From an uncultured Colwellia sp. (lineage in GTDB: Bacteria > Pseudomonadota > Gammaproteobacteria > Enterobacterales > Alteromonadaceae), in the NCBI GenBank assembly GCA_913062815.1, contig CAJXWZ010000007.1, positions 1 to 64,000 on the forward strand: DNA of 64,000 nt, in the 5' to 3' direction. Below, in pieces: positions 1 to 64,000 of this stretch; within the stretch, counting starts at the first letter, position 1; every line of letters starts with the position of its first letter. Below the pieces are notes generated by a model. The model was not told where the DNA came from and made no database searches. It saw only the letters and a list, made by a program, of their open reading frames with translations. A program made the position numbers and the translations under genes.

Positions 1-68
1 AGTTAACTGAAACAAAATCTCATTCGTTTTGCTTCATTGCTACAGGCCTTGCCTGAAGCGAGATGCGC

Positions 69-96
69 ATTCTACGCGTCTCAGTTTTGATGTCAA
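69..96 (-). promoter_or_regulatory. Stable-RNA type promoter, edge-proximal copy
   Basis: Read on the minus strand there is a perfect -35 TTGACA (91-96), a 16-bp spacer and a -10 TAGAAT (69-74). A GC-rich discriminator GCGCATC follows and an A/T-rich tract resembling an UP element lies upstream (97-140). A 16-bp spacer with a GC-rich discriminator is the established pattern of stringently controlled rRNA and tRNA promoters. It fires leftward off the window, so I infer an rRNA or tRNA operon just outside the left edge. The RNA itself is not visible. Confidence 0.75.
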
Positions 97-251
97 CGTT
101 TTATTTATTTAATTTCAAATCATTTTAAACAATCTGAAAATTTCATTTTAAAACGTTAAGTTAAGCTTTTTGGTTTATAACCGAAGAGATAACTTATCAA
201 AACATCCACTTGGTTAAGCTATTTGCCTGAACCCCTTGGAACTGGTTGCGC

Positions 252-279
252 ATTGTAGAGAGTTTTTATTTCAGGTCAA
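252..279 (-). promoter_or_regulatory. Stable-RNA type promoter, distal copy
   Basis: On the minus strand: -35 TTGACC (274-279), a 16-bp spacer, -10 TACAAT (252-257), then discriminator GCGCAACC. It has the same architecture as the copy 183 bp further left. Together they form a tandem P1/P2 arrangement like that of rrn operons. An A/T-rich segment lies upstream (280-310). Confidence 0.7.
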
Positions 280-429
280 CACTTATTTTAACAAACTTAT
301 TCGTTTGTTCGAAAATCGTCCGTTATGTTTATTAACCGTCATGTTTGCTGAATTTTTAACTCAATCAAGTGAACAAGAGTATAGAAGGTGTTAAATAATA
401 AGCAAACAACTCAAACCAGTTAAAAAAAA

Positions 430-458
430 CTTATAGCATTTAATATTTCAGTTATAAT
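430..458 (+). promoter_or_regulatory. Promoter of the 6S RNA gene
   Basis: A consensus -10 TATAAT (453-458) ends six bases before the first paired base of the 6S RNA closing stem. The -35 region, 17 bp upstream (430-435, CTTATA), is weak. Position relative to the RNA is the main support. Confidence 0.6.
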
Positions 459-460
459 AG

Positions 461-646
461 ATTGGTCTTCTGGAGTGTTTGTGTGCGAACTACGTCCCTG
501 AGCCGATAAGTTTTACCTTAGGAAATTGACTCTTAGCTATTGTGCAAGCCCGGCTTGTATCGGGAAGCCTACGGTTAGCATAATATTTCCGCCCTGAACA
601 CACGGTGTTCAGGACTATTGTGAGCTGCGGCATTCTGGAAGTCCTT
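461..646 (+). ncRNA. ssrS: 6S RNA
   Basis: 6S RNA mimics an open promoter and sequesters sigma-70 RNA polymerase in stationary phase. The sequence keeps the conserved blocks of the enterobacterial RNA in order: the CCCTGAGCCGATA block near 495, GAAGCCTA near 565, a hairpin CCTGAACA-CACGG-TGTTCAGG near 592, and GAGCTGCGGCAT near 622. The closing stem pairs 464-477 with 631-644 over 14 positions with a single mismatch. Length near 180 nt is normal. Ends are approximate. In many gammaproteobacteria it sits between zapA and fau. Here neither is present: the next gene is a convergent MFS transporter, and leftward stable-RNA promoters lie on the other side. Confidence 0.92.
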
Positions 647-898
647 ATTCCTATTTATATACTAATCTCAAATTCTACTTTTCATCTAAGATTTTAAGAT
701 TAGCAAGTCTCAAGACTCCCTAATAACAGCTATGTTTCTGCATTAATTAATAATTGTTTGATTACATTCTTGGGTAACGTTAGCGAAAGAAAGGTGTTTT
801 CTACTAGATAATTATCTGACAACAGCAATGCAATTTAGCAACCTATATATAAGTATAGGCTGATTGAAATTGTTGTTTATATTGTCAATCACTAATGG

Positions 899-2182
899 TT
901 AGCTAGAGGAATTGGTTAATATTGTTTGCTCAAAACTGGGCCTTGGTAGCTTATCTAAAATTTGATACAGATAAATAACCAATAATGACAACACAGCACC
1001 AACCATAAACAGCCAAAAACCACCAAAATGATCTAAAAGCATGCCTCCTCCTAATGGTGCTAAAGCAAAACCTAATTCGTAAATGGAAGCTGCACCAAAA
1101 TACGCGCCACGCATATGCTTTGGTGCCAATCGATCAATATGAACATTCATCGTCGGAAACAATATTGCCTCAGCTAAGCTCATCACAATAATCGCGCCTA
1201 TCCAGCCCCAAAATAATGTCAGAGGGTTTAGTGCTAACCAAACTTGAGAGCATAAAAGTAGTACTAATCCTACCTGAATCCTTGCCACTAGTGAAAGATG
1301 AGCCATCATTCTCAATAAAATGAATTGCATTGTAATGATTACTAAAGCATTAGTTAAAATAAGTGAAGAAATTAGCTGCAATAGATCTGGAACTTTTTCT
1401 CGCGTTAAATACTGTATTAAGGAACTATCCATTTGTGCGTAGATAAACATGCAAAGAACGTTTGCAAAAATTAAACACTGGAACAGTTTATCTGCGGATA
1501 ATGTTGAAATAATTTGCTGTCGCGTTACTTTTTGTCTTATAAGAACAGTAGAATCATTTTCAACAACAGTATTACCTTTTTCAACGCTATAATTACGTTC
1601 ATGAGACTTAAACCCCCAATGCAGTAGTACCAGTAAAAAGGCAAAAGCAACTGCAGTAATGTTAAAACTGGATTGTTCGCCCGTTAGGCCAAGCCAAACA
1701 CCAAACATAGGTCCAATTGCACAGCCAACATTAACAATGAAGTATAACGATTGCATGGCAAGTTCACGCGTTTTAGTATCAGCAATGATGTCACCTATTA
1801 ATGCTGAAGTTAATGGGCGCCATAATGCTGTGGCAATAGAACACAAAGTAATAACAACTGCATAACCACTAATAGAGTCAACTCTTGCCAATAAAGCAAA
1901 TGAAAATATGTATAATATGCCACTAGCATACATTAACTTATTACGGCCAAAGCGATCTGATAATGCGCTACCAATAAAACTTACCAATACTGCAAGCACC
2001 GCCGCAGTTGATAAAATCAAGCCAACCTTAGTGGCTGATAAAGCAAATTTCTCATATAAGATAACCGCAAGAAAAGGCCAAACCATATAATAACTACCAC
2101 GGGTGATAAATGAGCCAAAAAGTAATATCCACATTAACGGCGGGAATTGCTTTAATTGCTGAAATGAGACCACACTATTCAC
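899..2182 (-). CDS. MFS transporter, drug-efflux-like (MdtH-like)
   Basis: Inner-membrane major facilitator superfamily permease, probably exporting a small molecule by proton antiport. It has 427 residues and about twelve hydrophobic segments. The loop 2-3 motif A is clear at residues 71-83 (GSALSDRFGRNKL), and a charged central loop near residues 195-225 separates the two halves. The start is GTG at 2182, preceded by AGGAGT four bases upstream. The nearest family resemblance is to the MdtH/YfcJ-like drug-efflux group, but the substrate cannot be read from sequence. It is a single gene, convergent with 6S RNA and divergent from metK. Confidence 0.8.
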   Translation of the reverse strand: MNSVVSFQQLKQFPPLMWILLFGSFITRGSYYMVWPFLAVILYEKFALSATKVGLILSTAAVLAVLVSFIGSALSDRFGRNKLMYASGILYIFSFALLARVDSISGYAVVITLCSIATALWRPLTSALIGDIIADTKTRELAMQSLYFIVNVGCAIGPMFGVWLGLTGEQSSFNITAVAFAFLLVLLHWGFKSHERNYSVEKGNTVVENDSTVLIRQKVTRQQIISTLSADKLFQCLIFANVLCMFIYAQMDSSLIQYLTREKVPDLLQLISSLILTNALVIITMQFILLRMMAHLSLVARIQVGLVLLLCSQVWLALNPLTLFWGWIGAIIVMSLAEAILFPTMNVHIDRLAPKHMRGAYFGAASIYELGFALAPLGGGMLLDHFGGFWLFMVGAVLSLLVIYLYQILDKLPRPSFEQTILTNSSS

Positions 2183-2320
2183 TAAAACTCCTTAAACTCA
2201 CTAGTAACATCTGCATACTAACAATCCCTATCTCTTATGCGAAACAAAAAATTGATAAAGATGAAACTGTAATCGCTGCAGCTTTGGCATTAATAACGGA
2301 AATGAACAAACTCCGATTTA

Positions 2321-2344
2321 AGCCATTTAGACGTCTAGGCGTAA
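2321..2344 (+). promoter_or_regulatory. MetJ operator (met boxes) upstream of metK
   Basis: A perfect met box AGACGTCT (2329-2336) is flanked directly by two degenerate 8-bp boxes: AGCCATTT (2321-2328) and AGGCGTAA (2337-2344), each matching 5 of 8. MetJ with SAM binds tandem 8-bp boxes cooperatively, so this predicts repression of metK by its own product. The array lies about 150 bp before the metK ATG, implying a long leader or a promoter just downstream (a TAGAAT at 2374-2379 could be its -10). The remainder of 2183-2494 holds no other gene I can support. Confidence 0.72.
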
Positions 2345-2494
2345 AAAAGCTAGAAAAGTAATCTTGATGGTAGTAGAATCAGCACCATATTGAATTTATA
2401 TCGATGTTTTCTATTTTTTCACGCGTTACTTTTGAATAAGGTATGTTTCAAAGCGTTGAATATTAAACGTTAAAGTACAAAATGCTGAGGATTT

Positions 2495-3682
2495 ATGTCT
2501 ACACACTTTTTCACTTCTGAATCTGTTTCTGAAGGTCATCCAGATAAAATAGCCGATCAAATTTCTGATGCGGTTTTAGATGCTATTATTGCCAAAGATA
2601 AATTTGCCCGTGTTGCCTGTGAAACTATGGTTAAAACTGGCGTAGCTATTATATCAGGTGAAGTAAGTACTGATGCATGGGTTGATTTAGAAACGATTAC
2701 CCGTAACGTAATCAGTGAAATTGGCTACACTTCATCAAATGTAGGCTTTGATGGTGAAACATGCGGCATAATGAACTTAATTGGTCAACAATCACCTGAA
2801 ATTGCGCAAGGTGTTGATCGAAGTAAACCAGAAGATCAAGGTGCTGGAGATCAAGGTTTAATGTTTGGTTATGCAACCAATGAAACCGAAACATTAATGC
2901 CAGCCCCCTTATACTATTCTCATCGCTTAGTTGAACGTCAAGCACAAGCTCGTCGTTCCGGCATTCTTCCTTGGTTACGACCAGATGCTAAATCACAAGT
3001 AACTTTTGTCTATGAAGATAATAAACCCGTCGCTATCGATACCGTTGTTTTATCAACTCAGCATGATCCTGAAATCCAGCAAGAAGATTTAGTTGATGCG
3101 GTGATGGAGAACATTATCAAGCATGTACTTCCTGCTGAGCTTTTAACTAAAGATACTAAATATCATATAAACCCTACTGGTCGCTTTGTCATTGGCGGCC
3201 CCGTTGGTGATTGTGGTTTAACTGGTCGTAAAATCATTGTCGATACCTACGGTGGCATGGCTCGCCATGGTGGTGGAGCATTCTCAGGTAAAGATCCATC
3301 CAAAGTAGATAGAAGTGCGGCATATGCAGGTCGTTATGTGGCAAAGAACATTGTTGCCGCGGGTATTGCTGAACGCTGCGAAATTCAAATTTCATATGCC
3401 ATTGGTGTGGCTGAGCCTACCTCTATCTCTGTCGATACCTTCGGTACAAGTAAAATAAGTGAAGCACGTTTAGTTGAGCTTGTTCGTGAACATTTTGATT
3501 TACGCCCATTTGGCATAACCAAAATGCTAGATTTGTTACATCCAATGTACCAACAAACAGCCGCATATGGTCACTTTGGCCGTGAACCTTATGAAATGAC
3601 AGTAGGTGATGACACCTTTACTGCATTTAGTTGGGAGAAAACCGATAAAGCGGATGATTTAAGAAAATCTGCCGGTATCTAA
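2495..3682 (+). CDS. metK: S-adenosylmethionine synthetase
   Basis: Makes S-adenosylmethionine from methionine and ATP in the cytoplasm, supplying the cell's methyl donor. It has 395 residues, the usual length, and is full. The family motifs are present: GHPDK at 15-19, GAGDQG at 117-122, and the glycine-rich P-loop GGGAFSGKD near 260. The ATG at 2495 follows a GAGGA ribosome site. It stands alone between a MetJ-type operator and a strong terminator. Identity is certain. Confidence 0.98.
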
Positions 3683-3708
3683 TTTCAACCATTATTTAAG
3701 CGAATAGT

Positions 3709-3749
3709 AAAACCAGTATTCTTATCAAGATGCTGGTTTTTTTGTTTTT
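3709..3749 (+). terminator. Rho-independent terminator of metK
   Basis: Stem AAAACCAG.../...CTGGTTTT (3709-3718 with 3731-3740), a 12-nt loop and a following T-tract TTTTTTTGTTTTT. It ends the metK transcript 27 bp after the stop codon. Confidence 0.85.
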
Positions 3750-3841
3750 AGCAAATAGTTAGCTAATAACATTGTTTTTTCACTCCACTGCCCTTATCTT
3801 TTTAGTACCTAAAATAAACCTCACTAGCCTTACTCAGTAAT

Positions 3842-4588
3842 ATGTCGAAAACACGTATTTATCAAAACAGTCCATTTATTGTAAATGAAATAATGAAATT
3901 ATCTGATGATGCCTTTGGTCATGTAGTCAGAGTATTACGCCTAACTGTTGGTGAAACGTTGACTCTATTTAATGGTCATGAAACAAATCAATACGTAGCC
4001 GAGTTGGTAGAAGTAAAAAAGAAATACGCGAATGTTAAAATAATAAACCAAATATCAATTAAGAATGAATCGCCTTTAAATATTCATTTAGGCCAAGGAA
4101 TTTCTCGAGGTGATCGCATGGATTTCACTTTGCAAAAATCTGTCGAACTTGGCGTAAATACCATAACACCTTTATTCACTGAGCGTTGTGGAGTGAAGTT
4201 GTCTCCAGAGCGTTTAGCTAAAAAACGTGAGCAATGGCAAAAAATAGTTATCAGTGCATGTGAACAAAGTGGTCGTTGTATTGTACCTGAAGTAAAAGAA
4301 CCAGTGCTGTTACAAGATTGGTTGGAAGAAGAAAGCAGTGCCTTAAAATTGAATTTACATCCAAAAGCTGAACATTCTATTATGACGCTCCCTATTGAAA
4401 GAGCGGAAAGCAGTCAGTGCGTTAGATTATTAATAGGTCCAGAAGGCGGATTAAGTGACGAGGAAATTACTCAAGCAAATAAGGCCAATTTTAATGATAT
4501 TTTGTTAGGTCCCAGAGTACTAAGAACTGAAACCGCAGCCCTTACGGCGATAACAGCATTGCAATGTAGGTTTGGCGATTTAGCTTAA
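3842..4588 (+). CDS. rsmE: 16S rRNA m3U1498 methyltransferase
   Basis: SPOUT-family enzyme that methylates N3 of U1498 in 16S rRNA using SAM. It has 248 residues, the family norm being about 243. The N-terminal PUA-like part carries DAFGHVVRVLRL. The C-terminal knot has GPEGG (about 199-203) and LGPRVLRTETAALTA, which form the SAM-binding trefoil. It starts the rsmE-gshB-yqgE-ruvX cluster with 41 bp to gshB. It follows metK but lies beyond that gene's terminator. Confidence 0.95.
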   Translation: MSKTRIYQNSPFIVNEIMKLSDDAFGHVVRVLRLTVGETLTLFNGHETNQYVAELVEVKKKYANVKIINQISIKNESPLNIHLGQGISRGDRMDFTLQKSVELGVNTITPLFTERCGVKLSPERLAKKREQWQKIVISACEQSGRCIVPEVKEPVLLQDWLEEESSALKLNLHPKAEHSIMTLPIERAESSQCVRLLIGPEGGLSDEEITQANKANFNDILLGPRVLRTETAALTAITALQCRFGDLA

Positions 4589-4629
4589 CGGTAAACTAGC
4601 GAATTAAAATAATATAAATGGAAGCAACA

Positions 4630-5589
4630 ATGACAACATCATCTATTAAACTTGGGATCGTTATGGATCCTATCAGCGAAGTAAAAGTCGCCAAAGATTC
4701 TTCCATGGCAATGATGCTTGAAGCACAAAAACGTGGTTATGAAATCTACTATATGGAAATGCAAGACTTGTATCTTGCTCAAGGTCAAGCGAGGGCAAAT
4801 ACGCAAAAAGTTAAAGTTTTTGACGATGCTAATCATTGGTATGAACTATCAGATCAACAAGACATAGCGCTTAGTGAGCTGGATGCTATTTTGATGCGTA
4901 AAGATCCTCCGTTTGATACCGAATATATTTACGCAACTTACATGCTTGAGCGTGCCGAAATTGAAGGTACCTTAATCGTAAATAAACCACAAAGCTTACG
5001 AGATTGTAACGAAAAGTTATTTACCGCTTGGTTTGCGGAGTTAACGCCCAGAACGTTAGTTACTCGAAATGACACCCAGATACGTGCTTTTCATCAGGAG
5101 TTAAAAGATATTATTATCAAACCTCTTGATGGCATGGGGGGCTCTTCAATCTTTCGCATCAAAGAAAATGATGCAAATGTTGGAGTGATTATTGAAACGT
5201 TGACAAATCACGGCCAACAATACGCTATGGTGCAAGAGTATATGCCAGAAATTGTTGATGGTGATAAACGTATTCTTATTGTTAACGGTGAGCCAATGCC
5301 ATATTGTTTAGCGCGTATTCCTGCTATGGGTGAGACGCGGGGTAATTTAGCTGCTGGTGGTCGAGGTGTCGCAAGGCCACTTAGCCCGAGTGACAAATTA
5401 ATTGCCGAAACTATTGCGCCTGAACTAAAAAAACGTGGCTTGTACTTTGTTGGTTTAGATATTATCGGCGATAAAGTTACTGAAATAAATGTAACGAGCC
5501 CAACTTGTATTCGTGAAATTGAGGCAGCTTATCCTATTAATATTAGTGGTAAGTTAATGGATGCAATTGAAGAAAATATAAAGAAGTAA
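4630..5589 (+). CDS. gshB: Glutathione synthetase
   Basis: ATP-grasp ligase joining gamma-glutamylcysteine and glycine, the last step of glutathione synthesis. I place the start at ATG 4630, not the in-frame ATG 4618: GGAAG at 4620-4624 sits five bases before 4630, and the protein then begins MTTSSIKLGIVMDPI, close to the usual MIKLGIVMDPI. The product is 319 residues. The segment IIKPLDGMGGSSIFRI and the C-terminal EINVTSPTCIREIE belong to the ATP-grasp core. It is followed by yqgE 21 bp later, a conserved pairing. Confidence 0.96.
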   Translation: MTTSSIKLGIVMDPISEVKVAKDSSMAMMLEAQKRGYEIYYMEMQDLYLAQGQARANTQKVKVFDDANHWYELSDQQDIALSELDAILMRKDPPFDTEYIYATYMLERAEIEGTLIVNKPQSLRDCNEKLFTAWFAELTPRTLVTRNDTQIRAFHQELKDIIIKPLDGMGGSSIFRIKENDANVGVIIETLTNHGQQYAMVQEYMPEIVDGDKRILIVNGEPMPYCLARIPAMGETRGNLAAGGRGVARPLSPSDKLIAETIAPELKKRGLYFVGLDIIGDKVTEINVTSPTCIREIEAAYPINISGKLMDAIEENIKK

Positions 5590-5610
5590 CTCTACTTTTA
5601 AGGTAAATAA

Positions 5611-6258
5611 ATGCAAAGTTTAGAGAATCAGTTTTTAATTGCCATGCCCTCTTTAGGTGACGATTACTTTAATAAAACCGTCACCTATATTTGCGAGCAT
5701 AATGATGAAGGTGCTATGGGGTTAATTATCAATATGCCGGTCAATATCACCTTGCATGATTTATTAAAACAAATAGAAGAGAATGACAAGGAAGATAACA
5801 AAACAAAAGCTGATGACCAAAATGGAGATGAATCACCCAAGCCCGAGCAAGAAAAGTCTTCCAATGCCGTTAAAGGGTTTGAGTTAAATAACAGTTTGGA
5901 GCAGCTAGTGCTTTCCGGTGGCCCTATTTCGCAAAACCGTGGCTTTGTTTTACACCGTACTCAAGCTGGGTGGAAAAGTTCTTTAGCATTGAGCGATGAC
6001 ATTATGATTACCACGTCGAAAGATATCTTAATTGCCTTAGGAACCGAAAAAGCACCTGAGCAATATATGGTTACACTAGGGTACGCTGGTTGGGGGCCAG
6101 GTCAACTTGAAGCAGAATTGACAGCCAACTCTTGGCTAACGATTGATGCTGATAGTGATATCTTGTTTAACACCCCGATAGAGCAGCGCTGGCAAAAAGC
6201 CACGGAAAAGCTTGGTATCGACATAGCCCATTTATCATCAGATATTGGCCATGCATAA
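5611..6258 (+). CDS. yqgE: YqgE/AlgH family protein with an acidic insertion
   Basis: UPF0301 (AlgH) family protein of unclear biochemical role, almost always encoded beside ruvX. N-terminal FLIAMPSLGDDYFNKTVTYICEHN and the later GGPISQNRGFVLH and ALGYAGWGPGQLE are family signatures. At 215 residues it is about 28 longer than the E. coli protein. The extra length is a hydrophilic segment rich in D, E, K, N and S at about residues 57-90, placed before the LSGGP motif. It lies 21 bp from both gshB and ruvX, so one transcript is likely. Confidence 0.93.
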   Translation: MQSLENQFLIAMPSLGDDYFNKTVTYICEHNDEGAMGLIINMPVNITLHDLLKQIEENDKEDNKTKADDQNGDESPKPEQEKSSNAVKGFELNNSLEQLVLSGGPISQNRGFVLHRTQAGWKSSLALSDDIMITTSKDILIALGTEKAPEQYMVTLGYAGWGPGQLEAELTANSWLTIDADSDILFNTPIEQRWQKATEKLGIDIAHLSSDIGHA

Positions 6259-6279
6259 ACTATATTCAAGGCTATCTAA

Positions 6280-6726
6280 GTGACTAAAAATGACAGTTCA
6301 ACCATAGGTCAGCGCACCATTATTGGTTTTGACTTTGGTAAAAAGTATATTGGGGTCGCTGTAGGTCAAGAAATTACAGGCAGTGCCTCACCATTAGGCT
6401 CTATAAAAGCGACAGATGGTATTCCAAATTGGGAACAATTAGGCGCCTACCTAAAAGAGTGGCAACCTGATGTGATTGTTGTAGGATTGCCTTTAAATAT
6501 GGATGGCAGTGAACAACAGCTCACTAAAGATGCTAGAAAATTTGGTAATCGTATTGCCGGACGCTTTGGCCTAAAAGTTGATTTTCAAGATGAGAGATTA
6601 ACCACAGCCGATGCCAAAGCGCAGCTATTTTCTCGGGGCGGCTATAAAAACTTGAAAAAGGATAATATCGATGCCGAATCCGCACGGCTAATTATCGAAA
6701 GTTATTTTGAACAAAGTTATCAATAG
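6280..6726 (+). CDS. ruvX: Holliday junction resolvase-like pre-16S rRNA nuclease
   Basis: YqgF-family RNase H-fold nuclease, implicated in final processing of the 16S rRNA 5' end. It has 148 residues. Visible motifs are the first acidic strand [15 protein letters not shown] (about 15-29), [10 protein letters not shown], the catalytic DERLTT, and IDAESA near the C terminus. The start is a GTG at 6280; an internal start is possible because the first ten residues are not conserved. It is the last gene of the rsmE-gshB-yqgE-ruvX run. Confidence 0.94.
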
Positions 6727-6759
6727 CCCTTTATTTAGCAATCACGTTACGTTCAAACC

Positions 6760-7716
6760 ATGAATATACTTTCTATTATTTCACCACTCATTACGGTGGC
6801 TTTGCTTGGCTATTTTTGTACAAGGACAAAATGGCTAAGTAAAATTCAGCTGGACGCTTTAAGTAAATTTACGTTTTCAATTAGCATTCCTGCTTTTTTG
6901 TTTTATCAAATGGCGAAAGCTGACTTTAGTGAGCAAGTAAGTCCGCAACTGTTTGCTGCTTTTTATTTTCCTGTACTCACTTGCTATTCTTTGGCTTGGC
7001 TTATTAATTTTTTCTTTTTCCAAAATAACCCCGTTAAAAACTCGAACACAAATACCCATAACAACAGTGCTGCTTCTGCTGTTTTTGCTTTAGGTGCCAG
7101 CTATTCGAACACTATTATTGTAGGCTTGCCTGTGCTGCTTGCTGCCTTAGGAGAGCAAGTTATAGGCATTATTTTCTTAATTGTCACTTTTCACAGCGCT
7201 ATGCTTTTCGCTTTAACAGGCGCTATTGCAGCGAAAAGTAGTTTACAAAAGTTTAATTGGTTTACTTTCATTAAACAAACAATCAACAATCCGCTTATTA
7301 TCAGTATATTATCTGGGTTAATTGTCAATATATCTGGATTAACATTGCCTGTTTTTTTACAAAACAGTTTGGCTTTAATATCAAAGCCTGCGATAGCATT
7401 AGCACTATTTATTCTCGGTGCTTCTTTAGCATTTTATCAGGTAAGGAAAACCATAACCTTCATTACTATAGCCAGTTTAGCTAAACTAATTTTGTTACCT
7501 AGTTTGGTCTATTTTAGCAGCCATTATATTTTTGAGCTTGATGATTTTATCATTACCGTTTTAGTTATTTTAAGTGCCTGCCCTACCGGTGTTAATGCCT
7601 ACTTAATTGCTGTCAACCATCAACAACACCAAGAAACAGTCGCTGGCACTGTAGTGGTCAGTACACTATTTAGCATGCTGACAATTCCTTTATGGTTAAG
7701 CTTTATCTATGCTTAA
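6760..7716 (+). CDS. AEC family transporter (auxin efflux carrier/malate permease type)
   Basis: Inner-membrane carrier of the AEC family, whose bacterial members move organic acids or related anions. It has 318 residues and about ten hydrophobic helices in two similar halves: the first opening ISPLITVALLGYFCTRTKWL, the second beginning near residue 170. NTIIVGLPVLLAALGE and SACPTGVNAYLIA match family-conserved helices. The gene starts 33 bp after ruvX and may be co-transcribed. Its final codons form one arm of the shared terminator. Substrate unknown. Confidence 0.85.
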   Translation: MNILSIISPLITVALLGYFCTRTKWLSKIQLDALSKFTFSISIPAFLFYQMAKADFSEQVSPQLFAAFYFPVLTCYSLAWLINFFFFQNNPVKNSNTNTHNNSAASAVFALGASYSNTIIVGLPVLLAALGEQVIGIIFLIVTFHSAMLFALTGAIAAKSSLQKFNWFTFIKQTINNPLIISILSGLIVNISGLTLPVFLQNSLALISKPAIALALFILGASLAFYQVRKTITFITIASLAKLILLPSLVYFSSHYIFELDDFIITVLVILSACPTGVNAYLIAVNHQQHQETVAGTVVVSTLFSMLTIPLWLSFIYA

Positions 7717-7733
7717 ACATAGATAAAGCTTAA
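7696..7733. terminator. Bidirectional terminator overlapping two stop codons
   Basis: A 16-bp perfect inverted repeat (7696-7711 with 7718-7733) has a 6-nt loop. The left arm is coding sequence for the last residues of the AEC carrier, whose stop lies in the loop. The stop of the convergent LysR gene (7730-7732) lies in the right arm. The A/T-rich bases outside the arms would serve both directions. Confidence 0.7.
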
Positions 7734-8644
7734 TAATTAGGCATCTTTTGTGTTAGTACATCAATAAAGCATCTTACCTTGGGAGATAAGTGCTTTCTGC
7801 TCGGGTAAATAGCGTAAACACTTACCTCTTGTTCAAGGTATTCAGAAAATAATATTTCCAGTTTGCCACCATCGAGTTCTGATTGCATGGTAAATGCAGG
7901 TAATCGACAAATACCTTGCCCTGCCATTACCATAGCAAGCTCCATTTGCGAACTATTACAAAGCACTTTGCTATGCACATCAATAAAAGTGTTTTTTCCA
8001 TTACTATCTTGATATTGCCAACGATTAGGGGTTTTTAAATTGCTATAGCAAATACACTGATGATCTTTTAATTCTTCAGGAGTTTTAGGTCTACCCCATC
8101 GTTTTAAATAACTTTTAGTCGCAACGGTTTGAATCTTACTACTATAAATCTTACGGCAAATTAAACTAGACTCCTCAAGTTGCGTAGTAGCTCTGATCAC
8201 TAAATCAAAGCCGTCTTGAATTAAATCTACGTGCCGGTCATTTATGTCTAATTCTAATTGCACTTCAGGATATAAATGTAGATATTCAGCTAAAACATCT
8301 TGCATATAACCATGAGCAAAAGACGCAGGACAACTGAGCCTAAATATACCTTTAGGTGAAATGTTACTTTGATGAAGTAAAGACTGAGCGTCTTGAGCAT
8401 CAAAAACCATTTGTTGGCATTGCTCAAAATAGCGTTTTCCTTCAGGCGTTAAACTTAATGTTCTAGTTGTTCTATTTAATAATCGAACACCTAAGCGCAT
8501 TTCAAGTTTATTGATTTCTTTGCTTATATAAGAGGAGGAATGCCCTGTAGACTCTGCAGCAGCGGTGAAACTGCCACAAGTAATAACTTGGGTAAAAATA
8601 ACAACGCCGTCAAAAAGATTTGTGGATTTAGCATTAGTGGTCAT
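7730..8644 (-). CDS. LysR-family transcriptional regulator
   Basis: DNA-binding regulator of 304 residues. The N-terminal winged HTH covers about residues 10-68 (GSFTAAAESTGHSSSYISKEINKLEMRLG, split here by its helices), followed by a periplasmic-binding-like effector domain. It belongs to the AaeR/DsdC-like LTTR branch with LLNRTTRTLSLTPEG. It is transcribed divergently from a flavin reductase across 91 bp, the classic LTTR arrangement, so that reductase is the likely target. The effector is unknown. Confidence 0.88.
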   Translation of the reverse strand: MTTNAKSTNLFDGVVIFTQVITCGSFTAAAESTGHSSSYISKEINKLEMRLGVRLLNRTTRTLSLTPEGKRYFEQCQQMVFDAQDAQSLLHQSNISPKGIFRLSCPASFAHGYMQDVLAEYLHLYPEVQLELDINDRHVDLIQDGFDLVIRATTQLEESSLICRKIYSSKIQTVATKSYLKRWGRPKTPEELKDHQCICYSNLKTPNRWQYQDSNGKNTFIDVHSKVLCNSSQMELAMVMAGQGICRLPAFTMQSELDGGKLEILFSEYLEQEVSVYAIYPSRKHLSPKVRCFIDVLTQKMPNY

Positions 8645-8673
8645 TTGGAAATAGTCTTATTCATTATGAGTTA

Positions 8674-8702
8674 TTAATCACATATACAATTGAATGTATA
8701 AT
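8674..8702 (+). promoter_or_regulatory. Promoter and possible LysR site before the flavin reductase
   Basis: A consensus -10 TATAAT (8697-8702) has a weak -35 TTAATC (8674-8679) at 17 bp. A short dyad ATACA-ATTGAA-TGTAT (8684-8699) overlaps the -10 and could be the LTTR contact. The dyad is inference. Confidence 0.45.
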
Positions 8703-8735
8703 AACTTTTATCAACTTGTCAAAGGAAGTTATCTT

Positions 8736-9272
8736 ATGAAATTATTAGCTTTTGCTGCCACGAGCAGCTCGAAATCAATTAACAAACAACTTGTCACGTA
8801 TGCAACATCTTTATTAAAAGGTAGCCGTGATGTAAGCGCCGAAGTTTTAGATATTAATGATTATGAAATGCCCTTATTTAGTGAAGACAGGGAAAAAGAG
8901 CTAGGTCAGCCTCAATTAGCAAAAGACTTTTATGCAAAACTAGGTGAAGCTGATGCTATTATTATCTCATTTGCAGAACATAATGGCTCTTATACTGCGG
9001 CATATAAAAACCTGTTTGATTGGACTTCGCGCATAGATCAAAAGCTATTCCAAAATAAACCTATGGTGCTGCTGGCAACCTCACCTGGCCCAGGCGGTGC
9101 TTCAACAGTACTTTCGGCAGCAACTACTTCTGCACCGTACTTTGCTGGTGATGTTAAAGCTAGCTTATCAGTACCAAGTTTTTACGATAATTTTGATATG
9201 GAAAAACAGGTGATATCTACCCTTGACTTTCAAGATAAATTACAAAGCGCATTAGCCCTATTAACAAAATAA
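8736..9272 (+). CDS. NAD(P)H-dependent FMN reductase
   Basis: Small flavodoxin-fold oxidoreductase (NADPH-dependent FMN reductase family, as in ChrR or azoreductases) that reduces flavin, quinones or similar acceptors. The start is ATG 8736, with AAAGGAAG seven bases upstream; an in-frame ATG at 8694 falls on the promoter. The product is 178 residues. The flavin phosphate loop ATSSSKSINKQL is at the N terminus. FAEHNGSYTAAYKNLFDW and LATSPGPGGAS are the other FMN-site segments. Probably controlled by the divergent LysR regulator. Physiological substrate unknown. Confidence 0.87.
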   Translation: MKLLAFAATSSSKSINKQLVTYATSLLKGSRDVSAEVLDINDYEMPLFSEDREKELGQPQLAKDFYAKLGEADAIIISFAEHNGSYTAAYKNLFDWTSRIDQKLFQNKPMVLLATSPGPGGASTVLSAATTSAPYFAGDVKASLSVPSFYDNFDMEKQVISTLDFQDKLQSALALLTK

Positions 9273-9306
9273 AATAGTGCTTTGCTATTCCCCTCATAAA
9301 TGCCCC

Positions 9307-9339
9307 CCAACACATCAATTATTAAAGTTGATGTGTTGG
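9307..9339. terminator. Strong hairpin after the flavin reductase
   Basis: Perfect 12-bp stem CCAACACATCAA (9307-9318) with TTGATGTGTTGG (9328-9339) and a 9-nt loop. It lies 34 bp after the reductase stop. There is no long T-tract (CCCCTTT follows), so termination is likely but not certain. Confidence 0.5.
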
Positions 9340-9548
9340 CCCCTTTCACAATCGAATCGCTTTCTCCTGTTACTTGCTATCGTCATCATCATATAAAGTT
9401 GATAATTAACTAACATAGAATAGAGTAAAACAGTATGGGCTTTTTAGTCTAATCACTTGAATGGAACAGAACATTAGCATAGATTAGCCAAATGCTATGG
9501 TTTAATAATATGAATTAACGACTCAATAAAAGAAGTGAAACAAACCTG

Positions 9549-10811
9549 ATGAACACTCAACAATATTTCCCTTATGTGAACAATAAGATGTTTGCAGAAA
9601 ATGTCGCCTTAAACGATATTGCTATGCAGGTAGGTACCCCTTTTTATTGCTATTCAAACACCGCAATAGGACAAAATTATCACGGTTACCAACAAGCTTT
9701 CGTTGATCAAGATGCGCTTATTTGTTATGCCGTTAAAGCAAATGGGAATCAAGCGGTACTTTCAACCTTAGCTAAATTAGGCTCAGGTGCCGACGTCGTA
9801 TCAGAAGGCGAAATTCGCAGAGCTCGTGCAGCTGGCATACCAGCAAACAAAATAGTTTATTCTGGTGTAGCGAAAATAGCCTCCGAAATTGAATACGCAT
9901 TGCGCGAAGGAATTTTTCAGTTCAATGTTGAATCAGAGCCCGAGCTTGAACTCATAAGCCAAATTGCTACCCGCTTAAATACTATTGCCGCCATTGCCTT
10001 TCGAATAAACCCTGATGTTTGTGCAAATACCCATGCAAAAATCTCCACAGGAAAGTCCGAAAATAAGTTCGGCGTTCCCATTAGCAAAGCACGACTAGTC
10101 TATAAGCAAGCAGCTGCTTTACCTGGTATAAAAGTACAGGGGGTAGATGTTCATATCGGCTCACAACTTACTCAACTTGCTCCATTTGAAGAAGCCTATA
10201 AACGTATTGCTCAACTTGTATTAGAGCTAAGAGAAGATGGCCATAGTATTAATGTTGTAGATATAGGTGGTGGCTTAGGCATCACCTATGATGCAGAAAA
10301 TATTCCCAGTAAGCAGGCATATGCTAATGTTGCTAAAAATCAGTTAGGCAAACTTGACTGTAAAATAGTGATTGAACCGGGACGTTCTTTACTTGGCAAT
10401 GCTGGTATTTTAGTTTCCAGTGTTGTACTGATAAAAACAGGCGAGGAACGTCAATTTTTGATGCTAGATGCTGGTATGAATGACCTTATTCGACCAAGTA
10501 TGTACGATGCCCATCACGATATTTTGGCTGTTGATGTATCCAACACTGAGCTTAAAACCTATGATATCGTTGGCCCTGTGTGTGAAACTGGTGATACTTT
10601 TGCTAAAGCGAGAAAAGTAAATGAGTCCAAATCAGGCGACCTCATTGCAGTTATGAGTTGTGGCGCTTATGGCGCCGTAATGGCGTCAACATACAATACC
10701 CGTATGTTAGCCCCTGAAGTGATGGTGAAAGATAAAGAGTTTGCTGTTATTCGTCAGCGTCCTAGTTATGAAGAAGTGATCAATAGTGATTCAGTACCAA
10801 GTTGGGTTTAA
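9549..10811 (+). CDS. lysA: Diaminopimelate decarboxylase
   Basis: PLP enzyme converting meso-diaminopimelate to lysine, the last step of lysine synthesis. It has 420 residues, typical length. YAVKANGN near residue 60 carries the PLP lysine. GGGLG near 235 and EPGRSL near 278 bind the cofactor phosphate. CETGDTFA and SCGAYGAVMASTYN complete the active site across the dimer. It stands alone here, not beside dapF. The 276-bp upstream gap shows no lysine riboswitch I can recognise. Confidence 0.96.
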   Translation: MNTQQYFPYVNNKMFAENVALNDIAMQVGTPFYCYSNTAIGQNYHGYQQAFVDQDALICYAVKANGNQAVLSTLAKLGSGADVVSEGEIRRARAAGIPANKIVYSGVAKIASEIEYALREGIFQFNVESEPELELISQIATRLNTIAAIAFRINPDVCANTHAKISTGKSENKFGVPISKARLVYKQAAALPGIKVQGVDVHIGSQLTQLAPFEEAYKRIAQLVLELREDGHSINVVDIGGGLGITYDAENIPSKQAYANVAKNQLGKLDCKIVIEPGRSLLGNAGILVSSVVLIKTGEERQFLMLDAGMNDLIRPSMYDAHHDILAVDVSNTELKTYDIVGPVCETGDTFAKARKVNESKSGDLIAVMSCGAYGAVMASTYNTRMLAPEVMVKDKEFAVIRQRPSYEEVINSDSVPSWV

Positions 10812-10841
10812 CAATTCAAAAAAGTGCCCGTTATTTAGAAA

Positions 10842-10883
10842 CTGTTAATTTAATGTCTATTTAAATAACAATTAAATTAACAG
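10842..10883. terminator. Hairpin after lysA
   Basis: A 13-bp perfect stem CTGTTAATTTAAT (10842-10854) with ATTAAATTAACAG (10871-10883). A second possible pairing, GTTATTTA (10830-10837) with TAAATAAC (10862-10869), crosses it. This sits between lysA and the convergent rhodanese gene and probably serves both. Confidence 0.5.
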
Positions 10884-10930
10884 TAATTGCCTCATCTTTA
10901 GATTACACATCTATATTTTCAAAGCGATTG

Positions 10931-11275
10931 CTAACATACAAGACACACCTCTTCTAATGTACAAGTAATTGCCCAAACATTTTTATAACCAATTCTTTCT
11001 AGTTGCTCTGCAGCTAAGATAGCTCTAGCGCCAGAGGCGCAATGAATAAAAATAGCTAAGTTTTCATTTTTATAATTTTGTAGCATTTTCATTTCTAGTA
11101 AACCGCGTGGTATATTTATGGTGCTTATACCTGCCTTTTTTTCGTACTCAACCGGCTCTCGCGCATCAATCATAATACCTTGTTCATTTTTACACTTTAT
11201 TGCTGCTTCAGCGGCAGTTATTGTGTTTATTGAAATTTTTACTTGCTCAATAAGTTCGACAATAGGTAGTAACAT
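10931..11275 (-). CDS. Single-domain rhodanese
   Basis: Sulfurtransferase of the rhodanese fold, transferring sulfane sulfur through a persulfidated cysteine. I start it at ATG 11275, which has GAGGATT just upstream, giving 114 residues. MIDAREPVEYE is the conserved CH2A region and the active loop is CASGAR with Cys79. The tail contains three further cysteines (105, 111, 114), unusual and possibly redox active. It is divergent from a SqrR/BigR-like repressor, which implies control by sulfide or persulfide. Confidence 0.88.
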   Translation of the reverse strand: MLLPIVELIEQVKISINTITAAEAAIKCKNEQGIMIDAREPVEYEKKAGISTINIPRGLLEMKMLQNYKNENLAIFIHCASGARAILAAEQLERIGYKNVWAITCTLEEVCLVC

Positions 11276-11438
11276 GAATAATCCTCGAGTAAATGTAGCT
11301 GGCACAAGTAAACAAAATCATAAGCACAGTTGATGTGAAAAAATTGAGCTTTCAATCAATGCTTATTTATCGTTCAAGCTTATTTAAATACCTTTAACTA
11401 CCAATTAAAACATTAGAAAACCCTAATTTAGGTACTTA

Positions 11439-11456
11439 TAATTAACTAGTATATTA
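11439..11456. promoter_or_regulatory. Candidate ArsR-family operator
   Basis: An 18-bp imperfect dyad TAATTAACTAGTATATTA, with 7 of 9 base pairs symmetric, lies between the rhodanese and regulator genes. Size and A/T-rich symmetry fit the operators of winged-helix ArsR dimers. Assignment is inference from position and symmetry alone. Confidence 0.4.
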
Positions 11457-11522
11457 GCCTTTACTAAATTAAAGTTCAATAGTAGACTGAATCATAAATA
11501 ATGCTCAATTTTCGGCCTAAAC

Positions 11523-11828
11523 ATGACCACTGATCAAACACAACTTTTAGAAAATGCCCAACAGGTTGCCGCTATTTTAAAGCAGCTAGCTAATCCTTAT
11601 CGGTTAATGATACTTTGTTCAATCGCCAACAGAGAATTAACGGTTGGTGATTTAAATGAGCAAGTTGAGTTATCTCAGTCAGCCTTATCTCAACATTTAG
11701 CTAAACTGCGAGAAAGCAAAATTGTAAGCACTAGGCGTGAGTCACAGACAATTTATTACACGATTGCTAACCAAAAAATTAAATATTTGCTCGAAGTGCT
11801 ACAGCGAGAATTTTGTCCTCAAAACTAA
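11523..11828 (+). CDS. ArsR-family regulator, SqrR/BigR persulfide-sensor type
   Basis: Winged-helix repressor of 101 residues. The recognition region is LNEQVELSQSALSQHLAKL (about 44-62). It lacks the metal-site ELCVCDL motif of ArsR/SmtB sensors. Instead it has exactly two cysteines, Cys32 in LMILCSIAN and Cys98 in REFCPQN, 66 residues apart. That is the spacing of the sensing pair in SqrR and BigR, which form a polysulfide bridge. The divergent rhodanese matches BigR and YgaV neighbourhoods. Subfamily assignment is inference from cysteines plus context. Confidence 0.82.
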   Translation: MTTDQTQLLENAQQVAAILKQLANPYRLMILCSIANRELTVGDLNEQVELSQSALSQHLAKLRESKIVSTRRESQTIYYTIANQKIKYLLEVLQREFCPQN

Positions 11829-12108
11829 CTATGTTATTCCTGCTATTTCTACTTTTCTTCAGAGATAATTTGTCATTGTTCAGCTCACTTTCCCCTAAAA
11901 TTTTTTGAGTTCTAAAAGACTAGCGGCGTACTCTGGTCAGATCTTTATATCTTAATGCCAATCTTATGAGTTGAGCTGCGTAAATTTCAACCATCTTGGC
12001 TACATAGTTAACAATTTCCCAACACTCTTTAACGAACTTATGCTTGTCAATATTGCAAAATCATTGAGGTATTAACATGTCCTTATAAAACCAAACAAAG
12101 AGTAAATT

Positions 12109-14574
12109 ATGAAAGAAAAATTTCTTGTTAAGAGTGCTTTAAATCAAGCAATAATTTTAGCGATAACAACTTCTTCTATGACGAGCATACAAGCCTTTGC
12201 TCAAGAAGAAATTGACACTATAGAAAGAATAGCCGTAACAGGCTCTAGAATTAATCGAACAGATATTGAAACGGCTAGCCCTGTTACTGTTATCTCATCT
12301 GATTTTATTACCAAAAGTGGCTACTCCTCAGTACAGGAGATCTTATCCGCACAACCCGCTGCTGCAGGTATGAGCTTAGGTTCAACGTCTAATAATGGCT
12401 CTGGTGGCTCGGCGACAGTCAACCTTCGTGGCATGGGAGTACAGCGAACTCTAGTATTATTAAATGGTAAGCGTATGGTAGCCTCTGGCACCGGGGCTGA
12501 CTCATCCGTTGATTTAAATACCATTCCAGTATCTATGATTCAATCTATTGAAATACTTAAAGATGGTGCATCTGCAGTTTATGGCTCAGATGCCATTGCA
12601 GGTGTTGTTAACATCATCACAAAAAAAGATTTTCAAGGAACTGAAATAAAAGCAGAAGGTAGTATCACCGATAAAAGTGATGGCGAGAGCGGCGGCTTTA
12701 GCATTTTACAAGGAACTGAGCTTGCTGGTGGTAATTTGGTTGTTGGCGTACAGTACTCAAACCGTGGCGAAATCATTCAATCGGATCGTGATTTTGTGCC
12801 ACCTGGTGAGTCATCTTATGTACCTGAAGGTTCACTTGGTGGCCTAGTACCAGATGGTGAAGGCGGATTTAAAGACCGAGATAGCTCATATGATTACACT
12901 CAAGATAGTTATGCACAAACGCCTAACGAATTAGTGAGTTTATTTAGCAGCTTCAATACTGAGTTGGCTGCAGACACTGAGTTCAGTGCAGACTTTATGT
13001 ATACCCGCCGCGAGTCTAATCAACAAATGGCACCTCAACCTGCTGCGATTGATTTAGACACCAGTATGCTTGATGAGAAATATACCGACCTGTTTAAAGA
13101 TGAAAATGGTTATACACCTGATGAACTTTTGTATAAGCGTCGTATGGTTGATGCAGGTCCACGCATTTACGAACAAATAACTGACACATATCAAGCAGCA
13201 CTAGGGTTAAATGGCTTTTTAGCGAATGATGATCAATGGAGTATCTCTGCAACCTATGGTCGCAATGATGCTAAAGATAAAGTTCAGAACTCAATTCATG
13301 CTGGAAACATGGAAAAAAGCATTTATGAAAACCAAGATTTATGGTTTAGCGGCGATGAAATTTCTAGCGACTTTTTGGCCGATGCAGGCATCATGTATAC
13401 TGAAGAAAATGAAGGTGGTAATGAGCAATTTACTTTATCTGCGGTTTATAATGGTATAAGCAATAGTGATATTGGTTATGCATTTGGTATTGAAAACCGT
13501 TTTGAAAGTGGTTTTTATACACCTGATGAAATTACCCAGGCAGGTGAAAGCACTGCTGCACAACAAGATCCCACTCAAGGTGATTACTCTGTACAGTCGA
13601 TATATGCTGAAGTTTCTATCCCTTTGAGTGATGCGCTTACCATTGATGCAGCATCACGTTTCGATAACTATTCAACTTTCGGCGGTGCAACAACTTGGAA
13701 ACTAGGCGCGACTTATAGGTTCACTGACACTTTTATGCTGCGGTCAGTTGCAGCAACAGGCTTTAGAGCACCAAGTGTTAGCGAACTCTACGGTGGTAAT
13801 TCTGGCTCATTTGATTATTTAGATGATCCTTGGGGCAATGAAGAAGATTCACAAATTCTCGTTAACTACACCAGTGACGAAAACTTAAAACCAGAAGAAA
13901 GCGAGTCATTTACTTTCGGCGCGGTTTGGGAAATCAGTCAGGGACTATCTACCACCATAGATTACTGGAAGTTTGATATTACCAATGCCATTGCTCGAGT
14001 TAACGTGCAAGAGCAATTGAACGCTTGTGAAGCAGGCAATCTTTTTGCTTGCGAAACTATTAATATAACCCCTGACGGTGATTTATCTAACATGACATCA
14101 ACTTTAACCAATATAGGTCAGCAAAATACATCGGGGATAGATTGGAATATCAGTTTTAACCATGACAAGTTTAAAGTGATATTAGACACAACGTACTTAC
14201 TAGAGTTTGAAGAAGATGGTGTTAGCTATGAAGGCACAATTGATGGAAATATGGGGGGCTACTCACAATTAAAATCTAATTTAACCGTGAGCAGCAATAT
14301 AACTCAAGATTTAAGTTTGCTATACACAGCGAATTATATCCAAGGTATGGAAGGCAATGCATGGGGAGACGCCTACAAAACGGACGATGTGGTTTATCAT
14401 AACTTGTCTTCGGCATATTTTATAAATGATGACTGGCAAATAACCGGTGGTATTAAAAATATTTTTGATACCGAGCCTGAGGAAGTGCCCGATGGTAATG
14501 ATATGAATACCGTGCCAAACATATACGATGTTGTGGGCAGAAACTTCTTTATTAGCACCAGTTACCGCTTCTAA
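12109..14574 (+). CDS. TonB-dependent outer-membrane receptor
   Basis: Outer-membrane active transporter of 821 residues. A signal peptide ends near AQAFAQ (about residue 32), followed by a TonB-box-like stretch IERIAVTGSR. The plug domain contains VNLRGMGVQRTLVLLNGKR and DGASAVYGSDAIAGVVNI. The remainder is a beta-barrel ending in the terminal-aromatic signal SYRF. The plug resembles the large-substrate (peptide, carbohydrate) TonB receptors common in Alteromonadales, not a classic siderophore receptor. No siderophore or sugar genes flank it, so the substrate is undetermined. Confidence 0.92.
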   Translation: MKEKFLVKSALNQAIILAITTSSMTSIQAFAQEEIDTIERIAVTGSRINRTDIETASPVTVISSDFITKSGYSSVQEILSAQPAAAGMSLGSTSNNGSGGSATVNLRGMGVQRTLVLLNGKRMVASGTGADSSVDLNTIPVSMIQSIEILKDGASAVYGSDAIAGVVNIITKKDFQGTEIKAEGSITDKSDGESGGFSILQGTELAGGNLVVGVQYSNRGEIIQSDRDFVPPGESSYVPEGSLGGLVPDGEGGFKDRDSSYDYTQDSYAQTPNELVSLFSSFNTELAADTEFSADFMYTRRESNQQMAPQPAAIDLDTSMLDEKYTDLFKDENGYTPDELLYKRRMVDAGPRIYEQITDTYQAALGLNGFLANDDQWSISATYGRNDAKDKVQNSIHAGNMEKSIYENQDLWFSGDEISSDFLADAGIMYTEENEGGNEQFTLSAVYNGISNSDIGYAFGIENRFESGFYTPDEITQAGESTAAQQDPTQGDYSVQSIYAEVSIPLSDALTIDAASRFDNYSTFGGATTWKLGATYRFTDTFMLRSVAATGFRAPSVSELYGGNSGSFDYLDDPWGNEEDSQILVNYTSDENLKPEESESFTFGAVWEISQGLSTTIDYWKFDITNAIARVNVQEQLNACEAGNLFACETINITPDGDLSNMTSTLTNIGQQNTSGIDWNISFNHDKFKVILDTTYLLEFEEDGVSYEGTIDGNMGGYSQLKSNLTVSSNITQDLSLLYTANYIQGMEGNAWGDAYKTDDVVYHNLSSAYFINDDWQITGGIKNIFDTEPEEVPDGNDMNTVPNIYDVVGRNFFISTSYRF

Positions 14575-14596
14575 AGTACTACTTTTAACTGAACTG

Positions 14597-14630
14597 ATTT
14601 GAAAGTAACATTTAAATGTTACTTTCAAAT
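14597..14630. terminator. Perfect 34-bp palindrome after the TonB receptor
   Basis: A 17+17 perfect palindrome with arms ATTTGAAAGTAACATTT and its exact complement lies 22 bp after the stop and is followed by TAAAAATC. It would fold into a long hairpin with a minimal loop. Most likely a terminator. Confidence 0.65.
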
Positions 14631-14784
14631 TAAAAATCAAACATTTATAAAATAAACTTTATTTTTAAATTACTTGTAAATACTTTGGTAAAATAAATAG
14701 CTTTAGTTATACTTACTTAGCAAACAGTTACGGCTTGTAACAGCTCTGAGATATTTCAATAACAAAAGCAAGGGTATTAATTAT

Positions 14785-15885
14785 ATGTTTGGTTTACCTA
14801 GTAAAGAAGAATTCGCAGCCCTGCAAAAGGAAAATTTGCAACTTAAACAGCAGTTGGCATCGTTAGAAACTGATGTTGCTAATGCCAATGATGAAAGCCA
14901 ACAGTTAGCGCAAGATATGGCAAATAATACCGAACGCTACCGCCATCAAGAAGAAATAAATAATTTATGGTTAGGTTCATCTGATCTAGTAAACAATATT
15001 CGTGAAGAACTCGCTTCCTCTTCTAATGAACTTATCAGCCATCGAGACCAGTTTCAATCATCTCAAGATTTGTTCACTGAAATTCTTTCAATGTTGGCAA
15101 CAACAATTGAAACAACAACAAAGATTAGTAGTGACAGCCAGAGTGCTTCAACTTCCGTTGATAACCTAAAATCAGCAACGGCTGGCATCAATGACTTTGT
15201 CAATATTATCAAAGGCATTTCTGATCAAACGAATTTATTAGCGTTAAACGCAGCCATTGAAGCAGCAAGAGCTGGTGAACAAGGTCGCGGTTTTGCCGTT
15301 GTTGCTGATGAAGTTAGGACGCTAGCACAGCGCTCAGCAGAGGCATCAAATGAAATTTCTAACCTGATCGAACAAGTAAACCAACAAATGGAGCAAGTAA
15401 TTGAAGGCATTCATGAAGTTGGCGAAAAAAGTAGTGAAATAAGTGAAAGTACCGCCACCATTGAGAGCACTGCAGATAACATAGTCAACGTCTCTAAAGG
15501 TATGTATTCTGTTATTACTAATTCCACTTCTGATAGTTTTTTACAAACGGTGAAAATGGATCATATTGTTTGGAAATTAGACGTTTATCAAGTCATGCTT
15601 GGCATGTCTCACAAGAATGTGGAAGACTTTGATGATCATCATAATTGCCGCCTTGGTCAATGGTACACCAAAGGTGAAGGTGTAGAAAAATATTCAAGTA
15701 TTAGTGCTTTTAAGCAGCTCGACGCACCACATTCACAAGTACATAAATACGGTTTAAGTGCATTAAAAGCAATGAAAAATGATAATATGGCGCAAGCTGT
15801 TAAAGACTTAGGTGTGATGGAAAGTGCCAGTGTTGAAGTGATAAATTTATTAACCTCATTATCCCATCAAATAAAACAAAACTAA
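14785..15885 (+). CDS. Soluble methyl-accepting chemotaxis protein with zinc-binding CZB domain
   Basis: Cytoplasmic chemoreceptor of 366 residues with no membrane segment. An N-terminal coiled coil (about 8-60) leads into the MCP signalling hairpin. Its highly conserved tip is at about 146-190 ([17 protein letters not shown], then [16 protein letters not shown]). The C terminus is a CZB domain with the zinc ligands in order: His260 in HIVWK, Cys288 in [10 protein letters not shown], His316 and His320 in PHSQVHKYG. Related TlpD-type receptors sense oxidants or zinc through that cysteine. No che genes are nearby. Confidence 0.9.
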
Positions 15886-15905
15886 ACTAGACTAGACTAG
15901 ACTAA
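15881..15905 (+). repeat. Pentanucleotide tandem repeat at the receptor stop codon
   Basis: Five consecutive 5-mers (ACTAA, ACTAG, ACTAG, ACTAG, ACTAA). The first contains the TAA stop of the chemoreceptor gene. A slippage-prone microsatellite; change in copy number would not alter the protein. Confidence 0.8.
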
Positions 15906-15921
15906 CAAGCCGATTTTTTTC

Positions 15922-15958
15922 GAAGTGTAAGAGTATAAAATACAAACTCTTACACTTC
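15922..15958. terminator. Hairpin after the chemoreceptor gene
   Basis: Perfect 13-bp stem GAAGTGTAAGAGT (15922-15934) with ACTCTTACACTTC (15946-15958) and an 11-nt loop. A T7 run precedes rather than follows it. Likely a terminator or RNA-stabilising hairpin. Confidence 0.5.
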
Positions 15959-16019
15959 TCCTTGCGCAAATCTTTTATACTTTCCTTCTTAGTAGCTTCA
16001 CTTTAAAACAATTATCACT

Positions 16020-16700
16020 ATGAAAATACTCATTCCATTCTTAAATGTTAGTCTAATATTGTCAGGTTGCGCCAACCGACTTGAACAACCAGAGTTTAAA
16101 TCAGGCTTTTTAAAAGATTATCGATTATTTCGCGCTAATCCTAATACTGATAATTCGTGGATTCGCACAAAACCCGGTTTTAGCATTACGCAGTTACAAC
16201 AATATAAAAAAATTGCCTTAAGCCCAATTGAAATTTGGTTCGATCCAAACCAAGCCGCGAATATTAAAGATAAGCATAAACAAGCGCAGTTAACTGCCTA
16301 TTTTGCAGAGCAGATTAAAATGAGAGTCGGTGATCGTTTTGAGTTTGTAGAGCCCGGTACTAAAGATTCTTTACTCATTAATATTGCCTTAACCAATATT
16401 CAAGAACACTCACCTGAATTATCTCCCTTAGATGCACTGCCTTTTAGAATTGTGATGATGGCAGGCGAGCAAGCATATTTACTTGCTACCGCGCAAAAGG
16501 CAGTGATTGGCGCCGCCAGTTTAGAAGTAGAGTTCGTTGACACAAATTCTGAAAAGGGGCTCGTTGCCGTTATAGTTAACAGTGAAACAGAGGAAGTGAA
16601 TGTCAGCGATGATGAGACAAATGTAGACAGTATTAAACTAGTAGTTGATCAATGGGTTGAGCGTCTAGCTCAAGCATTAACGCCAGCTAAAAACAAATGA
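16020..16700 (+). CDS. DUF3313 lipoprotein
   Basis: Predicted lipoprotein of 226 residues. A short signal peptide ends in the lipobox LSGC, with the lipidated Cys near residue 17. The body is a DUF3313-like domain: LKDYRLFRANPNTDNSWIR near the N terminus, then a strand-rich region with KIALSPIEIWFDP. Members of this family are uncharacterised outer-membrane or periplasmic lipoproteins. It has its own short promoter region and no obvious operon partner. Confidence 0.72.
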   Translation: MKILIPFLNVSLILSGCANRLEQPEFKSGFLKDYRLFRANPNTDNSWIRTKPGFSITQLQQYKKIALSPIEIWFDPNQAANIKDKHKQAQLTAYFAEQIKMRVGDRFEFVEPGTKDSLLINIALTNIQEHSPELSPLDALPFRIVMMAGEQAYLLATAQKAVIGAASLEVEFVDTNSEKGLVAVIVNSETEEVNVSDDETNVDSIKLVVDQWVERLAQALTPAKNK

Positions 16701-16722
16701 TATTAGTGCTGACCAGCAAGGT

Positions 16723-16995
16723 TTAATTACTTTTCTGGTCATAACAATTTTTTAATGACCAAAGCATGCCTTTTTTAAAGCCATCAACATAATACTGACT
16801 TCTGAAAGTGCCATCTGCTTTTTCACCTCTTATGACGCCACCAGCAGCAAATTTAAACTGCGTACTGTTACCCGCAACTAATTGACATAATGCACGTGCT
16901 TTTACTGTTTGCCCAACTGCAAAGCCAATTGGCCATTGCAAGACAACTACCGCTATAATGCTGCTCACTGATAAAATTTTAGTTAACTTTTTCAT
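16723..16995 (-). CDS. Small exported protein of unknown function
   Basis: 90 residues, not recognised. The N terminus is a signal sequence or single membrane anchor (KILSVSSIIAVVVLQWPIGFAVG, about 6-28), followed by about 60 polar residues with two cysteines (37 and 84) that could pair in the periplasm. The end is KNCYDQKSN. It converges with the DUF3313 lipoprotein gene with a 22-bp gap and lies downstream of the solute-binding-like gene on the same strand, 100 bp away. Confidence 0.55.
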   Translation of the reverse strand: MKKLTKILSVSSIIAVVVLQWPIGFAVGQTVKARALCQLVAGNSTQFKFAAGGVIRGEKADGTFRSQYYVDGFKKGMLWSLKNCYDQKSN

Positions 16996-17095
16996 AACTT
17001 AACAACCTAGTTATTTAGGGGAATATTGAATAGATAGGATGTTATAGCTTTAACTGAAGTACTTCTGTAACAAGTTGTAACAACATGGTATTACC

Positions 17096-17845
17096 TCAAT
17101 ATTTTGCCAAGAAAAGTTGCCATTTAGGATCAGCAGGCAAGTGTTTGATGATAGGCGCTATCTCATCATAAATAGCTTTTTGGTAGCGGGGAACTAATAT
17201 TCGTCTTTGATAAGTATCGTGGGGCTGCTTTGACATATAAAATACGTCTTGCAAGTTTTTCTCTTTTACTAAATAGTCAAGCGTAGAGCGAGATACAATG
17301 CCGACATCTACACGTTTTAACATCAGCATTTGCAACAATTCATATTCGCCAATAGTATCGTAGCGAGCAATTTCACCTTTATTTACTTGTTCATCAATCC
17401 CATAGTAATAAAAGCCACGCACTCCTCCTAGTACCTTTCCATGTAGAGAATTAGGTCCGCTATATTCAATAGGATTTTCAGGCAAAGACACAACTTCATC
17501 TTGGTCTTGAAAGACTTTTGAGGTCCAAAAATACTTACTTTCCGTTTTATCCTTGAACCAAATAGGATTAACACCTAACAAAATACCATTGAACTTATTT
17601 AGCACCAACATAGTTTCAACACGTTTGCGCGGCACAAACACCGTTGTAAAATGATATTTATCCGTTTTGGTATTTAAGTAAGTAGAAAAGTCAAAATATA
17701 AGCCTAATTTGTTATGGTTACTGACAATATATGGCGGTTTTAGATGATAAACATATACCTCAACATTAATCTTTTCATCAGCAAAAGCTTGTGCAGGAAA
17801 AAAACACAATAAAAACAAGCTTAAACAACTGAATTTATTAAACAA
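17096..17845 (-). CDS. Family 3 solute-binding-like periplasmic protein
   Basis: Secreted protein of 249 residues. The signal peptide ends at AQAFA (about residue 22), then VEVYVYHLKPPYIV and LGLYFDFSTYLN mark the first lobe of the amino-acid binding protein fold (SBP_bac_3). Later GKVLGGVRGFYYYGID and VDVGIVSRSTLDYLV match the second lobe. No permease or ATPase is nearby, so this is a lone periplasmic binding protein as is common in Shewanella and Colwellia. Ligand unknown. Confidence 0.68.
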   Translation of the reverse strand: MFNKFSCLSLFLLCFFPAQAFADEKINVEVYVYHLKPPYIVSNHNKLGLYFDFSTYLNTKTDKYHFTTVFVPRKRVETMLVLNKFNGILLGVNPIWFKDKTESKYFWTSKVFQDQDEVVSLPENPIEYSGPNSLHGKVLGGVRGFYYYGIDEQVNKGEIARYDTIGEYELLQMLMLKRVDVGIVSRSTLDYLVKEKNLQDVFYMSKQPHDTYQRRILVPRYQKAIYDEIAPIIKHLPADPKWQLFLAKY

Positions 17846-17981
17846 AGTCGCACCTTATTAAAAGAAAAGAAGTTCACTGTATTGAACTTATCACGCATAA
17901 GCAATATCGTCTAGGCCTTGCTAACCTGCAACGAGTTACATAAAATAATAGCAACTTAATGAAAACGTCTCTGGAGCCCTA

Positions 17982-19655
17982 ATGGCACTACCTGATAAAT
18001 TTATATTCTCGATGAACCGCGTAAGTAAAGTGGTGCCACCAAAGCGCACTATTTTAAAAGACATTTCCTTATCATTTTTCCCTGGCGTTAAGATTGGTGT
18101 TCTGGGTTTAAATGGCTCAGGTAAATCAACCTTGTTACGTATTATGGCTGGTATTGATAAAGAATTTGAAGGTGAAGCAAGTGCTTTAGCAGGTACCAAT
18201 ATTGGCTATTTACCACAAGAGCCTCAGTTAGACGAAAATAAAACCGTTCGTGAAGTGGTTGAGGAAGCAGTATCAACGGTTAAGAATGCGTTAAAACGTT
18301 TAGATGAAGTTTATAACGAATATGCTGAAGAAGGAGCAGACTTTGATGCTTTAGCTAAAGAACAAGGGCAGTTAGAAGACATTATCAATACGCAAGACGG
18401 TCACAACATTGATAATGTGCTTGAGCGTGCTGCGGATGCTTTACGCTTACCACCTTGGGAGCAAAAAATTGCCGTACTTAGTGGGGGTGAACGTCGCCGT
18501 GTCGCTTTATGTCATCTATTATTACAAAAGCCAGATATGTTATTACTTGATGAACCAACTAACCATTTGGATGCAGAGTCTGTGGCATGGTTAGAACGTT
18601 TCTTACATGATTACCCTGGTACTGTAGTTGCTATTACCCATGATAGATATTTCCTTGATAATGTTGCAGGCTGGATTTTAGAGCTTGACCGTGGTGAAGG
18701 TATACCTTGGGAAGGAAATTACTCATCTTGGCTTGAGCAAAAAAACGCCCGTTTAGAGCAAGAGAGTAAATCAGAAAATGCCTTGCAAAGAACCATTAAG
18801 CAAGAATTAGAGTGGGTTCGTTCAAATCCCAAAGCACGCCAAGCAAAAAGTAAATCTCGTATGGCACGTTTTGAAGAGCTTAATAGCCAAGAAAATCAAA
18901 AGCGCAATGAGACTAATGAACTTTATATTCCTCCAGGTCCACGCCTTGGCGATAAAGTACTTGAAGTTAACAACCTTACAAAGTCTTTCGATGGTAGAGT
19001 GCTTATTGATGATTTAAGCTTTAGCATTCCCAAGGGTGCTATCGTAGGCATTATTGGTGCTAACGGCGCAGGTAAGTCAACGTTATTTAAAATGATGTCG
19101 GGCGCAGAGCAGCAAGATTCAGGGAAGATAGAACTAGGTGACACAGTAAAACTCGCCAGCGTTGATCAATTTCGTGATGACATGGATGAGAGCAATACCG
19201 TTTATCAAGAAATCTCTCAAGGTCATGATATTTTAAACATCGGTAATTATGAAATTCCTAGCCGTGCCTATTGTTCACGATTTAACTTTAAAGGTAACGA
19301 TCAACAAAAATTTATTAAAGACCTTTCTGGTGGCGAACGTAATCGTGTTCATTTAGCGAAATTGGTTCAAACGGGAGGCAACTTATTATTACTCGATGAG
19401 CCAACCAATGACCTAGATGTAGAAACTTTACGCGCTCTTGAAGAAGCTATTTTAGAGTTTCCGGGTTGTGCCATGGTCATTTCTCATGACCGCTGGTTCT
19501 TAGATAGAATTGCCACCCATATTCTAGATTATCGCGATGAAGGCCAAATAAACTTCTTTGAAGGTAATTTCACCGATTATGAAGCATGGCTCAAGAAAAC
19601 TCTGGGTGCTGCTGCAATTGAACCACACCGAATAAAGTATAAGAAAATTGGTTAA
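17982..19655 (+). CDS. ettA: Energy-dependent translational throttle protein EttA
   Basis: ABC-F ATPase that binds the ribosomal E site and gates entry into elongation according to ATP/ADP. It has 557 residues, the usual length being 555. Two tandem ABC domains show GLNGSGKSTLL (about 44-54) and LSGGERRRVAL in the first, then GANGAGKSTLF and LSGGERNRVHL in the second. They are joined by the charged ABC-F linker with RQAKSKSRMARFEEL. No transmembrane part. ATG 17982 follows GGAG. A strong terminator follows. Confidence 0.96.
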   Translation: MALPDKFIFSMNRVSKVVPPKRTILKDISLSFFPGVKIGVLGLNGSGKSTLLRIMAGIDKEFEGEASALAGTNIGYLPQEPQLDENKTVREVVEEAVSTVKNALKRLDEVYNEYAEEGADFDALAKEQGQLEDIINTQDGHNIDNVLERAADALRLPPWEQKIAVLSGGERRRVALCHLLLQKPDMLLLDEPTNHLDAESVAWLERFLHDYPGTVVAITHDRYFLDNVAGWILELDRGEGIPWEGNYSSWLEQKNARLEQESKSENALQRTIKQELEWVRSNPKARQAKSKSRMARFEELNSQENQKRNETNELYIPPGPRLGDKVLEVNNLTKSFDGRVLIDDLSFSIPKGAIVGIIGANGAGKSTLFKMMSGAEQQDSGKIELGDTVKLASVDQFRDDMDESNTVYQEISQGHDILNIGNYEIPSRAYCSRFNFKGNDQQKFIKDLSGGERNRVHLAKLVQTGGNLLLLDEPTNDLDVETLRALEEAILEFPGCAMVISHDRWFLDRIATHILDYRDEGQINFFEGNFTDYEAWLKKTLGAAAIEPHRIKYKKIG

Positions 19656-19706
19656 TAGCTACTTTTTACTAATAGCTATATAAAACATCATAGTAAAATA
19701 ATCTTT

Positions 19707-19737
19707 GGCCGTTAAAAGTTACTTTTAACGGCCTTTT
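19707..19737 (+). terminator. Rho-independent terminator of ettA
   Basis: Stem GGCCGTTAAAAGT (19707-19719) pairs perfectly with ACTTTTAACGGCC (19721-19733), followed by TTTTG. Confidence 0.85.
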
Positions 19738-19814
19738 GCTATACCAATTACTGAAAAAGCAGTCTATGCTAAGAGTATGTTTTAATAAAGAACAACTTCG
19801 ATAGGCATATTTTA

Positions 19815-20177
19815 ATGGAGAACAGACGACAATTTACTCGCATATTGTTTTCAATTAAAGCTGAGTTAAACGTTGAAGATACTGCCTACCCTGTATCAAT
19901 TCATGATATATCACTAAATGGTGCTCTAGTGACTGCCGTTGAATCAGAACAACCATTAAAAGGTAAGTTTGGTACTTTGTCCTTCTTTCTTTCCGATGGT
20001 GAGTCTGAAGTATCTATGCATATTGCCGTTGTTCATGAACAAGACGACGAAACAGGCCTGCAATGTAACGCCATAGACATTGATAGTGTTACTCATTTAC
20101 GACGTTTAGTTGAACTTAACTTGGGCGACAATGAGCAACTCGATAAAGAGTTGAGCCAACTTTCTAAAGAACTATAA
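19815..20177 (+). CDS. PilZ domain protein
   Basis: Single-domain PilZ protein of 120 residues, a predicted c-di-GMP receptor. The N-terminal arginine motif is NRRQFTR (residues 3-9) and the second motif is DISLNG (about 36-41), spaced as in functional PilZ domains. No second domain, so it would act by contacting a partner. It is alone between ettA and the GcvR-like gene; the partner is unknown. Confidence 0.88.
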   Translation: MENRRQFTRILFSIKAELNVEDTAYPVSIHDISLNGALVTAVESEQPLKGKFGTLSFFLSDGESEVSMHIAVVHEQDDETGLQCNAIDIDSVTHLRRLVELNLGDNEQLDKELSQLSKEL

Positions 20178-20234
20178 ATAGCACAATCTAAATACTCTTA
20201 TTTTCACCTCGCAATTCGCATTTAAGGACCCCCT

Positions 20235-20732
20235 ATGAACCATATTGTTATCTCTTGTATTGGACCAGATCAAACTGGCATCGTTGATACTTTATCTAAA
20301 ATAATTAATGAAAACCAAGGTAACTGGCAAGTAAGTAGTTTGCATCATTTATCAGGATTTTTTGCTGGCGTTATTGAAGTTGCAATAAGTGATGATAATA
20401 CTCAACCTCTGATCTCTGCTCTTGAAGCTATCAAAGGCTTAAATTGCCAAATAGAGATATCTGAAACAAACTCAGAAAAAGTAAGTACTAACTTATCATT
20501 AGAATTAACCGCAAATGATAGAGTAGGGATTGTTCAGGAAATATCATCGGTGATTCATCAGCAAGGCGGAAATTTAATCAAACTTATTAGCTCACAAGCC
20601 AGTGCAGCGCATACTGGGCAGTTAATGTTTCATGCTAAAGTACAAGTTGCGATGAACGAAGTAGATGTTGATGAGCTTATTAGCGCTTTAGAGCATATTG
20701 CTGATGATTTAATGGTAGATATTACACGATAG
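20235..20732 (+). CDS. ACT-domain protein, GcvR-like
   Basis: 165 residues with two ACT domains, the first from ISCIGPDQTGIVDTLSKII and the second from LELTANDRVGIVQEISSVI. This is the architecture of the glycine-cleavage regulator GcvR and its relatives. In E. coli, GcvR binds GcvA to block gcv activation when glycine is low. No gcv gene or GcvA is in the window, so specific function is inferred from fold only. Confidence 0.8.
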   Translation: MNHIVISCIGPDQTGIVDTLSKIINENQGNWQVSSLHHLSGFFAGVIEVAISDDNTQPLISALEAIKGLNCQIEISETNSEKVSTNLSLELTANDRVGIVQEISSVIHQQGGNLIKLISSQASAAHTGQLMFHAKVQVAMNEVDVDELISALEHIADDLMVDITR

Positions 20733-20822
20733 AATGTACGAGTTTCGAAACAGTTATTTTCGATTTTGAAACACTTCGGAACTCGTCAAACTTAACTTAG
20801 TAAGTATTTCAAGGTTATTAGC

Positions 20823-21866
20823 CTACAAACAAGTCGACCCTTCGTCAAAATAAATGGCAAACTCGCTACCCTCACCCCACGCACTGGTAATCACTAATTC
20901 AGCTTTGTGGTGTAATAAAACATGCTTTACTATAGCGAGGCCAAGCCCTGATCCTCCAGTATCTCGCGAGCGTGACTTATCAATACGATAAAAGCGTTCT
21001 GTTAACCTATTTAATTGTTCAGGCTTAATACCATCGCCATTATCTTTGACGCTAAAAACTACCTTATCACCATCACGTTGCCAGTTAATGCTAATCTCAC
21101 CATCAGCAGATGTATAGGCAATAGCATTAGAAATCAAATTCGCGCAAGCACTCTTTAATTCAGTTTCAATACCGAAAACGCCGATATTTTGAGCGATATT
21201 CGTACGTATATCATGTTGTTTCTCTTGATTGAGCCATTGTGCATCCTCAACAAGGTTTTCAACTAACCTTGGCATATCAACATGTGCCATATCATCGTCA
21301 TCACGATTATTCTCAACTTTAGATAAACTGAGCAATTGTTCAACAAGGCGCTCCATACGAGACACTTGACCTTCAATAGTACCGAATACTTTTTGCCAAT
21401 GGGGATCAAGTGCATGATCAGTTTCTTGTATCATTTCAACATAACCGCGTACTACCGTCAGTGGTGTTTTCAATTCATGTGAAACATTAGCAACAAACTC
21501 GCGCCGCATTTTCTTCATTCGATGATATTTAGAGATAGCTCGAGACATTAAAATAACTCGCTCTCCCCCAAATGTCATTACGGAGATTTCTAATTGCAAT
21601 TCATCGTTTATAGGAGAGGTAATTAAACAGGGTGATTCAAAATTATCTTGTGTTAAATACTCAGAAAATACAGGGTCAATCAGTAATTGTTCGATATGTT
21701 TACCAATATCATCAGGAAAGCGAACACCAAGCAGACGTTGCGCTTTTTTATTACCTGACACTATTGATAATTCAGGTGACAAAATAAGTGCTGCATCGGG
21801 TAATGCCTCAATACCAGAATGAAAGCGAAAATCTTGATTTTTTTGAATTTTCAAATGAGATGACAT
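20823..21866 (-). CDS. phoR: Phosphate regulon histidine kinase PhoR lacking its membrane anchor
   Basis: Sensor kinase partner of PhoB. A PAS-like domain (FHSGIEALPDAALIL, about 15-110) is followed by the H box VSHELKTPL with His130. The catalytic domain has the N box NLISNAIAY, DNGDGI and GGSGLGLAI. It has 347 residues against about 430 for E. coli PhoR. The missing part is the N-terminal membrane segment and linker. An in-frame TAG lies four codons before the ATG and phoB ends 42 bp upstream, so the membrane part is not encoded here. Confidence 0.92.
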   Translation of the reverse strand: MSSHLKIQKNQDFRFHSGIEALPDAALILSPELSIVSGNKKAQRLLGVRFPDDIGKHIEQLLIDPVFSEYLTQDNFESPCLITSPINDELQLEISVMTFGGERVILMSRAISKYHRMKKMRREFVANVSHELKTPLTVVRGYVEMIQETDHALDPHWQKVFGTIEGQVSRMERLVEQLLSLSKVENNRDDDDMAHVDMPRLVENLVEDAQWLNQEKQHDIRTNIAQNIGVFGIETELKSACANLISNAIAYTSADGEISINWQRDGDKVVFSVKDNGDGIKPEQLNRLTERFYRIDKSRSRDTGGSGLGLAIVKHVLLHHKAELVITSAWGEGSEFAIYFDEGSTCL

Positions 21867-21908
21867 AATTTTATTTGTCTAATAATGGTATGAGAATATT
21901 ATTTACTG

Positions 21909-22610
21909 TTAAGCTGACTTTTTTGTTTTACCCGAAAAACGATAACCTGCACCTCGAACCGTTTGAATGAAGTCTTCATGACCTGCACCTGAAATGGCTT
22001 TTCTTAAGCGTCTAATATGTACATCAACCGTTCTGTCTTCTACATAAACATTGGTTCCCCAAACATTATCAAGTAACTGCTCGCGTGAATATACACGTTC
22101 GGTATGAGTCATGAAAAAATGCAACAAACGAAATTCTGTCGGCCCTAAATCTAATGCATCTTCATTAATCATGACATGATGAGCAACAGGGTCGAGCTTC
22201 AAGCCATGAAACTCTACCTTTTCAGCAAGTAATGTTGGTGATACTCTGCGAATAACAGCCTTAATTCGTGCTATAAGTTCTTTCGGCGAAAAAGGTTTTG
22301 TAACATAATCATCTACACCTGCATCTAAGCCTTTTACTTTGTCATCTTCATCAGCACGGGCTGTTAACATGATAATAGGGATGTTTCGAGCATGTTCACT
22401 TTGCTTTAATTCTTTGGCGAGCTTAACACCGCTACCACCAGGTAACATCCAATCTAGCAGAATGAGATCAGGGTATGGCTCGATTATCTTTTCCTTGGCC
22501 TGTTTGATATCTATAGCTTCAACTGAGTTAAAGCCATTTTGCTCTAGTACAAAGGTGATCATTTCCCTGATAGGTGTTTCATCTTCAACAACTAAAATGT
22601 AGCCGCTCAT
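21909..22610 (-). CDS. phoB: Phosphate regulon response regulator
   Basis: OmpR-class regulator that activates phosphate-starvation genes when phosphorylated. It has 233 residues. The receiver domain has the acidic pair at 10-11, the phospho-acceptor Asp53 in [11 protein letters not shown] and Lys in TKPFSPKEL. The winged-helix domain includes [15 protein letters not shown] and TVRGAGYRF. First gene of phoB-phoR; a Pho box with a correctly spaced -10 lies just upstream, so it is probably autoregulated. Confidence 0.97.
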
Positions 22611-22665
22611 ATATACGCCTTATATAGATTTAGACCATGTAAATTTAATGGTGCTATTGTGCACA

Positions 22666-22690
22666 ATTTAGATGACACTTTTATGACAAT
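22666..22690 (-). promoter_or_regulatory. Pho box and promoter of phoB
   Basis: On the minus strand TGTCAT repeats with an 11-bp period (22683-22688 and 22672-22677), the PhoB direct-repeat signature. Ten bases beyond the box lies CACAAT as -10 (22656-22661), the spacing seen in classic Pho promoters, where the box replaces the -35. Confidence 0.8.
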
Positions 22691-22742
22691 ATTACCGATT
22701 GAACGCAAATAACATAAAATTTGCAAACATGTTTCTTTGCAC

Positions 22743-22764
22743 AAAAAAGCCGCAATGCGGCTTT
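22743..22764 (-). terminator. Rho-independent terminator of the porin gene
   Basis: Minus-strand stem AAAGCCGCA/TGCGGCTTT (22746-22764) with a run of T on the minus strand (22743-22748). It separates the porin from the phoB promoter. Confidence 0.8.
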
Positions 22765-22788
22765 ATACAGTTAAGAAACCAAAGAAGA

Positions 22789-23736
22789 TTAGAATTTATA
22801 CTGAATCCCTGCGGCCAAATAATCTTCATCATTACCGGTATCCATATCAAAACTAGTATAAAAAGCATACAGCTTAGTGTTACTAGCGAGTTTATAATCT
22901 AGACCCGCGGTAATACCACTGCGATCATCACCATCAGCATGATTCGCCATTTGATATTGGCCTTTAAGTGTTACCTCGCCTAAATTATACTTGGCAGAAA
23001 CCATTACACCGTCCATTTCAGCGCCGGTATCAATGTTCTCTTGGTTCTGTACCATCAAACCCATAGTGAAGCCCGCTAATTTACCTTGTACTGTCGCTCG
23101 TACAGTGTCGAAATAACCGCTAGCAGCACCATCTTTTGATTTACCCTTAACCTCTGAATCCATAGCAATTGAGGCAAAAACCTTAGATTTTTTAAGTTTT
23201 TTATCACCAAAGATAGCGGCAATTGAAAACGAATCTTTACCATCCACTTCGTCTTCAGCTTGATAAGTAGCACCGATTTGAAAACCTGAAAATGATGGTG
23301 ACTTATAAGTTATAGTATCATTTAAACGATTTTCGCCAGCCCAAAGGTATTTAATATCGGCATTTAAATCACTGAACAAATCAGTTTTCCCTTGTGATTG
23401 CTTCAACATAGTGTCATTTTTACCCAATAACACTTCACCAAAACCGCCCTTTAAACCTATGTATTGATTACGCGCTTTCCAAACGTCACCATCACCATCA
23501 AGGTCAACTTCAAATTCTGCTTTATAAACAACCTCTAAATCTTCGCTTAATGCATGTGTGCCTTTAAAACCTAGCCGAGAAGCATTACTTTTAACTTCGC
23601 TAAAACTACCTTCGCCTTCATCGGATGATTGTAATGAAACATCAGCTCGGCCATAAATATCAATACTGGCTGCAAATGCAGGGAAAGCTGAAATTGAACA
23701 CATCGCTAAGGCTAGTGTATTTTTTACTAGTTTCAT
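22789..23736 (-). CDS. Gram-negative porin, probably phosphate-inducible
   Basis: Outer-membrane general porin (Porin_4/OmpC-like) of 315 residues. The signal peptide ends at FAA (about residue 22), the mature part starts SIDIYGRADVSLQ, and the chain ends in the barrel signature IQYKF. SRLGFKGTHALSEDLEVVYKAEFE is typical. It sits directly upstream of phoB on the same strand and is preceded by three Pho-box repeats, so it is likely a phosphate-starvation porin analogous in role to PhoE. Pore selectivity is inference. Confidence 0.9.
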   Translation of the reverse strand: MKLVKNTLALAMCSISAFPAFAASIDIYGRADVSLQSSDEGEGSFSEVKSNASRLGFKGTHALSEDLEVVYKAEFEVDLDGDGDVWKARNQYIGLKGGFGEVLLGKNDTMLKQSQGKTDLFSDLNADIKYLWAGENRLNDTITYKSPSFSGFQIGATYQAEDEVDGKDSFSIAAIFGDKKLKKSKVFASIAMDSEVKGKSKDGAASGYFDTVRATVQGKLAGFTMGLMVQNQENIDTGAEMDGVMVSAKYNLGEVTLKGQYQMANHADGDDRSGITAGLDYKLASNTKLYAFYTSFDMDTGNDEDYLAAGIQYKF

Positions 23737-23803
23737 GTATAAACCCTTTTATAAATTAAATGTTCTATCTGTATTTAATACAATAATCGAAATATTTGAC
23801 GCT

Positions 23804-23897
23804 ATGGTATTCATGATTTATTACATAAATATGACAAAGCTACAGTTTTATTAGACGAATATGACAAACCCCTGTTTTATTGTACTAATATGACAAA
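23804..23897 (-). promoter_or_regulatory. Three tandem Pho boxes upstream of the porin
   Basis: On the minus strand the unit TTTGTCATATT plus a T-rich tail occurs three times: ATGACA on the plus strand at 23831, 23861 and 23890, spaced 30 and 29 bp. Each is followed 11 bp later by a degraded second half-site (TGTAAT, TCTAAT, TACAAT). The gene-proximal copy has -10 TACCAT (23804-23809) exactly 10 bp beyond it. The rest of 23737-24083 is A/T-rich with nothing else recognised except the kinase leader. Confidence 0.8.
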
Positions 23898-24083
23898 AAG
23901 TAACAGTACTGACTACTAGATAAAAGTTAAAGTTAGGCAATTTTTGATAATATCTTTTAGTCAAAAATTAAATTTTTTTCATATTTTCTCATTTTTTATA
24001 AAAAATATTTTATCCTTTAGCTAAAAGTAGCTAAAATCATAAGAATAGCGCTAATTAACTTTAACTCAACGAAATTTTATTAC

Positions 24084-25829
24084 ATGAAAGTAACGAGCAT
24101 TTCTAGAAAACTGCTGACCAGAGTACTCTCCTTTTATTTTATATTAACGGTGAGCGTAACTGGCATTCAAATAGTGGCTGAATACTTAAATACAAAAAAC
24201 CATATTAATAGTGAACTGCTCACTTTAGAGAAAACCATCAGTGGTAGTTTAACGCGAGCTGTATGGGAGTTAAACACTCAGCAAGCTATTGATATTTCAG
24301 AAGGCCTAGTTGCTATTCCAATGATCAAAGGCATAACCGTTACTGATGAAGCGAATAATGTTATCACTCAACTAGGTGAAGTTATTTCCCCTGAAAAATT
24401 AAAAATAGACAGTGATGACTTACAAGGTGAATCAAAAGGTATCAGTTCAATCACCGAAGGCCTGTTTGGCCATTCATTCCCTTTAATATTTGAATTTTCA
24501 GGACGAACGACCTCGGTAGGGCGGGTAACATTACTTTCAAGCAATGCAGTTATTTTTAGTCGAATTGAAGTGGGCATCTATTTTCTTATCGGTAATGCCA
24601 TTGTAAAAACTGCATTTTTAGTTTTTCTATTTACCTTAGCTTTCAATACTCTGCTAACTACCCCTTTAAATGAATTAACCGAACAGATCAGGCAAGTAGA
24701 TTTAGACGACCCTGAAGCATCTAAATTACATTCTATGAATTATGAAAAAAATGAATTAAATATTCTTGAAGATGCTTACAATAATTTAATTAATGAATTA
24801 GTTGAATTCAAAGATAAGTTAGCAGTTTCTCAATTAGAAACAGACTCTGCTAAGGAACAAATAGACGAACAGAATTTATTACTTGAGCAAGAAGTTGCTA
24901 GAAAAACCTCTTCGTTAAGCAGCACTATGCTGAAAATGGAAGTGCAACAGAAAGAATTGATTCAGCAAAAACAAAGCTTGCAAGAAGAAAATGCACGCCG
25001 AAGTAAAACAGAAAAAACGTTAACGACAACAAACAAAGAATTAATTAAGTCTATTGAAGAATTAAATAAAGCAAAAGAGCGTTTACTAGAAGCAGAAAAA
25101 ATGGCCTCTTTGGGCGAACTTTCAGCAGAAGTATCACATGAAGTCAGTACTCCTGTGGGTATCAGCATAACCTCCTCCACCTACTTATTAGATCAAATCA
25201 CTCGTTTGCAACACGATTTGCAGCAAAATAAAATGTCTAAGAAGAGTATTGAGAACTTCATTAAAAATGCAAATCAAAGTACTGAATTACTAACAAATAA
25301 CCTTAATAGGGCTTCGGAGTTATTGACTAGTTTTAAACATGTTGCTGTTGATCAAACCAGTGATAAAATACGGCTAATTAATGTTTCAAATTATCTAGAT
25401 GAAATAATTCAATCTATCCATCCTAAGCTTAAAAAAACTAATCACTGTATTAAAGTTCATTGCGATGAAAGTATAGAAATATACAGCCATCCTGGTGCTA
25501 TTGCTCAAATAATTATAAACCTAATTATTAACTCAATAATGCATGGTTTTGAAAATATAAATCGAGGCGAAATAACCATAGAGATAGAACTGCATCATAG
25601 TCAATTAACGCTAAATTATAAAGATAACGGTCACGGAATGAACGAAAAGGCTCTTGAAAAGTTGTTTGATGCATTTTACACAACGAAATATGGCAAGGGT
25701 GGTACAGGTTTAGGTACGCATATAATAAACAACTTAGTAATTGATACCTTAAATGGTAAAATTTCTGCGCACAGTGAAGTAGAGCAAGGACTTAGCTATC
25801 ACATTGTACTGCCCGATATGCGTTCTTAG
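24084..25829 (+). CDS. Membrane sensor histidine kinase, orphan
   Basis: 581 residues. TM1 is near 12-33, a periplasmic loop of about 130 residues follows, then TM2 near 165-190. Next come a HAMP-like segment (TTPLNELTEQIRQVDLDD) and a long coiled coil (about 240-345). The H box SAEVSHEVSTPVG has His352 and differs from the standard HELRTPL. The ATPase domain has INLIINSIMHGFE, DNGHGMNE and GGTGLGTHI. No response regulator is adjacent; the partner and stimulus are unknown. Confidence 0.88.
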   Translation: MKVTSISRKLLTRVLSFYFILTVSVTGIQIVAEYLNTKNHINSELLTLEKTISGSLTRAVWELNTQQAIDISEGLVAIPMIKGITVTDEANNVITQLGEVISPEKLKIDSDDLQGESKGISSITEGLFGHSFPLIFEFSGRTTSVGRVTLLSSNAVIFSRIEVGIYFLIGNAIVKTAFLVFLFTLAFNTLLTTPLNELTEQIRQVDLDDPEASKLHSMNYEKNELNILEDAYNNLINELVEFKDKLAVSQLETDSAKEQIDEQNLLLEQEVARKTSSLSSTMLKMEVQQKELIQQKQSLQEENARRSKTEKTLTTTNKELIKSIEELNKAKERLLEAEKMASLGELSAEVSHEVSTPVGISITSSTYLLDQITRLQHDLQQNKMSKKSIENFIKNANQSTELLTNNLNRASELLTSFKHVAVDQTSDKIRLINVSNYLDEIIQSIHPKLKKTNHCIKVHCDESIEIYSHPGAIAQIIINLIINSIMHGFENINRGEITIEIELHHSQLTLNYKDNGHGMNEKALEKLFDAFYTTKYGKGGTGLGTHIINNLVIDTLNGKISAHSEVEQGLSYHIVLPDMRS

Positions 25830-25961
25830 AATAAGCTGTTATTAAATGCTAATGATCAACTTGTTATTTTCAGGTAATATGGCTTTTTAAAAAATCAGCC
25901 CACTTCAAGATTCATTACCTTATGACTTGTTTATGTGAGCATTCAGCCTAGGATCCAATTT

Positions 25962-26885
25962 ATGTGGTTTAAGAACCTATATTTTTTTGCTTTTACTCGC
26001 CCTTTTGAACATTCAGAACAAGATTTGGAAAAACACCTTAGTGAACACCTTTTCACACCTTGTGGCTCAACAGAACTAGCGCACTTTGGTTGGGTCAACG
26101 CATTAGGCAAACATGGTAATTCCAGTGTGCATAGTGCAAATGACAACTTCTTAATATGTGCTCGTAAAGAAGAAAAAATCCTACCGGCGCCAGTGATAAA
26201 AGATATGGTTGAAGAAAAAGTAAACTTGCTTGAACAAGAGCAAGGCCGTGGCGCAACCAAAAAAGAAAAAGAGCAATTTAAAGAAGATATTATCTTTGAG
26301 TTGTTACCACGCGCTTTTTCTCGCATTTCAGATACCCATGCCTATATTAGCCCTAAAGATAATATTATTGTTATTAATGCTAGTGCCCGAGGTAAAGCGG
26401 AAGATTTATTAGCACTGCTACGTAAGGTTTTAGGCACGTTACCTGTAACTAGTTTAGAGCCTGATGTGCAAGCTGACGAAACCATGACAGACTGGTTAAT
26501 TAAAAAAGATTTAGGCGCAAAATTTCAATTAGGTATGGAAGCCGAGTTTAACGCTTTAGGTGATGATGGCGCTGTGATTCGTGTAAAAAATCAAGACTTA
26601 GAATGTGAAGAAATAAAATCGCATTTAGATGCCGATAAATACATGGTCAAGGTAGCACTTGAGTGGGATGAATCGCTATCCTTTATCCTTTGTGATGATC
26701 TATCCGTCAAGCGCATCAAATTCTTTGATGTCATACAAGAACAAAATGATGATATTGATAGTAGTGATATCGTTGCTAAGCTTGATGCTGATTTTGCTTT
26801 GATGGCCGGTGAATTAAATCGATTTATTCATGATTTGCTTAACGAATTCTCACTCAAAACTACTGATTGTTTAGAAAACGACTAA
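25962..26885 (+). CDS. rdgC: Recombination-associated protein RdgC
   Basis: Ring-forming double-strand DNA-binding protein that limits RecA activity. The start is ATG 25962 (MWFKNLYFFAFTRPF) with AGGAT upstream, matching the E. coli start; a GTG 27 bp earlier is less likely. It has 307 residues. FTPCGSTELAHFGWV and the internal PRAFSRISDTHAYI are family landmarks. It lies 42 bp before the pgk start and could share transcription with it. Confidence 0.95.
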   Translation: MWFKNLYFFAFTRPFEHSEQDLEKHLSEHLFTPCGSTELAHFGWVNALGKHGNSSVHSANDNFLICARKEEKILPAPVIKDMVEEKVNLLEQEQGRGATKKEKEQFKEDIIFELLPRAFSRISDTHAYISPKDNIIVINASARGKAEDLLALLRKVLGTLPVTSLEPDVQADETMTDWLIKKDLGAKFQLGMEAEFNALGDDGAVIRVKNQDLECEEIKSHLDADKYMVKVALEWDESLSFILCDDLSVKRIKFFDVIQEQNDDIDSSDIVAKLDADFALMAGELNRFIHDLLNEFSLKTTDCLEND

Positions 26886-26927
26886 TAACAGCAATCATTA
26901 AGCATATTTATATATTTGGAGTCACAC

Positions 26928-28115
26928 ATGACAGTTATCAAAATGGCTGATTTAGATTTAGCCAATAAGCGCGTATTAATTCGTGAAGATTTAAACGTAC
27001 CGGTGCATGATGGAAAAATAACTTCTGATGCACGATTACAGGCAGCTCTACCTACGATAAAACAAGCATTGGAAGCCGGGGCTAAAGTAATGGTAATGTC
27101 ACATTTAGGCCGCCCTACAGAAGGAGAATTTGATCAAGAATATTCTCTTAAGCCGGTTGCAGATTATTTAGCTGGTGCAATCAATTACCCAGTACGCTTA
27201 GTTGCTGACTATTTATCGAATGTAGAAGTCGGTGCAGGTGAGTTAGTTGTGCTAGAAAATGTTCGCTTTAATAAAGGTGAAAAGAAAAATGATGACAAGC
27301 TAGCAAAACACCTTGCAAGTCTTTGTGATATTTTTGTTATGGATGCCTTTGGTACTGCTCACCGTGCACAAGCCAGTACTCATGGTGTTGCTAAATTTGC
27401 TCCTACAGCCTGTGCAGGCCCTTTGCTTGTCGGCGAATTAAACGCACTAGGTAAAGCTTTAGATAATCCTGCCCGTCCTTTAGTGGCCATCGTTGGCGGT
27501 TCAAAAGTATCCACTAAACTAACGGTTTTAGAGTCACTTTCAGGCATAGTTGATCAACTTATAGTCGGAGGGGGTATAGCGAATACCTTTATTGCTGCTG
27601 CACATCATAATGTTGGGAAGTCTTTATTTGAGGCAGACTTAGTTGCCGAAGCTCAGCGTTTAACGCTGCAAGCACAAGCTAACAATGGCGATATTCCTGT
27701 TCCTAGCGATGTCGTAGTTGCCAACGAATTTTCAGCAACGGCAACAGCAACGTTAAAAAATGTAAATGAAGTGCAGGATGAAGAAATGATTTTTGATATT
27801 GGACCGGAATCAGCAAAAGAGCTGGCCAATATAATCAAAAATGCCGGCACTATAGTATGGAATGGCCCGGTGGGTGTATTTGAATTCGATCAATTTGGTC
27901 AAGGTACCGAAGCTATCGCTAATGCTATTGCAGATAGCTCTGCTTTTTCGATTGCTGGCGGTGGTGACACGCTAGCCGCAGTTGATAAATATAATATCAA
28001 AGATAAAGTATCTTATATTTCAACTGGAGGTGGCGCATTCTTAGAGTTTTTAGAAGGCAAGAAACTACCTGCAGTAGAAATTTTAGAGCAAAGAGCTAGT
28101 AAAATTTCTACTTAA
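26928..28115 (+). CDS. pgk: Phosphoglycerate kinase
   Basis: Glycolytic and gluconeogenic kinase moving phosphate between 1,3-bisphosphoglycerate and ADP. The start is ATG 26928, with GGAG six bases upstream. It has 395 residues. [20 protein letters not shown] and the hinge and nucleotide motifs [12 protein letters not shown] and GGGDT are all present. It heads a pgk - class I aldolase - class II aldolase run. The usual upstream neighbours epd and tkt are absent. Confidence 0.97.
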
Positions 28116-28290
28116 AGTAAAATACCCACCTATTAAGGTAAGTAGCAGAATAGCTAAATCATAATAGGTGTAAGCACATTCAGACAAAGTAATACTATAC
28201 TCAACGATATACGCTAAGTTATATCAGTAAATTAATGCACTCAATTCAACTGAACTTTACAGCAAAGTTTCAAACCTATAGGAGATCGTT

Positions 28291-29196
28291 ATGTCAAATA
28301 AAGCAGCGGTTTTAGCAGCCATGCTAGAAAAAGTAACCACTGAAGATGGATTTATTGCCGCCTTGGATCAAAGTGGTGGCAGTACACCAAAAGCATTGGG
28401 GTTATACGGTATTAGCCAAAATGAATTTGAAACAGATGAGCAAATGTATGATTTAGTGCATCAAATGCGTACTCGTATTGTAACCAATACTGCTTTTAAG
28501 GGCGATAGGGTTTTAGGGGCCATTCTATTTGAAAATACCTTAGATAGAGAGTTTAATGGTAAATCTTCTGCACAATATCTTTGGCAAGAAAAACAAGTGG
28601 TACCATTTTTAAAAGTAGATAAAGGCTTGTGTGAAGAACAAAACGCCGTGCAATTGATGAAAAGCATACCTGAATTAGATTCATTACTTGATAAGGCAGT
28701 TTCACAAGGCGTATTTGGTACCAAAATGCGCTCAGTGATCAAGTTAGCCAATCAACAAGGCATTAATGATATAGTTGCTCAACAATTTGAGGTAGCAAAG
28801 CAGATTTTAGCAAAAGGTTTGATTCCAATTATCGAGCCAGAAATAGATATCAATAGCCCTGAAAAAGCCGATGCCGAAGTAATGCTCAAATCTGCTTTAC
28901 TGAATGAACTAGGGCAATTAGCTAGCCAACAAAAAGTGATGTTAAAACTAACACTACCCGTTATTGATAACTTTTATGCTGATTGTATAAATCACGATAA
29001 CATTATCAAAGTGGTTGCCTTATCAGGTGGTTACACAAGAGATGAAGCAAACAATAAAGTTGAAAATAATCAAGGTATGATTGCAAGTTTTTCTCGAGCG
29101 TTAACCCAGGGTTTAAGTGCCAAACAGTCTGACGATGAGTTCACTGAAGCTTTAAATACAGCTATAGAGAGTATTTTTACCGCGTCTAAAAGCTAG
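28291..29196 (+). CDS. Fructose-bisphosphate aldolase class I
   Basis: Schiff-base aldolase cleaving fructose 1,6-bisphosphate without metal. It has 301 residues, the bacterial class I type similar to staphylococcal FdaB. The N-terminal motif is ALDQSGGSTPKAL. The catalytic region includes GTKMRSVIK, IIEPEIDI, and LKLTLP with the Schiff-base lysine, then ALSGGYTRDEAN. It lies 175 bp after pgk; a good RBS (AGGAGA) precedes ATG 28291. A terminator separates it from the class II enzyme. Confidence 0.93.
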   Translation: MSNKAAVLAAMLEKVTTEDGFIAALDQSGGSTPKALGLYGISQNEFETDEQMYDLVHQMRTRIVTNTAFKGDRVLGAILFENTLDREFNGKSSAQYLWQEKQVVPFLKVDKGLCEEQNAVQLMKSIPELDSLLDKAVSQGVFGTKMRSVIKLANQQGINDIVAQQFEVAKQILAKGLIPIIEPEIDINSPEKADAEVMLKSALLNELGQLASQQKVMLKLTLPVIDNFYADCINHDNIIKVVALSGGYTRDEANNKVENNQGMIASFSRALTQGLSAKQSDDEFTEALNTAIESIFTASKS

Positions 29197-29265
29197 CTTA
29201 ACTTCATTCATATATCGGCTGTCTTAATCATGATACTCCTGTGGTTAACTTTCAGACGTAAAAAC

Positions 29266-29304
29266 AAAAACCTGCTGAAAAATAGTTGTTTTTAGCAGGT
29301 TTTT
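29266..29304 (+). terminator. Rho-independent terminator after class I aldolase
   Basis: Stem AAAAACCTGCT (29266-29276) with AGCAGGTTTTT (29294-29304), an A-rich upstream side and a T-run on the far side. It gives the class II gene its own promoter. Confidence 0.85.
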
Positions 29305-29452
29305 ACGCAAGTTTCGTACAAAACCACCTCCTTTTAAGCTCAAACCGTCAAAACAACAACTATTACTGCCTGAACCGATTAAATTCTGATACAATTACGT
29401 CATCTATACCGAAAACTTTCATAGTTATCCACAAATTTAATTGGAGTAATCA

Positions 29453-30517
29453 ATGGCTTTAATTTCAATGCGTCAAATGCTTGATCATGCAGCTGAGTTT
29501 GAATATGGCATCCCAGCATTTAATGTTAATAATTTGGAGCAGGTGCGCGCTATCATGTTAGCAGCAGATAAAACAGATAGCCCTGTGATTTTGCAAGGCT
29601 CTGCAGGTGCTCGTAAATATGCAGGAGCACCTTTTTTACGTCATTTAATTTTGGCTGCAATTGAAGAGTTTCCTCATATTCCTGTGGTTATGCATCAAGA
29701 CCACGGTACCTCACCAAGTGTGTGCCAGCGTTCAATTCAACTAGGCTTTTCATCTGTCATGATGGATGGTTCGTTAATGGACGATGGTAAAACGCCAAGT
29801 AGTTATGAATATAATATCGACGTAACTCGAAGAACCGTTGAAATGGCGCATGCTTGTGGTGTATCAGTTGAAGGCGAATTAGGCTGTTTAGGCTCATTAG
29901 AAACAGGAGAAGCTGGAGAAGAAGACGGTATTGGTGCTGTAGGAAAATTAACAATGGATCAAATGTTAACAAACCCTGAAGAAGCTGCTGACTTTGTTAA
30001 TAAAACCCAAGTAGATGCTTTAGCTATTGCTTGTGGAACTTCGCACGGAGCTTACAAATTTACTCGCCCACCTACAGACGATATTTTAGCCATTGATCGT
30101 ATCAAAGCAATTCATAATCGTATTCCCAATACTCATTTAGTAATGCATGGCTCATCATCTGTACCGCAAGAGTGGTTGAAAATAATTAATGAATTTGGCG
30201 GAGAAATCCCGGAAACTTATGGTGTACCTGTTGAGCAAATCCAAGAAGGTATTAGAAATGGCGTTAGAAAGGTCAATATAGACACTGATTTACGATTAGC
30301 GTCTACTGGTGCAACAAGACGCTTCTTAGCACAAAACCCGAGTGAATTTGATCCACGAAAATTTTTGGCTGAAACAACAAAGGCAATGTCTGAAATTTGT
30401 ATTGCTCGTTATGAAGCTTTTAATACTGCAGGAAACGCAAGTAAGATAAAACCTATTAGTCTTGATAGCATGTTTGACCTTTACCAAGCGGGAAAGTTGA
30501 ACGCGCTAATAAAATAA
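29453..30517 (+). CDS. fba: Fructose-bisphosphate aldolase class II
   Basis: Zinc-dependent aldolase of 354 residues, the subtype found in Calvin-cycle and many marine proteobacterial genomes. VVMHQDHG contains the zinc ligand histidine; further ligands are in VEGELG and [23 protein letters not shown] binds phosphate. GAGT-type RBS before ATG 29453. Presence beside a class I enzyme gives the cell metal-dependent and metal-free versions of one step. Confidence 0.95.
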
Positions 30518-30538
30518 TAAAAATATCTGAAATAAAAT

Positions 30539-30559
30539 AAAGGGCTTAGGCCCTTTTTT
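30539..30559 (+). terminator. Rho-independent terminator after class II aldolase
   Basis: Short stem AAAGGGC (30539-30545), loop TTAG, GCCCTTT (30550-30556) and a T-run. Confidence 0.8.
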
Positions 30560-30755
30560 AATAGCAAATCATACATCTCACTTTAAAATCACATCAACTT
30601 CATTATAATACTTTCGTTTAGAGTTGTGATTTACCTTTAGCCACTGTTACTTCTAACTTGTACATTCGCTTATAAATCTATTCTAGTAAATTATTCTTTT
30701 AGTTAAATCCATTCACGGGTTTAGCTTACATATTTTGGGTTAAATAGAGATTAAC

Positions 30756-31619
30756 ATGTTCCGTTTATTAGCTTTTTCATACTTGTTCTTTTTCACGACT
30801 ATTGCTATGGCTCAAGGCAGCTTAGCATCGGCTACCAATTTACCTGATTCAGTTAGTGCTACTGCAGCAGATATCATGGCAAGTTTGGAAAAGCCCGCTA
30901 CCCAACAAAAAGTAGTAACTCCTCCTATGTTAACGGGCTCTGCAGAATTAGGATTTCTTTATAAATCAGGGAATACTAAGAGTGGTGATATAAAAACGGG
31001 TGTCGATCTTCGCTTTGAAAAAGACGCGTGGTTGAGTCTTTTGAATGTTGATTTATTAGTTAAAAAGGCCGAAGTTAAAGATGATAATGGCGACAAGCAT
31101 TTCGAAACTACCGATCAAAAATGGACTGTATCTTCTCAAACAAACTATAGTTTAGACAATAAAGAAAAAAACTACATCTATGGCAACATTTGGTTCGAAG
31201 AGAATGATTTTAGTAGTTTTGATAATCAAAGCTCTGTTTCTACAGGTTGGGGGCGACATTGGTATAAAACACCTAAAGCTTCACTTTGGGGAGATATAGG
31301 GCCGGGTTTTAAACGGGATTTATTCAAAGCGACAGAGGTCGAGTCACAAAACAGCTCAACAACTTGGATAGTCCAAGCACAAGCCTTGTATATTAGAAAA
31401 CTAGGTGAGCACATTGAATTAAAACAGCACCTTAGTGCTAAGCAAGCATTGAACTCAAGTGAAAACAGTATTTATAAAGCTGAAACTACAATTACTACAA
31501 AACTAATTTCAACACTGCAGTTAAAGTTTACTTTTAAACTCGACTACAACACAAAAGTGGAAGCCGAGAAAGAAAACTTAGATACGCAAACAGCAGTGAC
31601 CCTTGTTTATAGCTTCTAA
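30756..31619 (+). CDS. DUF481 outer-membrane protein, first copy
   Basis: Secreted protein of 287 residues, DUF481 (YdiY-like, salt-induced outer membrane) family. Signal peptide MFRLLAFSYLFFFTTIAMAQ, then a 40-residue linker not present in the second copy. The barrel begins GSAELGFLYKSGNTKSGDIKTG. Repeating strands with WTVSSQTNYSLDNKEKNYIYG and a C-terminal aromatic (VYSF) indicate an outer-membrane barrel. The neighbouring gene is a close paralogue. Function unknown. Confidence 0.82.
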   Translation: MFRLLAFSYLFFFTTIAMAQGSLASATNLPDSVSATAADIMASLEKPATQQKVVTPPMLTGSAELGFLYKSGNTKSGDIKTGVDLRFEKDAWLSLLNVDLLVKKAEVKDDNGDKHFETTDQKWTVSSQTNYSLDNKEKNYIYGNIWFEENDFSSFDNQSSVSTGWGRHWYKTPKASLWGDIGPGFKRDLFKATEVESQNSSTTWIVQAQALYIRKLGEHIELKQHLSAKQALNSSENSIYKAETTITTKLISTLQLKFTFKLDYNTKVEAEKENLDTQTAVTLVYSF

Positions 31620-31707
31620 TTGTTTATTTTTATTAAATATTTATCATTAAAACAGCAACTGCTATAATTCCCGCATTAAAATCAATTCATTTTAACAAGG
31701 GAAAATC

Positions 31708-32487
31708 ATGAATTACAAATTCGCGCTACCGGCTCTATTACTACTGCCTTTAGTTTCTTATTCAGCGAGTGCTTCAGAAACTGAAAAGACATCGGAATAC
31801 ACCGCTTCTGCAGAGTTAGGCTTTTTATTTAAAAGCGGTAATACAAAAAGTGCAGACATAAAGGCTGGCTTCAACCTTAAACATGAAAAAGACAAATGGC
31901 GCTCATCTTTAGCTTTTAACATACTAGCTAAAAAGTTAGAAAAAGAAGATGATGCTGGCAATAAAGAATTTGAAACCACTGACAATAAGTGGGATATTCT
32001 TACGCAAACTAACTACACCATAGGTGAAGCTGGTAAGAACTACCTTTATGGTAACCTTGCTCATGAGCAAGACAAATTCAGCGGTTTTGAATCTCAAAGT
32101 TCTTTTTCTGCCGGTTGGGGTAGAAATTGGTATGAAACCGAAAATTCATCATTCTTTGCCGATGTAGGTCCAGGTGTAAAATATGATGTTACTCGAGCAA
32201 CAACTGACTTATCTTCACAAAGCAGTACTAACCTTATTATTCAGGCACAAGCGTTATACACACATAAATTCAATGAATTCGTTGAATTTAAGCAATTCTT
32301 CGTCGCTAGACAAGCAACTAAATCAGGAGAAAATAGTATATATAAATCTGAAACTTCAGTAACGGCACAACTCATTGATGCCCTGCAACTTAAGTTTGCT
32401 ATACGTATCGACTATGATACTGAAGTAGAAGAAGGTTTTGATGATACTAATACTGAAACTTCAATGACACTTATTTATAACTTTTAA
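31708..32487 (+). CDS. DUF481 outer-membrane protein, second copy
   Basis: 259 residues, paralogous to the preceding gene throughout its length. ASAELGFLFKSGNTKSADIKAG, then WDILTQTNYTIGEAGKNYLYG and the C-terminal ...LIYNF align with the first copy. Signal peptide ends near SASA. The mature protein lacks the N-terminal linker of the first copy. It has its own RBS (AAGGGAA) 88 bp after the first copy, consistent with tandem duplication. Ends before a bidirectional terminator shared with aceA. Confidence 0.84.
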   Translation: MNYKFALPALLLLPLVSYSASASETEKTSEYTASAELGFLFKSGNTKSADIKAGFNLKHEKDKWRSSLAFNILAKKLEKEDDAGNKEFETTDNKWDILTQTNYTIGEAGKNYLYGNLAHEQDKFSGFESQSSFSAGWGRNWYETENSSFFADVGPGVKYDVTRATTDLSSQSSTNLIIQAQALYTHKFNEFVEFKQFFVARQATKSGENSIYKSETSVTAQLIDALQLKFAIRIDYDTEVEEGFDDTNTETSMTLIYNF

Positions 32488-32614
32488 TGAATAGTCTTGC
32501 ACTATGGATAAAGTCAGCTGAGCTTTTAACAATTAAGTTTCATAAAGATATAGGCAAGCAGCAAATCGTATATTACATTCTTCCATTTTATCAATGAATT
32601 GAGCAAGACATTAA

Positions 32615-32650
32615 AAAAGGCTGGTACTTTTGAAGTAACAGCCTTTTCAT
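32615..32650. terminator. Bidirectional terminator between DUF481 and aceA
   Basis: Stem AAAAGGCTG-TACTT/AAGTA-CAGCCTTTT (32615-32646) with A-run and T-run on opposite sides, between convergent genes. Confidence 0.8.
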
Positions 32651-32716
32651 TTAGTTTTGCCAATTTTTTAACTATCAAGCCTTACTTTCATCGTTAGCTT
32701 GGTTTAAAAACGGTGC

Positions 32717-34315
32717 TTAGCCAAATTGGTTAGAAGTATTTTTCTCACCGCCTGCTTTAAGCGCGTTCTCGCCAGCGAAATATTCCTTGTGATCATCACC
32801 CATATCAGAGCCTGACATGTTTTGGTGCTTAACACAGGCAATACCTTGACGAATTTCTTTACGTTGTACACCCTCAACATAACCAAGCATAGCAGCATCA
32901 CCAAAGTATTCTTTAGCCAAGTTATCAACAGACAACGCAGTTGTGTGATAAGTAGGTAAGGTAATTAAATGATGGAAGATACCTGCTTCACGTGAAGTAT
33001 CTGCTTGGAAAGAACGGATTTTATCATCCGCTTTTGCAGACAACTCTGTTTGATCATAATCAGCATTCATTAAGTCAGCACGAACATAGCTAGATACATC
33101 GTCACCAGCAGCTTCCATGGCATCGTATGCTTGTTGACGGAAATTTAGCGTCCAATTAAATGATGGGCTGTTGTTATAAACTAGTTTAGCATTCGGGATT
33201 ACTTTACGAACGTCGTTCATCATTGCGGTAATGTCGGCAACATTTGGCGTTGCTGTTTCAATCCAAAGCAGATCTGCACCCGCTTTAATTGCTTCGATAC
33301 TGTCAAATACACAACGCTCTTCACCAGTACCTTGACGGAATTGGTATAAACCAGAAGGTAAACGCTTAGGACGAACAATCTTACCGTTGCGGTTAAAACA
33401 CACATCGCCTTCAGCCATATCAGCTACATTAATTTCTTCCACATCTAAGAAAGAGTTGTATTGATCGCCTTGATCACCTGGCTCTTTAACAACCGCGATT
33501 TCTTTAGTAAGACCAGCACCTTCAGAGTCAGTACGTGCAACGATGATACCATTATCTATACCGAGCTCTAGGAAAGCGTGTCGTAAAGCACGAATTTTAG
33601 CGTGGAAGTCTGCGTGCGGTACCGTAACTTTACCATCTTGGTGACCACATTGTTTTTCATCGGCAACTTGGTTTTCTATTTGAAGGGCACAAGCACCAGC
33701 TTCAATCATTTGCTTAGCCATTAAGTAGGTTGCTTCCGCATTACCAAAACCAGCATCAATATCAGCAATAATTGGTACAACGTGGGTCACGTGGTTATCG
33801 ATTTGATTTTGAATACTTGCTGCTGTTGTACTGTCTCCTTGTTCATTCGCTTTATCTAGCTCACGGAATAGTCCACCTAATTCTCGTGCATCGGCTTGAC
33901 GTAAGAAGGTATAAAGCTCTTTAACTAAAGCCGCAACAGTGGTTTTTTCATGCATAGATTGATCAGGTAGAGGTCCTAATTCACTACGTAATGCCGCAAC
34001 CATCCAACCAGAAAGATATAAGTAACGTCGGTCTGTTTTACCACCAAAATGTTTTTTGATAGAAATCATTTTTTGTTGACCAACAAAACCATGCCAACAA
34101 CCTAAAGACTGAGTGTATTTAGAGCTATCAGCGTCATAAGCGTCCATATCACTACGCATAATGTCTGCTGTGTACTGAGCGATTTCTAAACCTGTTTTGA
34201 ACTTATTCTGTGCTCGCATACGAGCAACTGATTCAGGGTTAATAGCAGACCAAGAGCTACCAGCTTGTTCTTTTATTGCTTTAACTGCTTCAATTGCACT
34301 TTGATAATTAGACAT
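32717..34315 (-). CDS. aceA: Isocitrate lyase, long form
   Basis: Glyoxylate-shunt enzyme splitting isocitrate to glyoxylate and succinate. The start is ATG 34315, with GGAG upstream; an in-frame TTG four codons earlier is less likely. It has 532 residues, the longer form found in Pseudomonas and Colwellia. The catalytic loop reads KQCGH at about 221-225, with Cys223, where many family members have KKCGH. NSPSFNW is the second active-site segment. Divergent from a LysR gene and near malate synthase. Confidence 0.95.
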   Translation of the reverse strand: MSNYQSAIEAVKAIKEQAGSSWSAINPESVARMRAQNKFKTGLEIAQYTADIMRSDMDAYDADSSKYTQSLGCWHGFVGQQKMISIKKHFGGKTDRRYLYLSGWMVAALRSELGPLPDQSMHEKTTVAALVKELYTFLRQADARELGGLFRELDKANEQGDSTTAASIQNQIDNHVTHVVPIIADIDAGFGNAEATYLMAKQMIEAGACALQIENQVADEKQCGHQDGKVTVPHADFHAKIRALRHAFLELGIDNGIIVARTDSEGAGLTKEIAVVKEPGDQGDQYNSFLDVEEINVADMAEGDVCFNRNGKIVRPKRLPSGLYQFRQGTGEERCVFDSIEAIKAGADLLWIETATPNVADITAMMNDVRKVIPNAKLVYNNSPSFNWTLNFRQQAYDAMEAAGDDVSSYVRADLMNADYDQTELSAKADDKIRSFQADTSREAGIFHHLITLPTYHTTALSVDNLAKEYFGDAAMLGYVEGVQRKEIRQGIACVKHQNMSGSDMGDDHKEYFAGENALKAGGEKNTSNQFG

Positions 34316-34657
34316 GACATTCTCCAATGGGGTCGTATTTTGTATTAATCTAGCGTGTATTATTAAACTGAGTGATGTAACTGAATTCGTAAGCTGTCAC
34401 ATCGAACTACAAAAATAATAGTCAAGGTTTAAGTATTTATGAAATATATATTTACTATTACCATCATTCACACAGAAAATAGTAGAGCTTAAACTCTAAT
34501 CAAAAAAAGCATTTTACCTTCATATACAATTAGTTAAGAAATGAATTCAAGAACAGTCACTACAATCAAACTAAAATTTGATAGAAAAAACGTTGAATAT
34601 CGAATGAAATTAGCTTATATCTATTTCAATTATATTTTTTGAAGAGCCATTAAAGTC
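34316..34657. promoter_or_regulatory. aceA/LysR divergent regulatory region
   Basis: 342 bp without a gene, mostly A/T-rich. It holds an imperfect dyad GATGTAAC (34374-34381)/GTCACATC (34396-34403), one mismatch in eight, close to the aceA start. This is a plausible binding site for the divergent LysR regulator. I could not place a -10/-35 pair with confidence. Confidence 0.4.
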
Positions 34658-35605
34658 ATGAATATTTCTAAAATCGATTTAAATTTACTTATATATTTGG
34701 ACGTACTACTTAGAGAGAAGAATGTAACCCGAGCCGCAGGACAGTTAAATATTACTCAACCTGCGATGAGTAATGGCTTGAAACGTTTAAGAACACTTTT
34801 CAATGACCCTATTCTTGTTCGTACTTCAGATGGTATGTCGCCCACAGAAAGAGCCAGAACACTCGCACCAGCTATTCGAAAAATATTGCTAGAATTAGAA
34901 GAAACGTTACAAGGTGAAGAAGAATTTAACGAGCAAAATAGCACCCGTGTATTTCGTATTATGGCCAGTGATTATGCTGCCTCTACGTTATTGCCAAAGT
35001 TATTAAAATTGTTAAACAAAATTGCGCCGAATATCACCATTGATATTATGACCCCAAGTGATGTGACATTTCATGATGTTGAAGCGGGCAAAATTGATAT
35101 GGCTATAAACCGATTTGATGAACTACCCCAATCTTTCCATCAAAAATCGGTTTGGCGAGACACATTTTCTTGTCTATTAAGTGCTGATAATCCTGTGGTA
35201 TCAAAATTTAACTTAAACTCATACTTAGCAGCAAAGCATGTATGGGTATCTAAAACAGGTTTTGGCGTGGGTGTAGGTATGAACCCAAATGACGTACAAA
35301 AACTCGGCTGGGTTGATGAATCTCTAGCGAGACTCGGTAAGAAACGTGACATAAAAGTTTTCACGCGTAATTATCATGTCGCCATGCAATTGGCCTTTGA
35401 GGACAATTTAATAGCAACTTTGCCAACAAAAGCGGCGATGCTGCATAGAAATGATGCTAACTACACCATTGTTAAACCGCCATTCGAAATACCTGAAATG
35501 GAGCTAAAAATGATCTGGAGCCCACTTCTGCATCATGATGCTAGTCATGTCTGGTTCCGACAATTAGTTATTGAAGCGGCAAGACAAGTGCAGTTAGCTG
35601 AATAA
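34658..35605 (+). CDS. LysR-family regulator of the glyoxylate cluster
   Basis: 315 residues, NodD-like LTTR branch. HTH DLNLLIYLDVLLREKNVTRAA followed by NITQPAMSNGLKRLR (about 7-45), then the effector domain. It diverges from aceA and reads into lrgA-lrgB. It is the natural candidate to regulate isocitrate lyase and perhaps the transporter genes in response to acetate or glyoxylate. That regulatory target is inference from position. Confidence 0.86.
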   Translation: MNISKIDLNLLIYLDVLLREKNVTRAAGQLNITQPAMSNGLKRLRTLFNDPILVRTSDGMSPTERARTLAPAIRKILLELEETLQGEEEFNEQNSTRVFRIMASDYAASTLLPKLLKLLNKIAPNITIDIMTPSDVTFHDVEAGKIDMAINRFDELPQSFHQKSVWRDTFSCLLSADNPVVSKFNLNSYLAAKHVWVSKTGFGVGVGMNPNDVQKLGWVDESLARLGKKRDIKVFTRNYHVAMQLAFEDNLIATLPTKAAMLHRNDANYTIVKPPFEIPEMELKMIWSPLLHHDASHVWFRQLVIEAARQVQLAE

Positions 35606-35640
35606 TACTAGCTTACTTACATCACAATTTATGGTTGTTA

Positions 35641-36009
35641 ATGAAAAACATTGTTTACACAGCGCTAGCAATTAGCCTTTGTTTGTCTTTAGGTAAATTT
35701 CTAAGCAACAGTATTGGTGGCATGCCCGCTAGCTTATACGGGATGGTCATCTATTGCTTATTACTGCAATTAAACTGGCTTAAGGCTGAAAAAGTTCAAA
35801 CCGCAACTCAATGGGTTATAAGGCATATGGGTGTATGCTTTATCCCTGCGTCTGCGGGTGTTATTAATCATTTTGAACTATTTCAAAACCACGGTTTAAG
35901 TATTGTCGCTATTATTTTCTTCTCTACCTTCGCCTTAATAACTGTTGTCGCAGTACTAACTGAGAAATACCTAACGCCAAATACCGCTACTTTTATTAAT
36001 AAAGGTTAG
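35641..36009 (+). CDS. lrgA: CidA/LrgA family membrane protein
   Basis: Small inner-membrane protein of 122 residues with four hydrophobic helices. GGMPASLYGMVIYCLLLQLNWL and VIRHMGVCFIPASAGVINHFELF are family hallmarks. Start ATG 35641 (MKNIVYTALAIS); a TTG two codons earlier is less likely. Originally called holin-like, LrgA/CidA partners of LrgB are now associated with transport of pyruvate and other small acids. It is 35 bp after the LysR gene and 10 bp before lrgB, so a single operon is likely. Confidence 0.86.
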   Translation: MKNIVYTALAISLCLSLGKFLSNSIGGMPASLYGMVIYCLLLQLNWLKAEKVQTATQWVIRHMGVCFIPASAGVINHFELFQNHGLSIVAIIFFSTFALITVVAVLTEKYLTPNTATFINKG

Positions 36010-36019
36010 GCTTATTTTA

Positions 36020-36727
36020 ATGAATAATATCAATTTACTAGACTCATTAATATTAACCTTATTGACCTTGATCATTTATCAAATCATCGCTTGGGCTCAA
36101 CAAAAGTGGCAACTTATCTGGTTGAATCCGATGTTAATCTCTATTGCAATTGTAGTTCCTTATCTACTGCTTAATAACATTCCTTACTCAGAATACCGTC
36201 AGTCTACTCAAATGTTGAACGCTTTATTAGAGCCGGCAATAGTAGCACTAGGTTACCCATTATATTTGCAACTTCAGCACATACGTAAGTACTGGCGACA
36301 ACTCCTAGTAATACTTTCACTCGGCGTAGTCATCGTCATGTCTATCAGTTTTATCATGACAGTGCTGATTATAAATCAACAAGAAATAGCCATTTCACTT
36401 TCGCTAAAATCAATCACTACGCCTGTTGGCATAGCCTTAACAGAACAGCTGCATGGTGATAGTTCCATTACCGCAATTGCTATTATCATTGCAGGTTTTT
36501 CAGGAGGACTACTAGGCCCAAGCTGGCTTAAGCTATGCGGAATAAAAAGTGACGCTGCTATTGGACTTGCTATCGGCTCAGCCAGCCATGTCATCGGTAG
36601 CATGTTAATATCAAAAAAAAATCCTAACCAAGGGGCATATAGCTCTGTATCACTAATAATTTCTGCGCTATTAACTGCATTTATAGTCCCTTTATTAATT
36701 CCGCTATTTTTAGTTTTATTTTCATAA
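36020..36727 (+). CDS. lrgB: LrgB family membrane protein
   Basis: Inner-membrane protein of 235 residues with several helices. NALLEPAIVALGYPLYLQL, SLKSITTPVGIALTEQ and IGLAIGSASHVIGSML are the LrgB signatures. It pairs with lrgA. The plant homologue PLGG1, an LrgA-LrgB fusion, exports glycolate and glycerate. Here the pair lies between aceA and glcB, which makes a two- or three-carbon acid a reasonable substrate guess. Confidence 0.88.
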   Translation: MNNINLLDSLILTLLTLIIYQIIAWAQQKWQLIWLNPMLISIAIVVPYLLLNNIPYSEYRQSTQMLNALLEPAIVALGYPLYLQLQHIRKYWRQLLVILSLGVVIVMSISFIMTVLIINQQEIAISLSLKSITTPVGIALTEQLHGDSSITAIAIIIAGFSGGLLGPSWLKLCGIKSDAAIGLAIGSASHVIGSMLISKKNPNQGAYSSVSLIISALLTAFIVPLLIPLFLVLFS

Positions 36728-36912
36728 TACTATCCTACAACATACACAAAAAATAAAACAACACTCAGCACATTCACCTAATCAATAGTAGTTATAATAA
36801 CACTAGTGTTGCTAGGCTTTGCTATAAGCCATAGGATAAGTAGATATTGACAATGAAAACTTTCACCACGCTTTTATCAAGCTGATATCTGACCAAGATA
36901 ATCGAGGAAAAT

Positions 36913-39087
36913 ATGACTCACACAGTAGAATTATCAGGCCTAACGGTAAACCATGAATTATTTAATTTTATTGAGCAAGAAGCCTTACCCGACACAGGTA
37001 TTTCTTCTTCACATTTCTGGCATAGTTTCGCAGAAATTATTCATGAATTATCTAGCAGTAATCTCCAACTACTGGTTAAGCGTGAAACATTACAAAAGCA
37101 AATTGACCGTTGGCACCAAGAAAACTTTGGCGACGAATTCAATTTTATTAATTACAAAAAGTTCTTGAACGATATTGGCTATCTCGCCCCCGTTGTTGAT
37201 GACTTTACTATAACTACCGAAAATATTGATGCTGAGCTTGCTAATATTGCCGGCCCTCAATTGGTTGTGCCGATAATGAATGCACGCTTTGCCATAAATG
37301 CAGTAAATGCACGCTGGGGGAGTTTATATGACGCACTTTATGGTACTGATGTTATTAGCTCTGATAACGGTGCCGAAAAAACTGGCGCATACAACCCTGT
37401 GCGGGGTGCTAAAGTCATTAGTTTTGCAAAAGATTATTTAGATAAAGCTATCCCTCTAACTTGTGGTAACCATAAAGATGTCGTTGCCTATCACTTAAGT
37501 GAGCAACAAATTAAGGTAACTTTAGCCAACGGTGAACAAGATAGCCTACAAAGCCCTGCTGCTTTTATTGGTTTTACTGGCAGTATCAATCAACCTACTA
37601 CACTGGTATTCAAACATAACAGCTTACATATAGAGTTAGTTTTTGATGCCACAAGTAACATTGGTAAAGCTGATCCTTCAACATTAAGCGACGTTATACT
37701 TGAGTCTGCCTTAACCACTATTATGGATTGTGAAGATTCTGTTGCTGCTGTTGATGGTGCAGATAAAGTTATCGCTTACCGTAACTGGTTAGGACTTATG
37801 CAAGGTAACTTAACTGAAAATATCAGTAAAGCTGGTAAAGAATTCACTCGTAAAATGAATAGCGATCGAAATTACCAATCTCTCACAGGTGAAAGCATTT
37901 CACTGAAAGGCCGTAGTTTAATGTTTGTGCGTAATGTAGGTCATTTGATGACCAACAGTGCCATCTTAGATAATCAAGGCTGTGAAGTACCAGAAGGTAT
38001 TATGGATGCTATGATCACCTCGCTAATAGCTTTACATGATCTAAAAGGCAATAGCAGCTTGAGTAATAGCACTGAGGGATCAATTTATATTGTAAAACCT
38101 AAAATGCATGGTCCTGAAGAAGTACAATTTGCTGACACATTATTCTCCCGTGTTGAAGATGCTTTATCTTTACCCCGCAATACAGTGAAAATGGGTATTA
38201 TGGATGAAGAAAGGCGTACCAGTGTCAATCTAAAAAACTGCATTCATGCGGCTAAAGCAAGAGTCGTGTTTATTAATACGGGCTTTTTAGACAGAACCGG
38301 TGATGAAATTCATACCTCAATGGCCGCCGGCCCTATGGCGCGTAAAGCTGACATAAAGTTAACTCCTTGGATTGGTGCATACGAAGATAATAATGTGGAC
38401 ATAGGCTTAGCCTGTGGCTTTAGTAACAAAGCTCAAATAGGAAAAGGTATGTGGCCAATTCCAGATCAAATGGCCAACATGATCGCCACTAAAATAAATC
38501 ACGTGGAAGCTGGCGCTAATACTGCTTGGGTACCTTCACCAACAGCTGCGACATTGCACGCTTTGCATTACCACCGGATCAATGTATTTGCGCTGCAACA
38601 GCAATTAATACACCGTAAATCAGCGAGCTTAGATGATATCTTAACTATTCCTCTTGCTACTGATACGAATTGGAATGATGGCGAAATCAGCCAAGAACTT
38701 GATAATAATGCCCAAGGCATACTAGGTTATGTGGTTCGCTGGATAGATCAAGGCATAGGGTGTTCAAAAGTGCCTGACATTAATGATGTTGGCTTGATGG
38801 AAGACAGAGCAACATTGCGTATTTCTAGTCAGCATATTGCAAACTGGCTATATCATGGCATATGTACTCGTAAACAAGTACAAGCCAGTTTAGAGAAAAT
38901 GGCCAAAATTGTAGATCAACAGAACGCTCATGACTCGAGTTATCAAGCCATGAGTAAAGATTTCAATAATAGTATTGCTTTTAAAGCCGCTTCCGCACTT
39001 GTGTTCTGCGGTGCTGAACAACCTAGTGGTTACACAGAGCCATTGTTGCATCAATTTAGGCTCGATAAAAAAGCCAGCGTTGATTAA
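36913..39087 (+). CDS. glcB: Malate synthase G
   Basis: Condenses glyoxylate with acetyl-CoA to malate, completing the glyoxylate shunt. It has 724 residues, the G-isoform length. MDCEDSVAAVDGADK contains catalytic acids; GRSLMFVRNVGH and IMDEERRTSVNL are TIM-barrel active-site parts; MEDRATLRISSQHIANWL is near the C terminus. ATG 36913 follows GAGGAAA. A 12-bp palindrome AACACTAGTGTT (36799-36810) lies upstream and may be an operator. Ends at a strong terminator. Confidence 0.96.
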   Translation: MTHTVELSGLTVNHELFNFIEQEALPDTGISSSHFWHSFAEIIHELSSSNLQLLVKRETLQKQIDRWHQENFGDEFNFINYKKFLNDIGYLAPVVDDFTITTENIDAELANIAGPQLVVPIMNARFAINAVNARWGSLYDALYGTDVISSDNGAEKTGAYNPVRGAKVISFAKDYLDKAIPLTCGNHKDVVAYHLSEQQIKVTLANGEQDSLQSPAAFIGFTGSINQPTTLVFKHNSLHIELVFDATSNIGKADPSTLSDVILESALTTIMDCEDSVAAVDGADKVIAYRNWLGLMQGNLTENISKAGKEFTRKMNSDRNYQSLTGESISLKGRSLMFVRNVGHLMTNSAILDNQGCEVPEGIMDAMITSLIALHDLKGNSSLSNSTEGSIYIVKPKMHGPEEVQFADTLFSRVEDALSLPRNTVKMGIMDEERRTSVNLKNCIHAAKARVVFINTGFLDRTGDEIHTSMAAGPMARKADIKLTPWIGAYEDNNVDIGLACGFSNKAQIGKGMWPIPDQMANMIATKINHVEAGANTAWVPSPTAATLHALHYHRINVFALQQQLIHRKSASLDDILTIPLATDTNWNDGEISQELDNNAQGILGYVVRWIDQGIGCSKVPDINDVGLMEDRATLRISSQHIANWLYHGICTRKQVQASLEKMAKIVDQQNAHDSSYQAMSKDFNNSIAFKAASALVFCGAEQPSGYTEPLLHQFRLDKKASVD

Positions 39088-39123
39088 TCTTACCTAAAAC
39101 TATTTAGTCACTGCTAACTATTT

Positions 39124-39158
39124 AAAAAAGCCAACAATCAATTTGTTGGCTTTTTTTT
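39124..39158 (+). terminator. Rho-independent terminator of glcB
   Basis: AAAAAAGCCAACA... / TGTTGGCTTTTTTTT, stem 39124-39136 with 39144-39156, with a T8 run. Confidence 0.9.
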
Positions 39159-39394
39159 GAAATTTTCTCACTCAATTGCCGTTCTTGTTATATCGAGTGG
39201 AATAAAATATTTGAAAATGTAACAAAATTATTTGCTTCGCAGCCATTGATAGTCGTTTATCGCAGTATTGGTGTCACTTATCTCAATGCAGTAGCATTTA
39301 CATTTGTAAGAAATTATAGTGAGAATGTAAATATTAATGACCTAATAGCAAAGTAAATTTCCCTAATAAGCGTAAATAGCACAGGAGCACAACC
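39159..39394. other. Intergenic region before the 127-residue secreted protein
   Basis: Part of a 307-bp gap after glcB. The only structure I see is an inverted repeat ATTTACATT (39296-39304)/AATGTAAAT (39324-39332), 19 bp apart, about 65 bp before the next start codon. It may be an operator or a leader hairpin. No coding sequence is supported. Confidence 0.35.
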
Positions 39395-39778
39395 ATGAAA
39401 CAACTATTATCACTTTTATTAATCTCTGCAATTACTGCTATGTCATGGTCATGCTTTGCTAAAAGCACAGTAATAAATGTAACGTCTCTCTATGTACAGC
39501 CGCCAACTAAAGTAAGTTCCATGGTACTTACGCCATCATTAAGCCATCAGCAAATTGATGAAAACTTTACCTTAGCTTCAACAACACAATCGACTAGACA
39601 AGTTAATTTTTTTGAGTTTGCGATTATTTTCAATGAAAAACTACAGCAATTTATTGCTTTCTTCACTAGTGCAAAAGATGTGCTTGATGACGTTGCTAGT
39701 AACAACTATTCACATACTGATATTACAGCTGAAAATAGTGAACAAGTGAACATTAAAAAATGTAAAGCAAGTAGCTAA
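39395..39778 (+). CDS. Secreted protein of unknown function
   Basis: 127 residues, not recognised. A signal peptide MKQLLSLLLISAITAMSWSCFA precedes about 105 mostly polar residues. A short hydrophobic patch (FFEFAIIFNEKLQQFIAFF, about 72-90) could be amphipathic or a membrane anchor. RBS AGGAG (39382-39386) supports ATG 39395. It converges on the ECF sigma operon but has no clear link to it. Confidence 0.6.
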   Translation: MKQLLSLLLISAITAMSWSCFAKSTVINVTSLYVQPPTKVSSMVLTPSLSHQQIDENFTLASTTQSTRQVNFFEFAIIFNEKLQQFIAFFTSAKDVLDDVASNNYSHTDITAENSEQVNIKKCKASS

Positions 39779-39860
39779 GTTAACTGCTTTACATTTTTAC
39801 CACTAGCCAATACCACTTTTCAACTTATTATCCACTAATAGTCATCAGTGAAACTAACTT

Positions 39861-40817
39861 TTAAAATTGATAATTTTTAGCTGATGTTAATAACTTTTCA
39901 GCTGATATTTTATCTATTGCACAAGCGGTTATATCACGTTTAGTTAACACCAAAACCTTATCTTGATAACCACGTTCAACTTTATCACCTGCTGACTTTA
40001 ACACTAAACTTACATGCTCTCCTTTAGGCAAGGCTTTTAGACTATTGCCGTAAGTACATAAGGTTTCTACTAAAGCGCTTGCTAGTTTTCGATAATGCTC
40101 TTTACGTTCAGCTAAGCTCTTTGCTTTACTAATTTGTTGTTGCTTCTTCATTTTTTGAGACTTTTCTTTTAATGCGATACGCGCTTTCTCTATCTTAGCT
40201 TTTGCTTTTTCTATGGTCTTTTGCTCTTCAACTAAAGCTATTTTTTCCGCCTTACTGACATTTCTCAATTGATAAGCTAAATCTTTACTTTCTCGTTCGA
40301 GATCACGAAGCTCGTAAGCTAAGTCGCGTTGTTGATCCCTAAAATCACGAAAATATTCTCTTTGCAGCTCATAAGCTGATTCCATTTGCTCAGCTAACTC
40401 GTCACTATTAAAATATTCAAATTCACTTGCATGTTCTTTTGGCGCTACTGGGGCTACCGGTGGTAAAGGCGCTAAAGGTTCAACTGATGCGACAGAATCA
40501 GAAAAGGAGTAACTATATGCGTGACGGTTCCACGAATAGCTCTTGGGAGAATTAACCGTAAAAACTATTCCCTGTCCCGCTAAATACAAGCTCTCTATTT
40601 TTGTGTTTTTTAACGGTTTATTACCATCGGCTTGCAATGATGAGGTGAAAATGTTGTTCATAATATCTAATTGCTTAGATAATTGTGAGTATGGTTGAGA
40701 TTGAGCTGCTACGCCTATGCTAAATATTCCACCAAATAAGGCACTGATATACAGCAATTTTGGTTGTTTTATTTTTTCAAATCTAAAAAGTGCGCTTAAT
40801 TTTTTGTGCTTGTTCAT
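39861..40817 (-). CDS. Membrane-anchored coiled-coil protein, third gene of the ECF operon
   Basis: Start ATG 40817 (MNKHKKLSALFRFEK) has GGAGT upstream, giving 318 residues. One N-terminal membrane segment (about 22-40, YISALFGGIFSIGVAA) places the rest in the periplasm. The middle holds a proline-rich stretch PLAPLPPVAPVAP. A long charged coiled coil rich in E, K, R and Q follows (about 130-225), then a C-terminal globular part with two cysteines. I do not recognise a family. It is 28 bp after the anti-sigma-like gene and likely acts with it. Confidence 0.7.
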   Translation of the reverse strand: MNKHKKLSALFRFEKIKQPKLLYISALFGGIFSIGVAAQSQPYSQLSKQLDIMNNIFTSSLQADGNKPLKNTKIESLYLAGQGIVFTVNSPKSYSWNRHAYSYSFSDSVASVEPLAPLPPVAPVAPKEHASEFEYFNSDELAEQMESAYELQREYFRDFRDQQRDLAYELRDLERESKDLAYQLRNVSKAEKIALVEEQKTIEKAKAKIEKARIALKEKSQKMKKQQQISKAKSLAERKEHYRKLASALVETLCTYGNSLKALPKGEHVSLVLKSAGDKVERGYQDKVLVLTKRDITACAIDKISAEKLLTSAKNYQF

Positions 40818-40845
40818 TGTTATTACTCCTAATTGTGTTCTTGTA

Positions 40846-41463
40846 TCACTGATTGCTAGTACTTTTTGTATTACTAACATCTTGACGATAATTTACTTTT
40901 CGGTAGCCTATGGCTTGCTCTAATTGTTGAAACCTGATCTTTTGATCTAATTGTTGATCTTTTCTTTGCGCACTAATGAAGCTAACAAAGTCATTCAGAT
41001 CTTCTTTGCGCTCAGTACGGGTCGTTGTCATTACATAACCGGCCAACTGCAAATTACTTTGTTCCTGTCGTGCACTTAATTCAGCTTTATAGTTCGCTAA
41101 AACGACTTGCTGCTCACTGGCAAATTCTCTTAATTTTCGCTCTACTTCAATATCCAATTGTTGCACTACTTGTGCCTTGATCAAGGTAGCCATTTTTTGT
41201 TGATCAAAGCTATCACCTTGATTGAAAAATATACTTAACACGGCAATAACACTAACCGAAGCGGCAAAGGCTAAAGCACCATTGTGTTGCCAGTGCCACC
41301 AGGGCAGGTTCTCTCTATTTGTATAAAAACGACTTGCACTGCTTTCGAATGCAGCAGCCCTATTCCATTCAGGGACAGTCTGCTCTTGCTCTAAGCTTAC
41401 CTGATGTGCTATTTCATCAAGTAGTTCACTATGTTGCTGCATTTGCTCATTGTCTTTAGACAT
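40846..41463 (-). CDS. Putative non-canonical anti-sigma factor
   Basis: 205 residues from ATG 41463, which overlaps the sigma stop codon (ATGTCTAA), indicating coupled translation. A cytoplasmic N terminus of about 60 residues precedes one membrane helix (about 62-82, LAFAASVSVIAVLSIFF) and a Q- and E-rich helical periplasmic domain. This topology fits an anti-sigma factor. The zinc motif HxxxCxxC is absent and the protein has no cysteine at all. Function is inferred from position and topology. Confidence 0.68.
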   Translation of the reverse strand: MSKDNEQMQQHSELLDEIAHQVSLEQEQTVPEWNRAAAFESSASRFYTNRENLPWWHWQHNGALAFAASVSVIAVLSIFFNQGDSFDQQKMATLIKAQVVQQLDIEVERKLREFASEQQVVLANYKAELSARQEQSNLQLAGYVMTTTRTERKEDLNDFVSFISAQRKDQQLDQKIRFQQLEQAIGYRKVNYRQDVSNTKSTSNQ

Positions 41464-42040
41464 GCTCAACCCCACTACTATTTATGTTTTGTTTAATTAG
41501 GTCATCAGCTAAATACAACTTTAACTTATCTAAGGCACTGTAAAGTTGAGATTTCGCTGTATTTGTTGAAATACCTAACTGATGCGCTATGTCTTCAAAA
41601 GTACACTGTTGAAAAAATTTCAATTCAACCACGAGTTTTTGTTTTATAGGCAGCCTTTGCATACTTTTTATCAAAGTACTGCTTTGTTGCTGAGCAAATA
41701 ATGTTTGCTCTGGACAATCACTACTGTGCTCATCAGTTTGTTCGGGTGTATCATCAAGTGACTGCATAGGCCGTTTTTTTCGATAATATTCAATACATCG
41801 GTAATGCGCAATTTTATACAACCAACCTTTAAAAGGGCTTTCTGCTCTAAACGTATGCAAGTTGCGAAATAAAGCAATAAAAATATCTTGCATTAAATCC
41901 ATCGCATCGGCGTGATTACTCACCATCCGTAAAGCATAATTATAAATACCTTTTTCATAACGTTTCACTAACGTTACCCAAGCTGACTTTTTGCCGGCTA
42001 GTGCTTGTGAAATCAGCACATCGTCACTTCTTTTAAACAC
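41456..42040 (-). CDS. ECF RNA polymerase sigma factor
   Basis: Sigma-70 family, extracytoplasmic-function group, 194 residues. Region 2 runs from about 22 to 88, with DAMDLMQDIFIALFRNLHTF and the -10 recognition part FKGWLYKIAHYRCIEYYRKKR. Region 4 covers about 125-175, with TFEDIAHQLGISTNTAKSQLYSALDKL. Regions 1.1 and 3 are missing as expected. It is the first gene of a three-gene operon with a putative anti-sigma factor. Related to RpoE-like factors, but the exact group is not assigned. Confidence 0.92.
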   Translation of the reverse strand: MFKRSDDVLISQALAGKKSAWVTLVKRYEKGIYNYALRMVSNHADAMDLMQDIFIALFRNLHTFRAESPFKGWLYKIAHYRCIEYYRKKRPMQSLDDTPEQTDEHSSDCPEQTLFAQQQSSTLIKSMQRLPIKQKLVVELKFFQQCTFEDIAHQLGISTNTAKSQLYSALDKLKLYLADDLIKQNINSSGVEHV

Positions 42041-42147
42041 ACATATTCCTATGTCCTGTCGATTTACTTTTAATTATTTGTTTCGATATTAGTAATGTCG
42101 CTACATAAATTAAAATAGTTTGAAATTATTTTACTTTTTTTCTAATA

Positions 42148-42170
42148 ACTTGGTAACACAGATACCAAGT
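42148..42170. promoter_or_regulatory. Inverted repeat upstream of the ECF sigma gene
   Basis: Perfect 8-bp arms ACTTGGTA (42148-42155) and TACCAAGT (42163-42170) with a 7-bp spacer, about 110 bp before the sigma start. A candidate operator for an unidentified regulator. No standard ECF -35/-10 pair was recognised nearby. Confidence 0.4.
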
Positions 42171-42672
42171 GCTCACAAAGTTTGTACTCTCATAGTATCT
42201 TTACGCCAGCCCAAGCTTATTTGTCGATAGATATCATTAGGTATTTTCACCATTGAAGTATTTAGCTGCCAACACCTTTGTTTATAGCCATTTAAGCTAA
42301 GATTATGATTTGCTTGCCATGACTTAAAAAGCAAATTTTTTAAGACCTAACAATTGAAAGGTAGCTATTGCTCTAACTATAAAATAGCACTACTTAACGA
42401 CGATTGACTAATAAAACCTACTTAGGCCGCTTTGGTAAAATTCTGACGCTTATCAAGTGCTAACAAATATTTAAAATGCTTGAGATTAAGTAATCTGCTT
42501 ATTGAATATATTATTAGTCATGTGGGTATTACTTTTAGATTCCCAACTGAAATTTACATTAATTAAATTCAATAAAATTTTGCAAATCTCCCCATGGCAA
42601 GCCTTTAAAGAAGCGTGGAAATACGCTATGGTTAGGCTGAATTTAGACCTTTAACCAAGAATAGGAAGTATT
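42171..42672. other. Long intergenic region before ppiC
   Basis: Together with 42041-42170 this is a gap of about 630 bp without an intact gene, the longest in the window after the left edge. It is A/T-rich. It contains a short LysR-type gene fossil on the minus strand (see 42422-42490) and a small hairpin AGCGT/ACGCT (42612-42627) in the ppiC leader. Nothing else is supported. Confidence 0.5.
42422..42490 (-). pseudogene. Fossil of a LysR-type regulator N terminus
   Basis: On the minus strand 22 codons read LNLKHFKYLLALDK, then RQNFTKAA, then a TAA stop. This matches the first helices of a LysR HTH (consensus like NLRHLRYFVALAEEGNFTRAA). No start codon precedes it in frame and no second helix or effector domain follows in any frame. 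I read it as the remains of a deleted gene. Chance similarity over 22 residues is possible but unlikely given the NFTKAA match. Confidence 0.6.
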
Positions 42673-42951
42673 ATGTCTCAAGCTGCAGCACGCCACTTAT
42701 TAGTTGATACAGAAGAACAATGTTTAGCATTAAAATCCGAAATAGAAGGCGGAAAAGATTTTGCAGAAGTAGCGCAAGAGCACTCAAATTGCCCATCAAA
42801 AGCCCAAGGCGGTGATTTAGGCACTTTTGGCCCCGGCCAGATGGTACCAGAGTTTGATAAAGTTGTTTTTTCAGCACCATTAAATGAAGTACAAGGCCCA
42901 GTACAAACTCAATTTGGTTATCACTTATTAGAAGTGACTTCGCGTAGTTAA
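42673..42951 (+). CDS. ppiC: Parvulin-type peptidyl-prolyl isomerase
   Basis: Cytoplasmic single-domain parvulin of 92 residues, near the 93 of E. coli PpiC. ARHLLVDTEEQCLALK opens the fold. DFAEVAQEHSNCPSKAQGGDLGTFGPGQMVPEF (in parts) and TQFGYHLLEV are the hallmark segments; the active-site Cys is in HSNCPS. No signal peptide. It is a single gene with a strong terminator shared with the convergent Pit operon. Confidence 0.95.
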   Translation: MSQAAARHLLVDTEEQCLALKSEIEGGKDFAEVAQEHSNCPSKAQGGDLGTFGPGQMVPEFDKVVFSAPLNEVQGPVQTQFGYHLLEVTSRS

Positions 42952-42975
42952 GCAAAACTCTGCCAGTAAAATAAC

Positions 42976-43005
42976 AAAAAGCCGCAACAAGTGTTGCGGC
43001 TTTTT
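42976..43005. terminator. Bidirectional terminator between ppiC and pit
   Basis: Perfect stem AAAAAGCCGCAACA/TGTTGCGGCTTTTT (42976-42989 with 42992-43005), A-run and T-run on opposite sides. Confidence 0.9.
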
Positions 43006-43026
43006 AGTATCTAGATTCAGGGTTAT

Positions 43027-44292
43027 TTAAGTAAATACAGCTTTCATTATCCAGAAGAAGATGATTGATAAGCCCGCACCTACAGGTAAAGTAATTACCC
43101 AAGAAACAACAATATTACGTACTACACCTAAGTTAATTGCCGCTATACCACGTGCCATACCTACACCTAACACAGCTCCAACTAAAGTTTGTGTCGTTGA
43201 AATAGGTAAACCCGCGCCAGAAGCAATAACTACCGTACAGGCAGCGGCTAATTCAGCGGCAAAACCACGACTTGGCGTTAAATGCGTAATACCGGTGCCA
43301 ATCGTTGCCATAACCTTATGACCAAAGATAGCCAGACCAGCAACAATACCAAACCCACCTAAGGGTAAAATCCACCAAGCAATCGCTGATTTAGCAGCAA
43401 TTTGACCGCCATTATCAACAATACTCACCACAGCAGCTAGTGGGCCAATAGCGTTAGCAACATCATTTGAACCATGAGCAAACGCCATAGCACAAGCGGT
43501 AACTATCATTAAAATGGCAAACACTTTCTCGACATTGGCATAGTGAGTTTTAAGTGCTGCTGTTTCGTCAAATTTAAGGCGATGAATAAACACCTTACCG
43601 ATAATAGCAACCACAACAGCTGTAGCAGCCGCATAGATAAAACCATCTACATTACCAATATGTAAATCTAAATGCTTTAAACCTTTTTTAATTGTTACTA
43701 GGGCTAGTACAAAACCAGCTAAGAACATATACATTGGTACCCAACGCTTTGCTTGCTTCAGTGGTTTGTCAGTATCAAAAATAAGTTTTTGTGCACTGTT
43801 AAAAATGATAAAAGCAATAATGCCTGAAATAAGCGGTGTGATAATCCAACTACCAACAATGCCACCAACTTTTGCCCAAGTAACCGCATCAACACTCACG
43901 CCCATGGCAGCAAAACCAACAATTGCGCCAACAATAGAATGGGTTGTTGATACAGGCCAACCTAGTGCAGACGCAATCAATAACCAGGTTGCTGCGGCAA
44001 ACAAGGCTGAAATCATACCGAAGACCAGTAACTCTGGACTATCGACAAAGAAACTCGCATCAATAATGCCTTTACGAATGGTTGATGTAACTTCACCACC
44101 CGCTAAATAAGCACCGGCAAATTCAAAGACCATCGCGATAATAATCGCTTGTTTAATGGTTAGCGCTTTCGAGCCAACAGAAGTACCCATTGCATTTGCT
44201 ACGTCATTAGCACCAATACCCCACGCCATAAATAAACCAACAACAGCGGCAATCATGACTAAGGTCGAACCTGAGTTAAGTAAAATATCCAT
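43027..44292 (-). CDS. pit: Low-affinity inorganic phosphate transporter (Pit family)
   Basis: Inner-membrane phosphate permease of 421 residues. Two copies of the PiT signature are visible: GANDVANAMGTSVGSKAL near residue 27 and GSNDVANAIGPLAAVV near residue 275. Also WPVSTTHSIVGAIVG and LPISTTQTLVGAVLG. About ten helices. It is preceded by the DUF47 gene with a 10-bp gap, the usual phosphate-uptake pair, and a Pho box lies upstream of that gene. Confidence 0.94.
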   Translation of the reverse strand: MDILLNSGSTLVMIAAVVGLFMAWGIGANDVANAMGTSVGSKALTIKQAIIIAMVFEFAGAYLAGGEVTSTIRKGIIDASFFVDSPELLVFGMISALFAAATWLLIASALGWPVSTTHSIVGAIVGFAAMGVSVDAVTWAKVGGIVGSWIITPLISGIIAFIIFNSAQKLIFDTDKPLKQAKRWVPMYMFLAGFVLALVTIKKGLKHLDLHIGNVDGFIYAAATAVVVAIIGKVFIHRLKFDETAALKTHYANVEKVFAILMIVTACAMAFAHGSNDVANAIGPLAAVVSIVDNGGQIAAKSAIAWWILPLGGFGIVAGLAIFGHKVMATIGTGITHLTPSRGFAAELAAACTVVIASGAGLPISTTQTLVGAVLGVGMARGIAAINLGVVRNIVVSWVITLPVGAGLSIIFFWIMKAVFT

Positions 44293-44302
44293 CAGTTAAA
44301 CC

Positions 44303-44983
44303 CTACTTTCTAGCTAAAAGAATTTCTAAACGCGCACCAACACGTTCAGCAAGATCGGCTAAATCACCAACCCAATCAATAATTTGATATAAGAACATTA
44401 CATCAACTGGATTCAACTCACTCTCAAGAGCAAGTAAATCTTTGCGTAACGCTATTTGCATTGAGTCAGTATCATCTTCTATCGCATCTAACTGATTGAT
44501 CATTTTTTCAACTAACTCAACTTCACGCCCGCGAAATCCTGTTTCTAATAAATCATCTAATTCATTAATCGCTTCAGCTGCTTTTTCAGTTGCTTCAATG
44601 CATCGAGCCAAGTAAGCATTAAATTGCTCCTGCAAACTCTCTGGAATTTCTAATTTACGGCCTAAAATACGGCCAGCAATATCTTTGGCCTTATTGGCAA
44701 TTTTGTCTTGTTGCGTCAAAAGCTCAAGTAAATCAGCTCTGTCTACTGGCATGAACAAGCCACCAGGCAGCTCTAAACGTAATTGACGCTTTAAAGCATC
44801 AGCATCTTGTTCTAATTTAGATAATTTACGACGAACTTTGGCTGCTTCGCTCCAGTTCTGTGCGCTACAAGCGCTGAAAAATGGGATAAGTTGGTTACTA
44901 CATTTAACAACCAATTTGATATGTTTTTCTAATGGTTTAATGGGGGATTTTGCAAATACACCCAATATTGAATTTCTGGCCAT
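44303..44983 (-). CDS. DUF47/TIGR00153 PhoU-like accessory protein
   Basis: 226-residue all-helical protein with a PhoU-like fold, related to the pit accessory protein. N-terminal NSILGVFAKSPIKPLEKHIKLV, central QQ-type LLTQQDKIANKAKDIAGRILGR, and C-terminal DVMFLYQIIDWVGDLADLAERVG. Members are thought to modulate the adjacent Pit permease. First gene of the operon; its upstream region contains a good Pho box on this strand. Confidence 0.9.
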   Translation of the reverse strand: MARNSILGVFAKSPIKPLEKHIKLVVKCSNQLIPFFSACSAQNWSEAAKVRRKLSKLEQDADALKRQLRLELPGGLFMPVDRADLLELLTQQDKIANKAKDIAGRILGRKLEIPESLQEQFNAYLARCIEATEKAAEAINELDDLLETGFRGREVELVEKMINQLDAIEDDTDSMQIALRKDLLALESELNPVDVMFLYQIIDWVGDLADLAERVGARLEILLARK

Positions 44984-45099
44984 AATTTTTTCCAGTTATT
45001 ATTTTCAATGAAATTTATCGAAGCTGATAATAGCGCATTTACTTCACGAAGTTAAACTTTGCTCAAAATCAATAAATCACAACATTTCGATTAGTTTAA

Positions 45100-45136
45100 T
45101 TTATCGGACAAGAGTATATGACACAAATATGACAGT
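45100..45136 (-). promoter_or_regulatory. Pho box upstream of the DUF47-pit operon
   Basis: On the minus strand CTGTCATATTTGTGTCAT: TGTCAT repeats with an 11-bp period (45129-45134 and 45118-45123). A GATAAA (45100-45105) about 12 bp downstream is a possible -10. It lies about 135 bp before the DUF47 start and points toward it. Confidence 0.78.
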
Positions 45137-45171
45137 TTTATTACAACTTAAAGACCAGAGAATAAAATAGT

Positions 45172-46617
45172 TTACTTTAAAAAGAACTTATAAATTAATT
45201 TATGGATTAATTTACCGTAGGGAGGAAACGCATTAGATGCCGTGTTTATTTTACCTTTTTTAAATACTGATTTTGCTTTAGAGAATGTTAAAAAACCTTC
45301 ATGGCCGTGATAGTGCCCCATGCCAGAAGGACCAATTCCGCCAAAAGGTATATCATCTTGGGCTACATGCATAGCGGCATCATTTAAACAAACACCACCG
45401 GCATGGGTTCGCTCTAACACTGTTTTTTGTGTAACAGCGTTGTGACTACATAAATACAAAGCCAAAGGTCTTGGCCTATCATTTACATAAGCAATGGCTT
45501 CATCAAGATTGTTATAACTTACAATGGGTAATAATGGACCAAAGATCTCTTCCTGCATCAACAGCATGTCATCATTAACATTATTAACTAAGGTTAAGGG
45601 GATTTTACCCGCGGCTATACACGTCTGTTCATCATCGCTACCCAAAGTTGTTAAGATAGCGCCCTTCGCTTTTGCATCGCTCAACCACTGACTTAACCGC
45701 TGCAATTGAGCATCATTAATAATCGCGCCATAATCGCTATTATTTGCCACCGTAGGGTACATTTTATTGAACTGTTTGCTTAACGCTTGTTTTAACTCAT
45801 CGACTCTATTGCTAGGACAAAGAATGTAATCTGGCGCAACACAAGTTTGCCCGGCATTAAGTGTTTTTCCTAAAATGAAACGCGATACTGCATCTTTGAT
45901 ATCAATGTCATTATCAATAATTGTTGGCGACTTCCCACCTAACTCTAACGTAACCGGCGTTAAATTCTTAGCTGCTGCTGCCATCACTATTTTACCTACT
46001 CGAGTAGAGCCAGTGAAAAGTAAGTGATCGAATGCTTGATTTGAAAAATGCGCCGCGACATCAGGGCCACCATTAATTACCGCAACTTTATCCTTGGTAA
46101 AGATTTTGCCAAGCATACTTTTTACAACGTCATTGGTTGCAGGGGTAAATTCAGACATTTTTATCATGGCTCTATTTCCAGCGGCAAGCGCAGTAGTTAA
46201 TGGACCAAGTGACAAAAATAAAGGGTAATTCCACGGTGTAATAATGCCAACAACCCCTAAAGGTTGATACATCACAAATGCTTTAGCGGGTTGAAAAAGC
46301 ACACCAACATGCCTTTTCGAAGGCTTCATCCATTGCTTAACGTGCTTAATAGCGTAATTAATTCCCATAATAGTCGGCATTAAATCGCCCATTTTGCTGT
46401 CATCGATACTTCGACAGCCAAAATCAGCTGATAGTGCTTGCACTAATTCCTCTTGATGTTCAAGAATAACGGTTTTCAAGCGCATTAAATCATCTAACCG
46501 TGCTTTTACTGACAAATATGGGTTGTCGCCAAAGGCTTGTTTTTGTGACAACAAAACTTCATCAACTAATCTTATTTCTTGCTGATCATCTGCCGCACTA
46601 TATAAATTACTCGCCAT
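45172..46617 (-). CDS. Aldehyde dehydrogenase, coniferyl-aldehyde type
   Basis: NAD(P)-dependent aldehyde dehydrogenase of 481 residues, close to the CalB/coniferyl aldehyde dehydrogenase subgroup. ITPWNYPLFLSLGPL near 126-140, the general base Glu225 in LELGGKSP, catalytic Cys259 in AGQTCVAPDY, and EEIFGPLLPIV. Many marine bacteria use this subgroup on medium- or long-chain aldehydes; the natural substrate is uncertain. Single gene ending with a basic tail HKLIYKFFLK that may bind membrane. Confidence 0.87.
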   Translation of the reverse strand: MASNLYSAADDQQEIRLVDEVLLSQKQAFGDNPYLSVKARLDDLMRLKTVILEHQEELVQALSADFGCRSIDDSKMGDLMPTIMGINYAIKHVKQWMKPSKRHVGVLFQPAKAFVMYQPLGVVGIITPWNYPLFLSLGPLTTALAAGNRAMIKMSEFTPATNDVVKSMLGKIFTKDKVAVINGGPDVAAHFSNQAFDHLLFTGSTRVGKIVMAAAAKNLTPVTLELGGKSPTIIDNDIDIKDAVSRFILGKTLNAGQTCVAPDYILCPSNRVDELKQALSKQFNKMYPTVANNSDYGAIINDAQLQRLSQWLSDAKAKGAILTTLGSDDEQTCIAAGKIPLTLVNNVNDDMLLMQEEIFGPLLPIVSYNNLDEAIAYVNDRPRPLALYLCSHNAVTQKTVLERTHAGGVCLNDAAMHVAQDDIPFGGIGPSGMGHYHGHEGFLTFSKAKSVFKKGKINTASNAFPPYGKLIHKLIYKFFLK

Positions 46618-46834
46618 TGTGGTTACCTCAATTATTATTTTTTCATTAATTTATAACAATAATCGTTCTAACTATTGCCATATAAAATGGGATTGATTAC
46701 TTTATTTAAACAAGCGCAAAAAATCTGCACTGGTTAGCTGATCCGATGAGCTATATAAGCATAATAATTAGCCGAAGGCGACAGTTTTTAACTTGACATG
46801 TTTCAATAACTCACAATAAAAACAGAACGAACAT

Positions 46835-47266
46835 ATGAAAATTGAAAACTTAATGAATAGAAAACTAATCACCCTCTCAATGGACTCAACGTTAAGAAAA
46901 GCCAAAGAGCTCTTTGAGAGTAATACCATTCATCATTTGCTGATTACTGATGACGACGGCTTATTAGCAGGAGTAATAACCGACAGGGATTTATACAAGC
47001 ATTTGAGCCCAACTGTTGGTACAAGTCAAGAAACCCATAGAGATACCGCACTGATGCAAAAGAAATTACATCAGATAATGGCGAGAAACTTGATTACCGC
47101 AAAAACACAGCAATCGCTAAATGAAGCGGTGGTACTTTTTTACGACAATCATATTTCTTGTTTACCTGTGGTAGATAAAAACAATAAGCCTATTGGTATT
47201 ATTACCTGGAGAGATATTTTGAAAGTGCTCGCTTTGCAATATAAAAAGAAGTTAACCGCACGCTAA
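46835..47266 (+). CDS. Two-CBS-domain protein
   Basis: 143 residues made of two CBS domains and little else. First: MNRKLITLSMDSTLRKAKELF followed by HHLLITDDDGLLAGVITDRDLYK. Second: MARNLITAKTQQSLNEAVVLF and ISCLPVVDKNNKPIGIITWRDIL. CBS pairs bind adenosine nucleotides and regulate partner proteins. Related stand-alone CBS proteins are common in Alteromonadales. Partner not evident from neighbours. Confidence 0.9.
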   Translation: MKIENLMNRKLITLSMDSTLRKAKELFESNTIHHLLITDDDGLLAGVITDRDLYKHLSPTVGTSQETHRDTALMQKKLHQIMARNLITAKTQQSLNEAVVLFYDNHISCLPVVDKNNKPIGIITWRDILKVLALQYKKKLTAR

Positions 47267-47286
47267 ACAATTATAAATGGCTTTGC

Positions 47287-47318
47287 TTAAAGCACTGCAA
47301 AGTGATGCAGTGCTTTAA
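47287..47318. terminator. Bidirectional terminator between CBS protein and pilU
   Basis: Perfect 13-bp stem TTAAAGCACTGCA (47287-47299) with TGCAGTGCTTTAA (47306-47318), loop AAGTGA. It ends 1 bp before the pilU stop codon. Confidence 0.75.
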
Positions 47319-47319
47319 A

Positions 47320-48447
47320 TTATTCATCCACGCCGTCAATGCCGTGAAGAGTCACCCCTGATAAGCCACCGGTGCCGCTTTGGTCGTTACTCCGTAATTT
47401 AATCATCAAGCGTAAATCATTAGGTGAGTCAGCATGATGCAAGGCATCTGCATAGGTAATTAAGCCTCGATCGTAATGGTTAAATAAGGCCTGATCGAAA
47501 GTTTGCATGCCTTGTTCATTAGATTTTTCCATCACTTCTTTAATACTACCAACGTCGCCTTTTTTAATTAGTTCAGCAATATATGGGGAATTAAGTAAAA
47601 TCTCTATGGCTGCTACACGACTGTTGCCATCTTTAGTAGGTACTAATTGTTGTGCAATAACTCCCCTAAGATTTAATGCTAGGTCAAACAATAACTTGCC
47701 ATGTTGCTCTGCTGGCACTAAGTGCATAATTCGGTCAATTGCTTGGTTAGCATTGTTTGCATGTAGCGTCGCGATACATAGATGACCTGTTTCAGCAAAG
47801 CTTAAGGCATGCTCCATTGTTTCTTGATTACGAATCTCGCCAATTAAGATAACGTCTGGTGCCTGACGTAAAGAGCTTTTTAATGCTGCATCAAATGACT
47901 CAGTATCCAAGCCTACTTCACGTTGAGTGATCATGCTTTTACCGTGTTCATGAACAAATTCCACGGGGTCTTCAATGGTAAGAATATGTCCTCGAGAATT
48001 ACGATTCCGATAACCAATTAGTGAGGCCATTGAAGTTGATTTACCTGTACCCGTTCCACCAACAAAGAGCACCAAACCACGTTTTGACATGACCACTTCT
48101 TTGAGCACAGGCGGTAAACCAAGGTCTTCAACATCGGGAATATCAGTAACTATACGACGGACAACCATGCCCGCCATATCTCGTTGCCAAAAAGCTGAAA
48201 TACGAAAGCGGCCAATATTTTCAATAGATATAGCGAAGTTACATTCTTTTTCTTCATCAAATTGACGAACTTGCTTTTCATTCATGGCATTTCGAACTAA
48301 GCCTAGTGCTTCTTCTGGACTTAGAGCATGCTCGGCAATTGGTAACAATTCACCATTAATTTTGGCACTAACAGGCAATTTAGCAGTAACGAACATGTCG
48401 GAAGCATCTTCGGCAACCATTTTTTCTAATAATTGATGAAAATTCAT
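47320..48447 (-). CDS. pilU: Type IV pilus ATPase PilU
   Basis: PilT-dependent retraction ATPase of 375 residues, hexameric, cytoplasmic. Walker A is GGTGTGKST near residue 130, the Asp box is ILTIEDPVEFVHE, and Walker B is DVILIGEIRN. A His box HLCIATLHANNANQ follows. The C-terminal tail GTGGLSGVTLHGIDG distinguishes PilU from PilT. It lies 33 bp downstream of pilT in the conserved pilTU pair. Confidence 0.95.
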   Translation of the reverse strand: MNFHQLLEKMVAEDASDMFVTAKLPVSAKINGELLPIAEHALSPEEALGLVRNAMNEKQVRQFDEEKECNFAISIENIGRFRISAFWQRDMAGMVVRRIVTDIPDVEDLGLPPVLKEVVMSKRGLVLFVGGTGTGKSTSMASLIGYRNRNSRGHILTIEDPVEFVHEHGKSMITQREVGLDTESFDAALKSSLRQAPDVILIGEIRNQETMEHALSFAETGHLCIATLHANNANQAIDRIMHLVPAEQHGKLLFDLALNLRGVIAQQLVPTKDGNSRVAAIEILLNSPYIAELIKKGDVGSIKEVMEKSNEQGMQTFDQALFNHYDRGLITYADALHHADSPNDLRLMIKLRSNDQSGTGGLSGVTLHGIDGVDE

Positions 48448-48480
48448 TGATTATTCCTGTGTTAATTTTCTAAAAATAAG

Positions 48481-49524
48481 CTAATAGCTAGTAAATTGAT
48501 TTTTGTCTACTGCTTTTTCCATCGCGGCCTGCTTAGTAATCATGCCGCGATTTACCAAGTTTTGTAGGCATTGATCCATCGTTTGCATGCCATTAGACAT
48601 ACCGGTTTGAATGGCTGAATACATTTGAGCAATTTTATCTTCACGGATTAAATTACGTATTGCCGGTGTGCCAATCATAATTTCATGCGCTGCCACTCGC
48701 CCGCCGCCAACCTTTTTAATTAGGGTTTGAGAAATAACTGCTCGCAATGATTCTGACAACATAGAACGCACCATAGATTTCTCTTCACCGGGAAATACAT
48801 CAATAATACGGTCAATGGTTTTAGGCGCTGAAGTGGTATGCAAAGTACCAAACACCAAATGGCCGGTTTCTGCTGCTGTCATAGCAAGACGAATAGTTTC
48901 TAGATCACGCATTTCACCAACAAGAATAACATCTGGATCTTCACGTAAAGCTGAGCGTAGTGCCGCTTCAAAGCTTAAGGTATCCCGGTGAACTTCCCGC
49001 TGGTTGATCAAACACGATTTATTTTCGTGCACAAATTCTATAGGATCTTCAATCGTTAAAATATGATCATGTTTTGAGTTATTAATATAATCTACCATTG
49101 CCGCTAAGGTAGTTGATTTACCTGAGCCAGTAGGACCAGTAACTAATACTAAGCCTCGTGGTGTATCGGAAATATCCCTAAAAATATCAGGACAACCTAA
49201 ATCATCTAATGATAATATTTTACTCGGAATAGTACGAAACACTGCTGCAGGGCCTCGATTCTGGTTAAAGGCATTTACCCTAAAGCGTGCTAAATTTGGT
49301 ACTTCAAATGAGAAATCAACTTCAAGATTTTCTTCATATTCTTTACGTTGGCGATCATTCATAATGTCATACACTAAAGCGTTAACATCTTTAGCATCAA
49401 AAGCAGGAATGTTGAGTTTTCGAACATCACCATCAACACGAATTAATGGTGGTGTACCTGTTGATAAATGTAAATCTGACGCATCATGCTGGACACTAAA
49501 TGCAAGCAGTTCGGTAATATCCAT
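48481..49524 (-). CDS. pilT: Type IV pilus retraction ATPase PilT
   Basis: Retraction motor for type IV pili, giving twitching motility and DNA uptake. It has 347 residues. DLHLSTGTPPLIRVDGD at the N terminus, Walker A GPTGSGKSTT near 130, Asp box TIEDPIEFVHENK, Walker B DVILVGEMRD and His box HLVFGTLHTTSA. Divergent from yggS, 105 bp apart, the gammaproteobacterial standard order. The rest of the pilus machinery is elsewhere. Confidence 0.97.
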   Translation of the reverse strand: MDITELLAFSVQHDASDLHLSTGTPPLIRVDGDVRKLNIPAFDAKDVNALVYDIMNDRQRKEYEENLEVDFSFEVPNLARFRVNAFNQNRGPAAVFRTIPSKILSLDDLGCPDIFRDISDTPRGLVLVTGPTGSGKSTTLAAMVDYINNSKHDHILTIEDPIEFVHENKSCLINQREVHRDTLSFEAALRSALREDPDVILVGEMRDLETIRLAMTAAETGHLVFGTLHTTSAPKTIDRIIDVFPGEEKSMVRSMLSESLRAVISQTLIKKVGGGRVAAHEIMIGTPAIRNLIREDKIAQMYSAIQTGMSNGMQTMDQCLQNLVNRGMITKQAAMEKAVDKNQFTSY

Positions 49525-49629
49525 AAAAAACCTCGGTGGTGTTATCTGTTAAAATTGCAGTGGTTAAAGTATTATCTATACAAAAATATCAGTCACAGCC
49601 TTTAGTACATTACTATTTAGCAAAAAACT

Positions 49630-50349
49630 ATGATCAATATTCAAAAAAACATCAAAAAAATCAACGAAAAAATTGAAGGCGCCTGCTTTACAGCTAGTCA
49701 AAAAGGTAAGCCTTCTTCAAATAATAGACAAAATCCAGTCACTTTGCTTGCCGTAAGTAAAACCAAACCTGTATCAGCGTTAGAACAAGCTTATCTTGTT
49801 GGTCAACGTGATTTTGGTGAAAACTATCTGCAAGAAGCGGTGGAGAAAATTACCGCTTTATCTCATTTAACAGATATTTGTTGGCATTTTATCGGTCCTA
49901 TTCAATCAAATAAAACCAAACAAATTACTCAACATTTTTCTTGGGTTCATTGTCTCGACAGAGCCAAAATAGCACATCGTTTAAACGATCATTTAAGCGA
50001 GCGAATTCTGCAGAATAATGGTCAAGATACCTCGCTAAACATTTGTTTACAAGTCAATATTAGTGAAGAGTCATCAAAATCTGGCATTATGGCAGATGAA
50101 GTAATTTCCCTCGCTAAAGTAGTTGATAATTGTGATAATCTTACTTTAAGGGGATTAATGGCAATCCCAGCAAAAAACGCGAGTGTTGAATGCTATAAAA
50201 AAATGCAATACTTGTTTAACCAGTTGCAAGCCCAATATCCATCAGTAGATACATTATCAATGGGCATGTCAAACGACTTAAACCTAGCTATCGCCAACGG
50301 CGCAACAATGGTTAGAATCGGCAGTGCTATATTTGGCGACAGAGATTAA
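49630..50349 (+). CDS. yggS: PLP homeostasis protein YggS
   Basis: Cytoplasmic alanine-racemase-fold protein (PLPBP) that binds pyridoxal phosphate without catalysis and buffers vitamin B6 and amino-acid pools. It has 239 residues. LLAVSKTKPVSALEQAY contains the PLP lysine near residue 41. GENYLQEAVEK and WHFIGPIQSNKTK follow, and SMGMSNDLNLAIANGATMVRIGSAIFG (in parts) near the end binds the phosphate. Linked to proC 42 bp downstream. Confidence 0.96.
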   Translation: MINIQKNIKKINEKIEGACFTASQKGKPSSNNRQNPVTLLAVSKTKPVSALEQAYLVGQRDFGENYLQEAVEKITALSHLTDICWHFIGPIQSNKTKQITQHFSWVHCLDRAKIAHRLNDHLSERILQNNGQDTSLNICLQVNISEESSKSGIMADEVISLAKVVDNCDNLTLRGLMAIPAKNASVECYKKMQYLFNQLQAQYPSVDTLSMGMSNDLNLAIANGATMVRIGSAIFGDRD

Positions 50350-50391
50350 TACAGGTCAGTATTGAAACTGACAAATTAGGTAGATAAATTA

Positions 50392-51204
50392 ATGAAAAAA
50401 ATAGCATTTATTGGCGCAGGCAATATGGCTCGCGCAATTATTATTGGTTTGGTTAACGCTGGCGTACCAGCCAATAACATTATCGTTGCCAACCCTTCTG
50501 CAGAGAAAAGAGTACAACTGGCTAATGAATTTGGAGTCAAACATACCGAAAATAATATTGAGGCTGGCGACTTTGCTGATATTGTTGTGTTAAGCGTTAA
50601 GCCTCATTTAATTTGTAGTGTTTGTCAGCAACTGAGTCAAGGAATTGATATTTCGAATAAGCTTTTCGTCTCAGTTGCAGCAGGAACTACGGTTGCGCAA
50701 ATTCAACAAGCACTTAACACCAAAGCACCATTAGTAAGAGTGATGCCAAACACGCCATCTCAACTTGGTCTAGGTATGAGTGGACTGTATGCATCACCGG
50801 AAGTTAATGAAGAGCAAATAGCTGCCAGTGACAAATTAATGTCTGCTGTAGGAAAAACAATATGGCTTGAAACTGAAGATAAAATTAACGACATAATTGC
50901 CGTAGCAGGATCTGCTCCAGCATATTTTTTCTTGTTTATGGAAGCCATGGAAAAGCAAGCTAAAACGTTAGGTTTTACTAAAGAAGAAAGTAGAATGCTA
51001 GTGCAACAAACTGCACTAGGTGCTGCACAAATGGTTGAGCATAATAGTATGGCCATAAGTACCTTAAGAGAAAACGTAACATCTAAAGGGGGCACTACTT
51101 TTGCCGCACTGGAGCAATTTAGAAAGGATGGTATTGAACAAATGGTTAGCAATGCAATGAACGCTGCGATTACACGTGCCGAAGAAATGTCAAAAGAAGG
51201 TTAA
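50392..51204 (+). CDS. proC: Pyrroline-5-carboxylate reductase
   Basis: NADPH enzyme making proline from pyrroline-5-carboxylate. It has 270 residues. The Rossmann motif IAFIGAGNMARAIIIGL is at the N terminus. VRVMPNTPSQLGLGM binds substrate, and LRENVTSKGGTTFAALEQF is the P5C reductase signature. It lies between yggS and yggT, with only 5 bp to the latter, so the three are almost surely one operon. Confidence 0.97.
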   Translation: MKKIAFIGAGNMARAIIIGLVNAGVPANNIIVANPSAEKRVQLANEFGVKHTENNIEAGDFADIVVLSVKPHLICSVCQQLSQGIDISNKLFVSVAAGTTVAQIQQALNTKAPLVRVMPNTPSQLGLGMSGLYASPEVNEEQIAASDKLMSAVGKTIWLETEDKINDIIAVAGSAPAYFFLFMEAMEKQAKTLGFTKEESRMLVQQTALGAAQMVEHNSMAISTLRENVTSKGGTTFAALEQFRKDGIEQMVSNAMNAAITRAEEMSKEG

Positions 51205-51209
51205 ACACT

Positions 51210-51755
51210 ATGGAAGCTATTATTTATTTATTAAGATTTGCCTTTGATGCTTTGTTAATGGTCTTAATTGTGCGCGTTTGGTTACAGTGGGTTAAAGCCG
51301 ATTTTTATAATCCTCTCAGTCAATTTATCGTCAAAGTGAGTAACCCTTTGGTTATACCTGTTCGTCGAATTATTCCCGGTTTAGGCGGCATAGACTTAGC
51401 CACTATTTTAGTCGCTTATGTCATTGCTACTTTGAAATTTGTTACCTTAGCCGCTTTGACAGGAGAAAGTTTAGGCACACTGGCTTTTTATATTGGATTA
51501 TTGGTGCTCGTTAAGCAAGCCGGATTTTTACTCTTTATGATCATGATTATCATGGCAATAATGAGCTGGGTGGTGCAAGGTTATAATCCTACCTTAATGA
51601 TATTTCATCAATTAACAGAGCCTTTTTTAAACCCCATTAGACGCATTACCCCTAACTTGGGTGGCTTAGATTTATCAATGATTGTTGCCTTTTTAATTAT
51701 GAATGTGATTAATATATTACTCTCAAGCTCTTTACCTTACTGGGCGGCGTTATAG
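51210..51755 (+). CDS. yggT: YggT family membrane protein
   Basis: 181-residue inner-membrane protein with two YGGT repeats, each a hydrophobic pair carrying NPLVIPVRRIIPGLGGIDLATILV or NPIRRITPNLGGLDLSMIVA (both quoted as motif regions only). The family has been tied to osmotic resistance and to membrane or division-site organisation. In the proC operon, 5 bp after proC. Confidence 0.93.
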   Translation: MEAIIYLLRFAFDALLMVLIVRVWLQWVKADFYNPLSQFIVKVSNPLVIPVRRIIPGLGGIDLATILVAYVIATLKFVTLAALTGESLGTLAFYIGLLVLVKQAGFLLFMIMIIMAIMSWVVQGYNPTLMIFHQLTEPFLNPIRRITPNLGGLDLSMIVAFLIMNVINILLSSSLPYWAAL

Positions 51756-51859
51756 TCGTGGTTTTGAGCGAAAACACCTTTTTTCAAGTCTGTTCTATAC
51801 TATCTATATATTCGTAAATATAGCGGACAGACCTAAATTTTTTTGATTAGGAGATCAAC

Positions 51860-52300
51860 ATGAAAGCCTCGTTGTTAAAACTAATGCTAACTATTGCCAT
51901 CAGCTTTATAGCATTCAGTAATGCTTATGCAGAAAACATGAAAAAGCTTGGTTCAATGAATGTCCATTACATGGCTATTGGCTCGACTTTTTTCACGCCT
52001 GAAATAGCTAAAGCTTATGGCATAACCCGTAGTCGTTATAACGGTTTAGTTAATATTTCTGTGCTCGACAACAGTCTATCTGGCAGCCCAGCCAAAATCG
52101 TTACCATAACCGGTCAAGCCAAAAATAATTTAGGCCAATTTAAAAGCTTGGAATTCCAAGAAGTTAAAGAAGGGAGTGCCATATATTACTTAGCTCAAGT
52201 TAGCTATCGTCATGAAGAAACCTTGCACTTTACTTTAGATATCAATGATGGCGCAGAGCAGCAAACACTAAAATTCTCACAAAAGTTTTATGTCGACTAA
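51860..52300 (+). CDS. DUF4426 periplasmic protein
   Basis: 146-residue secreted protein. Signal peptide MKASLLKLMLTIAISFIAFS to NAYAE (about residue 25), then MKKLGSMNVHYMAIGSTFF, where VHYMAI and the later KAYGITRSRYNGLVNISVL are typical of the DUF4426 family found between yggT and rdgB in Alteromonadales and Vibrionales. Strand-rich, immunoglobulin-like. Function unknown; position in the yggS-rdgB neighbourhood is conserved. Confidence 0.82.
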   Translation: MKASLLKLMLTIAISFIAFSNAYAENMKKLGSMNVHYMAIGSTFFTPEIAKAYGITRSRYNGLVNISVLDNSLSGSPAKIVTITGQAKNNLGQFKSLEFQEVKEGSAIYYLAQVSYRHEETLHFTLDINDGAEQQTLKFSQKFYVD

Positions 52301-52435
52301 CAGGCAACTTTTAATTTGAGTAAGCAAAGCAAATGTTCATAATACAATTGCTACCCCAAAGCTGGCTTTATCTTTAACACCGTAACGCCAAATTAAGGTA
52401 TCATGGCGACTTTATTCTCTGATACCCAATTCTTC

Positions 52436-53044
52436 ATGTCAAAAATAGTTCTAGCCACAGGCAATCAAGGTAAAGTTAACGAATTAGCCAGCTTACTTTC
52501 ACAATATGGCATTGAAATCGTGCCACAAAGCAATTTTGATGTGCCGGAAGTTGCTGAAACAGGTACGACTTTTGTCGAAAATGCCATCATAAAAGCTCGT
52601 CATGCTGCGAAAATTACTGGACTTCCTGCCATTGCTGACGACTCAGGCTTAGAAGTAGACGCTTTAGCTGGGGCACCAGGTGTATACTCGGCTCGTTATG
52701 CCAGTGATATTCATGCCAATCCAAGTGATGATGACAATACCAATAAACTGTTAAGCGCATTAAACAATACGCCTGATGATAAACGTTCAGCGCGTTTTCA
52801 TTGCGTCTTGGTATATATGCAACATGAAAACGATCCTACACCAATTATTTGCCATGGTGTTTGGGAAGGTAGTATCAGTCGAGAAAAGCAAGGTGAACAA
52901 GGGTTTGGCTATGACCCTGTTTTTTGGCAAAACGATTTACAAATGTCTTCTGCACAACTGCCCCGAGAGATTAAAAATAAATTAAGCCATCGTGGCCAAG
53001 CGTTAGCTAAGTTAGTGAAAAAAATATCAGCGCAAATAAAGTAG
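52436..53044 (+). CDS. rdgB: XTP/dITP diphosphatase
   Basis: Removes non-canonical purine nucleotides (ITP, XTP) from the pool. I start at ATG 52436 ([13 protein letters not shown]), which aligns with E. coli RdgB and gives 202 residues. An ATG 33 bases earlier at 52403 has a better ribosome site (AAGG), but TATCAT there also looks like a -10, so the longer form is less likely. [19 protein letters not shown] and SHRGQAL are the catalytic motifs. hemW starts 9 bp after the stop. Confidence 0.94.
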
Positions 53045-53053
53045 AGAGAAATA

Positions 53054-54211
53054 GTGAGCACCAACTTATTAAAAGAGCCGCCGTTGTCTTTATATATTCA
53101 CATACCTTGGTGTGTGGAAAAATGTCCTTATTGCGACTTTAATTCTCATGCCTTAAAAGCGGTAATTCCCGAAGAAGATTACGTAAGCGCCTTGATTGCA
53201 GATTTAGACGCTGACATAGCCCGCTTCGACGTTGAAAATAGAGCGCTGCATTCAATTTTTATTGGTGGTGGCACACCCAGTTTATTTTCAGCAAAAGCCA
53301 TTAAGGAATTGCTATCACAAGTTTTATCACGTTTTAACCATGAAGCGGATATTGAAATCACCTTGGAGGCCAATCCTGGTACCGTTGAGGCTGATAAATT
53401 TATTGGTTTTGCCCAAGCAGGTGTTACGCGGTTATCTATCGGTGTGCAAAGTTTTGAGTCTGAAAAATTAATAAAGCTAGGCCGTATTCATAATGTAGAT
53501 CAAGCTAAGCAGGCTGCACAACTTGCTAAGACATCTGGTGTTAAGAGCTTTAATGTAGATTTAATGCACGGATTACCTAATCAAAGCATTGAAAATGCTT
53601 TAGATGACTTGAGAACAGCGATAAGCCTAAAGCCTGATCATCTTTCTTGGTATCAATTAACAATTGAACCAAATACTGCATTTCATTCTAAGCCCCCCAA
53701 ACTGCCTCAAGATGAAACATTATGGGAAATTCAAGATCAAGGTTTTAAGCTATTAGCCAATGCTGGCTATCAACAATATGAAATCTCAGCCTTTAGTCAA
53801 CAAGATAAACAATGCCAACATAATCTCAACTATTGGCGTTTTGGCGATTACCTAGGTATTGGTTGTGGCGCTCATGGTAAAATTACCAATTCAACCACAG
53901 GGGTAATTCAAAGGACAGTAAAAGTTAAACATCCAAAAGGTTACCTTGATAACAATCGTGACCCTTTAGATCACTTCAATAAGGTTAGTCATGATGAATT
54001 ACCCTTTGAATATATGATGAACCAGTTGCGTTTATTCGCTAGCTTTACTTTAAAAGATTATCAACAGCATACGGGATTAACAACGAATAGTATTTTACCA
54101 ACGCTACAATTAGCTCAACAAAAAGAGTTAATGGATTGTATTGACGGTAATTGGCAAGTAACCCCGCTAGGGCATCGCTATTTAAATGATTTATTGGAGC
54201 TATTTCTTTAA
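53054..54211 (+). CDS. hemW: Radical SAM heme chaperone HemW
   Basis: Radical SAM protein delivering heme, formerly mistaken for a coproporphyrinogen oxidase. 385 residues, GTG start. The iron-sulfur cysteines are 20, 24 and 27 in WCVEKCPYCDFNS; the fourth Cys typical of oxidase HemN is absent. GGGTPSLF, EANPGTVE and GVQSFES bind SAM. HemW C-terminal region is present. Follows rdgB and overlaps tadA by one base. Confidence 0.95.
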   Translation: MSTNLLKEPPLSLYIHIPWCVEKCPYCDFNSHALKAVIPEEDYVSALIADLDADIARFDVENRALHSIFIGGGTPSLFSAKAIKELLSQVLSRFNHEADIEITLEANPGTVEADKFIGFAQAGVTRLSIGVQSFESEKLIKLGRIHNVDQAKQAAQLAKTSGVKSFNVDLMHGLPNQSIENALDDLRTAISLKPDHLSWYQLTIEPNTAFHSKPPKLPQDETLWEIQDQGFKLLANAGYQQYEISAFSQQDKQCQHNLNYWRFGDYLGIGCGAHGKITNSTTGVIQRTVKVKHPKGYLDNNRDPLDHFNKVSHDELPFEYMMNQLRLFASFTLKDYQQHTGLTTNSILPTLQLAQQKELMDCIDGNWQVTPLGHRYLNDLLELFL

Positions 54212-54726
54212 TGATCTTAACAAGTGCTGAGTCAGATCAAGCCTTTATGCAACGAGCGTTTGAATTAGCTCAAAAAGCCGCGCAATTAAATGAAATTCCA
54301 GTTGGCGCAGTCGTTGTTTATCAAGGCAACATTATTGGCGAAGGCTTTAACCAATCAATACTGTTAAACGACCCTTCCGCTCATGCCGAAATGCATGCTA
54401 TTCGCCAAGCTGGCCAACATCTCAATAATTATCGATTACTTGATTGTACTTTATACGTAACACTTGAGCCCTGCCCTATGTGTGCTGGTTTATTAGTTCA
54501 TAGCAGAATAAAGCGGCTTGTTTACGCTAGCCCAGATTTAAAAACAGGTGCTGCCGGAAGCGCTTTTAATCTCGTAGCCAATACACAATTAAATCATCAA
54601 GTTGAAGTAAATAGTGGGATAATGACAGAGCAATGTAGTGCCCTATTGTCAGGCTTTTTCAAACGTCGGCGGAACGAAAAAAAGGCGGCTAAAATAGCTC
54701 AAAAAAACAAGCAAACAAAAAACTAA
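54211..54726 (+). CDS. tadA: tRNA adenosine deaminase
   Basis: Converts adenosine 34 to inosine in tRNA-Arg(ACG), essential for decoding. It has 171 residues. The zinc site is His58 and Glu60 in SAHAEMHAI, and Cys88 and Cys91 in PCPMCAG. ATG 54211 overlaps the hemW stop (TAATG). The basic tail RRRNEKKAAKIAQKNKQTKN is typical. It is near mltF and purL, as in E. coli. Confidence 0.96.
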   Translation: MILTSAESDQAFMQRAFELAQKAAQLNEIPVGAVVVYQGNIIGEGFNQSILLNDPSAHAEMHAIRQAGQHLNNYRLLDCTLYVTLEPCPMCAGLLVHSRIKRLVYASPDLKTGAAGSAFNLVANTQLNHQVEVNSGIMTEQCSALLSGFFKRRRNEKKAAKIAQKNKQTKN

Positions 54727-54737
54727 TGCTATTTTGC

Positions 54738-54863
54738 TTACGATGCCACTGTTTGTATTAACTGTTGATTAAAGTAAAACTGACGGCGAGTATTCACTTT
54801 TTGATGTTGCACTTTAAGTTGCTTTCTTCGTGCATTAGCTGAAATCTGCTTTCTTATTCTCAT
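54738..54863 (-). CDS. Small basic ORF with an upstream Pho box
   Basis: 41 codons on the minus strand from ATG 54863, beginning MRIRKQISANARRKQLK and ending QLIQTVAS. It has 11 arginine or lysine residues and no aspartate or glutamate; no cysteine, signal peptide or membrane segment is evident. A modest GAGAT ribosome site precedes the ATG. A good Pho box lies about 50 bp upstream on the same strand with a possible -10, which is the main reason to believe it. No family recognised. It could instead be a regulatory RNA. Confidence 0.5.
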   Translation of the reverse strand: MRIRKQISANARRKQLKVQHQKVNTRRQFYFNQQLIQTVAS

Positions 54864-54890
54864 CTTTATCTCTATTTAATCATTTATATT

Positions 54891-54931
54891 CAGCTCAGTA
54901 TTATCGATAAAGATGACAAAAATATGACAAA
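54891..54931 (-). promoter_or_regulatory. Pho box upstream of the small basic ORF
   Basis: On the minus strand TTGTCATATTTTTGTCAT: TGTCAT repeats exactly 11 bp apart (54924-54929 and 54913-54918). AATACT lies 10 bp downstream as a possible -10 (4 of 6). It points away from mltF and toward 54863, so the only target on that strand is the 41-codon ORF. Confidence 0.65.
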
Positions 54932-54952
54932 TAGAAAATAATCTAATCTATT

Positions 54953-56407
54953 TTATTCTTCAGATTCGGAAGTTTGTGGTATGGAAGCATGTTCAAGCTC
55001 TTGCGCAGCTTCTTTTGCTTTAGCGTCTAACCATGTCAACGTATCGTAATAGCGGCGAATATTTTCAACATAATTTACTGGCTCTTTCCCGCGCGCATAA
55101 CCATATTTTGTTTTTTTATAATATTTTTTCAGTTGCAATAAAGGCAAACGGGATTTTACTTCTACCCAACGATCGGGATCTCCACCTTGTTGTTGAGTAA
55201 TAATTCGCGCATCGTTCAAGTGACCAAACCCGACATTATAAGATGCCAGCGCAAACCACATACGATCGGGACTCGGAATTCTATCAGGCATTTTAGCAAT
55301 CATACGTTTGAAATACTTAGTACCACCGCGAATGCTTTGCTCAGCGTCAAGGCGACTTTTAATGCCCATCTGTTTGGCCGTAGCGAGTGTCAACATCATC
55401 ATACCACGTACACCTGTGTGCGAGCGAGCATGGGGCCGCCAGTGTGATTCTTGATAACTAATAGCGGCGAGTAAGCGCCAATCAATTTCCTGCCCATACT
55501 TCTTAAACATTGGTTTATACTTCGGCAGTTTGGTCTCAACGGCTTTTATAAAGGTCCTTGTTTCAACATAGTTAAATTCTTCGATATGGCCGTAATATTT
55601 TTCATCTAACGCGAGTAATGTACCATCATGATGCACTTGACCAAAAAATTCGACTAAACTTGCCAAAATTGCATCATCACTGTTTTGACTTACCATCCAT
55701 GCTAAAGGATCTGCTTTTTTTATGGTAAAGCCAACGCTAATTTCAGGGTAGTAGCGACGATTTACCGCTAAAGTATTACTGTCAATAACGGTATAATCTA
55801 TCTCATCGTTAAGTAATTTGGTCAATAGCTCTTCACTATCAAATTCACTGGTTTCAATCCAATTAAGATCAGGGTTAATCTGTTTCAGGTTTTGCAAGTT
55901 CTCTACGTGGCTAGAGCTAGAAGTAACCATGAGTTTACCGGTTAGATCAGCTATTTTTCTTGGTCTAACATTACCTTGCTTGAAAACTAATTTCTGACTA
56001 ACTTTTTCATAACTAGGTGCAAAACGAAAGCGGGCTAGGCGTTTATCAGTAACCGCTAACCCAGCGGCAAGTAAATCAACCTCCCCGGTATTCAACTTAA
56101 TAAAAAGTTCATCAAGGGAGTAACTTGGCACTATTTTTAAATCTACATTAAGATAATCCGCGTACTTTTTAGCTAATTCATACTCAAATCCTGCGTAACT
56201 ATCTCCTTTAATATCATTTCCTTGCAAGTAAAAGCTATTAGGGCCATATAAGGTACCTACACTGACATAGCCCCGCTCAACAATACCAGAAAAATTCGCT
56301 TGTTGAGATTTCTCTCCGCAAGAAAAAAGCACACTAAAGAACAAGAAAATAATAAATAATTTCTTGAGTCCAAAGACATTTTTTCGATTAACCGAGGTAA
56401 TTTTCAT
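54953..56407 (-). CDS. mltF: Membrane-bound lytic transglycosylase F
   Basis: Cleaves peptidoglycan glycan strands. It has 484 residues. The N terminus is a signal with lipobox LFSC (Cys near 30), so it is probably a lipoprotein. Residues about 40-265 are a solute-binding-like regulatory domain ([30 protein letters not shown]). From about 290 the SLT domain carries the catalytic Glu in ISYQESHW, then [11 protein letters not shown] and [10 protein letters not shown]. Divergent from purL, as in E. coli. Confidence 0.94.
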
Positions 56408-56502
56408 GCCTTAATTGTGTCGTGTATTCCCTTGTTAGCCAAGCATTTTTTTTTTGATAACCTTTTTGATGATATTTTTAGCTCAGACAAGTACTTTTTC
56501 AA

Positions 56503-56549
56503 TTAACAAAGTTACGGTTTTCAACTATAATATGCGCGAAATTTTCGCT
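56503..56549 (+). promoter_or_regulatory. purL promoter with an overlapping palindrome
   Basis: -35 TTAACA (56503-56508), a 17-bp spacer and perfect -10 TATAAT (56526-56531). A 13-bp perfect palindrome GCGAAATTTTCGC (56536-56548) covers the start point. It resembles a degraded PurR operator (the known site is ACGCAAACGTTTGCGT) but matches only in part, so the repressor is uncertain. Confidence 0.6.
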
Positions 56550-56619
56550 TAAGCTAAACTTATCCTTTAGCTTGAATATATGACAACGAAAACCCCACAT
56601 AAATTTGGTGATTAACCCT

Positions 56620-59600
56620 ATGACGATGTTGATAAAAAACCTTCGTGGCGCTCCGGCACTTTCTGAGTTTAGAGTACAAAAGTTATTAGCTCAATGTGAA
56701 GAATTTGCTTTACCCGTAGCTGATATTTATGCTGAATTTGCCCATTTTGCAAAACTTAATGAAGCACTCGCTGCTAACGAAGAAAGTGTTTTACAACAAT
56801 TATTAACTTACGGCCCAACTATTGAAGAGCATGAGCCACAAGGGCAGTTTTTGTTAGTCACGCCTCGTCCGGGTACTATTTCACCTTGGTCATCTAAGTC
56901 AACCGACATTGCGCATAATTGTGGACTAAATAAAGTTGAACGGTTAGAACGTGGCTTGGCATATTACATCACCCTTGCTGATGGCTTTGACTTAACGACA
57001 GAACAAAAAGTTCAGCTAACAGCCTTATTGCACGATCGCATGATGGAAAGTGTATTTAATGACTTTGCCGATGCTGCACAATTATTTGCCAGCGCAGAGC
57101 CAGGAAAATTAACGGCCATTGATATTGAAAATGGCGGAAAAAACGCACTAGTACAAGCAAATATTGAACTAGGGTTAGCCCTTGCCGAAGACGAAGTAAA
57201 TTACTTATTCGAAAATTTCAGTAAACTGGGCCGTAACCCACACGATATTGAACTGTACATGTTCGCACAGGCGAATTCAGAACACTGTCGTCATAAAATT
57301 TTCAATGCTGATTGGACTATTGATGGCGCAAAACAGCCAAAATCATTATTTAAAATGATCCGTAATACACATGAAGTGAATCCTGACTTCGTACTAAGTG
57401 CCTATAAAGATAATGCCGCAGTAATGGTAGGCAATAAAGGTGGTCGTTTCTTTCCTAATCCAGAAACCAATGTTTATGGCTACCACCACGAAGATATTCA
57501 AGTTTTAATGAAGGTTGAAACTCATAACCACCCAACAGCCATTTCTCCTTATCCAGGCGCAGCCACAGGCTCTGGTGGTGAGATTAGAGATGAAGGAGCA
57601 ACAGGTATTGGCTCTAAGCCTAAAGCTGGTCTTGTTGGATTTTCAGTTTCTAATTTACGCATCCCAAATTTTGAACAACCATGGGAAACTGATTTCGGCA
57701 AACCAAGTCGTATAGTTTCAGCTTTAGATATTATGATGGAAGGTCCATTAGGTGGCGCAGCCTTTAATAACGAATTTGGCCGCCCTGCTATTTTAGGTTA
57801 TTTCCGTACTTATGAAGAAGAAGTAAACTCTTTTAATGGCAAAGAAGTACGTGGTTACCACAAACCGATTATGCTGGCCGGTGGCTTAGGTAATATTCGT
57901 GACGAGCACGTACAAAAGGGAGACATAGTTGTTGGCGCCAATTTAATTGCTTTAGGCGGACCAGCAATGAATATAGGCTTAGGTGGCGGCGCAGCATCTT
58001 CAATGGCTTCAGGACAATCAGCTGAAAATTTAGACTTTGCTTCGGTACAACGAGAGAATCCAGAAATGGAACGTCGTTGTCAGGAAGTTATCGATAAATG
58101 CTGGCAGCTGGGTGATGACAACCCAATTCTCTTTATACATGATGTTGGCGCTGGTGGATTATCAAATGCTTTCCCTGAATTAGTATCTGATGGTGGTCGT
58201 GGCGGTATATTTGAACTACGTAACGTGCCTAATGACGAGCGTAGCATGGCCCCTCATGAGATTTGGTGTAACGAATCTCAAGAGCGTTATGTATTAGCCG
58301 TTTCAGATGAGCAACTTGCTCTTTTTACAAAAATTTGTTCTAGAGAACGTGCACCATTTGCTGTGGTTGGCCGTGCTACTGCAGAAGAGCATTTAACCGT
58401 TACTGATGAACACTTCGCCGAAGACGAAAAACTTAGCACCCCAATTGATTTACCCCTTGATGTTTTATTAGGAAAAACACCTAAAATAATCAAGGATGTG
58501 CAAAGTACCTTCGCTGAGGGAGATACTTTAAACCTTAGCAATATTGCTCTAGCAGATGCGGCAAATCGCATATTGAGCTTACCAACCGTTGCTGAAAAAA
58601 CGTTTCTAATCACCATAGGCGATCGCTCAGTTACCGGTATGGTAAATCGCGACCAAATGGTAGGCCCATGGCAAGTCCCCGTAGCCGACTGTGGTGTCAC
58701 TGCTTCTGCCCTTGATTCATATCATGGTGAGGCCATGTCTCTTGGTGAACGCACGCCGGTTGCTTTATTAAACTTTGGTGCTTCAGCCCGTTTGGCTGTG
58801 GCAGAGTCACTGCTTAATATTGCCGGCACCAATATTGGCGACTTAAATCGTATTAAATTGTCTGCTAATTGGATGTCGCCAGCAGGTCACCCCGGTGAAG
58901 ATGCAGGTCTTTATGAAGCAGTAAAAGCCATTGGTGAGGAATTATGCCCAGCGCTTGGTTTAACTATCCCAGTAGGTAAAGACTCAATGTCGATGCGTAC
59001 TCAATGGGACGAAAATGGCGAACAAAAAAGTGTCACGTCTCCATTGTCGCTTGTTATTACCGCTTTTGGCGTGGTTGAAGATATTCGCAAAACAGTTACC
59101 CCACAATTACGTACTGATTTGGGTGAAACTCACTTAGTTGCTATTGATTTGTCTAAAGGAAAAAACCGCTTAGGTGGCTCATGTTTAGCGCAAGTTTATA
59201 AACAACTTGGTAAAGAAACCCCTGATGTAGATAACCCTGAAGTATTGAAAGGTTTCTTCAATGCGATGCAAACATTAGTACGTGAAGAAAAACTTATCGC
59301 TTATCATGACATTTCTGATGGTGGTCTATTTACTACTTTAAGTGAAATGGCTTTTGCTGGTCATACAGGGATAGATGTTGATTTGTCCAAGCTAATTGGT
59401 GATAACCTCTCAGTGTTATTTAATGAAGAGCTTGGTGCCGTTATGCAAATTCGTGAAAGTGACGTTGATGCTATCCACCGTGTGTTAGCTGCTAACGGTA
59501 TTTTAGAATACTGCACTGATATCGGCCGTATTAATAACGATGATACCATTCGTTTTACTCGTGATGGCGAAGTTATTTTAGAGAATTCGCGAACATATTT

Positions 59601-60558
59601 CCGTACTACTTGGGCACAAACGACTTTTAAGATGCAGTCACTACGTGACAACCCTGTCTGTGCTCAAGAAGAGCATGACGTTAAATTTGATACTGAAGAT
59701 CCAGGTTTGCAAGCAAACTTAACTTTTGACATTAATGAAGATATTGTTGCCGATTTAATTGCAAAAGATGCTAACAATGGTACCAACCCTCGCATAGCTA
59801 TTTTACGTGAGCAAGGTGTTAACTCTCACGTTGAAATGGCTGCTGCATTTGACCGTGCAGGATTCGTTGCGATTGATGTGCATATGTCTGATATTTTATC
59901 TGGCCGAACTGATTTAGCTGACTTTAATGGCTTAGTGGCTTGTGGAGGCTTCTCATACGGTGATGTACTCGGTGCTGGTGAAGGTTGGGCAAAATCCATT
60001 TTATTCAACGAAAAAGCGCGCGCCATGTTCAAAGCATTCTTCGAACGTGAAAATACTTTCTCGTTAGGCGTATGTAACGGCTGCCAAATGTTGTCAAACT
60101 TGAAAGATATCATTCCAGGTAGTGAACACTGGCCTCGTTTTGTTCAAAATGAGTCCGAACGTTTTGAGGCACGTTTCTCATTAGTTCAAATTGAAGAAAG
60201 TCCATCGGTGTTATTTAAAGGTATGGCAGGCTCTATGATGCCAATTGCCGTATCACACGGTGAAGGTCGTACTGAGTTCAGCTCGAATGAAGCTATTGAT
60301 GCGGCCAACAACTCGGGTACAATATCCATGCGTTACGTAAATAACTATGGCGATGTGACAGAAACATACCCAGCTAACCCTAATGGCTCAGTAGATGGTA
60401 TTACGTCATTAACAACAACAGACGGACGAGTAACAGTAATGATGCCGCATCCTGAGCGAGTATTTAGGACTGTAGCTAATTCATGGCACCCTGATAGCTG
60501 GAGTGAAGATTCTCCTTGGGTGCGTATGTTCCGTAATGCGCGTCAGTTTATTGGTTAA
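56620..60558 (+). CDS. purL: Phosphoribosylformylglycinamidine synthase
   Basis: Large-type FGAM synthase, purine biosynthesis step four, fusing synthetase and glutaminase. About 1312 residues from ATG 56620 ([17 protein letters not shown]); a TTG and GTG lie further upstream. [15 protein letters not shown] and [12 protein letters not shown] are in the synthetase half. The C-terminal amidotransferase has [10 protein letters not shown] (nucleophile Cys) and MPHPERVFR. Divergent from mltF; not in an operon. Confidence 0.97.
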
Positions 60559-60604
60559 TATTATAACCTTTAAACCTTAATATTAGTCAAATCAGGAGGC
60601 AATG

Positions 60605-61438
60605 ATGCAGTTTACCGATAGTCATTGTCATCTTGATTTTACTGAATTTAGTGAGCAACTGCCCGACTTGCTTTATCAATGCAATGTCCACAATATTCAT
60701 CGTATCATTGTGCCAGCGGTTAACCCTGAGCACTGGCAACGCGTATTAACGCTATCCAAAAAAGAGAATGCCTACGTTAAAGTTTCTTGCGCTTTAGGTA
60801 TTCACCCTTGGTTTTTAATTCTCAATAATAAAGCACAAACTAAACAACTTGATGTAGTTTTCCAGCAAGAACAACTCAAACAAATACTTGCGCGTAACAG
60901 TAAAGATATTATTGCTGTCGGTGAATGTGGTATTGACGTATTTAAGGCTAAAAAAAATACGACAACAGAACAGACGTTCAATGATAGCTTGCGCCTACAG
61001 CAAGATTTCTTTGCCATGCAACTTGAATTAGCTCAGCAATATGACTTACCCGTTATTGTTCACCATTGCCAATCACACCCTTTGATACTTGCTTTATTAA
61101 AACAGTACCCACTGAATAAAGGTGGTGTAATACATGCTTTTTCAGGAAGCTATCAACAAGCTAGAGACTATATAGATTTGGGTTTTAAATTAGGTATAGG
61201 AGGTACAATCACCTACGATAGAGCTAAAAAAACCATTAATGCGATAAAGCGTTTACCCAGCTCTAGCCTGTTATTAGAAACTGATGCCCCTGCTATGCCG
61301 ATTTTTGGTCAACAGGGCATGATTAATTCACCCTCTAATATCCCAAAAATATTTCAAGCATTAGTGAGCATAAGGGATGAATCGAAAGAGGTATTAGCGA
61401 CGCAAATAGAAGATAATGTAAATCAACTATTTTTTTGA
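60605..61438 (+). CDS. TatD-family metal-dependent hydrolase (YjjV-like)
   Basis: TIM-barrel deoxyribonuclease family protein. ATG 60605 is favoured over 60602 since AGGAGG (60594-60599) then lies five bases upstream; 277 residues. The metal-binding motif DSHCHLDF opens the barrel (His at 7 and 9). GECGIDVF, VIVHHCQ, VIHAFSGS and LLETDAPAM supply the other ligands. Adjacent to serB and ahpA as in related genomes, hence YjjV. It converges on ahpA, with which it overlaps by 16 bases. Confidence 0.9.
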   Translation: MQFTDSHCHLDFTEFSEQLPDLLYQCNVHNIHRIIVPAVNPEHWQRVLTLSKKENAYVKVSCALGIHPWFLILNNKAQTKQLDVVFQQEQLKQILARNSKDIIAVGECGIDVFKAKKNTTTEQTFNDSLRLQQDFFAMQLELAQQYDLPVIVHHCQSHPLILALLKQYPLNKGGVIHAFSGSYQQARDYIDLGFKLGIGGTITYDRAKKTINAIKRLPSSSLLLETDAPAMPIFGQQGMINSPSNIPKIFQALVSIRDESKEVLATQIEDNVNQLFF

Positions 61439-62103
61439 GCTGTAGTTAACTTCGGTGCCCGAAAACCTTGACGACTGAAGCGATTCAATCCACGAGTAAG
61501 TAAAAAACCAATCAGGCCTGCAATAATCAACAACAATCTATCAAGGGTTTTATTACTAGTATTATTTTCATCAAGTGCCGCAGTCAAATAAGATTTTTCA
61601 AGGGTTAACCTTAAGTAGCCAATAAGTTGTTCATGGCGAATTTCCTTGATAAAAGGTAAATACTGCTTACTTTTATCAAGGGTTTGAGAGCTTTCATCAA
61701 TACCATAGAGTAACTTAATTGAAGCGCTCGCTGCGCCACTTGCTTGAGATTCAAACATAAGCAAGCCTGTTTCATCATAAAGGTGAACTTGTTTTATATA
61801 ATCGGCCTTGGCTAAATAATTTAAATACTTTTGCAATTGAGCATTGCGCTCTTTTTTACTTTGCGCTTTGTGCTCTTTAACCAGTAATACAGAAACTCCC
61901 GCAATAGCTTGATGTAAAAACTTGTCTGCAACTTGTTCAAAATGTTGCTGTAAAACTTGATTGTTTTTATCAGAGTTAGCCAACCATAGCGTCATCAAAA
62001 TAACGATAAGCAAAATTGCACTAACTAATTGCAGAATTTTATTATAAATAGACGATAATTTAGGGTATAAAGGCTGTTCTGGTTGTTTCATCACAAATTG
62101 CAT
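61423..62103 (-). CDS. AhpA/YtjB (Smp) family membrane protein
   Basis: 226 residues. One N-terminal membrane helix (about 24-44, ILQLVSAILLIVILMTLWL), a periplasmic domain of about 140 residues, then a second helix near 190-205 (LLLIIAGLIGFLLT). This layout and the SerB neighbour match the Smp/AhpA family of envelope proteins. Divergent from serB with 36 bp between starts. Its 3' end overlaps the TatD-family gene by 16 bases on the opposite strand. Confidence 0.82.
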   Translation of the reverse strand: MQFVMKQPEQPLYPKLSSIYNKILQLVSAILLIVILMTLWLANSDKNNQVLQQHFEQVADKFLHQAIAGVSVLLVKEHKAQSKKERNAQLQKYLNYLAKADYIKQVHLYDETGLLMFESQASGAASASIKLLYGIDESSQTLDKSKQYLPFIKEIRHEQLIGYLRLTLEKSYLTAALDENNTSNKTLDRLLLIIAGLIGFLLTRGLNRFSRQGFRAPKLTTAQKNS

Positions 62104-62122
62104 GCTGATCTACACATGCACT

Positions 62123-62128
62123 TATAAT
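62123..62128 (+). promoter_or_regulatory. Probable -10 element of serB
   Basis: Perfect TATAAT (62123-62128) 11 bp before the first GTG start. TTGCAT (62098-62103) is a possible -35 at 19 bp. This implies a very short or near-leaderless message if the first GTG is used. Confidence 0.4.
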
Positions 62129-62139
62129 AGAGAGTTAAC

Positions 62140-62170
62140 GTGTCTTTTTCTACTAATGTGTCTTTTTCTA
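62140..62170 (+). repeat. In-frame 13-bp direct repeat at the serB start
   Basis: GTGTCTTTTTCTA occurs at 62140-62152 and again at 62158-62170, 18 bp apart. Each copy starts with GTG and both are in frame, encoding (M/V)SFS twice. Confidence 0.9.
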
Positions 62171-63159
62171 GCAAAAATTTATCTTTATCACTTGCGCAAT
62201 ATTTTGCTCAACATGAAATTTTAACTGATTTACCGTTAACATTTGTAATAAATGATAACCACTTAACCATGAATAACACAGATATTATTCCAACTTCAGC
62301 GCAAGAGTTGGTTGTTTTTTCTGACTTAACCATAACAAATTTATTAGCATTGCAAAGCAACTGCCATCTGAAGATACATGCGTTACAAGCTATCAATACA
62401 CGCAACAAGTTAACTAGTTACCGTTTTAAGGTTACATGCCTTGATTTAACAAAATCACGCCAAGCTCTGACAGATTTCGCTCTTGCTAACAACATAGAAG
62501 CGGCCTTAATTGACAGTGCACCTAAGTTAGGTGCACCGGGTTTGTTAGTAATGGATATGGACTCAACCACCATTGAGATTGAATGTATTGATGAAATAGC
62601 GAAATTAGCAGGCGTTGGAGAACAAGTAGCAGCAGTAACTGAACTTGCCATGCAAGGCGAGTTGGATTTCGCTCAAAGCTTACATCAGCGCGTTGCAACT
62701 TTAGCTGGTTCTTCAGAACAAATTTTGGCTGACGTAGCCAAAAACATCCCATTAATGCAGGGTTTAGAAACGCTGATTGAAGAGCTTAAAAAACACAACT
62801 GGCGCATAGCCATTGCTTCAGGAGGCTTTACTTATTTTGCCGACCACCTAAAAGAAATGCTAAGTCTAGATGCCACTTTTGCCAATAAACTCGAGATTAT
62901 TGACGGTAAATTAACCGGTAAAGTTTTGGGCTCAGTGGTTGACGCACAAATTAAGGCAGACTCCTTAAAATTACTTGCTAATCAATATCAAATTCCGAAC
63001 AGCCAAACGGTTGCTATGGGTGATGGTGCAAATGACTTAGTGATGATGGCTGCTGCTAGTTTTGGCGTTGCTTTTCATGCTAAGCCTATAGTATTAGCTC
63101 AAGCGGATAGCAGTATAATTGAACTAGGATTAGACTGCTTATTACATTGGCTTGCTTAA
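62140..63159 (+). CDS. serB: Phosphoserine phosphatase
   Basis: HAD-superfamily phosphatase, last step of serine synthesis. It has 339 residues. Motif I DMDSTTIE has nucleophile Asp139. IASGGFT carries motif II, and GDGANDLVMMAAASFGVAF near the end is motif IV. The N-terminal ~110 residues are an ACT-like part. GTG 62140 is the annotated start, but a second GTG at 62158 begins an identical 13-base sequence, so the exact start is open. Confidence 0.95.
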   Translation: MSFSTNVSFSSKNLSLSLAQYFAQHEILTDLPLTFVINDNHLTMNNTDIIPTSAQELVVFSDLTITNLLALQSNCHLKIHALQAINTRNKLTSYRFKVTCLDLTKSRQALTDFALANNIEAALIDSAPKLGAPGLLVMDMDSTTIEIECIDEIAKLAGVGEQVAAVTELAMQGELDFAQSLHQRVATLAGSSEQILADVAKNIPLMQGLETLIEELKKHNWRIAIASGGFTYFADHLKEMLSLDATFANKLEIIDGKLTGKVLGSVVDAQIKADSLKLLANQYQIPNSQTVAMGDGANDLVMMAAASFGVAFHAKPIVLAQADSSIIELGLDCLLHWLA

Positions 63160-63241
63160 TTAAGTCATTACTTTTAAGCCTCTGCTGTCACGCCGTACTT
63201 AACAATTAGCCATAAATCTAATGATTAAGTAGATAAAGCGA

Positions 63242-64000
63242 CTATAACTTGTGCCTAAATAATGTTTCATGGGTAATATCAATATATTGGATAGTTGCAA
63301 CCACACTCCAAATATCTTGCTCAATTTGCTTACCTCGATGGATAGCATAGGCGCTTACATAACTTAACTCAGTATTTAAATAATCTATATCTGGCTCATT
63401 GGTACGTGAAATATTTAACTGTAAGCAAAAGAAGTAACCATTTTCTAATGCTTTTTTGATAAAATACTCCCTTAACTCAGGCGTATTAAGTTCTTGATCA
63501 AACTTAACTTTTACGGCTTTTTCTACCGAATCAATTTTTTTATTGATTGCGATATATAAAACTTGTGTAATAGGGGCCTCATCGACAATGAGTTTTTTCA
63601 TGCCTGTTTCAAGAAAATTATCTTTGTGTAATTTTGTCATGATAGGGTAAAAATTGTGATAGTTGTTTCTATCACTCAATTTATGCAATTGTTGCAAAAA
63701 TTCACTACCATTGTCATTACTGACTAAAGCTTCAACTTTGTACCGACTGCCACTCGTTTGCACTATCAAGCTTGGTATTTGCATACTTTGCGCATAATGT
63801 GTCCGCAAAGCTTCCGCTAGTCCAGGCACTAGTAATGTATATCCGTCAGCAATGAGTTTATCTTTATTCTTATTAATGAGTACTTTAAAAAATGAACGGC
63901 CAACATGTTGATGGTCTTTTACCAGTACTCTTAAGTTAAGAACATTCTTTTTCTTATTAATTTTTACCACTTCGTACGGTAGTTTGTTCAAATCATGAGC
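63242..64000 (-). CDS. C-terminal part of a large protein, possibly a PilZ-domain protein
   Basis: Open reading frame entering from the right edge and ending at 63242. At least 252 residues are seen, and the frame is open to position 64000, so the start is outside. No signature motif can be read. In Shewanella and Alteromonadales the gene after serB is often a long PilZ-domain protein. Position suggests that, but the sequence here shows no RxxxR or DxSxxG. It ends in QYIDITHETLFRHKL. Confidence 0.5.
   Translation of the reverse strand, partial: AHDLNKLPYEVVKINKKKNVLNLRVLVKDHQHVGRSFFKVLINKNKDKLIADGYTLLVPGLAEALRTHYAQSMQIPSLIVQTSGSRYKVEALVSNDNGSEFLQQLHKLSDRNNYHNFYPIMTKLHKDNFLETGMKKLIVDEAPITQVLYIAINKKIDSVEKAVKVKFDQELNTPELREYFIKKALENGYFFCLQLNISRTNEPDIDYLNTELSYVSAYAIHRGKQIEQDIWSVVATIQYIDITHETLFRHKL

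Follow-up and report, generated by a model that had tools for sequence, protein, structure and literature searches.

The tadA–mltF gap in the window

The window, i.e., the whole 64,000-nucleotide stretch of Colwellia DNA that was analysed, contains a small open reading frame (sORF) in the gap between two genes that we take to be tadA and mltF, names taken over from the original prediction. The features of the locus, together with two other Pho-box sites that served as positive controls, are as follows.

54211..54726, plus strand: tadA, tRNA adenosine deaminase, convergent neighbour and synteny anchor
54738..54863, minus strand: ORF of a small basic protein, 41 aa plus stop, ATG at 54863–54861; assigned from homologues, pN/pS and an AlphaFold-predicted helix
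54897..54902, minus strand: –10-like hexamer AATACT, 10 nt past the Pho box
54913..54929, minus strand: Pho box TGTCAT-N5-TGTCAT, 12 of 12 positions, sequence TGTCATATTTTTGTCAT
54953..56407, minus strand: mltF, lytic transglycosylase, same-strand upstream neighbour and synteny anchor
22672..22688, minus strand: Pho box before phoB–phoR, pattern match in the window (positive control)
45118..45145, minus strand: two overlapping Pho boxes (one exact, one with one mismatch; three half-sites) before a DUF47–Pit pair (positive control)

The arrangement described in the original prediction was found as stated: a perfect TGTCAT repeat with an 11-bp period on the minus strand (54929–54913), a possible –10, and a 41-codon ORF about 50 bp downstream, the exact distance from the end of the box to the ATG being 49 nt. 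The ORF had been said to encode 11 basic residues and no acidic ones, which holds when histidine is counted (6 R, 4 K and 1 H, with neither D nor E). Since the frame stays open for only 12 nt upstream of the ATG, the start of the ORF is well bounded. The ORF lies tail-to-tail with tadA, their stop codons being 11 nt apart. Upstream of it no Shine–Dalgarno core (AGGA, GGAG, GAGG or AAGG) is present, and the search for a terminator-like site close to the ORF gave none. At the gathering score no Rfam family falls on the ORF locus; the sole Rfam match in the window at that score is 6S RNA (RF00013, 93.8 bits), at 464–645 on the plus strand.

With up to one mismatch allowed, TGTCAY-N5-TGTCAY occurs five times in the window, against 0.85 expected, and one of 100 shuffles reached that count. 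In the 5.15-Mb genome the exact pattern occurs ten times and a reversed control pattern not at all. Three of the ten exact matches fall in the window: before phoB–phoR, before the DUF47–Pit pair and before the sORF (the names phoB–phoR, DUF47 and Pit being our presumptive reading of the translations). Because phoB–phoR and DUF47–Pit carry them, such boxes mark phosphate genes in this organism. The motif by itself proves nothing, since intragenic Pho-like matches exist: of the seven remaining exact genome matches, at least three (L051, L053 and L054) are inside long ORFs.

Two further observations concern the control sites. The three TGTCAT-like half-sites in a row at 45118–45145 make up a double Pho box, and the gene downstream reads as a Pit-type phosphate transporter. 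A porin-like ORF (22789–23736) sits between a one-mismatch Pho-like box (23820–23836) and the perfect phoB box on the minus strand; adjoining phoBR, it is possibly under Pho control as well.

Conservation of the protein and of its promoter

The frame had been expected to persist between tadA and mltF in relatives, and it does. A single-sequence search of 61 relatives matched 32 of the 37 genomes of the genus (own genome included) and 0 of the 24 genomes of other families; profile A1 added two more (G013 and G020), giving 34 of 37. The genus genomes with no ORF match are G004, G022 and G030. In G030 (L087), tadA and the mltF match are about 40 nt from each other, the small gene missing between them. 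One or both of mltF and tadA adjoin the ORF in 29 of the 30 loci L001–L030, the exception (L002) being on a short contig. The pooled pN/pS ratio was 0.21 (11 sequences), with pN of 0–0.04 versus pS of 0.15–0.70 in close pairs. At the level of codons, these comparisons show the ORF to be a conserved protein under purifying selection.

More distant relatives were sought by way of tadA, which served to locate the gap in 52 genomes from other genera or families and in the three genomes of the genus that gave no ORF match; the gaps yielded small basic ORFs sharing the same core. Profile A2, which includes these ORFs, matched 112 of the 394 genomes sampled from the order (E ≤ 0.01; the weakest few may be false), spread over 27 of 114 genera. 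In a class sample of 369 genomes, few of them from this order, A2 matched six, and the only credible ones (G000, G061 and G067) all belong to this family. The relatives that bear a name include Vibrio, Aliivibrio, Aeromonas and Thalassotalea. Here too the neighbourhood is kept: mltF and/or tadA flank the homologue in 39 of the 40 loci L149–L188, and in the named Vibrio loci (80 of the 100 relatives kept, V. cholerae not among them) tadA is convergent in 80/80 and mltF upstream in 78/80. On the strength of matching sequences, we read group f21 as probable Vibrionaceae and f25 as a group that appears to include Aeromonas. Profile comparisons joined the subgroups at 77–98% probability, except for Colwellia and Vibrio compared directly (12%); these two are joined because intermediate subgroups link them. 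The gene looks old in the order.

The ORF had been called overlooked, which is partly incorrect, as related proteins from Colwellia, Vibrio, Aeromonas and Thalassotalea are already listed under the name 'hypothetical protein', the source name that the close relatives in Colwellia and Litorilituus also bear. Among the matches listed from the open-licence PMC literature, no description of the family as a Pho-regulated small protein was present.

For the promoter we used 110 loci, one per genome, picked by protein and not by promoter, and scored the best box within 250 nt upstream; these counts retain two doubtful members, L171 (no mltF or tadA, 11.9 bits) and L173 (12.6 bits), and leave out the weak off-locus matches L040, L041 and L118–L120. 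The Pho box, like the frame, had been predicted to recur in relatives, and all 32 genus loci have one with 11 or 12 of 12 positions (32 of the 34 matching genus genomes were checked, G029 and G035 being left out). Outside the genus, 22 of 78 loci reach 11 or 12: 11 of 25 in the rest of f1, 9 of 12 in f9 and 2 of 13 in f21. No box of at least 11 was found within 250 nt upstream in f6 (0/15), f25 (0/10) or the single loci of f20, f3 and f10 (0/3). The same threshold was reached by 0–0.4% of shuffled sequences and, on the opposite strand, by 0 of 110 loci.

The –10 element is placed with equal regularity. In the 30 of these 32 genus loci taken for the test, a hexamer matching TATAAT in at least 4 of 6 positions lies exactly 10 nt past the box in 30/30, whereas no other spacing between 4 and 17 nt exceeds 14 of 30. 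The 10-nt spacing is favoured outside the genus as well, being found with 9 of 22 boxes of 11–12, 10 of 16 boxes of 10 and 6 of 39 boxes below 10. The pstS promoter of E. coli shares this box and, if its –10 is the hexamer that we take it to be, the 10-nt spacing too. For pstS, the sequence given in a PhoB ChIP-seq table of E. coli is TGTCATAAAACTGTCATA (PMC10294691). In the genus, TGTCATAAAACTGTCAT is present in 4 of 30 loci, and 4 more have C for the final T.

The boxes of the named Vibrio loci are degenerate: none of 80 reaches 11, and 24 of 80 have a box of 10 (shuffles, 2.8%). Second half-sites such as GTAACA occur in these Vibrio boxes, and halves of this type also appear in the E. coli PhoB ChIP-seq table, at omrA (PMC10294691). 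Pho control in some Vibrio species is thus plausible, judging from these degenerate boxes. Separately, a degenerate element, TGTCATATT(G/A)CAGTAACAAT...TATAAC, is kept before the homologues of a Vibrio splendidus-like group (several of L283–L300), 184–203 nt ahead of the match start.

On these patterns, a PhoB-type promoter, i.e., a Pho box with a putative –10 at a fixed 10 nt, is shown for the genus loci and for part of the order. Apparent Pho control is seen in the Alteromonadaceae-like f1 and in f9, with weaker boxes in Vibrionaceae. It is not universal, because in f6, f25 and many f1 and f21 loci no box of at least 11 was detected and none of the 80 named Vibrio loci has a box of 11. As for translation signals, a Shine–Dalgarno core precedes 7 of 32 genus loci (14% in shuffles), a weak signal, and 57 of 109 of all loci (30% in shuffles). 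In the separate set of 80 named Vibrio loci, 67 have one.

V. cholerae may hold a member that has already been touched on in the literature. VC0865 lies, by locus number, between tadA (VC_0864, PMC12588516) and mltF (vc_0866, PMC8820737), and this position suggests that it belongs to the family. It has been reported as a 'conserved hypothetical' gene whose mRNA drops 3.4-fold on expression of the sRNA VqmR, and a translational gfp fusion to its 5'UTR and first 20 codons was repressed in E. coli (PMC6451090). If VC0865 is indeed a member, the gene undergoes transcription and, in its start region, translation, and an sRNA controls it; the family thus gives a reason to revisit this reported VqmR target. 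An AphA ChIP-seq site is listed inside the adjoining tadA gene, VC0864 (PMC6855506).

Predicted shape and possible functions

AlphaFold predicts the window protein as one helix spanning residues 2–40 (mean pLDDT 92.6), and a second AlphaFold model likewise gave one continuous helix (mean pLDDT 88.9). The median pI of the 110 members is 12.0; the median length in the family is 44 aa, against 41 for the window protein. Arg12 and Arg26 are invariant in 38 of 38 sequences of alignment A3, whose members were themselves found by profile; the invariance of Arg26 among the 110 is forced by the search pattern. The 22-residue core is evenly basic, with no hydrophobic face (p 0.93) and a weak conservation face (p 0.07). 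A membrane-lying helix is disfavoured because the core is evenly basic without a hydrophobic face; the predicted shape favours instead a binder of nucleic acid or another polyanion.

Family searches assigned no name. Pfam and NCBIfam scans returned no family over its cut-off; the match of one of 38 members to Fe_hyd_SSU (Pfam; E 8.2e-5, 23 bits vs a cut-off of 24) was judged to be due to chance. With four members, a PHROGs search found nothing below E 0.06, and PDB profile searches with A1, A2 and A6 gave weak, unrelated matches only. Single members are named '50S ribosomal protein L18/L20' or 'Transposase' in source records, names that look like annotation noise. A conserved basic peptide behind a Pho box that no Pfam or NCBIfam family claims at its cut-off is, in practical terms, a concrete gene for experiment.

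The function that we infer, with slightly less than even confidence, is that of a PhoB-activated gene whose small and extremely basic product, a single helix, would bind RNA, most likely ribosomal RNA. At low phosphate, the box would take the role of a –35 element: phosphorylated PhoB would bind there and turn the sORF on; the evenly basic helix would then attach to RNA, most probably that of the ribosome, and the bound helix would tune or protect ribosomes during starvation. Ribosomes are the largest phosphorus store of the cell, most cellular phosphorus being in ribosomes and other RNA. To our knowledge, the adjustment of ribosomes to phosphate shortage in marine heterotrophs is poorly understood. 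The relatives in the same chromosomal gap, in Vibrio and other bacteria, suggest that the family may be a widespread, unstudied part of the response to this shortage.

The evenly basic helix and the median pI would also suit a protein that binds a polyanion other than ribosomal RNA, such as polyphosphate, DNA or an acidic lipid. Phosphate starvation shifts polyphosphate and lipid pools, which counts in favour of such a target. Nothing specific speaks against it, apart from the occurrence of the family in f6 and f25 with no detected Pho box. We regard this explanation as unlikely.

We give similarly low credence to a regulator acting by protein contact, e.g., on PhoR or another sensor kinase, which would close a feedback loop within the Pho system. 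Control by a Pho box would suit feedback, and there is a precedent: DUF1127 (YjiS) proteins, often shorter than 50 aa and Arg-rich, reportedly bind PhoR in A. tumefaciens and E. coli and alter the uptake of phosphate there (PMC12501420). However, the Pfam scans gave no DUF1127 match, two helices are predicted for DUF1127 proteins in that work versus one here, and our helix has no hydrophobic face. The family is also retained in f6 and f25, two groups in which no locus was seen to reach a box score of 11.

Much less probable is a transcript that acts as RNA, be it a regulatory sRNA or a dual-function RNA, with the ORF secondary. The original prediction had offered a Pho-regulated sRNA as the alternative to a small protein, and a conserved promoter ahead of a short ORF that, in the window, has no Shine–Dalgarno core would be compatible with it. 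The small protein is nevertheless favoured, because purifying selection acts at the codon level; the protein core is moreover conserved across families, and the Rfam scan was empty at the locus at the gathering score. The first arm of the prediction, a small protein of phosphate starvation, is well supported by the conservation of frame and Pho box and by this codon-level selection, and its sRNA arm is the less favoured one.

Comparably improbable, in our judgement, is that the transcript reads into the convergent tadA and lowers its expression in phosphate starvation, by antisense pairing or collision. The tail-to-tail arrangement with stops 11 nt apart, the overlap with tadA by up to 26 nt in relatives and the failure to find a terminator-like site would all fit. 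Against this, the distance to tadA is 98–728 nt in six ORF-bearing loci (L057, L058, L079, L081, L099 and L100), and L058, at 728 nt, retains a 12/12 Pho box; interference with tadA also leaves the conservation of the protein unexplained. Finally, a chance ORF beside a chance motif is scarcely credible: short ORFs abound (8 kb hold 50 with 30 aa or more) and the genome has its intragenic Pho-like matches, but frame, synteny, Pho box and –10 spacing are all conserved, which speaks strongly against coincidence.

Comparison with known small basic proteins

Three ribosome-associated proteins were compared and set aside as demonstrated relatives. A bS21 (PF01165) is over its cut-off elsewhere in 26 of 26 genomes, and hhalign gave at most 2.1% for it. 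SRA (RpsV, PF08136), a stationary-phase ribosome-associated protein in E. coli (PMC9959377), is of like size at about 45 aa. It reached at most 2.1% by hhalign, and passes its cut-off in 13 of the 394 genomes sampled from the order, all in f18, a group with no genome among the 112 A2 matches. The ribosome modulation factor RMF (PF04957) is likewise short, basic and stress-linked, and the E. coli PhoB ChIP table includes a site at rmf, in an entry not marked for a significant change in expression (PMC10294691). The resemblance to RMF is a short end-on stretch (ungapped p 0.004, by permutation and by shuffles); hhalign gave at most 1.3%, and all 25 genomes tested have RMF as a gene of its own. 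As a side observation, G000 has three RMF genes over the Pfam cut-off (contigs C14, C48 and C50), and 20 of the 25 genomes have a single match.

The closest parallel is with bS22, described as a basic helix in the h2/h27/h44/h45 pocket near the decoding centre of mycobacterial, Bacteroidetes and Borrelia ribosomes, a pocket filled by mS38 (AURKAIP1, COX24) in mitochondria and by eL41 in eukaryotes; the Borrelia protein had been unannotated, and the authors anticipated further such proteins (PMC10618245, PMC5876184). The window protein resembles bS22, mS38 and eL41 in being small, extremely basic, helical and missed by annotation. It is longer than bS22 (41 aa, family median 44, vs 33 aa), and Pho control goes unmentioned for bS22 in the available text of these two papers (PMC10618245, PMC5876184).

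By ungapped column permutation, bS22 scored best of eight sets (z 4.3, p 0.001), with the same register in five subgroups; since eight sets were tested (bS22, mS38, bS22 with mS38, RMF, SRA, bS21, bL34 and eL41), this p value is to be weighed accordingly. Sequence shuffles gave p 0.0025 and 0.0029 for bS22, whose comparison set was without Flavobacterium and Borrelia sequences. The other permutation values were 0.004 for RMF, 0.017 for bS22 with mS38, 0.04 for bL34, 0.09 for eL41 and 0.19 for mS38 alone, with no signal for SRA and bS21. Single subgroups against bS22 with mS38 gave p 0.03–0.17, shuffles against mS38 gave no signal (p 0.54 and 0.86), and hhalign probabilities in the bS22/mS38 comparison were weak (0.2–15.6%).

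The NCBIfam model of bS22, NF047430, was over its cut-off in none of 78 genomes, 72 of which carry the ORF by other searches, and none of its 46 weak matches was at the sORF, a search whose loose first look may have dropped sORFs. Against the members themselves, it matched one of 38 A3 sequences (E 0.035), 0 of 10 from Vibrio and 0 of 10 others. Membership in bS22 is therefore not demonstrated; the profile permutation is suggestive, and a bS22-like mode of working is a live hypothesis.

In its boldest form, which we consider rather unlikely and which draws on the analogy with bS22, the family would be a ribosomal protein that marine gammaproteobacteria use conditionally, a helix in the manner of bS22, mS38 and eL41 entering an otherwise empty h27/h44/h45 pocket by the decoding centre, at the command of PhoB in Colwellia, other Alteromonadaceae and some Vibrio. 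If this were true, phosphate supply would directly alter the composition of the ribosome and its decoding.
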